A DNA stretch of 29,057 nt from a virus. This document shows positions 1 through 29,057 of this stretch, one piece after another. The notes beneath the pieces are model-generated. The model saw only the letters and a program-made list of their open reading frames with translations. It ran no database searches and was not told where the DNA came from. Position numbers and translations under genes: made by a program. Every line of letters begins with the position of its first letter. Position 1 is the stretch's first letter. The DNA is taken from IMG/VR virus record IMGVR_UViG_3300025759_000487, positions 1 through 29,057 of that record; one strand, 5' to 3'.

Positions 1-110
1 TTGTTTCATTCGTACCACTAGACGAAGCAAACACAGATTACCAAGCAATACAAGAGTGGATAGCAGAAGGAAATACTGTTATAGATAATCCACCACAGGA
101 GAATAATTAA
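1..110 (+). CDS. Small tail-region protein, C-terminal part only
   Basis: The reading frame is open from the left edge (first full codon at 3) to the TAA at 108-110, giving about 35 residues ending in TVIDNPPQENN. The motif FVPLDEANTDYQAIQEW resembles short proteins found beside tail-fibre genes in marine phages, from memory of such genomes. The stop overlaps the next start as TAATG, so the two genes are translationally coupled. No function can be given. The start lies outside the window. Confidence 0.6.
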   Translation, partial: VSFVPLDEANTDYQAIQEWIAEGNTVIDNPPQENN

Positions 111-1096
111 TGCCATACATAGGTAGAGATACAGATAAGTTAAGTAATGTAGAGGTACTGGATAACATTACCTTTGATGGTAGTTCATCATATACATTAC
201 AAAAAGGTGGAAGTAATTTCACACCTAGTTCTGCGAATACATTATTAGTTAGTATTGATGGTGTAGTTCAAGCAGGTAACTTTACTGTATCTGGTTCAAC
301 AATAGATTTTGGAACAGCAGTTGCTGGAACATCTACTTGCGATTTTATTTTACATTATGGAGTTGGATTAATTACTACTCCAGCAGATGGTACAGTTACA
401 AATGATAAGATAAATTATCCTCTTGCTAAAAGTGGTGCTACTGTTTCCACATTTAATAGAACTACAGATGATGGAGATATTTTAGAATTACAAAAAGATG
501 GAACAGCAGTTGGTAGTATTGGTGTTAACAATAGTGATAATATTTTTATAGGTGGAAACGCAAGTAATCATAGTGGAATTGAATTTGGTACAGAATCAAT
601 GTTACCAAGAATTAACAATACTATTTCAAGTAATTCAGTTGATTTAGGTAATAGTTCTGTTTTATGGAAAAACATTTATTTATCTGGTGGTCTATATGTT
701 GGTGGCACAGGCTCAGCAAATTATTTAGACGATTACGAAGAAGGAACTTGGACACCTTCATTAAGTGAAACTGTAAATGGGTTTTCAGGAGCTCCAACAC
801 CTTCTTCAACTGAAGGTAAATACACAAAAATAGGTAGATTAGTCTATCTCACAGGTAAAATAATTTTTGACAGTAGTCAAAGTCATACTGCATATTCATA
901 CATTGATGGTTTACCTTTTTCTACAAGTACTCAATCAGCAGGAGGTGTTTATAATACACAGGGTGCGGCTGATGGAAATGCTACTGGTTTTGTTCGTGTT
1001 GGACTGTCTTCTAATAGATGTTCATTAGTAGAAAATGACGTTGCTATTGGAGGAAGTACTGTTTTTCTTTTTAACGTTACATACATAGCAGATTAA
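110..1096 (+). CDS. Tail fibre / receptor-binding protein
   Basis: A 328-residue protein rich in Ser, Thr, Gly and Asn, as expected of a beta-structured fibre. The N-terminal part (about 1-110) starts MPYIGRDTDKLSNV and resembles the attachment module that recurs in marine phage fibres. The middle has the signature DLGNSSVLWKNIYLSGGL followed by ANYLDDYEEGTWTPSL (about 185-225), a junction widely seen in marine phage fibre proteins. The C-terminal 110 residues look like a separate beta-rich tip domain, presumably the part that contacts the host. The start is coupled by TAATG to the upstream gene. Assignment rests on motif recognition, not alignment. A minor structural protein is the alternative. 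Confidence 0.72.
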   Translation: MPYIGRDTDKLSNVEVLDNITFDGSSSYTLQKGGSNFTPSSANTLLVSIDGVVQAGNFTVSGSTIDFGTAVAGTSTCDFILHYGVGLITTPADGTVTNDKINYPLAKSGATVSTFNRTTDDGDILELQKDGTAVGSIGVNNSDNIFIGGNASNHSGIEFGTESMLPRINNTISSNSVDLGNSSVLWKNIYLSGGLYVGGTGSANYLDDYEEGTWTPSLSETVNGFSGAPTPSSTEGKYTKIGRLVYLTGKIIFDSSQSHTAYSYIDGLPFSTSTQSAGGVYNTQGAADGNATGFVRVGLSSNRCSLVENDVAIGGSTVFLFNVTYIAD

Positions 1097-1129
1097 TATG
1101 AAATTTAACAACAACACAGGAGACAAACT

Positions 1130-1384
1130 ATGGCAATAACTAAAGAGACACAGATTGGTAAAATCGAAGTGGTCGGAAAACACAAATCAGTTCAAGTAAG
1201 AACAGATATTGTAGTTATGGAAGATGGCGAAGAATTATCAAGAAAGTATCATAGACATTCTTTAATGCCAGATGCAGATATTACGAATGAACACTCAGAG
1301 GTTCAAGCAGTATGTAATGCAGTATGGACACAAGATGTTAAAGATGCTTATGCAACTTTTTTAGCTAATCAAGAGAACGCATAA
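1130..1384 (+). CDS. Tail-region accessory protein, unknown function
   Basis: An 84-residue soluble protein with a good ribosome binding site (AGGAGA, 9 bases before ATG). It begins MAITKETQIGKIEVVGKHKS and ends in a helical stretch VCNAVWTQDVKDAYATFLA. It sits between two fibre-type genes and its stop overlaps the next start (TAATG), so it is probably expressed with them. Similar short proteins occur among tail genes of marine phages in my recollection, but no named domain is evident. A small tail accessory factor or fibre chaperone is possible. Confidence 0.6.
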   Translation: MAITKETQIGKIEVVGKHKSVQVRTDIVVMEDGEELSRKYHRHSLMPDADITNEHSEVQAVCNAVWTQDVKDAYATFLANQENA

Positions 1385-1899
1385 TGGCAATAATAACTTT
1401 AAATAATAATTCTTTAGTTAATGCTGATGTAGGTAAGGTTTTGCAAGTTGTAACTACTACCAACACAACAAATGCATTTACTTCAAATTCAACATCTGAG
1501 GTTGATATTGAATTTAATAGTGTAGTTTTTGAATTATCAATTACCCCATCATCAGCTTCATCTAAAATTTATGTTATGGCTAATGTACCTGTTAGAACTG
1601 CTCATAACACTATTGCAAATGGAAGATATGGTATTTCACTTCATTCAAAAATAGGTGCTGGAAGCTATAGTACAATATGGTTAAATAGTACAAATAGTAG
1701 TTGGCTTGGTAGTTATGATTATGGTAATAGTGGTTCTCAAGTAGGAATTATATTACCATTGCATTATTTACATTCACCAAATTCAACAGATGAAATTAAA
1801 TATAAATTAAAAATAAAAGTTGGTGATAGTACGAATACAGTCACTGTTAATAGAGACCAAGCTGGAACACAAATTACAGCTATGGAAATACAAGGATAA
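1384..1899 (+). CDS. Second fibre-like protein with C-terminal beta-sandwich type module
   Basis: A 171-residue protein. After the short head MAIITLNNNSLVNADVGKVL comes QVVTTTNTTNAFTSNSTSEV and then repeated short beta-strand-like segments with many Ser/Thr/Asn. The core ELSITPSSASSKIYVMANV and the ending AGTQITAMEIQG are the hallmark of a module found in many marine phage fibres (SITPSSxSSKI ... TAMEI). It therefore probably forms a second fibre, an extra receptor-binding tip, or a decoration. It is coupled to its upstream neighbour by TAATG, and the next gene starts 3 bases after its stop. Carbohydrate binding is inference only. Confidence 0.65.
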   Translation: MAIITLNNNSLVNADVGKVLQVVTTTNTTNAFTSNSTSEVDIEFNSVVFELSITPSSASSKIYVMANVPVRTAHNTIANGRYGISLHSKIGAGSYSTIWLNSTNSSWLGSYDYGNSGSQVGIILPLHYLHSPNSTDEIKYKLKIKVGDSTNTVTVNRDQAGTQITAMEIQG

Positions 1900-1902
1900 A
1901 TT

Positions 1903-2241
1903 ATGATAGATATTATAAAAGCAATTCAAAAAATTAACCCAACAGCAGAAGTATCTATAGATAATAATGATATAAATACTGTTAAGTGGCACAATGGAAC
2001 AACACCAATACCAGTAGCTGACATACAAGCACAAATTCCAGCAGTAGAATTTGATATGGCTATGGAAGATTTAAGAGCCAAAAGAAATAAATTATTAGCA
2101 GATACAGATTATCTTGCTTTATCTGATAATACTATAAGTGCAGAGATGACAACTTATAGACAAGCATTAAGAGATATAACAAATGGTTTAACTACTGTTG
2201 CTGATGTTGAAGCTATAGTATTCCCTATTAAACCAGAATAA
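1903..2241 (+). CDS. Phage tail assembly chaperone-like protein
   Basis: 112 residues. The C-terminal half carries the pattern RAKRNKLLADTDYLALSDN (about 58-76) followed by YRQALRDIT (85-93), typical of the phage tail assembly chaperone family (Phage_tail_APC type), which acts on tail fibres or tail tubes. The N-terminal part (1-45) includes VKWHNGTTPIPVADIQAQIP, a spacer often seen in this family. The position directly after two fibre-type genes fits a fibre assembly role. No clear ribosome binding site is visible, so translation is likely coupled to the upstream gene. Confidence 0.72.
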   Translation: MIDIIKAIQKINPTAEVSIDNNDINTVKWHNGTTPIPVADIQAQIPAVEFDMAMEDLRAKRNKLLADTDYLALSDNTISAEMTTYRQALRDITNGLTTVADVEAIVFPIKPE

Positions 2242-2243
2242 TC

Positions 2244-2387
2244 ATGGCTAAAAAATTTAAAGATTTTGTACAACATGAACGAATACAAAAAGGAAGTTCA
2301 GTTGGAAGAAAACCAAATACAAGTACTATGAATAAACATAAAAGAAGACAAACTGGTGTAAAGATTTATAAAGGACAAGGAAGATAA
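2244..2387 (+). CDS. Tiny basic protein, unknown
   Basis: A 47-residue ORF beginning MAKKFKDFVQHERIQKGSSV. It contains 11 Lys and 5 Arg, so it is strongly basic, with no hydrophobic segment. Its start follows the upstream stop by 2 bases, and its stop overlaps the next start as TAATG, which supports it as a real coupled gene. Function not recognised. A nucleic-acid-contacting or virion packaging role is possible but not shown. Confidence 0.6.
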   Translation: MAKKFKDFVQHERIQKGSSVGRKPNTSTMNKHKRRQTGVKIYKGQGR

Positions 2388-2563
2388 TGGCAAGAAAATC
2401 AGCTACAGAAGTCAAAATAGATTTTTTAGTAAGAGAAGTTAAAGAATTAAAAGCTGAGACTAAATCTCTTCGTGCTGATATTAATAAAGGTAAAGGTGCT
2501 ATATGGATATTGTTATTATTAGCAAGTGCAATTGGTAGTGCTTATAATTATTTTATAAAATAA
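2387..2563 (+). CDS. Small coiled-coil plus membrane protein
   Basis: A 58-residue ORF with a charged helical first part (KIDFLVREVKELKAETKSL, about 10-28), then one hydrophobic segment (about 39-53, AIWILLLLASAIGSA) and a short tail. It begins in a TAATG overlap with the previous tiny gene, and the next gene starts 8 bases after its stop. The helix plus single-TM layout occurs in phage haemolysin XhlA-like and holin accessory proteins, but it lies far from the lysis genes, so a virion or tail membrane protein is equally possible. Confidence 0.55.
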   Translation: MARKSATEVKIDFLVREVKELKAETKSLRADINKGKGAIWILLLLASAIGSAYNYFIK

Positions 2564-2571
2564 GGTAAAAT

Positions 2572-4683
2572 ATGTTGACTAAAATTAAAAGAGTTAAAAG
2601 AAAAAAGTTTGCTACTGGTGATGCAGCTAGAAAGTTTACAAATATTCCTACAGCTTCACAACCACAACAACAAAAAATAGGTACAAGACAAGAGTTTGCT
2701 GATAAGTATGTTACTTCTCAAGTATCAAAACCAGAATTAGCATCAGCAGCTAAACAACAATATACAACTCAAGCAGTACAACCAACTGAATTATTATCTG
2801 GTACTACTATGGCTGCACCTACAGATGTTGCTCAAGCAACTATTACTGGTCAACAAATAGCAGCTCCAAAAGCAGGTGTATCTGCACAAATAGCAGCACC
2901 TTCACAATTACAAGCAGCACAAATGACTGCAGCTACAACTACTGCACAACAAGCAACAGCACAAACAGGTGCAGTAAGTCAAGCAGCACAAGTAGGTACA
3001 GTTACAGGTGCATTAACAGGACAAGCAGTAGGTGCTACAGCAGCTCCAACTAGTTCTGCAGTTGCTCAAGCTGCTCAAGGACAATTATCTGCTGGAGCAT
3101 TAGCACAAGTTGTACAAGGTACAGCAGCTACCGTTACAGCACAGACAGCTACATTACCTGCTAATATTCAAGCAGCAGTTGCAACTAACCCTGCACAAAT
3201 TACAGCTACAATAATGAATCAACCTCCTGCAGTTCAAGCAGCAGTTGCATCATTACCTACAGATGCTTTAGTATCTACACAGATTTCTAATTTATTAACT
3301 GGTATTGATACAGGACAAATTCCTACATGGGCTAGAGGTGCTGTTGAAAATGTAGAAAAAAATTTAGCAGCCAGAGGTTTAAGTAAATCTACAATAGGTA
3401 GAGATGCATTAGTGAATGCTATTATACAATCAGCATTACCTATTGCACAATCAAATGCTACAGCTTTACAACAAAGAGCATCACAGAATTTATCTAACGA
3501 ACAACAAGCTGCAGTATTATCTGCACAACAAAATTATCAAACTCAGTTAGTCAATGCTGAGAATGACATGAAAGCTAAAATGTTAACTGGGCAATATGCT
3601 CAAGAAATAACTAAGCTTAATGCTATGAATGAGCAACAAGCTATTCTAGCTTCAGCTAATCAACAACAACAAATTAGATTAGCTAACTTAGCTAACTTAC
3701 AACAAGCTGGTTTAACAAATGCACAGTTAACACAGCAAATGTCTTTAGCAAATCTAAGTGCTAATCAACAAACTTCTTTAGCAAATGCACAAACAATAGC
3801 AGGGTTTGATGTTTTAAATTTAAATAACAGACAACAGACTGCTATCTCTAATTCTAATTTATTTAGAACATTTGAATTACAAAATTTAAATAATACTCAA
3901 CAGGCAACTATGCAGAATGCTGTGCAACTGGCAACTATGGACATGGCTAATCTATCTAATGCTCAACAAAAAGCAGTATTAAATGCTCAGGCATTTTTAC
4001 AAATGGATATGGCTAACTTAACAAATGCACAGCAGACTGAAGTATTAAATACACAAAACAGACAACAAGCTATGTTATCTGACCAAGCTGCTCAAAATGC
4101 TTCAAGACAATTTAATGCTACAAGTGATAATCAAACACAACAGTTTGTAGAAAGTTTAGCAACAACAATCAATACACAGAATGCTGCACGAAATGATGCA
4201 ATGACACAATACAATATTAGTGAAGCTAATAGAATTGCAGCTTTAAATCAAGGTAATAATTTAGAAGCACAAAGATTACAAGAAACTTTAAATGCACAAA
4301 TTAATCAGTTTAATGAACAACTAGATTATAATAGAAATCAATTTAATACAACTAACTCTTTAGCTATTGAACAATCAAATGTACAATGGAGAAGACAATT
4401 AAATACAGCTAATACAGCAGGAATAAATGCTGTTAACCAAGCTAATGCTATGAATGCATTTAATTTAAGTAATCAAGCTTTATCGTTTATATGGCAAGAA
4501 ATGAGAGATGCTGCTAAGTGGGAATATGAATCAGCACAAAATGCAGAAGAAAGAAAAACTAATTTAGCTATTGCAGCATTAGGTAATGAAGCTGCATCAG
4601 ACCAAGGTAGAGCTAATACATTAAAAACATTAGGTGGATTTGCAATAGACATTTGGAAAACTAAGATTGAGAATAAAAATTAG
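2572..4683 (+). CDS. Gln/Ala/Asn-rich repeat virion protein
   Basis: 703 residues of very biased composition. The basic N-terminus (MLTKIKRVKRKKFATGD) leads into an Ala/Thr/Gln-rich, probably extended region (about 70-240). A more normal folded segment follows (about 245-300) with GQIPTWARGAVENVEKNLA and GLSKSTIGRDALVNAIIQSA. Residues 300-640 are long Gln/Asn/Ala helices, including five tandem repeats of about 22 residues (390-501). The C-terminus has NAFNLSNQALSFIWQEMRDA. Proteins with this helical, Gln-rich character in this position belong to the tail or ejection apparatus of marine podoviruses in my recollection. It precedes the acyltransferase and other virion-type genes. A role in the internal core or a tail tube is inference. 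Confidence 0.6.
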   Translation: MLTKIKRVKRKKFATGDAARKFTNIPTASQPQQQKIGTRQEFADKYVTSQVSKPELASAAKQQYTTQAVQPTELLSGTTMAAPTDVAQATITGQQIAAPKAGVSAQIAAPSQLQAAQMTAATTTAQQATAQTGAVSQAAQVGTVTGALTGQAVGATAAPTSSAVAQAAQGQLSAGALAQVVQGTAATVTAQTATLPANIQAAVATNPAQITATIMNQPPAVQAAVASLPTDALVSTQISNLLTGIDTGQIPTWARGAVENVEKNLAARGLSKSTIGRDALVNAIIQSALPIAQSNATALQQRASQNLSNEQQAAVLSAQQNYQTQLVNAENDMKAKMLTGQYAQEITKLNAMNEQQAILASANQQQQIRLANLANLQQAGLTNAQLTQQMSLANLSANQQTSLANAQTIAGFDVLNLNNRQQTAISNSNLFRTFELQNLNNTQQATMQNAVQLATMDMANLSNAQQKAVLNAQAFLQMDMANLTNAQQTEVLNTQNRQQAMLSDQAAQNASRQFNATSDNQTQQFVESLATTINTQNAARNDAMTQYNISEANRIAALNQGNNLEAQRLQETLNAQINQFNEQLDYNRNQFNTTNSLAIEQSNVQWRRQLNTANTAGINAVNQANAMNAFNLSNQALSFIWQEMRDAAKWEYESAQNAEERKTNLAIAALGNEAASDQGRANTLKTLGGFAIDIWKTKIENKN
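3739..4074 (+). repeat. Five tandem ~66-bp (22-residue) repeats inside the Gln-rich protein
   Basis: The repeat unit in protein is roughly (D/E)xxNLxNxQQxxxxNAxxxxxM. Copies start at MSLANLSANQQ, DVLNLNNRQQ, ELQNLNNTQQ, DMANLSNAQQ and DMANLTNAQQ. Twenty-two residues is two 11-residue (hendecad) turns, the period of a right-handed coiled coil. The DNA copies are diverged, so the repeat is old and kept for protein structure rather than being a recent slippage product. Confidence 0.7.
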
Positions 4684-4689
4684 TAAACA

Positions 4690-4718
4690 TTGACAAAAGT
4701 TAATAATACTGATATAAT
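4690..4718 (+). promoter_or_regulatory. Exact sigma70 consensus promoter overlapping the acyltransferase start
   Basis: TTGACA at 4690-4695, a 17-base spacer, then TATAAT at 4713-4718: every consensus base with the ideal spacing. The -35 box includes the TTG start codon of the acyltransferase. Transcription would begin near 4725, inside that gene, so this promoter would serve the genes from 5153 onward rather than the acyltransferase itself. A short inverted repeat TAGGAA/TTCCTA (4737-4750) lies just after the predicted RNA start. Confidence 0.65.
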
Positions 4719-5151
4719 AGACGTAGTACGATTATATAGGAATTTTCCTAAATATAATTATCTATCCGATAAGGATATAGCTAGAGCAATTATTCCTTCT
4801 TTAGCATTAAATCAATATAATATATTTAGGTATAAAAATACTGGTGTTGCTTATGCATTTACTAACTGGGCATTTTTAAATACTGAAACTGAAAAACGTT
4901 TTAAAGAAACAGGTATTTTGGAAATGTTAGATTGGAATAGTGGAGATATTTGTTGGCATATTGAAACTATTAATACTGATAAAAATAAATTAAAAGAAAT
5001 ATATAGGTGGACAGCAGAAAGATTAAGTAAAGATATAGGTAAAGATAAAACTGTATATTGGTTAAGAATGAATAAATCTGGAAGAGGAATAAAAAGAATA
5101 AATAAAATAACAGTATTAAAAGGAATAAATAAATTTATTAAAGGTAATTAA
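4690..5151 (+). CDS. HlyC-like toxin-activating lysine acyltransferase (GNAT-type fold)
   Basis: 153 residues. The stretch from about 31 to 92 lines up with E. coli HlyC as I remember it: IIPSLALNQY with LPAIQANQY, GVAYAFTNWAFL with PVAYCSWANL, and LDWNSGDICWHIE with EDWTSGDRKWFID. HlyC-family enzymes move a fatty acyl group from acyl carrier protein to internal lysines of RTX toxins. The HlyC catalytic His23 and Asp92 correspond here to Tyr22 and Glu92. The only His in the protein is His90, two residues before Glu92. The only usable start is TTG at 4690, because TAA lies at 4684-4686 and no ATG occurs for 70 codons. Homology reaches almost to the N-terminus, which supports that start. No ribosome binding site is visible. 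One base separates it from the Lys-rich protein at 5153, a likely substrate (inference). Confidence 0.75.
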   Translation: MTKVNNTDIIDVVRLYRNFPKYNYLSDKDIARAIIPSLALNQYNIFRYKNTGVAYAFTNWAFLNTETEKRFKETGILEMLDWNSGDICWHIETINTDKNKLKEIYRWTAERLSKDIGKDKTVYWLRMNKSGRGIKRINKITVLKGINKFIKGN

Positions 5152-5152
5152 T

Positions 5153-6358
5153 ATGGGAAGTGTAGCTAAAGTAGTTAAAAAAGTAACAAAAGCAGTAAGT
5201 AAACCTGTAAGCAAAGCTTTTAAAGGTGTTGCTAAAGGTATTAAAAAAGTTGGTAAAGCAACTTTAAGAGGTGTTTCTAGAATAAATAAAAAATTAGGAC
5301 CATTAGGTTCTATTGCTTTAGCAATTGCAATGCCATATGCTTTAGGAGGATTAAGTACAGGAGTAACTGCATTACAAAAATCTCAATATACATTTTTAAA
5401 AGCTATAGGAAATGTTGGTAATCAAATTAGAACTGGATACCAAGCTTTTAATACTGGTGTTTCAAAAGCATTTAGTAGTATTACTAATTCTATTGCAAAA
5501 GGATTTACAAAATTTGCACCTAAAAGTTTACAAAATAGTTATTCAAAAATATCACAAGGTGCTAAAAATTTATTTAATTCAGCTAAAAGAATTACTAAAA
5601 AATATTCTCCTATTAAAGGTAAACAAGGTACTGTACAAATTTCAGATATGGGATATGGTTTTGGTGAAACAACATCTATGACTTCGGCTGAAGCAGCTAA
5701 AGCATTAGAGTTAGGTCAAATTAGTGGTGAACAATTATCAGGACAAACATTAGGTAGTCAAAAATGGTTTGTTCAAGGAAGTGCTCAATCTGATAAAATT
5801 ATAACTGAAACTATTAATGATGCATATAAATCTACATATAATAGTTATAGTCCTAATGCACAACGATACTTTAATGATTTAAAAACAAGAGCAAATGATA
5901 TTAAAACTTATATAAATGATGCAGAAATTGGTAGTACTGTAGAAAATTCTCTTGGTGCTAATAAGTATGCAACTTCTGATGGTTTAGACGTTATTGATAT
6001 TGATTTTTCTAAAACTAAAGATTATGTTGAAGTACCTAATGGTGGTTATAAATTTACTGGGGATAAAACATTTAGTGCACCACCAGTTAAAGAAGCTTCA
6101 ACTGCTTTAAATACAGCTTTAAAAAAATCTGCATTTAAATTTGGTGAAAGTTTATTAAATAAACCTATGGAAACCATAGACCCTTATTATATTGCACCTA
6201 CTCAAGATATGACTATGCAAACAACTACTGCTGGTTATGGTGGTACAGATATAACAGGTACTGCTGGAGGAGATTTTATTACTAAAGTATATGGAATTGA
6301 TGCTGCAAATAGAATTAAAAACTATTATAAAAATATGAATATTTTATCTAATTCATAA
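5153..6358 (+). CDS. Lys-rich, membrane-active virion/ejection protein candidate
   Basis: 401 residues. The first 48 residues contain 13 Lys in a regular spacing (KVVKKVTKAVSKPVSKAFKG and onwards), giving a basic amphipathic helix pattern. A hydrophobic stretch follows (51-68, LGSIALAIAMPYALGGL). The rest is Ser/Thr/Gly-rich with short helices, including residues 80-150 with more spaced Lys (FTKFAPKSLQNSYSKISQ). Such a basic-helix plus hydrophobic N-terminus suits a protein that inserts into the host membrane during DNA ejection, like the podovirus internal core proteins. Its start is 1 base after the acyltransferase stop, and its stop overlaps the next start (TAATG). Family not identified. 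Confidence 0.55.
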   Translation: MGSVAKVVKKVTKAVSKPVSKAFKGVAKGIKKVGKATLRGVSRINKKLGPLGSIALAIAMPYALGGLSTGVTALQKSQYTFLKAIGNVGNQIRTGYQAFNTGVSKAFSSITNSIAKGFTKFAPKSLQNSYSKISQGAKNLFNSAKRITKKYSPIKGKQGTVQISDMGYGFGETTSMTSAEAAKALELGQISGEQLSGQTLGSQKWFVQGSAQSDKIITETINDAYKSTYNSYSPNAQRYFNDLKTRANDIKTYINDAEIGSTVENSLGANKYATSDGLDVIDIDFSKTKDYVEVPNGGYKFTGDKTFSAPPVKEASTALNTALKKSAFKFGESLLNKPMETIDPYYIAPTQDMTMQTTTAGYGGTDITGTAGGDFITKVYGIDAANRIKNYYKNMNILSNS

Positions 6359-6465
6359 TGCCTTTTAAATCTGAAAAGCAAAGAAAATATTTATTTAAAA
6401 ATAAACCTAAAGTTGCTAAACAGTTAGCAAAAAAACATAAAGGTAAAAAACATGGCAGTAAATAA
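6358..6465 (+). CDS. Tiny basic phage protein of the MPFKSEKQRKYLF type
   Basis: 35 residues starting MPFKSEKQRKYLFKNKPKVA, with 14 Lys or Arg. The opening PFxSxxQRxYLFxNxPxxA is a pattern I recognise from many short phage proteins of unknown function. It begins in a TAATG overlap with the upstream gene and overlaps the next gene by 14 bases. Its strong positive charge and virion-gene context suggest a minor virion or nucleic-acid-binding protein (inference). Confidence 0.65.
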   Translation: MPFKSEKQRKYLFKNKPKVAKQLAKKHKGKKHGSK

Positions 6466-6619
6466 ATCAGGTAATTATACTAAGCCTACATTAAGAAAAA
6501 GATTATTTAATCAAATTAAATCCTCAGCGACACATGGTACTAAGGCTGGACAATGGAGTGCAAGGAAAGCACAGTTATTAGCTAAGAAGTATAAAGCTGC
6601 TGGAGGAGGATATAAATAA
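6452..6619 (+). CDS. Tiny basic protein of the GNYTKPTLRKRLF type
   Basis: 55 residues: MAVNKSGNYTKPTLRKRLFN, then QIKSSATHGTKAGQWSARKA and QLLAKKYKAAGGGYK. The GNYTKPxLRxxLFxxIK...GQWSARKAQLLAxxYxxxGGGY pattern is a recurring short protein in cyanophages and other marine phages, function unknown. It is basic, has no TM segment, and is linked to the next gene by TAATG. It belongs to a run of three small basic genes between the virion candidates. Confidence 0.68.
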   Translation: MAVNKSGNYTKPTLRKRLFNQIKSSATHGTKAGQWSARKAQLLAKKYKAAGGGYK

Positions 6620-6861
6620 TGGCTTTATCTAAAGCACAACAAAGTTTAAAGAAGTGGGGTGAACAAAGATGGAGAACAAAATCAGGTAAACCTTCTTCTA
6701 AAACTGGTGAAAGATATTTACCAGAAAAAGCAATCAAAGCTTTAACAGCTTCTGAATATGCAAGAACATCTGCAGCTAAAAGAAAAGGTAAGGCAGCAGG
6801 TAAACAATTTGTAAAACAACCAAAGGGTATAGCAAACAAAGTAAGAAAGTATAGAACGTAA
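6619..6861 (+). CDS. DUF5872-like small basic protein
   Basis: 80 residues, highly basic. The pattern SLKKWGEQRWRTKSGKPSSK, then TGERYLPEKAIKALTASEYA and KRKGKAAGKQFVKQPKGIA, matches what I recall of the DUF5872 family, found in phages, large viruses and bacteria, with no established function. The Lys/Arg richness with spaced Trp suggests nucleic-acid or protein-surface binding. It starts in a TAATG overlap and its last base is the first base of the next ATG. Confidence 0.7.
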   Translation: MALSKAQQSLKKWGEQRWRTKSGKPSSKTGERYLPEKAIKALTASEYARTSAAKRKGKAAGKQFVKQPKGIANKVRKYRT

Positions 6862-7427
6862 TGGCTGAAAAAATACAAAAAAATCAATTTGATGAAGTAG
6901 GTGTTAATCCTTTTAATTCTCCTATTCCTGGAGAAGCTTTAACTTCATCTCCAGATAATCCTAAAGCATGGGAAAGACCACCTGAATATACAGATGAAGA
7001 TGCAGCTATGAAAGCTGTATACTTAGAATTAACTAATTTATCTACACTTAGAGAGTTAGTAAAAATTATTGACCAAGGTATTGCTTTAGATGAAATAGCA
7101 CAAGTTATTTTATATAAAGGATATACTGAAGGTAAATTTTCACCTGACATGATGTTAATGTTAGCAGAGCCTACTATTTATTTATTAATTGCTATTGCTG
7201 ATTATGCAGATATAAAAGATTATGTTTTATATGAAGGCGAAGAAGATGACCCTGATGCACAAATTCCTGATGATGATATAACTCCAATTAATATGGATGA
7301 AGAAGAAACAGTTGAAACTAAAATAACTGAACCTACTGAAGAAGTATTAGGAGAAGGATTATTATCAAGAGTTAAAAAAGAATTACCTTCTAAAATAAAA
7401 GAAGCAACAAAAGAAGTAGAGGAATAA
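6861..7427 (+). CDS. Acidic virion-associated protein
   Basis: 188 residues. The N-terminus (FNSPIPGEALTSSPDNPKAW followed by ERPPEYTDEDAAM) resembles the start of a structural protein I remember from T4-like marine phages, where the phrase is IPGQSLT...W(E)xPP. A helical middle follows (45-120), then a very acidic stretch (EGEEDDPDAQIPDDDITPIN, about 126-145) and a charged C-terminus. Its acidity contrasts with the three basic proteins encoded just before it, with which it may pair (inference). The following gene starts 1 base after its stop. Confidence 0.55.
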   Translation: MAEKIQKNQFDEVGVNPFNSPIPGEALTSSPDNPKAWERPPEYTDEDAAMKAVYLELTNLSTLRELVKIIDQGIALDEIAQVILYKGYTEGKFSPDMMLMLAEPTIYLLIAIADYADIKDYVLYEGEEDDPDAQIPDDDITPINMDEEETVETKITEPTEEVLGEGLLSRVKKELPSKIKEATKEVEE

Positions 7428-7428
7428 G

Positions 7429-9180
7429 ATGGGATTATTAACAGACTTAGGAAATGTTGTAACAGGTGCTATTGAAAGAGATAGAGAGTTAACTAACGCA
7501 GCATTAGAAGATAGAAAAGAACAATTAAAAGCTAATAGAGATGCTATTCTTTCAATGAAACAGAACAGATATGAATCTGAAATAAAAGCTTTTGATGAAG
7601 AGAATAAAAAATATAAAGCTATTAAAGCTGTTAATGACCAATTTGATGGACAAGAAATTACTCCAAGTCAATGGGGTCAAGCTTATCTTAAAGCTACAGA
7701 TTCTACAACTTATAATAATTTAATTAAAACTTATGAAGGTGATACCGAAGGATTAAACAAAGCATTCTCTACTTATTATACACCGAAACTTACAGAGTTT
7801 AAATTAAGTACTACTAGAGATGCTATAGATACTAAAACTCAAGAAGAAATTCAAAAGATTAATAGTGAATATGGTGATAAAATTAAAAATGCTAGAGGTG
7901 ATAGTTTCTTAATTGCACAATTATTAGGAGATAAAAATAAAAAAATTAATAAAATAGAAAAAGAAGCTACTGAAGATTCAAAAGGTATTGAAGTTGCAAA
8001 AGAAGTTAGTAATGAATCAATAGATAATAAACCAAACTTTACTGTAAAAGAAGAAGAGTTTGAGATTACTGTACCTAAAAGATGGATTGAAGATTCAGGT
8101 TTAATTCAACTTAGAAAAGAAGTTAAAAAAGATTTAGGTAATACTAAAAAAGAAGCAGCTAATACTACATTAGAAGTTTTAGAAAAATTAAATATTTCAG
8201 TACCTAAACAATATTTAACATATGAACAAGGTAGAACAGATGCACCTGTTACTGGATTTAAAGGTAACGGTAAAAGATTAAATGACCAAATTGGATTATT
8301 AACTAATCAATCATTTAACTTTCAAAATGATTTATATTTGTATATTAAATCAAATAAGAAAGCTAGTTCAGTACCAAATGTTTATAGTACTGCTGATAAC
8401 AAAAATATAATTACAAGTAGAATAGATGAATATACTGGAACAAATTCTATTATGCAAAATAAGAAAACTATATTTGCAGATAGAGAAAATTTTATTAGTT
8501 TAGTTCCTTTTTCTGTTGTAGGTTTAGATGATATATATAAATCATCAGATGGAAAAAATGCATATAGTTTTGCAAATGCAGATAAAAAAGCTGTTGGAGA
8601 AGCTTATTTTAAAGCTGTAAAAAATATAGTTAATAAAGCAGACCCTGAATTTAAATTATCTACTGAAGCTGATGCTATGAATAGTTTACAAGAAAGATTA
8701 CTAAAGCTTAATGATGATAGTACGAATCCATTAGTTATTAAAGTTAAAACTGAAATGGAAAAAATTTTAAATATACAAACTGAAAAACCTGGTAAAGTTA
8801 GTGATACTAATATAAATAAAGGAAATGTTAATGCTGTTGTAGTAAATGGTCAAACAATACCATTAACAGAAAATAATAAAAAATATTTAGATAGTATAAA
8901 CTTTGATTATGGTTCAGCAGAAAAAGTAATAGCACCACAGTCTACTGTAAAACAAGAAGGAGGTGATGGCAGTGTTGCTGAACAAACATTAGGAGTTAAT
9001 CAAGATGTTATAAATAGAAGTAAAAAAATTGAACCATCTGAAACGGGAGATACTACATTTACAAATTTAGAATCAGTATTAAAAGTATTACCAAGACCAA
9101 TGACTGGGCAAGAAATAAAAGATACATATCAAATTGATTTTCCTATTAATGTAAAATCAAGATATAGTCCATTAAAATAA
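7429..9180 (+). CDS. Coiled-coil internal virion protein candidate
   Basis: 583 residues. The N-terminal third is highly charged helix (ERDRELTNAALEDRKEQLKA, about 16-35, and on to about 180), consistent with a coiled coil. The middle (200-460) is mixed alpha/beta without a motif I can name. The C-terminus ends PINVKSRYSPLK. Large helical proteins immediately before a giant protein of more than 1000 residues are the usual arrangement of podovirus internal (ejection) proteins, comparable in position to T7 gp15 before gp16. Placement supports the role; sequence alone does not. Confidence 0.55.
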   Translation: MGLLTDLGNVVTGAIERDRELTNAALEDRKEQLKANRDAILSMKQNRYESEIKAFDEENKKYKAIKAVNDQFDGQEITPSQWGQAYLKATDSTTYNNLIKTYEGDTEGLNKAFSTYYTPKLTEFKLSTTRDAIDTKTQEEIQKINSEYGDKIKNARGDSFLIAQLLGDKNKKINKIEKEATEDSKGIEVAKEVSNESIDNKPNFTVKEEEFEITVPKRWIEDSGLIQLRKEVKKDLGNTKKEAANTTLEVLEKLNISVPKQYLTYEQGRTDAPVTGFKGNGKRLNDQIGLLTNQSFNFQNDLYLYIKSNKKASSVPNVYSTADNKNIITSRIDEYTGTNSIMQNKKTIFADRENFISLVPFSVVGLDDIYKSSDGKNAYSFANADKKAVGEAYFKAVKNIVNKADPEFKLSTEADAMNSLQERLLKLNDDSTNPLVIKVKTEMEKILNIQTEKPGKVSDTNINKGNVNAVVVNGQTIPLTENNKKYLDSINFDYGSAEKVIAPQSTVKQEGGDGSVAEQTLGVNQDVINRSKKIEPSETGDTTFTNLESVLKVLPRPMTGQEIKDTYQIDFPINVKSRYSPLK

Positions 9181-9189
9181 GAACTATGT

Positions 9190-12100
9190 ATGGCAGAACA
9201 AATTCAAATAGACTTTTCAAAGTTAGAGGGTGTAACTCCTGTTGCACCTATTGAAGAAAAACAAACTACAATTCCTGTAGAACCAGAAACTAAAGAATCC
9301 GTTATAGACTTTTCAAAACTAGAAGGTGTTACTCCTGCAAAGGAAGAATCTATTATAGATTTTTCAAAACTAGAAGGTGTAACTCCTGTTGAATCTACTA
9401 CAATAACTCCTACAAAAACACAAGAATATACTACAGCTCAAAAAATTAGATATGGTATAGATAAACAAAATACTTTTTTTGGAAATCTATATCGTGTTGC
9501 TAAAGCTGGTACTCAAGCTGCATTTGACCCAGATAAAGATTTTGAAGATTATATAAAATATAATTTCAATAAAGAACAAAGAGATTTAAAACAACGATAT
9601 GGTGACTTAGCTTCAGGTGCATATGATGATGATACAATTGTACAAGCAGCATCTATGGCTACTTTTTTAGTTGACCCATTTTATATTGCTGCTTATATGA
9701 CACCTTGGGGAAGAGCAGCTTCTGCTTCTTATAAAGGTATTTCAGCTATATCTGGTGTTACTGTTGGATTAGATACTATGTTAGAAAATTTAGCTACAAC
9801 AGGTAAAATTAATCCTACTGAAGTTGGTATATCAGCAGCTAGTGCAGCAGCACTTGGACCATTAACTGTTAAAGCATTTAGAGGTATAACACAACTATTA
9901 CCTAATGCTAAAGCACAAGATATACAAAAAATTATTGGTGTAATTGAAGGACAAAAAGCTAAACAATTAGGAATAACAAATGCTGAGTTTAAAAAACTAC
10001 AAGCTATTGCAGGAGATAAAGATGTATTAGAAATAAATAAACAATTAAATCTTGCTAATAAAAATTTTATTAAACCTATTGCTAGAGAAACTAAATTATT
10101 TAATTTAAAAGAAAAGAAACTTCAAACACAAATTGAAAGTTTAACTACTAAGTTAAAAGATTTTAAAGATGTTAAATTTTTTAATACTGTTAAAGAACAA
10201 ACAACAAATAATTTAGAAAAATTATTAAAGAAAAAAACAAAAACATTAGCAGATGAAACTAAAATATTTAATCAAAAACAAAAAATACTTTGGAACGACA
10301 TATCTAAAAATTCAAAACAGGTTACAGATTTATTAGCTAAAAGAGATTATTTATATTTAAAGAAAATAAAAGAACAGCAAAGTTTAACAAGAAATGTAGC
10401 TGAAGCTGTTATATCTGCATCTGTTAGACCTGCATTAGGAGCAGGTACTGGTTATGCCTTTGGTAGATTATGGGGTGGAGAAGATGCAAATTTAAATAAT
10501 TGGATGATGGTTGGAGCTAGTCTTGGTGGATTAAATAAATTAATTCAAAGAAGTGGAACAGTATTTGCTACAGGTGAAAAAAATTTATTAGAAGGTATTA
10601 TATATAATAATGCAACTAGACATATATTTCAAAAAGCTAGAGAGTTAACTGCAACAACAACAATTACTAAATTAAAAGCATTTGGTGGTGGTGCAGAAAA
10701 AATAGGTACAAAATTATTTCAAGAAATAGATTCACCTTTAAGTAAATTTTCTTCAGCAGCAATATCTGATAATTTAAAACAACAATATTCATTAAAGATA
10801 AGTAATATAATAAAAGGTACTACTCCTGAACAACAAGATGCAGCTATAAGAATTGTAAGAGGTTCTAAAGAAAAAGCTACACCACAAATAAAAGAATTAG
10901 CAAATAAGATAGAAGATTTTTTAAAACAATTTAAAGATGAATATAATAATGTTGGTATAGGATTAAGAAAAGATATACAAAAAAATGGGAAAACTGTTAA
11001 TGTTAGAATAGATGATATTAAAGATTATTTTCCTAGAGTATGGAATTGGGATGTTGTAAAACAAGACCCAGATAAATTTAAAAAAATTATAAGTGGTATT
11101 TTTAAAACACAAGGACATAAAGACCCTCAAGCTAAAGCTGAATCTTTTTATTCTACATTAGAAACTTCAAATGAAAAAGGTTTCTATGATAAAAAAGCTA
11201 TAACAGAATTAGTAAATAATTTAATAGGTAAATCTAAAGATACATTTAATAAACCTATTATTAGGGGATTACCTTTAAGTGACCACATAACTCAAGATAG
11301 GGTTTTATCTGGTCCTTATGCTCAAGTAGAAAAAATATTAGAAAAGAATGGATATTTAGTTAATGATGTTCAAGCAGTATTAAATAAATTAGTTACAACA
11401 TCATCTGACTCAATTGCTTTTGCAAAAAACTTTGGAGCAAAAGGAGAATTATTAGCTCCATACTTAACTGAAATTGTAGAAAAATATGCAGGTAATCCTA
11501 ATGCAACAGCTTATGCATCTCATGAGATAGGATTAGTAATGAAAAATATAGATGCTTTTCTTGGTAGATATGGTGAAGTTAGAAAAGGTATTGTTAGAAC
11601 AGGCACAGGAATATTATCTACTATATCTAATTTAAATATGTTGGATAGAGTTACTATTGCATCACTTGGGGATTTAGTACAGCCATTTCAAAACTCTACA
11701 AATTTTAGAAGTTGGATACAAGGATTAGCAAGAACAACAATTAGAGAAAAGAAACAGTTTGGTCTTGCAGAAAAAATGGGATTTGCTCAAAGTAAAGAGG
11801 CTGAACAATCTTTATTTAAAACTCTTACTCCTTTAGATGATGCTACAAATGCAGCTAAAGTAATGGGAAGTTCAGGATTAACTAGAAAGACAAATGAATT
11901 AGGTTTTAAACTTATGGGTCTTCAATGGTTAACTGGATTTGCTAGAAGATATGCATATAATACTGGAGCAGTTGATGCTTTTACAAGTGCTAAAAAATTA
12001 GCTACTTATGTTGGTAGAGGTAATAGTTTAAATAGTTCTAAAGGAATAAGATTAGTTAATGATGTTTCTAAGTATGGTATTAATACTAGTAATGCGTTAA

Positions 12101-13794
12101 GATTAGGTAAGTTTAAAAACTTTGATGATGCTATTTCGAAAAAATTTGGAAGAGAATTATTAAATGATGCAGGTATACTTGCTTCAAACAGAGATGCATT
12201 AATACCTCAAGTATCAAATAGATTATTATTTACACAATCAAGAGACCCACTTATTAGATTGTTAGGACAGTTTATGTCATGGACATTAGCTAAATCTGCA
12301 CAAACAAATAAAGTATTACAAAGAATAGAAAATGGTGATGTTAAACAATTAGTTAAATTATTAGCAGGATTACCTGTTTATGGTGGAATACAATCATTAA
12401 GAGAAATTGCTAAGTATGGAGAAATTCAAACTGATTTAGAAACACAAACTGACAAATGGTATTCAGAAGCTTTAAGATTATCAGGTATGTCTGGTACTGC
12501 TCCAGAATTATTTGTTGGTAGATTAAGTGGACCAGGTGCAAGAGAACCTTGGTTTTTATTTGCACCATTTTTTAGTATATTAACTGATGCAGGAGATGTT
12601 GCTAAACAAACATATAAAGGTAATACTGATAAAGCAACTCAAATATTTTTGGAAAGAATTGCTCCACTTCCTACATGGAGAAAATGGATTGGTAAATTAT
12701 TTCCTGATTATGATATTGCTACTACTGTTCCAAAATCTAGATTAGATGAATTTAGAGAAAATTTTAATATAGGAGGAGCAGTTGGAAAGGGAATAGCAAA
12801 AGCTATTAGTAAATCTACATCTAAAGCTGCATCAAAAACAACAGCTAAAGGTGCAGCAGAAAGTATAATAAAAAATACAGATGAAGTTTTAGATAAAAAT
12901 ATATCTAAATCATTATTAGATGAAGTTAATCCAGGAGATACTGCAATTACTAGTACATTAGGTACATATAAAAAAGTAGATAATTTATTAACAGATTTAA
13001 ATAAAAATACTGTTCATGATTTTGGTGCTGGAATTGGAATTGGTACTAGAATGTTTAAGAATAAAAATGTTACAAGTCATGAACCATTTGTTCCAATTGA
13101 AAAAATATTAAAATCTAAAATAAATTTTCAAGGAGAATTATTTAAAGGTAGAATACCAGATTATAAAAAATTTGATGATGTATTAGTTAAAGAAGGTATT
13201 GGTTCTAAAGATGCTGTTGTTAATTTAAATGTATTAAATGTAATAGGAAATAAAAAAGAAAGAGCTAATGTTGTTAAACAAATAGCACAATTAATTAAAG
13301 ATGATGGTGTTGCTGTTATAACAACAAGAGGAGATGAGGTTGCTAAAGCTGCTAAAACTTCTAAGAATGCAGTTAAATTTGAGGATGGTTGGATATTTGG
13401 AGACAAAAAGAAAACATTTCAAAAAGGATTTAGTCAAAAAGAATTAGAAAAATATATTAAAGATATATTAGGTGATAATTTTACAGTAAAAAAATTACCT
13501 AATAAATATAAAGTATCATCATCTGGTGTTATTATTACAAAGAATAAACCTAAGTTTAAAGATGGTGATGAAGTAATTGTACCACCTCAGAAACCATATA
13601 ATAGTATAACAGCTTATGTTAAAAGAATAAGAAGCTATGTTAAAGCAGGTACAATTAAAAAAGATTATGCTGAAGATTTAATTAAACAGAAGCTAAAAGA
13701 AGAAGGAAAAACTATGGCTGATATTGACACCAGTAAATTTGTTAAAGGTGGTGAAGATATAGGCGAAAAAGTACCCTATACCAAGGGTGACTAA
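9190..13794 (+). CDS. Giant ejection-type protein with C-terminal methyltransferase-like domain
   Basis: 1534 residues. Residues 7-66 hold three copies of IDFSKLEGVTP in a flexible linker. About 105-235 is a folded region with hydrophobic segments (AASMATFLVDPFYIAAYMTP). About 245-395 is Lys/Glu-rich coiled coil. About 400-1180 includes TISNLNMLDRVTIASLGDLV and LQWLTGFARRYAYNTGAVDA, motifs I associate with very large phage internal proteins injected with the DNA. About 1265-1450 looks like a class I SAM-dependent methyltransferase: motif I HDFGAGIGIGTRMF, the acidic end of strand 2 in SHEP, then NLNVLNVIGNKKERANV and GVAVITTRG. A charged tail follows. Fusion of an enzyme domain to an injected protein fits the polyvalent-protein concept. 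Exact function unknown. Confidence 0.65.
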   Translation: MAEQIQIDFSKLEGVTPVAPIEEKQTTIPVEPETKESVIDFSKLEGVTPAKEESIIDFSKLEGVTPVESTTITPTKTQEYTTAQKIRYGIDKQNTFFGNLYRVAKAGTQAAFDPDKDFEDYIKYNFNKEQRDLKQRYGDLASGAYDDDTIVQAASMATFLVDPFYIAAYMTPWGRAASASYKGISAISGVTVGLDTMLENLATTGKINPTEVGISAASAAALGPLTVKAFRGITQLLPNAKAQDIQKIIGVIEGQKAKQLGITNAEFKKLQAIAGDKDVLEINKQLNLANKNFIKPIARETKLFNLKEKKLQTQIESLTTKLKDFKDVKFFNTVKEQTTNNLEKLLKKKTKTLADETKIFNQKQKILWNDISKNSKQVTDLLAKRDYLYLKKIKEQQSLTRNVAEAVISASVRPALGAGTGYAFGRLWGGEDANLNNWMMVGASLGGLNKLIQRSGTVFATGEKNLLEGIIYNNATRHIFQKARELTATTTITKLKAFGGGAEKIGTKLFQEIDSPLSKFSSAAISDNLKQQYSLKISNIIKGTTPEQQDAAIRIVRGSKEKATPQIKELANKIEDFLKQFKDEYNNVGIGLRKDIQKNGKTVNVRIDDIKDYFPRVWNWDVVKQDPDKFKKIISGIFKTQGHKDPQAKAESFYSTLETSNEKGFYDKKAITELVNNLIGKSKDTFNKPIIRGLPLSDHITQDRVLSGPYAQVEKILEKNGYLVNDVQAVLNKLVTTSSDSIAFAKNFGAKGELLAPYLTEIVEKYAGNPNATAYASHEIGLVMKNIDAFLGRYGEVRKGIVRTGTGILSTISNLNMLDRVTIASLGDLVQPFQNSTNFRSWIQGLARTTIREKKQFGLAEKMGFAQSKEAEQSLFKTLTPLDDATNAAKVMGSSGLTRKTNELGFKLMGLQWLTGFARRYAYNTGAVDAFTSAKKLATYVGRGNSLNSSKGIRLVNDVSKYGINTSNALRLGKFKNFDDAISKKFGRELLNDAGILASNRDALIPQVSNRLLFTQSRDPLIRLLGQFMSWTLAKSAQTNKVLQRIENGDVKQLVKLLAGLPVYGGIQSLREIAKYGEIQTDLETQTDKWYSEALRLSGMSGTAPELFVGRLSGPGAREPWFLFAPFFSILTDAGDVAKQTYKGNTDKATQIFLERIAPLPTWRKWIGKLFPDYDIATTVPKSRLDEFRENFNIGGAVGKGIAKAISKSTSKAASKTTAKGAAESIIKNTDEVLDKNISKSLLDEVNPGDTAITSTLGTYKKVDNLLTDLNKNTVHDFGAGIGIGTRMFKNKNVTSHEPFVPIEKILKSKINFQGELFKGRIPDYKKFDDVLVKEGIGSKDAVVNLNVLNVIGNKKERANVVKQIAQLIKDDGVAVITTRGDEVAKAAKTSKNAVKFEDGWIFGDKKKTFQKGFSQKELEKYIKDILGDNFTVKKLPNKYKVSSSGVIITKNKPKFKDGDEVIVPPQKPYNSITAYVKRIRSYVKAGTIKKDYAEDLIKQKLKEEGKTMADIDTSKFVKGGEDIGEKVPYTKGD
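9208..9387 (+). repeat. Three copies of an 11-residue motif (33-bp repeat units)
   Basis: The coding units for IDFSKLEGVTP lie at 9208-9240, 9304-9336 and 9355-9387, separated by Pro/Glu/Thr-rich linkers. The protein copies are identical while the codons differ at several third positions, so the peptide is under selection. It looks like a short linear binding motif repeated for avidity, or a scaffold or cleavage recognition site. Confidence 0.75.
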
Positions 13795-13797
13795 TAG

Positions 13798-13826
13798 TTG
13801 ACAGGAAACAAAATTCCTACTATAAT
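13798..13826 (+). promoter_or_regulatory. Exact sigma70 consensus promoter for hsp20 and lysis genes
   Basis: TTGACA at 13798-13803, a 17-base spacer and TATAAT at 13821-13826, all consensus bases. It lies in the one sizeable intergenic gap (93 bases) of the plus-strand block, just past the stop of the giant protein, so it is well placed to start a new transcription unit. The RNA start is expected near 13833. Confidence 0.8.
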
Positions 13827-13834
13827 ATAGGAAC

Positions 13835-13857
13835 AGTAATGCCCATTAGGGATTACT
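13835..13857 (+). promoter_or_regulatory. 5'-terminal mRNA hairpin of the hsp20 transcript
   Basis: AGTAAT (13835-13840) pairs with ATTACT (13852-13857), and CCC (13842-13844) with GGG (13849-13851), leaving G13841 bulged and an ATTA loop. The hairpin begins about 2-3 bases from the predicted RNA start. Hairpins at the extreme 5' end are known to protect mRNAs from decay. The ATG at 13839 opens a six-codon frame (MPIRDY, stop 13857-13859), probably not translated. Confidence 0.5.
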
Positions 13858-13887
13858 AAAATTAATCGCTTAACAAAAGGATATAAT

Positions 13888-14304
13888 ATGACTATATTAA
13901 ACTTTGACCCATTTAAAAATTATTCTATCGGATTTGATAGAATGTTTAATAGTTTAAATGAGGTATCTAGAATAAACACTTCTAACTTTCCTCCATACAA
14001 TATAAGAAAAATTGGTGGATGTGATACAGATTGGCAAATAGAAATCGCATTAGCTGGTTTCTCTAAATCTGATATTGACATTGAGGTGCAAGATAGTATA
14101 CTTACCATTACAGCTAAGAAAGATGATAAGTTAAAAGATGATTTAATTCATCAAGGTATTGCATCAAGAAATGTAGTTAGAAAATTTACTTTGTCTGAAT
14201 ACATCAAAGTAGATTCGGCTGATTTCAAAGATGGTGTTCTTACTATAAAAGTATATGAAGAATTACCTGAAGAGAAAAAAGCTAAAACAATAAAAATAAA
14301 ATAA
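13888..14304 (+). CDS. hsp20: Small heat-shock protein, Hsp20/IbpA type
   Basis: 138 residues, close in layout to bacterial IbpA. The N-terminal arm (1-30) has MTILNFDPFKNYSIGFDRMF. The alpha-crystallin domain (about 35-125) shows WQIEIALAGFSKSDIDIEV, DSILTITAKK, HQGIASRNVVRKFTLSEYIK and the conserved GVL motif in FKDGVLTIKV. The C-terminus carries an I-x-I anchor (TIKIK). Such proteins hold unfolding proteins for refolding by DnaK or ClpB. Marine phages often carry one. Ribosome binding site AAAGGA lies 8 bases before ATG. It is the first gene after an exact consensus promoter and is bracketed by hairpins, suggesting abundant late expression and a role in virion assembly or protein quality control during infection (inference). 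Confidence 0.93.
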   Translation: MTILNFDPFKNYSIGFDRMFNSLNEVSRINTSNFPPYNIRKIGGCDTDWQIEIALAGFSKSDIDIEVQDSILTITAKKDDKLKDDLIHQGIASRNVVRKFTLSEYIKVDSADFKDGVLTIKVYEELPEEKKAKTIKIK

Positions 14305-14313
14305 CCTCCATAA

Positions 14314-14340
14314 ATCTAGGGAGTGTAATGCTCCCTAGAT
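14314..14340 (+). terminator. Strong 10-bp hairpin between hsp20 and the amidase (terminator or translational gate)
   Basis: ATCTAGGGAG (14314-14323) and CTCCCTAGAT (14331-14340) are a perfect 10-bp inverted repeat with a 7-base loop TGTAATG. It is one of the strongest stem-loops I found in the window. No run of T follows (ATTAAG), so factor-independent termination is uncertain. The 5' arm contains the ribosome-binding-site-like GGGAG and the loop contains an ATG opening a five-codon frame (14328-14345) that stops 2 bases before the amidase ATG. RNA processing, mRNA 3'-end protection or translation control are alternatives. Confidence 0.6.
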
Positions 14341-14347
14341 ATTAAGT

Positions 14348-14785
14348 ATGACACCAAGAAGTAAAACAGATATGATTGTTATTCATTGTTCAGCAACACC
14401 TGCTGATATGGATATTGGAGTAGAAAAAATTAAACATTGGCATGTTGTAGAAAATGGATGGGATGACATAGGCTATCACTATGTTATTAAAAGAGATGGT
14501 ACTTTAGAAGTCGGTAGAGAAGAACATAGAACAGGCTCTCATGCTAGAGCAGTTAATGGTACATCAATAGGAATTTGTATGATAGGTGGTTCTAATAAGG
14601 AGGGTGATTGGGAAAATAATTTTTTACCTGAGCAGTTTGATACATTGAAACAAATATTAGAAACACTAAAAGATAAATACGATATTAAAAAAATAATAGG
14701 ACACTATGAAGTAGATGATAAAAAGAAATGTCCTTCATTTAATGTAAAGGAGTGGTTAGACAACAATGGGATTTCCAATACTTAG
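14348..14785 (+). CDS. N-acetylmuramoyl-L-alanine amidase, T7 lysozyme-like endolysin
   Basis: 145 residues, about the length of T7 lysozyme (gp3.5), with the same order of motifs: MIVIHCSATPADMDIGV, WDDIGYHYVIKRDGTLEVGR, GSHARAVNGTSIGICMIGG and HYEVDDKKKCPSF. Zinc ligands expected from T7 lysozyme are His13, His119 and Cys128; catalytic Tyr43 and Lys126 are also present. It cuts the amide bond between MurNAc and L-Ala of the cell wall peptide. T7 lysozyme also inhibits T7 RNA polymerase, but no such polymerase is visible here, so lysis is the likely role. No ribosome binding site precedes the ATG. Translation may depend on a short upstream frame in the hairpin at 14314-14340. The holin gene overlaps its last 20 bases. 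Confidence 0.93.
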   Translation: MTPRSKTDMIVIHCSATPADMDIGVEKIKHWHVVENGWDDIGYHYVIKRDGTLEVGREEHRTGSHARAVNGTSIGICMIGGSNKEGDWENNFLPEQFDTLKQILETLKDKYDIKKIIGHYEVDDKKKCPSFNVKEWLDNNGISNT

Positions 14786-15155
14786 TGCTTTTAACTTAGC
14801 TGTTAAAGCAGGTACACACATATTTAAACAAAGACAGCAAACCAAAATGCTAATGGCAGATGCTCAAATGAATCATGCTGCTAAGATGGCTAAAGGTGAG
14901 GCTGAATACGCAGGTAAATTATTAGAGGCTAGACAATCGGACTGGAAAGACGAATTTGTTTTATTAATTCTCTCAGCTCCCATTGTAATTTTAGCTTGGG
15001 CAGTTATATCGGATGACCCAACAGCTATGGACAAAGTAAAATTATTCTTTGAATACTTTTCACAATTGCCTAGTTGGTTTACGAATTTATGGATACTTGT
15101 TGTTGCATCAATCTATGGTATAAAAGGCACACAGATATTCAGAAATAAAAAATAA
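14766..15155 (+). CDS. Holin candidate (GTA-type holin-like)
   Basis: 129 residues: an amphipathic N-terminal part (1-60, with KQRQQTKMLMADAQMNHAAK) followed by two hydrophobic segments, FVLLILSAPIVILAWAVI (about 64-81) and LPSWFTNLWILVVASIYGI (about 101-119), and a basic tail. The layout, including the conserved-looking PSWF...L......YG.K motif before and in the last TM, resembles the GTA_holin_3TM family, which releases gene transfer agents from alphaproteobacteria. Overlap with the endolysin gene supports the lysis role: the holin opens the inner membrane so the amidase can reach the wall. Moderately sure. Confidence 0.65.
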   Translation: MGFPILSAFNLAVKAGTHIFKQRQQTKMLMADAQMNHAAKMAKGEAEYAGKLLEARQSDWKDEFVLLILSAPIVILAWAVISDDPTAMDKVKLFFEYFSQLPSWFTNLWILVVASIYGIKGTQIFRNKK

Positions 15156-15434
15156 ATGTTAAAACAAATACTATTGTTAATAAATCATTGGTCAAGTAAA
15201 GTTAATGTTTGGTCATGGCAAAAACTATGGGGAAATAGAAAGACAGGAATAGGATATAAACATGGACTATCGTTTCACATCTATATTAATTATCTTAATG
15301 ATATTGTTAGCAGTATTTGGAGGACCAGTAAGATAATGATTGATAAAATAATGTATACAGTATTAGGAGCAATAGATGATTTCTTTTTAAAAATAGAAAA
15401 TCTATTTACTAAGAAGAAAGGAAAAAAGAAATGA
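15156..15434 (+). CDS. Lysis-region protein, 92 residues, unclear gene limits
   Basis: Starts 1 base after the holin stop codon. The first part is MLKQILLLINHWSSKVNVWS and is rich in Trp (WSWQKLWGNRKTG). The C-terminal part (from Met61 at 15336) is MIDKIMYTVLGAIDDFFLKI followed by a Lys-rich tail. The middle overlaps an out-of-frame membrane peptide (15262-15336) whose stop overlaps Met61 as TAATG. The frame may therefore really be one 92-residue gene, or a short upstream gene plus a separate 32-residue gene starting at 15336. No family recognised. Confidence 0.45.
   Translation: MLKQILLLINHWSSKVNVWSWQKLWGNRKTGIGYKHGLSFHIYINYLNDIVSSIWRTSKIMIDKIMYTVLGAIDDFFLKIENLFTKKKGKKK
15262..15336 (+). 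CDS. Nested 24-residue membrane peptide
   Basis: ATG at 15262, stop TAA at 15334-15336, sequence MDYRFTSILIILMILLAVFG then GPVR. It has a single near-perfect hydrophobic segment with charged ends and a ribosome binding site AGGA 7 bases upstream. It is fully contained in a different frame within the 92-residue gene, and its stop overlaps a downstream in-frame Met as TAATG, the coupling style used throughout this phage. Placement after the holin candidate suggests a small holin-like or anti-holin peptide. Confidence 0.45.
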   Translation: MDYRFTSILIILMILLAVFGGPVR

Positions 15435-15586
15435 ACTTTAAATGGGATTTAAAAAAACAATTAGAAGAAAAAAGAAAATCTGATTCTGCTAAAATTCAAT
15501 TGAGAGAAAGAAGTAAGCAATCAATTGCTAGACCTAAAGCAGAAAAGAATATAACAAGTAAAGACCCTAGACTACAAGGAATATAA
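15431..15586 (+). CDS. Small charged protein, unknown
   Basis: 51 residues, MNFKWDLKKQLEEKRKSDSA then KIQLRERSKQSIARPKAEKN and ITSKDPRLQGI. It is highly charged and probably helical, with no membrane segment. The ATG overlaps the upstream stop (ATGA). The next ATG follows 1 base after its stop. No family recognised. Confidence 0.5.
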   Translation: MNFKWDLKKQLEEKRKSDSAKIQLRERSKQSIARPKAEKNITSKDPRLQGI

Positions 15587-15587
15587 T

Positions 15588-15755
15588 ATGTCTGACTGTA
15601 TTAAATGTAATCACAAGTGTCATTGTAATGTAGATATTAAATGTGCTAGATGTTCATGTAGTAGATGTACACATTTAGAAGAATGGGAAGAAGCTTTAAC
15701 ATTAACTGATGAGTATATTCCTTGGTGGAAAAAAATTTTAAATATTTTTAAATGA
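15588..15755 (+). CDS. Cys/His-rich putative metal-binding mini-protein
   Basis: 55 residues. The first 29 hold 8 Cys and 3 His (Cys 4, 7, 11, 13, 19, 22, 24, 27; His 9, 12, 29) in the form CxxCxHxCHC...CxxCxCxxC, enough for two zinc sites or a metallothionein-like cluster. The second half is acidic with WEEAL and ends in the amphipathic PWWKKILNIFK. It starts 1 base after the upstream stop and overlaps the next gene by ATGA. It lies in the lysis region, but a lysis role is not implied by its sequence. A zinc-dependent regulator or metal-binding host-takeover protein is possible. Confidence 0.6.
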   Translation: MSDCIKCNHKCHCNVDIKCARCSCSRCTHLEEWEEALTLTDEYIPWWKKILNIFK

Positions 15756-16126
15756 AAATAAATGATAACACTAACATAGGTCTACCATTAAGAAACCTTA
15801 TAGGTTTAATAGGTGCTATAATTGTAGGTGCATGGTTTGCATTTGGTGTTATTGAAAGATTAAATAAATTAGAAACAAAGAACCAATTATTTGAACAAGA
15901 CTTACTTGAAGCTAGTAAACAAAAACCAATCGACCAAGAACAATTTATGTTACTAGAACATATTGCAGAAGGATTAGAAAAATTAACTATCAGAGTTGAC
16001 GACATGATGAATAATAAAGTTAATATTAATAGACTACAAACTGATGTTGAAAGACTTAGAATAGATGTAGAAAAATTAAAAGATTCTGTTAGAGCAAATA
16101 TAGGTAAGTTAAATGGTAATTACTAA
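15752..16126 (+). CDS. N-anchored coiled-coil protein, inner-membrane spanin-like
   Basis: 124 residues. After a short cytoplasmic head comes one TM segment (about 15-32, IGLIGAIIVGAWFAFGVI), then about 90 residues of charged helix with heptad-like spacing (LQTDVERLRIDVEKLKDSVR near the end). This is the layout of an i-spanin (Rz type), which links inner and outer membranes at the last step of lysis. Its position after the endolysin and holin candidates agrees. No clear outer-membrane lipoprotein partner was found; the small secreted proteins at 16113 and 16599 could be partners but lack a clean lipobox. Confidence 0.5.
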   Translation: MKINDNTNIGLPLRNLIGLIGAIIVGAWFAFGVIERLNKLETKNQLFEQDLLEASKQKPIDQEQFMLLEHIAEGLEKLTIRVDDMMNNKVNINRLQTDVERLRIDVEKLKDSVRANIGKLNGNY

Positions 16127-16337
16127 ATTAGTATTTGCACTATGTTTATTTATTAATGGTGAACTTATAGAACATAGAATACAAGATGATTTATCTACTT
16201 GTTTAAAAATGAAAAGAGAAGCCACTAGAAATATGGATATGAAAAATAAACAGTTTATGTGTGGGGAAGTAGAAGCTGAATTAGAAACTAATATTGATGG
16301 TAGTCAAACCATTAAAAAAATTATAACATCTAAATAA
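16113..16337 (+). CDS. Small secreted Cys-containing protein
   Basis: 74 residues. A short hydrophobic N-terminus (MVITKLVFALCLFINGELIE) looks like a signal peptide or signal anchor. The rest is soluble, with Cys at about 30 and 49 in STCLKMKREATRN and QFMCGEVEAELE, suited to a disulfide in the periplasm. It overlaps the spanin-like gene by 14 bases. The Cys-x-Cys-GEV pattern is echoed by the product at 16599, so both may belong to one family. A role as outer partner in lysis or in superinfection blocking is inference. Confidence 0.5.
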   Translation: MVITKLVFALCLFINGELIEHRIQDDLSTCLKMKREATRNMDMKNKQFMCGEVEAELETNIDGSQTIKKIITSK

Positions 16338-16338
16338 A

Positions 16339-16494
16339 TTGGATTTAAAAAGATTGACAATACTAGCTAATGATTTAAGAAGTAATCTTCTTAATCCATA
16401 TGCTAAAGAATTAAGTAACCCTAAGTATAAACAAAAGGTTATTAAAAATAAAAAGAAGTATAATAGAAAGAAGGTTATTAAAGATGAGTCGTAG
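16339..16494 (+). CDS. Small basic protein with TTG start
   Basis: 51 residues from TTG at 16339: MDLKRLTILANDLRSNLLNP then YAKELSNPKYKQKVIKNKKK. The end is very Lys-rich. No ATG is available in frame, but the frame is fully open and the NPYAKxLxNPKYKxKVIKNKKKYxRK pattern looks like a real phage protein. The start lies 1 base after the upstream stop. An inverted repeat (16372-16396) lies within it. Function unknown. Confidence 0.45.
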   Translation: MDLKRLTILANDLRSNLLNPYAKELSNPKYKQKVIKNKKKYNRKKVIKDES

Positions 16495-16597
16495 AACAGA
16501 ATTGATATTTAAACTTAAACATTTAATTAATGAGTGTAGACAAAAAGGAAATATGTTAACTGCAATAAAACTTAAAAAAGTTTTGGAAAGCATTTAA
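16484..16597 (+). CDS. Tiny helical protein, unknown
   Basis: 37 residues, MSRRTELIFKLKHLINECRQ then KGNMLTAIKLKKVLESI. It is basic and likely two short helices. It overlaps the upstream gene by 11 bases, and the next ATG follows 1 base after its stop, matching the tight packing around it. No function assignable. Confidence 0.4.
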   Translation: MSRRTELIFKLKHLINECRQKGNMLTAIKLKKVLESI

Positions 16598-16598
16598 C

Positions 16599-16820
16599 AT
16601 GAAATTTCTTTTGGTATTTTCTATTTGTTCTGCTGTTACAGCTTATTGTAATAACCCAATGAAAATTGAAACACAATATAACTCTTGGTCTGAATGTGTG
16701 GGAGCAGGGGGATTGTTAATAAAAGATTTCTCTGTTAAGATGGAAGATAGTATTAACAAAGATAAATTATATATGAATTATTTTTGTAATGAAGTAGTTG
16801 CAAAAGGAACTCCAAGTTAA
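16599..16820 (+). CDS. Small secreted Cys-containing protein, last gene of the late block
   Basis: 73 residues. A good signal peptide is visible (MKFLLVFSICSAVTAYC), followed by a soluble domain with Cys at about 33 and 63 (SWSECVGAGG and YFCNEVVAKG). The Cys positions and the C-(G/N)-E-V motif parallel the product at 16113, suggesting a duplicated family. Likely periplasmic or outer-membrane attached, but the lipobox is not convincing. Its stop TAA abuts the stop of the first leftward gene. Confidence 0.5.
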   Translation: MKFLLVFSICSAVTAYCNNPMKIETQYNSWSECVGAGGLLIKDFSVKMEDSINKDKLYMNYFCNEVVAKGTPS

Positions 16821-16844
16821 TTAACTTAATTCTTTTAAAAGAAT
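16814..16844. other. Two adjacent perfect palindromes at the convergent gene junction
   Basis: AAGTTAATTAACTT (16814-16827) is a 14-base palindrome holding both stop codons of the two converging genes. ATTCTTTTAAAAGAAT (16829-16844) is a 16-base palindrome just inside the leftward gene. Either could fold into a weak bidirectional hairpin, but both are AT-rich with no GC clamp, so efficient termination is doubtful. Confidence 0.4.
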
Positions 16845-17072
16845 CTCATACAAATCAGTTATCTCATCAAACTTAGTTTCTGATTCTCTTAACATTGCAG
16901 TTACGATTCCTGAATTTTCTTTTTTAAAATGTAAATTAATTTTATCTTTAGGATATAAAGATTTCTCAACAATAAATTGTCCAGTATTATTTATAATTAA
17001 TTTAAATGTAGCTAAATCAGCTTCAGTTTTTTTACGTCTCTTATTATTCTTTGGTAATTTTCTGCGAATCAT
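16821..17072 (-). CDS. Small protein with basic N-terminus, unknown
   Basis: 83 residues starting MIRRKLPKNNKRRKKTEADL, then a probable small beta-rich fold (ATFKLIINNTGQFIVEKSLY) and a C-terminal helix (FDEITDLYEILLKELS). The basic head may contact nucleic acid. It overlaps the upstream gene by 29 bases. It is the last gene of the leftward unit. Family not recognised. Confidence 0.5.
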   Translation of the reverse strand: MIRRKLPKNNKRRKKTEADLATFKLIINNTGQFIVEKSLYPKDKINLHFKKENSGIVTAMLRESETKFDEITDLYEILLKELS

Positions 17073-17337
17073 TATCTATAGATATATTATTATTGTTAAT
17101 CTGTCCGTCATCATCTAACAAACTATCAATACTGTTAGTATAAATCTCATTTAACTTTTCATTATTCTTTTGAATCTTTTTTTTAAGATGGTCTTTCAAA
17201 GCTTCAATCTTAACAAACAAGATTTTATCTATAGTAGGGTTTATACCATACATAGGTAGGTCATTAAGAGAAGAGATAATTCTTCTAAATCCTCTTGCTC
17301 TTTTTTCTAGCTGACTTATTGTACTTTCATGAATCAT
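17044..17337 (-). CDS. Coiled-coil protein, unknown
   Basis: 97 residues. The N-terminal 70 are charged helix (MIHESTISQLEKRARGFRRI and VKIEALKDHLKKKIQKNNEK). The C-terminus is Asp/Asn-rich and probably disordered (DDDGQINNNNISIDND). The start overlaps the DUF3310 gene by 11 bases. No family recognised. Confidence 0.5.
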   Translation of the reverse strand: MIHESTISQLEKRARGFRRIISSLNDLPMYGINPTIDKILFVKIEALKDHLKKKIQKNNEKLNEIYTNSIDSLLDDDGQINNNNISIDNDSQKITKE

Positions 17338-17569
17338 AATCTCTCTCCAATATCATTTCAAGATAGTGAATTGCTTTCTCAATATCTTTTCTTTTTCCTT
17401 TTAATTTATGTCTACAAATATATTTAATTGCATTACCTTCAGCAAATAATAAATTGTTCTCATTAATAAATTGAGCAGGTTGAATCTTCATTCCTTTATA
17501 GTGAGTGCCATCTACCTGCTTATTTAAACTATCATAAGCTAATCCATTAAATAAACTTTTATCTGTCAT
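17327..17569 (-). CDS. DUF3310 protein
   Basis: 80 residues from ATG at 17569, which follows the upstream stop by 1 base and has AAGGA about 10 bases before it. A longer start at 17590 would need TTG. The conserved core is QVDGTHYKGMKIQPAQFINE followed by EGNAIKYICRHKLKG and DIEKAIHYLEMIL, the signature of DUF3310, a small helical family very common in tailed phages near nucleotide or replication genes. The function is not established. It lies in the leftward replication operon after the zinc-ribbon gene. Confidence 0.85.
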   Translation of the reverse strand: MTDKSLFNGLAYDSLNKQVDGTHYKGMKIQPAQFINENNLLFAEGNAIKYICRHKLKGKRKDIEKAIHYLEMILERDYDS

Positions 17570-17570
17570 T

Positions 17571-17876
17571 TTATAAAGGTCCTTTCTCAATCATCTTTTG
17601 TCTTCTTAAATCTCTTTCAGACGGTTGTAACATATCATTTAAATCATCATATGTCAACTGTTGGTTGTGTTTTAATTTCTTAACTACCCACTTATATGAC
17701 CATGGTTGTAGTCTTAATGTAGTATCTTGCCAATAGTGAGTTTGATTAGGTAAGAATTGTAATACATTCTTATAGTTAATTTTACTAGCCTCTTCTTTAT
17801 TTAACAAAGAAGATAACCATTCAACTAAAATATGTTTAGCTTTGTTTCTTATTTTACTCATTGTCTTTGCGTTCAT
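17571..17876 (-). CDS. Unknown protein of the replication block
   Basis: 101 residues from ATG at 17876, chosen because GGAG lies 7 bases before it; a start at 17930 would lie deep inside the zinc-ribbon gene and lacks a site. An alternative is ATG 17861, which overlaps that gene's stop (ATGAGTAA). The sequence has a helical head (KHILVEWLSSLLNKEEASKI), an aromatic middle (NQTHYWQDTTLRLQPWSYKW) and LTYDDLNDMLQPSERDLRRQ. It looks like a DNA- or protein-binding fold, but no family is recognised. Confidence 0.5.
   Translation of the reverse strand: MNAKTMSKIRNKAKHILVEWLSSLLNKEEASKINYKNVLQFLPNQTHYWQDTTLRLQPWSYKWVVKKLKHNQQLTYDDLNDMLQPSERDLRRQKMIEKGPL
17629..17657 (-). promoter_or_regulatory. Possible sigma70 promoter upstream of DUF3310
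   Basis: On the minus strand, TTGACA (17657-17652), a 17-base spacer and TATGTT (17634-17629), preceded by TG one base upstream (extended -10). The start would be near 17622, inside the end of the upstream gene. The -10 matches 4 of 6 bases. It lies in coding sequence, so chance is possible. Confidence 0.35.
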
Positions 17877-18033
17877 TCTTCTTCTCCTTCTTGTGTGAAA
17901 AGACTTCATACCATGTATCACATTCATCACAGTTATACATACTAACTATATCGTGTTCTGAATCTGGATAAGTATCTTCAGTATCATAATCTTCGTTCCA
18001 TCTTACTTCAGCATTACAATAAAAACATTTCAT
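17854..18033 (-). CDS. Zinc-ribbon protein
   Basis: 59 residues starting MKCFYCNAEVRWNEDYDTED, with a second Cys pair in SMYNCDECDTWYEVFSHKKE and a Lys/Glu-rich tail. Two CxxC knuckles (Cys 3 and 6, Cys 35 and 38) about 28 residues apart form a classic zinc ribbon, with an acidic loop between. Such mini-proteins recur in marine phages; a role in transcription or DNA binding is likely but unproven. The start overlaps the speD-like stop (TAATG). The ORF is short but well supported by coupling and the motif. Confidence 0.7.
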   Translation of the reverse strand: MKCFYCNAEVRWNEDYDTEDTYPDSEHDIVSMYNCDECDTWYEVFSHKKEKKNERKDNE

Positions 18034-18404
18034 TATTTTATTTCTTCAAAATTATTTTCTCTATCAAAATATTTATAATCAACTTGTACTGTTTCAAACT
18101 CTTCTAAACATTCTAATATATCAGACTTCTTAAAATCTTTACATGAGTATACATCAAGTTGTATTAAAGCAGGATTGTTTTCATCCCAAGTATGAATAAC
18201 AACATGCGATGTTTCTATAATAGCAACACCAGTTATACCTGCGTTACCTTTCTTAGTAACTTTAGTTGCATAAGGACCTGCAAGTATTTTCATATCTATT
18301 TTTTTAATTAAATTCTTTAACCAAAAAATAATATGTTCTTCTGATGCAGGTGGTTTATTTACTTCTGCTCTAATAAGTAAATGTTTATGCTTGACGTTTT
18401 CCAT
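18033..18404 (-). CDS. speD: S-adenosylmethionine decarboxylase-like protein (SpeD family)
   Basis: 123 residues, about the size of bacterial or archaeal SpeD. The family makes decarboxylated SAM for spermidine synthesis, by self-cleavage before a Ser that becomes pyruvoyl. Matching parts are KKGNAGITGVAIIETSHVVI then HTWDENNPALIQLDVYSCKD: the SH..IH core with Ser66, His67 and His71, and Cys88 in place of the catalytic Cys. The usual ESH is here ETSH, so the residue before Ser66 is Thr65 rather than Glu. SpeD relatives with changed substrate (ornithine or arginine decarboxylases) are known, so the exact reaction is uncertain. It lies after polymerase and exonuclease genes and is coupled to the zinc-ribbon gene. 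Likely modifies host polyamines. Confidence 0.8.
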   Translation of the reverse strand: MENVKHKHLLIRAEVNKPPASEEHIIFWLKNLIKKIDMKILAGPYATKVTKKGNAGITGVAIIETSHVVIHTWDENNPALIQLDVYSCKDFKKSDILECLEEFETVQVDYKYFDRENNFEEIK

Positions 18405-19317
18405 AGGTTTCTATTTGCTCCTTGTATTGATTAGTTATTTCTTCTACGTTAGGAAGTTTAACAATATGAGTAAGGAAAACATTTTTATTAGCATACTTAA
18501 ATACTCTTAAACCTTTTCCATTATTACTATCAGAGTGACATTCCCATTTATGTATACAGAATTGACAGCCTGTTGCTAAAGTTTTGTTACCATTCTTTTC
18601 TTCTTTATCTTGATAACATTTATTAGGTGGTGCTTCACTTTCTAATGTTGTTTTTAAAGTAGATATTAAATCAGGTATATTTGGTTTTGCCATATCATCT
18701 GGTTTATAAAAACAAATATCACCAGAAGATTTATCAACAACAAGAAACCCACCTTCCTTAGTACCCATAGCAGTTTCATATCCTGATAACTGGGCATGAT
18801 AACCAAAAGGGTCGTCATTAACTATCTCACCTGATGCAAACTTTTTAAAACTAAATGGTGATGCTGACTTAACATCACATACTTCTCCATCTATCTTACT
18901 ATCTATATGTCCAGTAATACCATCTATCTCAACTTTCTTTTGTTGGTCTTCAATCTTATGACCAGACAATTCTGCAAGATATAAAATAAGATGTTCAATA
19001 ATATGTCCATATAAAAACTTTAATGTCATATCAGAGTTATCTTCTTTAGATTCTTTAGGACTATTCTTATCATACCAAAGTTGTCTAGGTGGTTTACCTA
19101 ACACAGACATTCTTAATTTACCTTCATACTTTTCTTTGACTGAAGGTTTGTTCCATGATAGTAAAGCTTCTTTAATACTATCTAAGAATCTATTTAGATT
19201 CTCTTCTGTAATAGGTGCAGGTTTACCATTTGATACATCTGTAATTAATTTTTTAATATCTGGTACTAAAGTACTAATGTGTTTCTGACCAGTTGTTTCC
19301 GATTTTATATTCGCCAT
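18385..19317 (-). CDS. RecB/Cas4-like PD-(D/E)XK exonuclease
   Basis: 310 residues. Motifs in order: LYGHIIEHLI (about 103-112), GHIDSKIDGEVCDVKSA (136-152), giving Asp139, Asp148 and Lys150 of the D...DxK centre, then YHAQLSGYE (173-181), the Qxx(x)Y motif of RecB-family nucleases. Four Cys follow (234, 251, 254, 260; GCQFCIHKWEC), possibly holding an Fe-S or zinc site as in Cas4/AddB proteins. Its likely role is end processing or host DNA breakdown, in place of T7 gp6. A good ribosome binding site (GAGGTG, 8 bases before the ATG) supports the start, 44 bases inside the polymerase gene. Confidence 0.85.
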   Translation of the reverse strand: MANIKSETTGQKHISTLVPDIKKLITDVSNGKPAPITEENLNRFLDSIKEALLSWNKPSVKEKYEGKLRMSVLGKPPRQLWYDKNSPKESKEDNSDMTLKFLYGHIIEHLILYLAELSGHKIEDQQKKVEIDGITGHIDSKIDGEVCDVKSASPFSFKKFASGEIVNDDPFGYHAQLSGYETAMGTKEGGFLVVDKSSGDICFYKPDDMAKPNIPDLISTLKTTLESEAPPNKCYQDKEEKNGNKTLATGCQFCIHKWECHSDSNNGKGLRVFKYANKNVFLTHIVKLPNVEEITNQYKEQIETYGKRQA

Positions 19318-20959
19318 TTAATGGACACCTCACTTTCAATTTATTTCCTGCATCTATAATTGCTTGTACTGCAATCTTTCCAAACTCTTCTGCCTGTGAT
19401 TCTTCAACTTCATATTGAAATTCATCATGTACATTTACAACTGGAAATGCTTTGATTCGTTTATTATTAACATATTCTTCTAGCAATGTCAACGCATACT
19501 TCATAACTATTGCACCTGCTCCCTGCAATAATGTATTCAATGCAGCATGTGGATGTCTAATAATTATTTTTCTTCCGTCAAGTCCTTTGACCCATCTTCG
19601 TTGAGCCACTCTATCCACTTTTTCTCGTAAGCTTCTAAGACTTGGTGTTGCTCTAAGAAATTTTTCTTTAACTCTTTCTCCATCTCTTTCCGTACCTCCA
19701 ATGATACTTCCGATTTTTTTTGAACCTGCTCCATAGATAAATGCGTAGATAAAAGTCTTCGCCTTATCTCTTGATTCCAAACCAGCAGCATTTTGATTTG
19801 CTGTGTGTATATCTCCATTAACGACTTCATTTATATATTCCTCATCATTCATGTAGTGTGCTAACATTCTTAACTCAAGTCCAGATGCATCAACACCTAC
19901 TAGTTTAAATTGTTTTCTTGGTATCCATAATGCCCTACATTCTTTACCATAAGGAGAGTACACAGCAGGTATCTGAGCCATGTTGGGCGACTGGTGACTC
20001 ATTCTACCTGTGACTGTACCATTAGTAATCACTTTTCCATGTACTCTCCCATCTTCTCTAATTGCTTCAATCCAAGAACTGACTTGAGCAATTCTTTTCT
20101 GTAGCAAGAGAAACTTGTTTATTAATGCAGCCTCTGGAATATTTTTAATTTCAGATAAAACTTTTTCATCTACAATCACATGTCCTTTATCTGTTTTCTT
20201 TTTTGGTTTCCAACCTAGCTTCATTAATCGTTCACCTATTTGTTGTCGTGAACCTAAATTAAATTCTTTGTATTTTACTTTTGTAAACGGAACTCCTTTA
20301 ACATAACCTCTAGCTTTATTATTTGCTTTAGGTATAAATGTTTCTTCTATCTTTTCTGGTGGAAAAGATTTTCTAACTTCAGTAGTTAATTCATTCATGT
20401 CTTCTTGAAACTTAGCTTGTAATCCATATGCATTAACAACATCAATAAGAAATCCATTGTCATGTTGTTTCTGAATTATCTCAGCTACCTTATGTTCTAA
20501 TTCAATTGACTCACCAAAGTCAGTCATCTTTCTCATTAAAAATTTATAAAGCTTTTCTGTTAATGCAACATCATTACGACAATACTTTAACATGTCATCA
20601 CTAAGATAATCAAACTGTTCAAACTCTATTTTGTTTTGACCTAGCTTTGTTCCCCAATTTTTTAATGAGTGTCCACCATCTAATATTGGATTAAGTAATC
20701 TTGATAATACTAATGTATCTGTAAGTTTACAATTTTTAAATATGTCTGCACCTAAAAATTTTTTAACTACTGGTACATCAAACCCAATAATATTATGTCC
20801 AATAAATTCTTTAGTTTGTTTTGCAAACTCTTCAAATCTATTTAAGTTTTTACCTTCTACAAATTGATAGTAAGTTTTATCATGCTTACAAACAATGCAC
20901 CAAATTTTATCTGCAGTCATTGTTGTTTCAATATCAAACACTACTTTATTAAAGGTCAT
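19274..20959 (-). CDS. polA: DNA polymerase, family A (T7 gp5-like)
   Basis: 561 residues, shorter than T7 gp5 (about 700). The proofreading exonuclease has FDIETT (Asp9, Glu11), GHNIIGFD (54-61) and YCRND (Tyr126, Asp130), so all metal ligands are present. The polymerase part shows motif A LVGVDASGLELRMLAHYM (Asp357), motif B RDKAKTFIYAFIYG (397-410) and motif C VNVHDEFQYEVE (His511, Asp512). Tyr405 in the O-helix is at the place of T7 Tyr526. The shortness suggests loss of loops such as the thioredoxin-binding region; I see no clear equivalent. It copies the phage genome. The start is coupled to the primase-helicase stop with GAGG upstream. Confidence 0.95.
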   Translation of the reverse strand: MTFNKVVFDIETTMTADKIWCIVCKHDKTYYQFVEGKNLNRFEEFAKQTKEFIGHNIIGFDVPVVKKFLGADIFKNCKLTDTLVLSRLLNPILDGGHSLKNWGTKLGQNKIEFEQFDYLSDDMLKYCRNDVALTEKLYKFLMRKMTDFGESIELEHKVAEIIQKQHDNGFLIDVVNAYGLQAKFQEDMNELTTEVRKSFPPEKIEETFIPKANNKARGYVKGVPFTKVKYKEFNLGSRQQIGERLMKLGWKPKKKTDKGHVIVDEKVLSEIKNIPEAALINKFLLLQKRIAQVSSWIEAIREDGRVHGKVITNGTVTGRMSHQSPNMAQIPAVYSPYGKECRALWIPRKQFKLVGVDASGLELRMLAHYMNDEEYINEVVNGDIHTANQNAAGLESRDKAKTFIYAFIYGAGSKKIGSIIGGTERDGERVKEKFLRATPSLRSLREKVDRVAQRRWVKGLDGRKIIIRHPHAALNTLLQGAGAIVMKYALTLLEEYVNNKRIKAFPVVNVHDEFQYEVEESQAEEFGKIAVQAIIDAGNKLKVRCPLNGEYKIGNNWSETH

Positions 20960-22586
20960 CTACTTTAACCTCTTTCAATCTACCAGTATCAACATCATAT
21001 CTTAAATCACAACAAGGTCCTGTGAGCCCAGAAAATCTATTCTTTAATACTCTAACTCTTGTTGTATTTCTAATCTCTGGGTCATCATTCTGTGCATCTC
21101 TTTCTAATCCAATAACCATATCACTTAGTTGACCTATACTTGCTGAACCTCTAAGCTGTGATAAAGATGTTGCTGCACCTTCCTCATGTCCTTTACCGTC
21201 TGGTCTTCGTAAGTGTGATACAACTATCATTGATACTCCAGTCTCTTGAACTAGTGTTCTTAACCTAGTCATAATCTCATCTAATGCTCTTCGTTCATCA
21301 CCATGAGATTGGTCTGATACAATAATACTAACATGGTCTATCACTACATACTTACAATCTAAACCTTTAGCTAAGTATCTTACTCTTGAAACTATATTGT
21401 CAATAGAGTTAGAACCAAAATGGTCAAACATATAAACTCTACCAGTACCTACCGTTGCATCAAAGTAAGTTTTTAATTCTTCTTTACTTACATGGACATC
21501 AGGTAAATGTAATCTTTGATTAGCTTCAATACTCATCAAACCTTTAGAAGTAATGACTGGTGTTTCTTCTAACATAAGTAAACCAATATTATCTTCAGTA
21601 GATTTTAACATATGATATACTACTTCTCTCATTACTTGTGTCTTACCTAAACCTGAACCTGCTGTAAATGTAACTAACTCTGCAGGTCTAATACCATATG
21701 TTATTTTATTCATACCCTCAAATGGATACTGAACAAATGCTCTTGTTGTTGGTTTAGCTATCTCTTCAAATAAAACATTTGCATTTATAATACCATCAGG
21801 TGCATATAACTTAGCATCCCAAAAAGCTTTAGTATAAATTTGAATTTTATTTTTAGTTAAACAATCAGATGCATCTTTATATTCTTGAGGTAAATACATA
21901 ATCTTACATTTACCTGGACTAAATAATTCTGCAACTTTTAGTGCACCTTCTTGACCATGTTTATCATTATCAAAATTAATAATAACATTATCAAATTGTT
22001 CTAGATAATCTAAACTATTTTTAACATCCTTAACTGCTGAAGTAATTCCATTCTTAATACTAACAACAGGTGTGTCATACTTATCAGTCTTAAACATTTG
22101 ATAAGCTGATAAACAATCTAACTCACCTTCAGTTACTATAATGTATTTACCTTTTGTGAAAAGATGTTCACCAAACAATCCAGAATTTTTTGTATTACCT
22201 TGTATACTAAATTCTTTTAGCTTAGTGTATCTAGTTTTTGTGGCTATCTTTGCACCTTGCTTGTCATGATAAGGGTAGTAATGATGTGTTATACTACCAA
22301 CAGAATCCATCTTAACTGTAACACCATATCGTTTACAGGTATCTTCTTTTAAATTTCTGTCAATGATTTCTGCAAAGTTAGATTCTTTTAGAAAGTCTTT
22401 TACTTGATATTCATTTACTCTATTTGTTGTTTCATGATTTGTTTCCATATTGTATTCCCTAATGTACTGCTGACATGAGAAACAATAAGCTGACCCATCT
22501 TTGTTTAATGATACTGCATCGCTACTTGCACAAAGTGGACATGGTAAATGATATTTAACAAATCCGTTCTTGTCTATGTTTTCCAT
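20949..22586 (-). CDS. DNA primase-helicase (T7 gp4-like)
   Basis: 545 residues. The N-terminus holds a zinc finger (Cys16, 19, 35, 38 in CPLC...CFSC) that reads the priming site. A TOPRIM core has IIVTEGELDCLSAYQ (Glu153) and INFDNDKHGQ (Asp206, Asp208) for primer synthesis. The helicase starts near 285 with Walker A AGSGLGKT (309-316), then LLMLEETP, Walker B YVVIDHVSII, the switch VVSHLRRP and an arginine finger region. It unwinds DNA and makes primers at the fork, beside the polymerase gene that overlaps its end. Ribosome binding site AAGGG lies about 6 bases before the ATG. A strong hairpin and a possible small ORF lie just upstream. Confidence 0.95.
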   Translation of the reverse strand: MENIDKNGFVKYHLPCPLCASSDAVSLNKDGSAYCFSCQQYIREYNMETNHETTNRVNEYQVKDFLKESNFAEIIDRNLKEDTCKRYGVTVKMDSVGSITHHYYPYHDKQGAKIATKTRYTKLKEFSIQGNTKNSGLFGEHLFTKGKYIIVTEGELDCLSAYQMFKTDKYDTPVVSIKNGITSAVKDVKNSLDYLEQFDNVIINFDNDKHGQEGALKVAELFSPGKCKIMYLPQEYKDASDCLTKNKIQIYTKAFWDAKLYAPDGIINANVLFEEIAKPTTRAFVQYPFEGMNKITYGIRPAELVTFTAGSGLGKTQVMREVVYHMLKSTEDNIGLLMLEETPVITSKGLMSIEANQRLHLPDVHVSKEELKTYFDATVGTGRVYMFDHFGSNSIDNIVSRVRYLAKGLDCKYVVIDHVSIIVSDQSHGDERRALDEIMTRLRTLVQETGVSMIVVSHLRRPDGKGHEEGAATSLSQLRGSASIGQLSDMVIGLERDAQNDDPEIRNTTRVRVLKNRFSGLTGPCCDLRYDVDTGRLKEVKVDDL

Positions 22587-22680
22587 TGTCGCCCTTTAAA
22601 ATTTTAGTTATTTGTGAGAGAGCCAGATGGAGGTATCCGACTCTCTCGTAGGAGTTAAGTATAATGACAACTATGAACAT
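22555..22680 (-). CDS. Possible 41-residue protein upstream of the primase-helicase
   Basis: ATG at 22680, stop at 22557-22555, overlapping the primase-helicase start by 32 bases. The sequence starts MFIVVIILNSYERVGYLHLA then LSQITKILKGDNGKHRQERI. It has a short hydrophobic head and an ordinary helix (VGYLHLALSQITKIL). The stretch uses C-ending codons (GTC, CTC, CTG) that are rare elsewhere, and it coincides with the GC-rich hairpin. No good ribosome binding site. It may be a real small gene, or just open frame through a structured leader. Confidence 0.35.
   Translation of the reverse strand: MFIVVIILNSYERVGYLHLALSQITKILKGDNGKHRQERIC
22616..22647 (-). promoter_or_regulatory. GC-rich hairpin in the leader of the primase-helicase gene
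   Basis: GAGAGAG (22616-22622) and CTCTCTC (22641-22647) form a perfect 7-bp stem. Inside it GGA (22629-22631) pairs with TCC (22636-22638) around a GGTA loop. This is the GC-richest spot of its neighbourhood and lies in the 119-base gap between ssb and primase-helicase. No T run follows on the minus strand, so it fits an mRNA processing or attenuation element better than a plain terminator. Confidence 0.5.
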
Positions 22681-22705
22681 TATATCTTGTGGTTTTTTAG
22701 ACTAT

Positions 22706-23158
22706 TTAAAAATCACTATTAATAGATTCACCGTCAGAAGATGTACCTTCAACTGTGAAATCCTCATTAGGAGTGTACTCAACTAAGTCTAAAACTTGTA
22801 CTGCTTGTAAGTCTAAACCTTTACCAGTCTTACCTTTGTAATTCCAGTCATAAGATTTATACATTACTTTTACTTTACTGCCGTTACCGACTATCTTATC
22901 TAACGGTTTCTTTTCTGCATCAACTAATTGAGGCTGTTGATTTTTATCACCGTTAGCCTTAGATACTTTTCTTTTAAACTTAATGATGTTCTTAATTGTC
23001 TCATCATTAATTGTTGTTTCACCAACTGAGAAACCTTGCTTTTGAAATTCAGATGCTGTTGCATCATCAACTGCTAAGTCTATTCTCCACATTGGTTCAA
23101 ACTTTTCATTGGGTCTAGTTATAGATGCCCAATAAGCTGTTCCTTCTACTATTGCCAT
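22706..23158 (-). CDS. Single-stranded DNA-binding protein (T7 gp2.5-like role)
   Basis: 150 residues, of the kind often listed as phage ssDNA-binding proteins (DUF2815-like). The start MAIVEGTAYWASITRPNEKF and the core IVGNGSKVKVMYKSYDWNYK then GKTGKGLDLQAVQVLDLVEY follow the pattern of an OB fold with a conserved YKSYDW...GKxGxGLDLQAVQVxDLVEY block. The C-terminus is acidic and ends GESINSDF, like the aromatic-capped acidic tails with which SSBs hold polymerase and helicase. It is the first gene of the core replication set, behind its own promoter, with AAAGGAA before the ATG. Confidence 0.85.
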   Translation of the reverse strand: MAIVEGTAYWASITRPNEKFEPMWRIDLAVDDATASEFQKQGFSVGETTINDETIKNIIKFKRKVSKANGDKNQQPQLVDAEKKPLDKIVGNGSKVKVMYKSYDWNYKGKTGKGLDLQAVQVLDLVEYTPNEDFTVEGTSSDGESINSDF

Positions 23159-23203
23159 AATATATTTCCTTTTATGTTATTTAATTTATTTGACATGACA
23201 GAA

Positions 23204-23232
23204 TCTATATCAAATTTTTTCATCCATGTCAA
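23204..23232 (-). promoter_or_regulatory. Promoter for ssb and the replication genes (extended -10)
   Basis: On the minus strand, TTGACA (23232-23227), a 17-base spacer and TATAGA (23209-23204), preceded by TGA, which makes an extended -10. All six -35 bases are consensus. The RNA start is expected near 23197, 39 bases before the ssb ATG. It begins inside the last codons of the coiled-coil gene upstream. Confidence 0.65.
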
Positions 23233-23497
23233 CACTATCTGACACTTTTTTTTCACTTTGTTCACTTAATACTTTATCTATTTTCTTAGATAAATCTTGC
23301 TTTTTATTTAGTTTAATTTCTAAGTCATTAATTTTTCTACCCATAGATTGTATATCATCGTTAGCTTGTTCTAATTCAATTAAGATTTTTTTAATTCTTA
23401 AATCTTTATCCTTAATTGTTTTAAAGTTTTCTTCCTTCTCTTTAGTTAATTCAACTATTGTATCTTTATACTGTCTAATTAAATCTTTATCAGCCAT
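23210..23497 (-). CDS. Coiled-coil protein before ssb
   Basis: 95 residues from ATG at 23497; the longer frame to 23515 needs TTG. It is almost entirely charged helix: LTKEKEENFKTIKDKDLRIK and KINDLEIKLNKKQDLSKKID, with an acidic end VSDSVDMDEKI. A dimeric coiled coil is likely. It follows the nuclease-like gene with a 2-base gap and carries the ssb promoter in its 3' end. Function unknown. Confidence 0.55.
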   Translation of the reverse strand: MADKDLIRQYKDTIVELTKEKEENFKTIKDKDLRIKKILIELEQANDDIQSMGRKINDLEIKLNKKQDLSKKIDKVLSEQSEKKVSDSVDMDEKI

Positions 23498-23499
23498 AA

Positions 23500-23886
23500 C
23501 TATATACTGTAACAATCCTCCTTAAATAATTCTTTGATTGGAATAACAACACACTTACTTGCTCGGTAATCTCCTATACATTTAGTGTGTGTCTTTTTAT
23601 ATTTCTTAACTATCTTTTTTAATCTTGATACTCTGAATACTAAAATGCAATGTTCTTTTTTATCTAGTTCCAAAATATGAAACCACCATTTAGCTTCAGT
23701 CTTATCAATACCAGATGGGTTTCCCCTGTATTCATATTCAATTGCTATGTTGCCTGTCTTTCTCCACCAACTCCTTTCAGTTTTAATTTCAACTTGTTCT
23801 TTACCAAGAAGATTTGCTACTCTCTTCTCTCTAATTTGACCATACTTTAAATCAATGTCAAACTTTGATGTATTATTAAACTTCAC
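23500..23886 (-). CDS. PD-(D/E)XK-like nuclease, possible junction or DNA-end enzyme
   Basis: 128 residues. The diagnostic stretch is LGKEQVEIKTERSWWRKTG (ExK in VEIK), then NIAIEYEYRGNPSGIDKTEA and KWWFHILELD. The form ExK...GNIxIEYExRGxPSGIxxTxAxxW is shared by many short phage proteins often labelled as PD-(D/E)XK-type or Holliday-junction-related; I know it from memory only. No similarity to T7 endonuclease I was seen. It sits next to ssb and replication genes, which fits DNA recombination or host DNA breakdown. Its start overlaps the upstream stop by one base. Confidence 0.6.
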   Translation of the reverse strand: MKFNNTSKFDIDLKYGQIREKRVANLLGKEQVEIKTERSWWRKTGNIAIEYEYRGNPSGIDKTEAKWWFHILELDKKEHCILVFRVSRLKKIVKKYKKTHTKCIGDYRASKCVVIPIKELFKEDCYSI

Positions 23887-24242
23887 TATTGCTCACCTGC
23901 AAATGAACAAATATATTCTAAAAGAAATTTGTTTAGATTTTTATTTTTAAAATGTTTCTCTGCATTATTCTTTTTAATTTTCTTAATTAATCTTAATACA
24001 AAGTCACATTCTAAATCAGCATAGTCACAAGTTAATATAAAGTCTTCATTGTCTTTGTTAAACCATGCATTAGAATCTTCTATTATTCTTTTCTTAACAT
24101 AACCCCAAGCATGAATGTCTACTCCTAATGCATCTAGAATAACTCTAACAAGAACAGACCTCCATAATAATATCTCAGGTGTTATTTGATAACCAGAAGA
24201 ATCTCCTAATGGGTTAACAAATGATTCGGTTTTAATTATCAT
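23886..24242 (-). CDS. Phage protein of unknown function with conserved acidic/Trp core
   Basis: 118 residues. The middle contains EILLWRSVLVRVILDALG and SNAWFNKDNEDFILTCDYAD, followed by LECDFVLRLIKKIKKNN. The LW.....a..D...W.....F...C..A......V pattern recurs in small proteins of alphaproteobacterial phages, as I recall, often beside replication genes; no activity is known to me. It is likely all-helical and soluble. The gene abuts the nuclease-like gene. Confidence 0.55.
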   Translation of the reverse strand: MIIKTESFVNPLGDSSGYQITPEILLWRSVLVRVILDALGVDIHAWGYVKKRIIEDSNAWFNKDNEDFILTCDYADLECDFVLRLIKKIKKNNAEKHFKNKNLNKFLLEYICSFAGEQ

Positions 24243-24245
24243 GAC

Positions 24246-24500
24246 TTAATCCTTTTTAATATCTTTTGTAGTGACTGTTTTATTTTTGTCGCTAACCTTT
24301 TTAATTTTTTCTTTATACGTTTTAGCATCTATCTCCTCTATCGTTGCTCTTGTTTGTTTAACATCTTTGTTAATGATGATAGCATTCTCTGTAAAATTAA
24401 TTTTCTTTTTTAATTTGTCTTCATCTTTTACATCTTCATAGTAATCCTCAATTTGTAAATCTAAACTAACGTAAGATTTTTTTAATATATACTTGCTCAT
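24246..24500 (-). CDS. Small charged protein, unknown
   Basis: 84 residues, Lys/Asp/Glu-rich: MSKYILKKSYVSLDLQIEDY then YEDVKDEDKLKKKINFTENA. A mixed beta-helix start is followed by a very charged helix (EEIDAKTYKEKIKKVSDKNK). No motif. It lies 3 bases from both neighbours, so it is part of the same leftward unit. Confidence 0.45.
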   Translation of the reverse strand: MSKYILKKSYVSLDLQIEDYYEDVKDEDKLKKKINFTENAIIINKDVKQTRATIEEIDAKTYKEKIKKVSDKNKTVTTKDIKKD

Positions 24501-24503
24501 AAA

Positions 24504-24959
24504 TTATTTAATGTAGTACTTCCCTTTTATTATGTATCGTTTAGTTTTATATGTTGTATCTATTTCTAATATTCTTAGAGACAAATACTTTTTGATTAGT
24601 CTTTGTATTACACCTGGATTAACTTCAGGAAACTTTTCTCTTAATGCTTTTATTAAGTTTCTCTTTTTATAATTATCTTTTTCTATTAAAGAAAATAATG
24701 TACTTGATATTTCTGCTTTAACAGATTTCTCAACAACTGGTTTTTCTTTTTCAAACTTAGAAACATCTATCTTATATTTATTTAATAGAGTATTAAAGTC
24801 TTCAGTTGTGCTCCAACTATAACACATCTTAGGCATACTTAGGTTAGCTAACAGCATACCTAATTTTTCTGTCTCCAAGTTATCATATTTATCTAGATAT
24901 GTAAACACTTCACTATCTAATGGTACATCTTTATATTTTTTAGACTCATCGTACATCAT
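24504..24959 (-). CDS. Unknown protein with possible C-terminal winged helix
   Basis: 151 residues. The N-terminus is acidic and helical (MMYDESKKYKDVPLDSEVFT). The last 70 residues (FSLIEKDNYKKRNLIKALRE, then KFPEVNPGVIQRLIKKYLSL and a beta hairpin RILEIDTTYKTKRYIIKGKY) have the helix-helix-helix plus wing order of a winged-helix DNA-binding domain. Given the LexA-like gene just upstream (TAATG overlap), it may be a second regulator. Inference only. Confidence 0.45.
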   Translation of the reverse strand: MMYDESKKYKDVPLDSEVFTYLDKYDNLETEKLGMLLANLSMPKMCYSWSTTEDFNTLLNKYKIDVSKFEKEKPVVEKSVKAEISSTLFSLIEKDNYKKRNLIKALREKFPEVNPGVIQRLIKKYLSLRILEIDTTYKTKRYIIKGKYYIK

Positions 24960-25207
24960 TATCTATACTCCTTTATTATTTCTAGTGCCCTTGCTCGATA
25001 AGGCAATCGTTTAATATAACCTTTAAACTCTAAATGTCCTATCATTTGATGAATACTATTCTTAGATTTTACTCCCATGTATTCTTTCATTTCTTTAAAT
25101 GAAGGCATATAGTTATACTCCTTTTTATATTTCTTTAAGAAATTAAAAAGTTTTACTTGTCTCGGTGTTAACACATTTTCCTCCAACCATTTATAGTTTC
25201 TACCCAT
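24959..25207 (-). CDS. LexA-type DNA-binding protein lacking the protease domain
   Basis: 82 residues from ATG at 25207; the alternative 25222 is a GTG without a ribosome binding site. The order LTPRQVKLFNFLKKYKKEYN, then YMPSFKEMKEYMGVKSKNSI and HQMIGHLEFKGYIKRLPYRA matches the LexA N-terminal winged helix, with the recognition helix near SKNSIHQMIGHL and the wing at GYIKRLPYRARALEI. Full LexA has a C-terminal S24 self-cleaving domain, absent here. It may bind host SOS boxes or phage operators. It overlaps the upstream gene's stop by 8 bases and is coupled to the next gene by TAATG. Confidence 0.85.
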   Translation of the reverse strand: MGRNYKWLEENVLTPRQVKLFNFLKKYKKEYNYMPSFKEMKEYMGVKSKNSIHQMIGHLEFKGYIKRLPYRARALEIIKEYR

Positions 25208-25541
25208 TATGATATTTAGCACCTGCTATTCTTAGTTCTCTCTCATACTTAATATCATCTTTAAGATTTTTAATCTCTTCTCTTAAAGCAATATTTTCTT
25301 TAACAAGTTTTAATCTAACTTCTTCAGCATGTTTTAAATCTGCTATCCAGTCATTAGATTTATATTTTAAATTAGTAAACTTAACTTCTAAATCTTTAAT
25401 CTCTTTTATAAGATTAAAATTATTTTCTGAAAGTTCAGAAGTCCAATCTAATAATTTAGAGTACTCATCCTTACTCTCTTGAACATTTTTACTTAACTCT
25501 TCTAAGTAAACATCACCGTAAGATGTAATATCATCAGTCAT
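25200..25541 (-). CDS. Coiled-coil protein, unknown
   Basis: 113 residues from ATG at 25541, which has AGGA 7 bases upstream and overlaps the previous stop as ATGACTGA; a start at 25607 would overlap the previous gene by 74 bases. It is nearly all helix: VYLEELSKNVQESKDEYSKL and EVRLKLVKENIALREEIKNL. It likely forms a dimeric coiled coil. Function unknown. Confidence 0.5.
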   Translation of the reverse strand: MTDDITSYGDVYLEELSKNVQESKDEYSKLLDWTSELSENNFNLIKEIKDLEVKFTNLKYKSNDWIADLKHAEEVRLKLVKENIALREEIKNLKDDIKYERELRIAGAKYHNG

Positions 25542-25758
25542 TTTTTTCCTCATAGTTGTAGTCTTTCGACTGTTCAAATAAAAAGTATTCATAATCATTA
25601 TACTCACTATTCTCTTTCATAATGTTAACATAATCGTCAGCACTATGTTTGTTTATGAATTGCTTTTCTAAAATATATCTATCACTAAATTTAAATTTAC
25701 CCATGACAATATATTTTCTTAATTGATTTTCTTTTTCTTTTTTACCAAATCCAAACAT
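25534..25758 (-). CDS. Small aromatic and charged protein, unknown
   Basis: 74 residues: MFGFGKKEKENQLRKYIVMG then KFKFSDRYILEKQFINKHSA. The C-terminus is acidic and Tyr-rich (YNDYEYFLFEQSKDYNYEEK). No domain recognised. Ribosome binding site AGGAGG lies about 6-7 bases before the ATG, supporting an early gene. Confidence 0.5.
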   Translation of the reverse strand: MFGFGKKEKENQLRKYIVMGKFKFSDRYILEKQFINKHSADDYVNIMKENSEYNDYEYFLFEQSKDYNYEEKND

Positions 25759-25770
25759 ATGATTTCCTCC

Positions 25771-25986
25771 TTAGTCTGTGTATTGATGTTGTTTAATTTT
25801 AATATCTAACTCTAAATGAGTTCCTTCATGAGCATCACATAGTTCTTCTAGCATTGCTATAAATTTTTTGTGGTGCACACCATCAGTTGAATTTAAAGTT
25901 AACTTAGTTAAATCATTATCATACTTTTCTTTTTTAGAATTGTACTCTTGACCTATAACTTTTATATTATATTTATCTATAAACAT
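25771..25986 (-). CDS. Small soluble protein, unknown
   Basis: 71 residues: MFIDKYNIKVIGQEYNSKKE then KYDNDLTKLTLNSTDGVHHK and a helix FIAMLEELCDAHEGTHLELD. The mixed alpha/beta pattern with His-rich patches gives no family. It begins directly after the upstream stop. Early region. Confidence 0.45.
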   Translation of the reverse strand: MFIDKYNIKVIGQEYNSKKEKYDNDLTKLTLNSTDGVHHKKFIAMLEELCDAHEGTHLELDIKIKQHQYTD

Positions 25987-26223
25987 TTATATACCTCCTT
26001 GTAAAATATTTAATATTATTGATAGTGATAATATTGCTAACAAGATAAACACTACACCAAAGATTGTATGTCTTAGTGAAGGCTCTTGTTCTTTTTTTAT
26101 TTTCTTATGTCTTCCCATATACCAATCACCAGGTTCATAGTTCCATCGTTTACCATGATGTCCTCTCCAATCAGCATACTTCATTCTTAGTTTAACTATT
26201 ATTGTTTTTATATTTGTTTTCAT
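25987..26223 (-). CDS. Small membrane protein with C-terminal TM
   Basis: 78 residues. A basic, Trp/His-rich cytoplasmic part (KYADWRGHHGKRWNYEPGDW) precedes one TM segment (about 53-74, IFGVVFILLAILSLSIILNI). It is probably N-in with the domain in the cytoplasm. Possible jobs in the early phase are membrane remodelling or superinfection exclusion, unproven. TTGACA lies 29-34 bases upstream on the minus strand. Confidence 0.5.
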   Translation of the reverse strand: MKTNIKTIIVKLRMKYADWRGHHGKRWNYEPGDWYMGRHKKIKKEQEPSLRHTIFGVVFILLAILSLSIILNILQGGI

Positions 26224-26251
26224 ATCTTTTCTTTATCACATTTAAAATATT

Positions 26252-26257
26252 TGTCAA
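26252..26257 (-). promoter_or_regulatory. Isolated TTGACA (-35-like) before the small membrane gene
   Basis: TTGACA lies on the minus strand in the 39-base gap upstream of the gene starting at 26223. The best -10 I can find (TAAAGA, 16-base spacing) matches only 3 of 6. A promoter is possible but weak. Confidence 0.25.
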
Positions 26258-26262
26258 GCATT

Positions 26263-26565
26263 TTATTGTAAGTTTTTTTCTTTACATATTCCCATGTCTA
26301 ACAAATTCTGTGCTTGTCTTCCAAACCAACCCTGTAGTTTCCAAGCCATGCCTGTATCAATTAAAAATTGCCAAGCTTTAATTTCATCTTCTGCTTTATC
26401 ACATCTAATATAACCCTCGCATATTCCAACTGCTTGATGTAGTTCCATTACTAACTCCTTTTGTAGTTTTAATTGTTCATATAATTTATAGTGTTGTAAT
26501 TCAGACTTATTACTAAATACTTTCCTACCATAAATAGCTTTTTTAATTCTCACTTTTTTCCTCAT
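26263..26565 (-). CDS. Phage protein of unknown function
   Basis: 100 residues. A basic head (MRKKVRIKKAIYGRKVFSNK) leads into a helix (YKLYEQLKLQKELVMELHQA) and a conserved-looking end (DEIKAWQFLIDTGMAWKLQG, then WFGRQAQNLLDMGIC). The phrase LIDTGMAWKLQGWFGRxAxxLxxxGxC recurs in many tailed-phage proteins in my memory, function unknown. Its start overlaps the homing endonuclease gene by 23 bases. Confidence 0.55.
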   Translation of the reverse strand: MRKKVRIKKAIYGRKVFSNKSELQHYKLYEQLKLQKELVMELHQAVGICEGYIRCDKAEDEIKAWQFLIDTGMAWKLQGWFGRQAQNLLDMGICKEKNLQ

Positions 26566-26896
26566 AATGATTTATTATTTCCTTTGCTGTGTTAATTCTT
26601 TTTTCTGTAGTTAAAAAAGGCAACAAAGATTTACAAGCTTCATAGCATTCCTCATTCAAAACTACCCATGTTTTTTGTGGTTTAGTTATAGTTCCTATAG
26701 CTGATACTCTAGGTTTCCTATCATAAATTTTACCACCAAATAATTCATGTAGTATTTTTATTGGTGTGAAATCTGTATTACAAACTTCTATTCTTATTCT
26801 TTTATAAGGTTCTTGTTTGTATTGAAGATAACCTTCACCATCTATAAAACCACTTGCCCATTTAATCATGCTATCAATATTACTTTTTGTATTCAT
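26543..26896 (-). CDS. Free-standing LAGLIDADG homing endonuclease
   Basis: 117 residues with one LAGLIDADG motif, WASGFIDGEGYL (about 13-24), where the acidic Asp/Glu of DGEG would bind the catalytic metal. The following beta strands (YKRIRIEVCNTDFTPIKILH, then ELFGGKIYDRKPR) and the C-terminal helix (LTTEKRINTAKEIINHYEEK) fit a compact single-motif domain, which works as a homodimer cutting a near-palindromic site. It is not inside an intron or intein that I can see; it overlaps both neighbours (17 and 23 bases), so it has been settled in the early operon. It may spread its own gene or exclude rival phages. Confidence 0.85.
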   Translation of the reverse strand: MNTKSNIDSMIKWASGFIDGEGYLQYKQEPYKRIRIEVCNTDFTPIKILHELFGGKIYDRKPRVSAIGTITKPQKTWVVLNEECYEACKSLLPFLTTEKRINTAKEIINHYEEKSEN

Positions 26897-27038
26897 ATAA
26901 TTTTTCTTCCAGTATTTTTGTTATTGCTCTCACAATAGCATCGTCTCTTTGAGACCATGTTGATTTATTATTTTGTTGTATCTCTTTACTCCATACAATC
27001 CAGTTATCTAATATTTCTTCCATCATTTCTTCAGTCAT
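26880..27038 (-). CDS. Tiny acidic helical protein, unknown
   Basis: 52 residues from ATG at 27038, chosen because AAGGA lies 8 bases upstream and the start overlaps the previous stop (ATGACTGA); the longer frame would overlap by 56 bases. Sequence MTEEMMEEILDNWIVWSKEI then QQNNKSTWSQRDDAIVRAIT. Probably two helices. No family. Confidence 0.45.
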   Translation of the reverse strand: MTEEMMEEILDNWIVWSKEIQQNNKSTWSQRDDAIVRAITKILEEKLYEYKK

Positions 27039-27393
27039 TTTTATTTTCCTTATCAGTATATTCGTCATAACATTCCTTTTCTTCATTCCATTTTAATCTA
27101 ATGTTATCACCAACATAATAGACACCACACAATTGATAGTGTTTAAAGTTTTTCTTTTTAACTTCAATCATACCATCGAACCTAACCATTCTACAACCAT
27201 CACCAGTCCAATAACCTGACCCATCCTCATCATCTTTTTTTATATTCTCAATAAAAAAATGATTAAGTATTCTATAGTCATGGTCATCACCCTCATGTCC
27301 TATATCATCAAGTTGTTGGTCGTTGTATATATGTTGATATTTATATTCATGCTCACCATTCTGCTCATGAAATTCACACATCCAGTATTTCAT
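27031..27393 (-). CDS. Acidic His/Asp-rich protein, unknown
   Basis: 120 residues, with MKYWMCEFHEQNGEHEYKYQ and DIGHEGDDHDYRILNHFFIE. It is very acidic and aromatic, with a cluster of His and Asp residues (about 33-38) that might bind metal. The C-terminus is charged and Lys-rich. A DNA-mimic or host-inhibitor role is possible for an acidic early protein, but there is no direct evidence. The start has AGGAGG about 5-6 bases upstream. Confidence 0.5.
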   Translation of the reverse strand: MKYWMCEFHEQNGEHEYKYQHIYNDQQLDDIGHEGDDHDYRILNHFFIENIKKDDEDGSGYWTGDGCRMVRFDGMIEVKKKNFKHYQLCGVYYVGDNIRLKWNEEKECYDEYTDKENKND

Positions 27394-27403
27394 TTATCCT
27401 CCT

Positions 27404-27595
27404 TTATATTTCTTTATAATTTCTATCTGCATTATTTAATGCATTACATAAACTTTCCATATCATTTGCATCAAATTCTATTTCACTTATTGCTGTTGTA
27501 TCTAACTGATAATAATGTTCAGTTGGTGCATAACAAATAATTTCTTCTCCACTTTCATCTTGCCTATAACATTTATATATAAATCTTTCTGCCAT
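27404..27595 (-). CDS. Small acidic protein, unknown
   Basis: 63 residues from ATG at 27595, which has GAGG about 9 bases upstream; a start at 27631 lacks a site. Sequence MAERFIYKCYRQDESGEEII, then CYAPTEHYYQLDTTAISEIE and an acidic helix (FDANDMESLCNALNNADRNY). No family recognised. Early region. Confidence 0.5.
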   Translation of the reverse strand: MAERFIYKCYRQDESGEEIICYAPTEHYYQLDTTAISEIEFDANDMESLCNALNNADRNYKEI

Positions 27596-27596
27596 T

Positions 27597-27758
27597 TTAT
27601 TGTGCCTCCATATGTTGTTGCCATGCCTCATTAATTTCTGTTTTTAAATTATACAATTCGTTAGGGTCTTTACTGTTTAATATATCAGTTAAAATTTCTG
27701 GCAACCATTTATGATACTCATCATCTAACCAATATAATACCATATCTTTTGTTATCAC
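27597..27758 (-). CDS. Small protein with GTG start, unknown
   Basis: 53 residues from GTG at 27758, with a strong site GGAGGT 8 bases before it, which decides this start over a downstream ATG five codons later. Sequence MITKDMVLYWLDDEYHKWLP, then EILTDILNSKDPNELYNLKT. It is helical and acidic. Its stop lies just before the next start. No family recognised. Confidence 0.55.
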   Translation of the reverse strand: MITKDMVLYWLDDEYHKWLPEILTDILNSKDPNELYNLKTEINEAWQQHMEAQ

Positions 27759-27759
27759 T

Positions 27760-27939
27760 TTATTTTACCTCCGTTATTTCTGTATCTTCTGTTGACATTT
27801 CATCTTTAACTATTTTCCACTCACCAATGTACTCTTCATTCTCCATTTTTTCATAAGCATCATCTTCATCATTGGCTAGTACATAGTTCTCTTCTATTTG
27901 ATAACCTCTAATTAGATTAGAGACTTTCCATTTTTTCAT
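27760..27939 (-). CDS. Small acidic protein, unknown
   Basis: 59 residues: MKKWKVSNLIRGYQIEENYV then LANDEDDAYEKMENEEYIGE. A beta-rich start (KKWKVSNLIRGYQIEENYVLA) and an acidic second half. GAGGA lies 6 bases before the ATG. Its start overlaps the upstream stop (ATGA), and it ends 1 base before the GTG start of the following gene. No family recognised. Confidence 0.5.
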   Translation of the reverse strand: MKKWKVSNLIRGYQIEENYVLANDEDDAYEKMENEEYIGEWKIVKDEMSTEDTEITEVK

Positions 27940-28091
27940 TTTACTTCCTCCTCTAGTTCAGTTAACCACTCATCAATCATTGATGCTACATCATCAGGCA
28001 TATCTAATAAAACTTCTTCTTTACCATTGCTCCAAGTAATATTAATATTCCAACCTGTTATTCTTAAATCACCTCTTTCATCTACACTCAT
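27936..28091 (-). CDS. Small acidic protein, unknown
   Basis: 51 residues: MSVDERGDLRITGWNINITW then SNGKEEVLLDMPDDVASMID. The pattern is a beta hairpin followed by an acidic helix (DEWLTELEEEV). Overlaps of four bases (ATGA) link it to both neighbours. A strong GGAGG site lies about 6 bases upstream of its ATG. No family recognised. Confidence 0.55.
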   Translation of the reverse strand: MSVDERGDLRITGWNINITWSNGKEEVLLDMPDDVASMIDEWLTELEEEVK

Positions 28092-28399
28092 TTTACTACC
28101 TCCAATATAGGAAAGTTTTTATCATACTCTCTTAGAAAAGTATCTCTCTCATAGTCTAATGTTTCGTACCACTCTTGCTTGTATCCTTCTTCATCTAATC
28201 CCCATCTTAAATGTATCTGTATCCAAGTTAGATTGCCTTGTTCATCTTTATTAGTATCAATTACTTTGCTCTCACACCAACCGTCTTTGTGTAAATTACT
28301 TGACCTAAAACATTCAGCAAGAAATTCACCGTAGTTTGTCATGTTAGCTTCAGTAAATTCTCTTCTTAATTTTTTTGTATCATAGAAAAAACTAACCAT
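28088..28399 (-). CDS. Early protein, unknown
   Basis: 103 residues: MVSFFYDTKKLRREFTEANM, then CFRSSNLHKDGWCESKVIDT and WIQIHLRWGLDEEGYKQEWY. It is a mixed, soluble fold without motif, with two Cys and several Trp. GGAGG before its ATG supports translation. Its first base overlaps the stop of the upstream gene. No family recognised. Confidence 0.5.
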   Translation of the reverse strand: MVSFFYDTKKLRREFTEANMTNYGEFLAECFRSSNLHKDGWCESKVIDTNKDEQGNLTWIQIHLRWGLDEEGYKQEWYETLDYERDTFLREYDKNFPILEVVK

Positions 28400-28599
28400 T
28401 ATATTTGTACCTCCGTTTGTTCATTATATATTTCTTCAACTAAGTTCTCATCAATAAAGTATCCATTAGTTTTATCAACAAAGAAATAATAATTTCTTAA
28501 TGTTTGTTTTACTTCCTCTAAACTTATATCATCATTGTCATAAAACAAATCTGATATATGTTCTCTTACTTCTTCAACTAGGTGTTTGACTTTACCCAT
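28399..28599 (-). CDS. Small acidic helical protein, unknown
   Basis: 66 residues: MGKVKHLVEEVREHISDLFY then DNDDISLEEVKQTLRNYYFF. Mostly helix with an acidic surface. GGGAGG lies 10 bases before the ATG. It overlaps the preceding small gene by 22 bases. No family recognised. Confidence 0.5.
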   Translation of the reverse strand: MGKVKHLVEEVREHISDLFYDNDDISLEEVKQTLRNYYFFVDKTNGYFIDENLVEEIYNEQTEVQI

Positions 28600-28727
28600 T
28601 TTATTATATCCTCCCTTGTTATTCTTAAAGCTTTTGATAAACCCCTTGTCATTGGATTGTCCTCATATATTAATTGAGCAACCGTCTTCCTATCATCTGC
28701 TGTTTGTTTTCTTTTTTTGTACTTCAT
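28578..28727 (-). CDS. Small basic protein with helix-turn-helix-like pattern
   Basis: 49 residues from ATG at 28727 (ATGA overlap with the upstream stop, GGAGG about 5 bases before the upstream-facing ATG). Sequence MKYKKRKQTADDRKTVAQLI, then YEDNPMTRGLSKALRITRED and IIKWVKSNT. The basic head and two helices separated by a NPMTRGLSKAL turn suggest a DNA-binding regulator, but this is inference. It is too small for confident fold assignment. Confidence 0.45.
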   Translation of the reverse strand: MKYKKRKQTADDRKTVAQLIYEDNPMTRGLSKALRITREDIIKWVKSNT

Positions 28728-28936
28728 ATTATACCTCCCATTTCTAAATCAAATTCTAATTTTTCTAATAAGAATTGTTTATCATCTTCCTCATCAATAA
28801 ACTCATACTCATCAGAATAAAAATCTTTTATCTCATCACCCATTACATCAAAGTCTTGTTTACCTTTTACAATTTCTATTAAGATTTTTATTTCATCAGG
28901 TGAAAAGGTATCTCTTATTTCTTTAACTGTTTTCAT
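28724..28936 (-). CDS. First early gene, small acidic protein
   Basis: 70 residues: MKTVKEIRDTFSPDEIKILI then EIVKGKQDFDVMGDEIKDFY, with an acidic end (YEFIDEEDDKQFLLEKLEF). The perfect site AGGAGGT lies about 6 bases before the ATG. As the first gene at the right edge of the leftward block, it is probably among the earliest expressed. Small acidic early proteins often inhibit host enzymes; no specific target is evident. Confidence 0.55.
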   Translation of the reverse strand: MKTVKEIRDTFSPDEIKILIEIVKGKQDFDVMGDEIKDFYSDEYEFIDEEDDKQFLLEKLEFDLEMGGII

Positions 28937-29057
28937 ATTAACCTCCTATTAAATAATTGTGGCAACATTATGATTAACACCTATGATTTATTAACATAAC
29001 AGCTATGCAATAATAACATGGTGTATTCTATAAATGTTCTATATTAGATAACAAAAA
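28937..29057 (-). promoter_or_regulatory. Leader and possible early promoter at the right edge
   Basis: No gene is evident in these 121 bases. On the minus strand TTGTTA (29054-29049), a 16-base spacer and TATAGA (29032-29027) could form a promoter for the early genes, matching consensus 4 of 6 in each box. The same TATAGA -10 is used before ssb. The direct repeat TATGATT occurs twice near 28970-28990. The window ends 3 bases beyond the candidate -35, so more of the control region may lie outside. Confidence 0.35.

Follow-up and report, generated by a model that had tools for sequence, protein, structure and literature searches.

The window analysed here is the IMG/VR virus record IMGVR_UViG_3300025759_000487, a fragment of 29,057 bases. 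An open reading frame on its forward strand (9190..13794) encodes a 1,534 amino acid ejection-type (internal virion-like) protein which bears a methyltransferase domain towards its C-terminus. The nearest annotated relatives of this protein, gp54 of HTVC104P (49% identity over 93%) and gp52 of HTVC103P (46% identity over 95%), both from cultured pelagiphages, are labelled 'hypothetical proteins', while gp40 of HTVC115P is a more remote relative, in which the methyltransferase part of the 1,534 amino acid protein finds no match. Immediately 3′ of the ejection-type gene lies a gene for an Hsp20-type small heat-shock protein (13888-14304, + strand), also found in HTVC103P, HTVC104P and HTVC115P, which is possibly a chaperone for the ejection-type protein, and a nearby Amidase_2 endolysin gene (14348-14785) probably serves lysis. 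A family A DNA polymerase, a primase-helicase and an AdoMet decarboxylase (18033-18404, - strand; PF02675; e-value: 4e-15) are encoded on the opposite strand. The last of these is annotated in HTVC104P too, and through it the phage would use up SAM, the cofactor that its virion methyltransferase would require. The gene order around the ejection-type reading frame matches that of HTVC104P, and the window can thus be assigned to the HTVC103P type, which has a structural module related to the HMO-2011 module (PMC8528129).

An additional gene within the structural module (4690-5151, + strand) codes for a 153 amino acid homologue of the RTX-toxin-activating acyltransferase HlyC (PF02794; e-value: 2.6e-15; phrog_20210; e-value: 4.9e-11). 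It is flanked by reading frames of 703 and 401 amino acids, the counterparts of which are adjacent in HTVC104P, with no HlyC homologue between them. Its product might acylate a virion protein. The phage itself is probably marine, with SAR11 bacteria as its hosts. Pelagiphages are among the commonest marine viruses, and to our knowledge little is known of how SAR11 bacteria defend themselves.

The core of the ejection-type protein (residues 80-1200; 9427..12789, + strand) matches the 'virion structural protein' family phrog_6958 (e-value: 4.3e-9), as do 18 of 39 relatives, and in one relative there is a match to phrog_342, 'internal virion protein with endolysin domain' (e-value: 3.8e-9). The core can therefore be placed in a virion structural family. 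Its AlphaFold2 model is of low confidence (pLDDT 60; pTM 0.40) and largely, in fact nearly all, helical; with this model no PDB match was found at an e-value of 0.001 or below, and the core shows no sequence match to gp16 of T7. The hydrolase modules found at the end of the protein in relatives fit an envelope-crossing protein and, reasoning from these features together, we suggest that the 1,534 amino acid protein is probably present in the virion and injected.

A preliminary description of this DNA had proposed a class I SAM-methyltransferase domain at about residues 1265-1450, on the strength of the motifs DFGAGIGIG, SHEP, NLNVLNVI and GVAVITTR. All four motifs occur at the positions it gave, and the domain does lie there, its limits being slightly wider than proposed (residues 1249-1453; 12934..13548, + strand, as are the other features of this protein given below). 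Motif I, the SAM-binding loop DFGAGIGIG (residues 1277-1285; 13018..13044), is conserved in the family. SHEP (residues 1296-1299; 13075..13086) forms the acidic end of strand 2, the expected ligand of the SAM ribose, NLNVLNVI (residues 1345-1352; 13222..13245) ends strand 4 in the motif IV position, and ITTR (13318..13329), within GVAVITTR before residue 1381, ends strand 5 and includes R132 in domain numbering. Further downstream a QKG motif (13420..13428), set in TFQKGF and common to TIGR04096 proteins, is a candidate substrate-site signature.

Structure prediction of residues 1249-1453 from a 59-sequence alignment yielded an AlphaFold2 model (pLDDT 95.4; pTM 0.91) with the Rossmann-like alternating alpha/beta fold of class I SAM methyltransferases, in which a motif I of the D/ExGxGxG form (DFGAGIGIG) and a strand-2 acidic residue (E50) are in place. 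Foldseek retrieved 658 PDB chains with this model at an e-value of 0.001 or below, and VIA-align superposed it on 2p8j with a Z of 15.8 (rmsd 3.7; 180 residues). By sequence, solved structures gave weak matches to generic methyltransferases (best e-value: 0.007). The class I assignment thus withstood structure prediction, and a chance motif match is ruled out by the model and the depth of the family. Among solved structures, those nearest to the model are tRNA, sugar and glycine methyltransferases, tied at Z 14.7-15.8 (METTL6: 15.3; Trm9: 15.2; TylM1 and glycine N-methyltransferase: 14.9) and, as these tie, the fold names no substrate.

The SAM pocket has likewise been retained. D29, G33, L101, N102, R110, G125, R132 and Q163 (domain numbering) are invariant in about 110 relatives. 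In motif I, D29 and G33 are present in 109/109 sequences and G31 in 108/109, while the strand-2 acid E50 is kept in 109/110. L101, N102 and V103 are invariant at the end of strand 4, where N97 occurs in 106/110 and N99 in 100/110 sequences; R132, at the end of strand 5, is found in 110/110, and the residues of the QKG motif in 110/110 (Q163), 109/110 (K164) and 108/110 (G165). With so little variation at its residues, the pocket is not degenerate, and the proposal held at this point too. The domain is furthermore under purifying selection and its sequence is kept, pairwise dN/dS values being about 0.2-0.7, rough figures as synonymous sites are partly saturated in AT-rich DNA. To judge from the model, the domain is apparently an intact class I SAM-dependent methyltransferase, which would be expected to be enzymatically active. 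Catalysis is not readable from the sequence where motif IV takes the unusual form NLNVLNV, and this form would suit a catalytically dead or SAM-sensing decoy, which would bind SAM or some host factor but transfer no methyl group. A precedent is the inactive methylase domain of the defence protein DndH, for which a dominant-negative action has been proposed (PMC10853773). However, in about 110 sequences the QKG motif, R132, motif I and the acid of strand 2 are all nearly invariant, and the domain is under purifying selection, which makes a decoy very improbable; an active enzyme is the preferred reading. With the family signature (DFGxG, NLNVLNV, ITTRG and QKGF), this enzyme can be picked out among many records labelled 'hypothetical protein'.

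The sole notable Pfam match of the domain is Methyltransf_23 (PF13489), which on the C-terminus alone reached 22.7 bits (e-value: 9e-5) against a gathering cut-off of 27. The domain shares the fold, motif I and the strand-2 acid with this family but belongs to a distinct, phage-centred one. Its nearest named relatives are, as far as sequence comparison indicates, the DNA-phosphorothioation-associated putative methyltransferases of NCBIfam TIGR04096 (dnd_rel_methyl). In hmmscan the domain matched positions 71-152 of the 478 of this profile (e-value: 1.2e-8) with 34.2 bits against a cut-off of 150, and 42 of the 59 members of the phage domain family matched the model. The hhalign comparison of the phage profile with a true TIGR04096 member, which is located in a Dnd island adjoining DndA and a phosphorothioate-DNA restriction enzyme, gave an e-value of 2.9e-11 over 116 columns with 35% identity. 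The alignment spans motif I to TFQK..EL, with TFQKGF aligned to TFQKFF, so that the kinship extends across the catalytic domain. The surroundings of an archaeal homologue include a type IIG-like methylase and a gene that is a candidate for defence. With this context and the TIGR04096 kinship, the phage family is a short cousin of a DNA-modification-island methyltransferase. PADLOC returned no match for the domain, and no dnd genes were found among the subset of reading frames scanned in the window, itself a fragmentary record.

The motif [DNSH]PP[YFW] is absent after strand 4, its place being taken by NLNVLNV, which is conserved across the phage family, and the domain is therefore not a standard DNA amino-methylase (N6A/N4C). 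A DNA adenine methylase of the DarB type is ruled out, as NPP[YF], LPD36 and helicase are all lacking. Modification of the incoming DNA, which the preliminary description had put forward as an example, is as such one option only among several, the signature of a DNA amino-methylase being absent. This absence, together with the presence of the tRNA methyltransferases Trm9 and METTL6 among the best solved structural neighbours, could be taken to indicate an injected RNA methyltransferase that modifies host tRNA, for example against anticodon nucleases or to retune translation, instead of DNA. Sugar and glycine methyltransferases, however, tie with these neighbours (Z 14.7-15.8), so that the fold is no guide to the substrate. 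Moreover, those sequence relatives that have a name lie in DNA-modification islands, and in one relative (L088) a SAP domain stands N-terminal to the enzyme. We regard action on tRNA as unlikely and favour a target connected with host defence, as set out below. The L088 protein (6777-11450) is a 1,558 amino acid phage protein, its SAP domain being recognised as PF02037; SAP domains as a rule bind DNA.

The domain is set in a C-terminal region of the ejection-type protein where relatives diverge abruptly, beyond residue ~1200. It is preceded by a linker (12763..12933) which opens with FNIGGAVGKGIAKAISKS and represents a recurrent module junction; in relatives an FN[IV]GG-type linker precedes the methyltransferase or its empty site. 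It is followed by a tail of 81 residues (13549..13791), consisting of an FKDGDEVIVPP linker and ~66 amino acids, in which Pfam finds no match; no cell-wall hydrolase is recognised in the window copy. The same tail is found in L007, L011 and L025, while in L001 and L048 a glucosaminidase takes its place behind the same FKDGDEVIVPP linker. The module junctions lie at the short recurrent linkers FN[IV]GG.. and FKDGDEVIVPPKKP (12763-12800 and 13555-13590 in the window). Recurrent linkers of this tail bay also occur in L001, L007, L011 and L048, and in L001, with a core 78% identical to that of the window, the two linkers follow each other directly. These linkers may represent recombination joints or protease sites. 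The last ~66 residues (13549-13794 in the window; 9402-9645 in L011) are identical in protein between the window and L011, the sequences upstream being ~38-43% identical, which on sequence grounds indicates a recent transfer of the tail.

A cell-wall hydrolase of varying fold is usually present in the tail bay, the payloads including a glucosaminidase (PF01832), a tail lysozyme (PF18013), a GH24-type lysozyme (PF00959) and a pesticin-type hydrolase (PF16754), as well as some without an assigned type. Pesticin-type payloads are carried on the same ejection-type protein in L131 (667-1560) and L148 (1312-2130). A different and unrelated kind of payload is observed in remoter, HTVC115P-like proteins (L015, L164 and L170), which have long glycine/asparagine-rich C-terminal tails ending in KSGGLLDKKRG or KKGGLLDKNRG. 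The methyltransferase is located before the hydrolase in HTVC104P and L052, after it in L006, L030 and L046, and occurs without a recognised hydrolase in the window, L007 and L011. In L026, L034 and L045 it is encoded in a separate frame directly downstream, and covalent delivery is therefore not obligatory. The same fusion is present in related phages, among them HTVC103P and HTVC104P, both pelagiphages in culture. As it recurs in these two and in many independent contigs, an assembly artefact is unlikely.

About one third of the core relatives carry the methyltransferase. Among 67 distinct, complete C-termini, counted at loci found by the core alone, the domain is fused in 19, encoded by the next gene in three and missing from 45. 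On a core tree of 72 tips its presence requires 18 changes, as compared to a mean of 21.3 when shuffled, and at least 15 of these changes are forced by well-supported branches. Cores that share only 52-57% identity carry methyltransferases 97-99% identical to each other; conversely, methyltransferases just 44% identical occur on two cores that do not differ over the stretch compared. The plain reading is that the methyltransferase is a cassette undergoing repeated horizontal exchange, gained and lost almost freely among relatives. The preliminary description mentions neither this cassette in a bay shared with cell-wall hydrolases nor the kinship with Dnd-associated methyltransferases. The frequent loss of the enzyme indicates that many hosts can be infected without it. 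Near strain-level gain and loss of a virion-borne enzyme points to a variable host target.

Relatives of the domain are encoded by 227 viral contigs, while only two contigs with relatives were found in 84,980 prokaryote species genomes and none by tblastn against 72,556 plasmids. A recent pick-up of a bacterial gene is unsupported, as the genome scan gave these two relatives only. Phages unrelated to the phage type of the window also carry the domain. In the Roseobacter phages CRP-3 and CRP-738 it forms part of long proteins encoded between the portal and coat genes, that of CRP-3 also containing an N-terminal cell-wall hydrolase (PF07486), and in the Mycobacterium phage Myrna it occurs in a long protein immediately before the major head gene. 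In L064 and MJing1 it is a stand-alone gene amid terminase, portal and head genes. These stand-alone versions, and the position of the gene within the structural module, would accord with a late or assembly role, in which the domain methylates a virion protein or an envelope component in the producing cell and the fusion merely serves procapsid placement. Against such a role, the domain is repeatedly paired with cell-wall hydrolases, which serve entry, and its near-random gain and loss would be less expected of a conserved step in assembly than of an interaction in which the hosts vary; we consider it improbable.

We suggest, at roughly even odds, that the methyltransferase is an exchangeable cargo of the internal virion protein of HTVC103P-type pelagiphages, delivered with the DNA and probably serving counter-defence. 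The core would be packaged in the head and, like gp16 of T7, would enter the envelope and cytoplasm before or with the DNA, while a hydrolase in the same protein or elsewhere would breach the peptidoglycan. Against this reading, the window copy has no recognisable hydrolase in its 1,534 amino acid protein. The methyltransferase would then draw on the SAM of the host at time zero and methylate a target on which the progress of the infection depends. We infer virion presence, injection, enzymatic activity and such a substrate from the features above, and infer counter-defence as the purpose in particular, which is favoured by how often the enzyme is exchanged and by its kinship with Dnd-associated methyltransferases; the target class would most likely be nucleic acid. 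A more specific and rather doubtful version has the tail bay as a hot-swap payload bay and the injected enzyme as a phage-adapted, Dnd-associated-type methyltransferase, which would modify incoming DNA, or phosphorothioated or otherwise marked DNA, in a way chemically distinct from N6A, N4C and C5 methylation and so block a SAR11 defence before phage expression. The almost free swapping of the cassette suggests that the enzyme is a weapon which a phage may or may not carry and which would be delivered as infection begins. It also suggests that ejection proteins can deliver enzymes beyond cell-wall hydrolases. Identification of the enzyme's substrate would reveal a SAR11 defence, and a solved function would illuminate the role of TIGR04096 proteins in Dnd islands. 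In the open-licence literature, no report was found of an ejection protein with a methyltransferase domain, nor any description of the present family of methyltransferases, of its being fused to an ejection-type protein of a podovirus, or of its behaviour as a cassette.

Compared with TIGR04096 proteins, the phage domain shares the DYGCG/DFGAG loop, VVNLxxVLNVIEDPxER and the DG...TFQK...EL block with equal spacing. It differs in its length of ~200 amino acids against 478 model positions, and thus lacks the flanking domains, and in being carried on a virion-type protein and not in a Dnd operon. With podovirus ejection proteins the 1,534 amino acid protein has in common that it is large, mainly helical, late and virion-structural by PHROG, and most of its relatives carry hydrolases. 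Ejection proteins are known to exchange domains, and gp16 of T7 combines a cell-wall hydrolase with a part presumed to enter the cytoplasm (PMC8954989). In gp16, however, the transglycosylase is N-terminal, whereas here the enzymes are C-terminal and one is non-hydrolytic; the term methyltransferase is absent from this review of ejection proteins (PMC8954989).

The preliminary description had also invoked polyvalent proteins. In passages of Iyer et al. 2017 (PMC5512222), these are described as large, head-delivered proteins in which unrelated enzymes, methylases included, are joined, and which are proposed to act at the start of infection. Head-delivered multi-enzyme proteins are thus already known, as is an injected DNA methylase, the head-borne DarB of P1, which guards P1 DNA (PMC5512222). 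The narrow parallel fails, as the polyvalent methylase described there belongs to the DNA adenine N6 class, has NPP[YF] and is joined to both LPD36 and an SNF2 helicase, whereas the protein of the window has none of these features. Neither LPD36 nor the SNF2 helicase has a Pfam match in the 1,534 amino acid protein, and the phage methyltransferase family is not named in those passages (PMC5512222). In the window copy the methyltransferase is the sole recognised enzyme. The wide sense of the term, one long protein joining unrelated enzymes, does apply among its relatives, namely in HTVC104P, L030, L052 and CRP-3.
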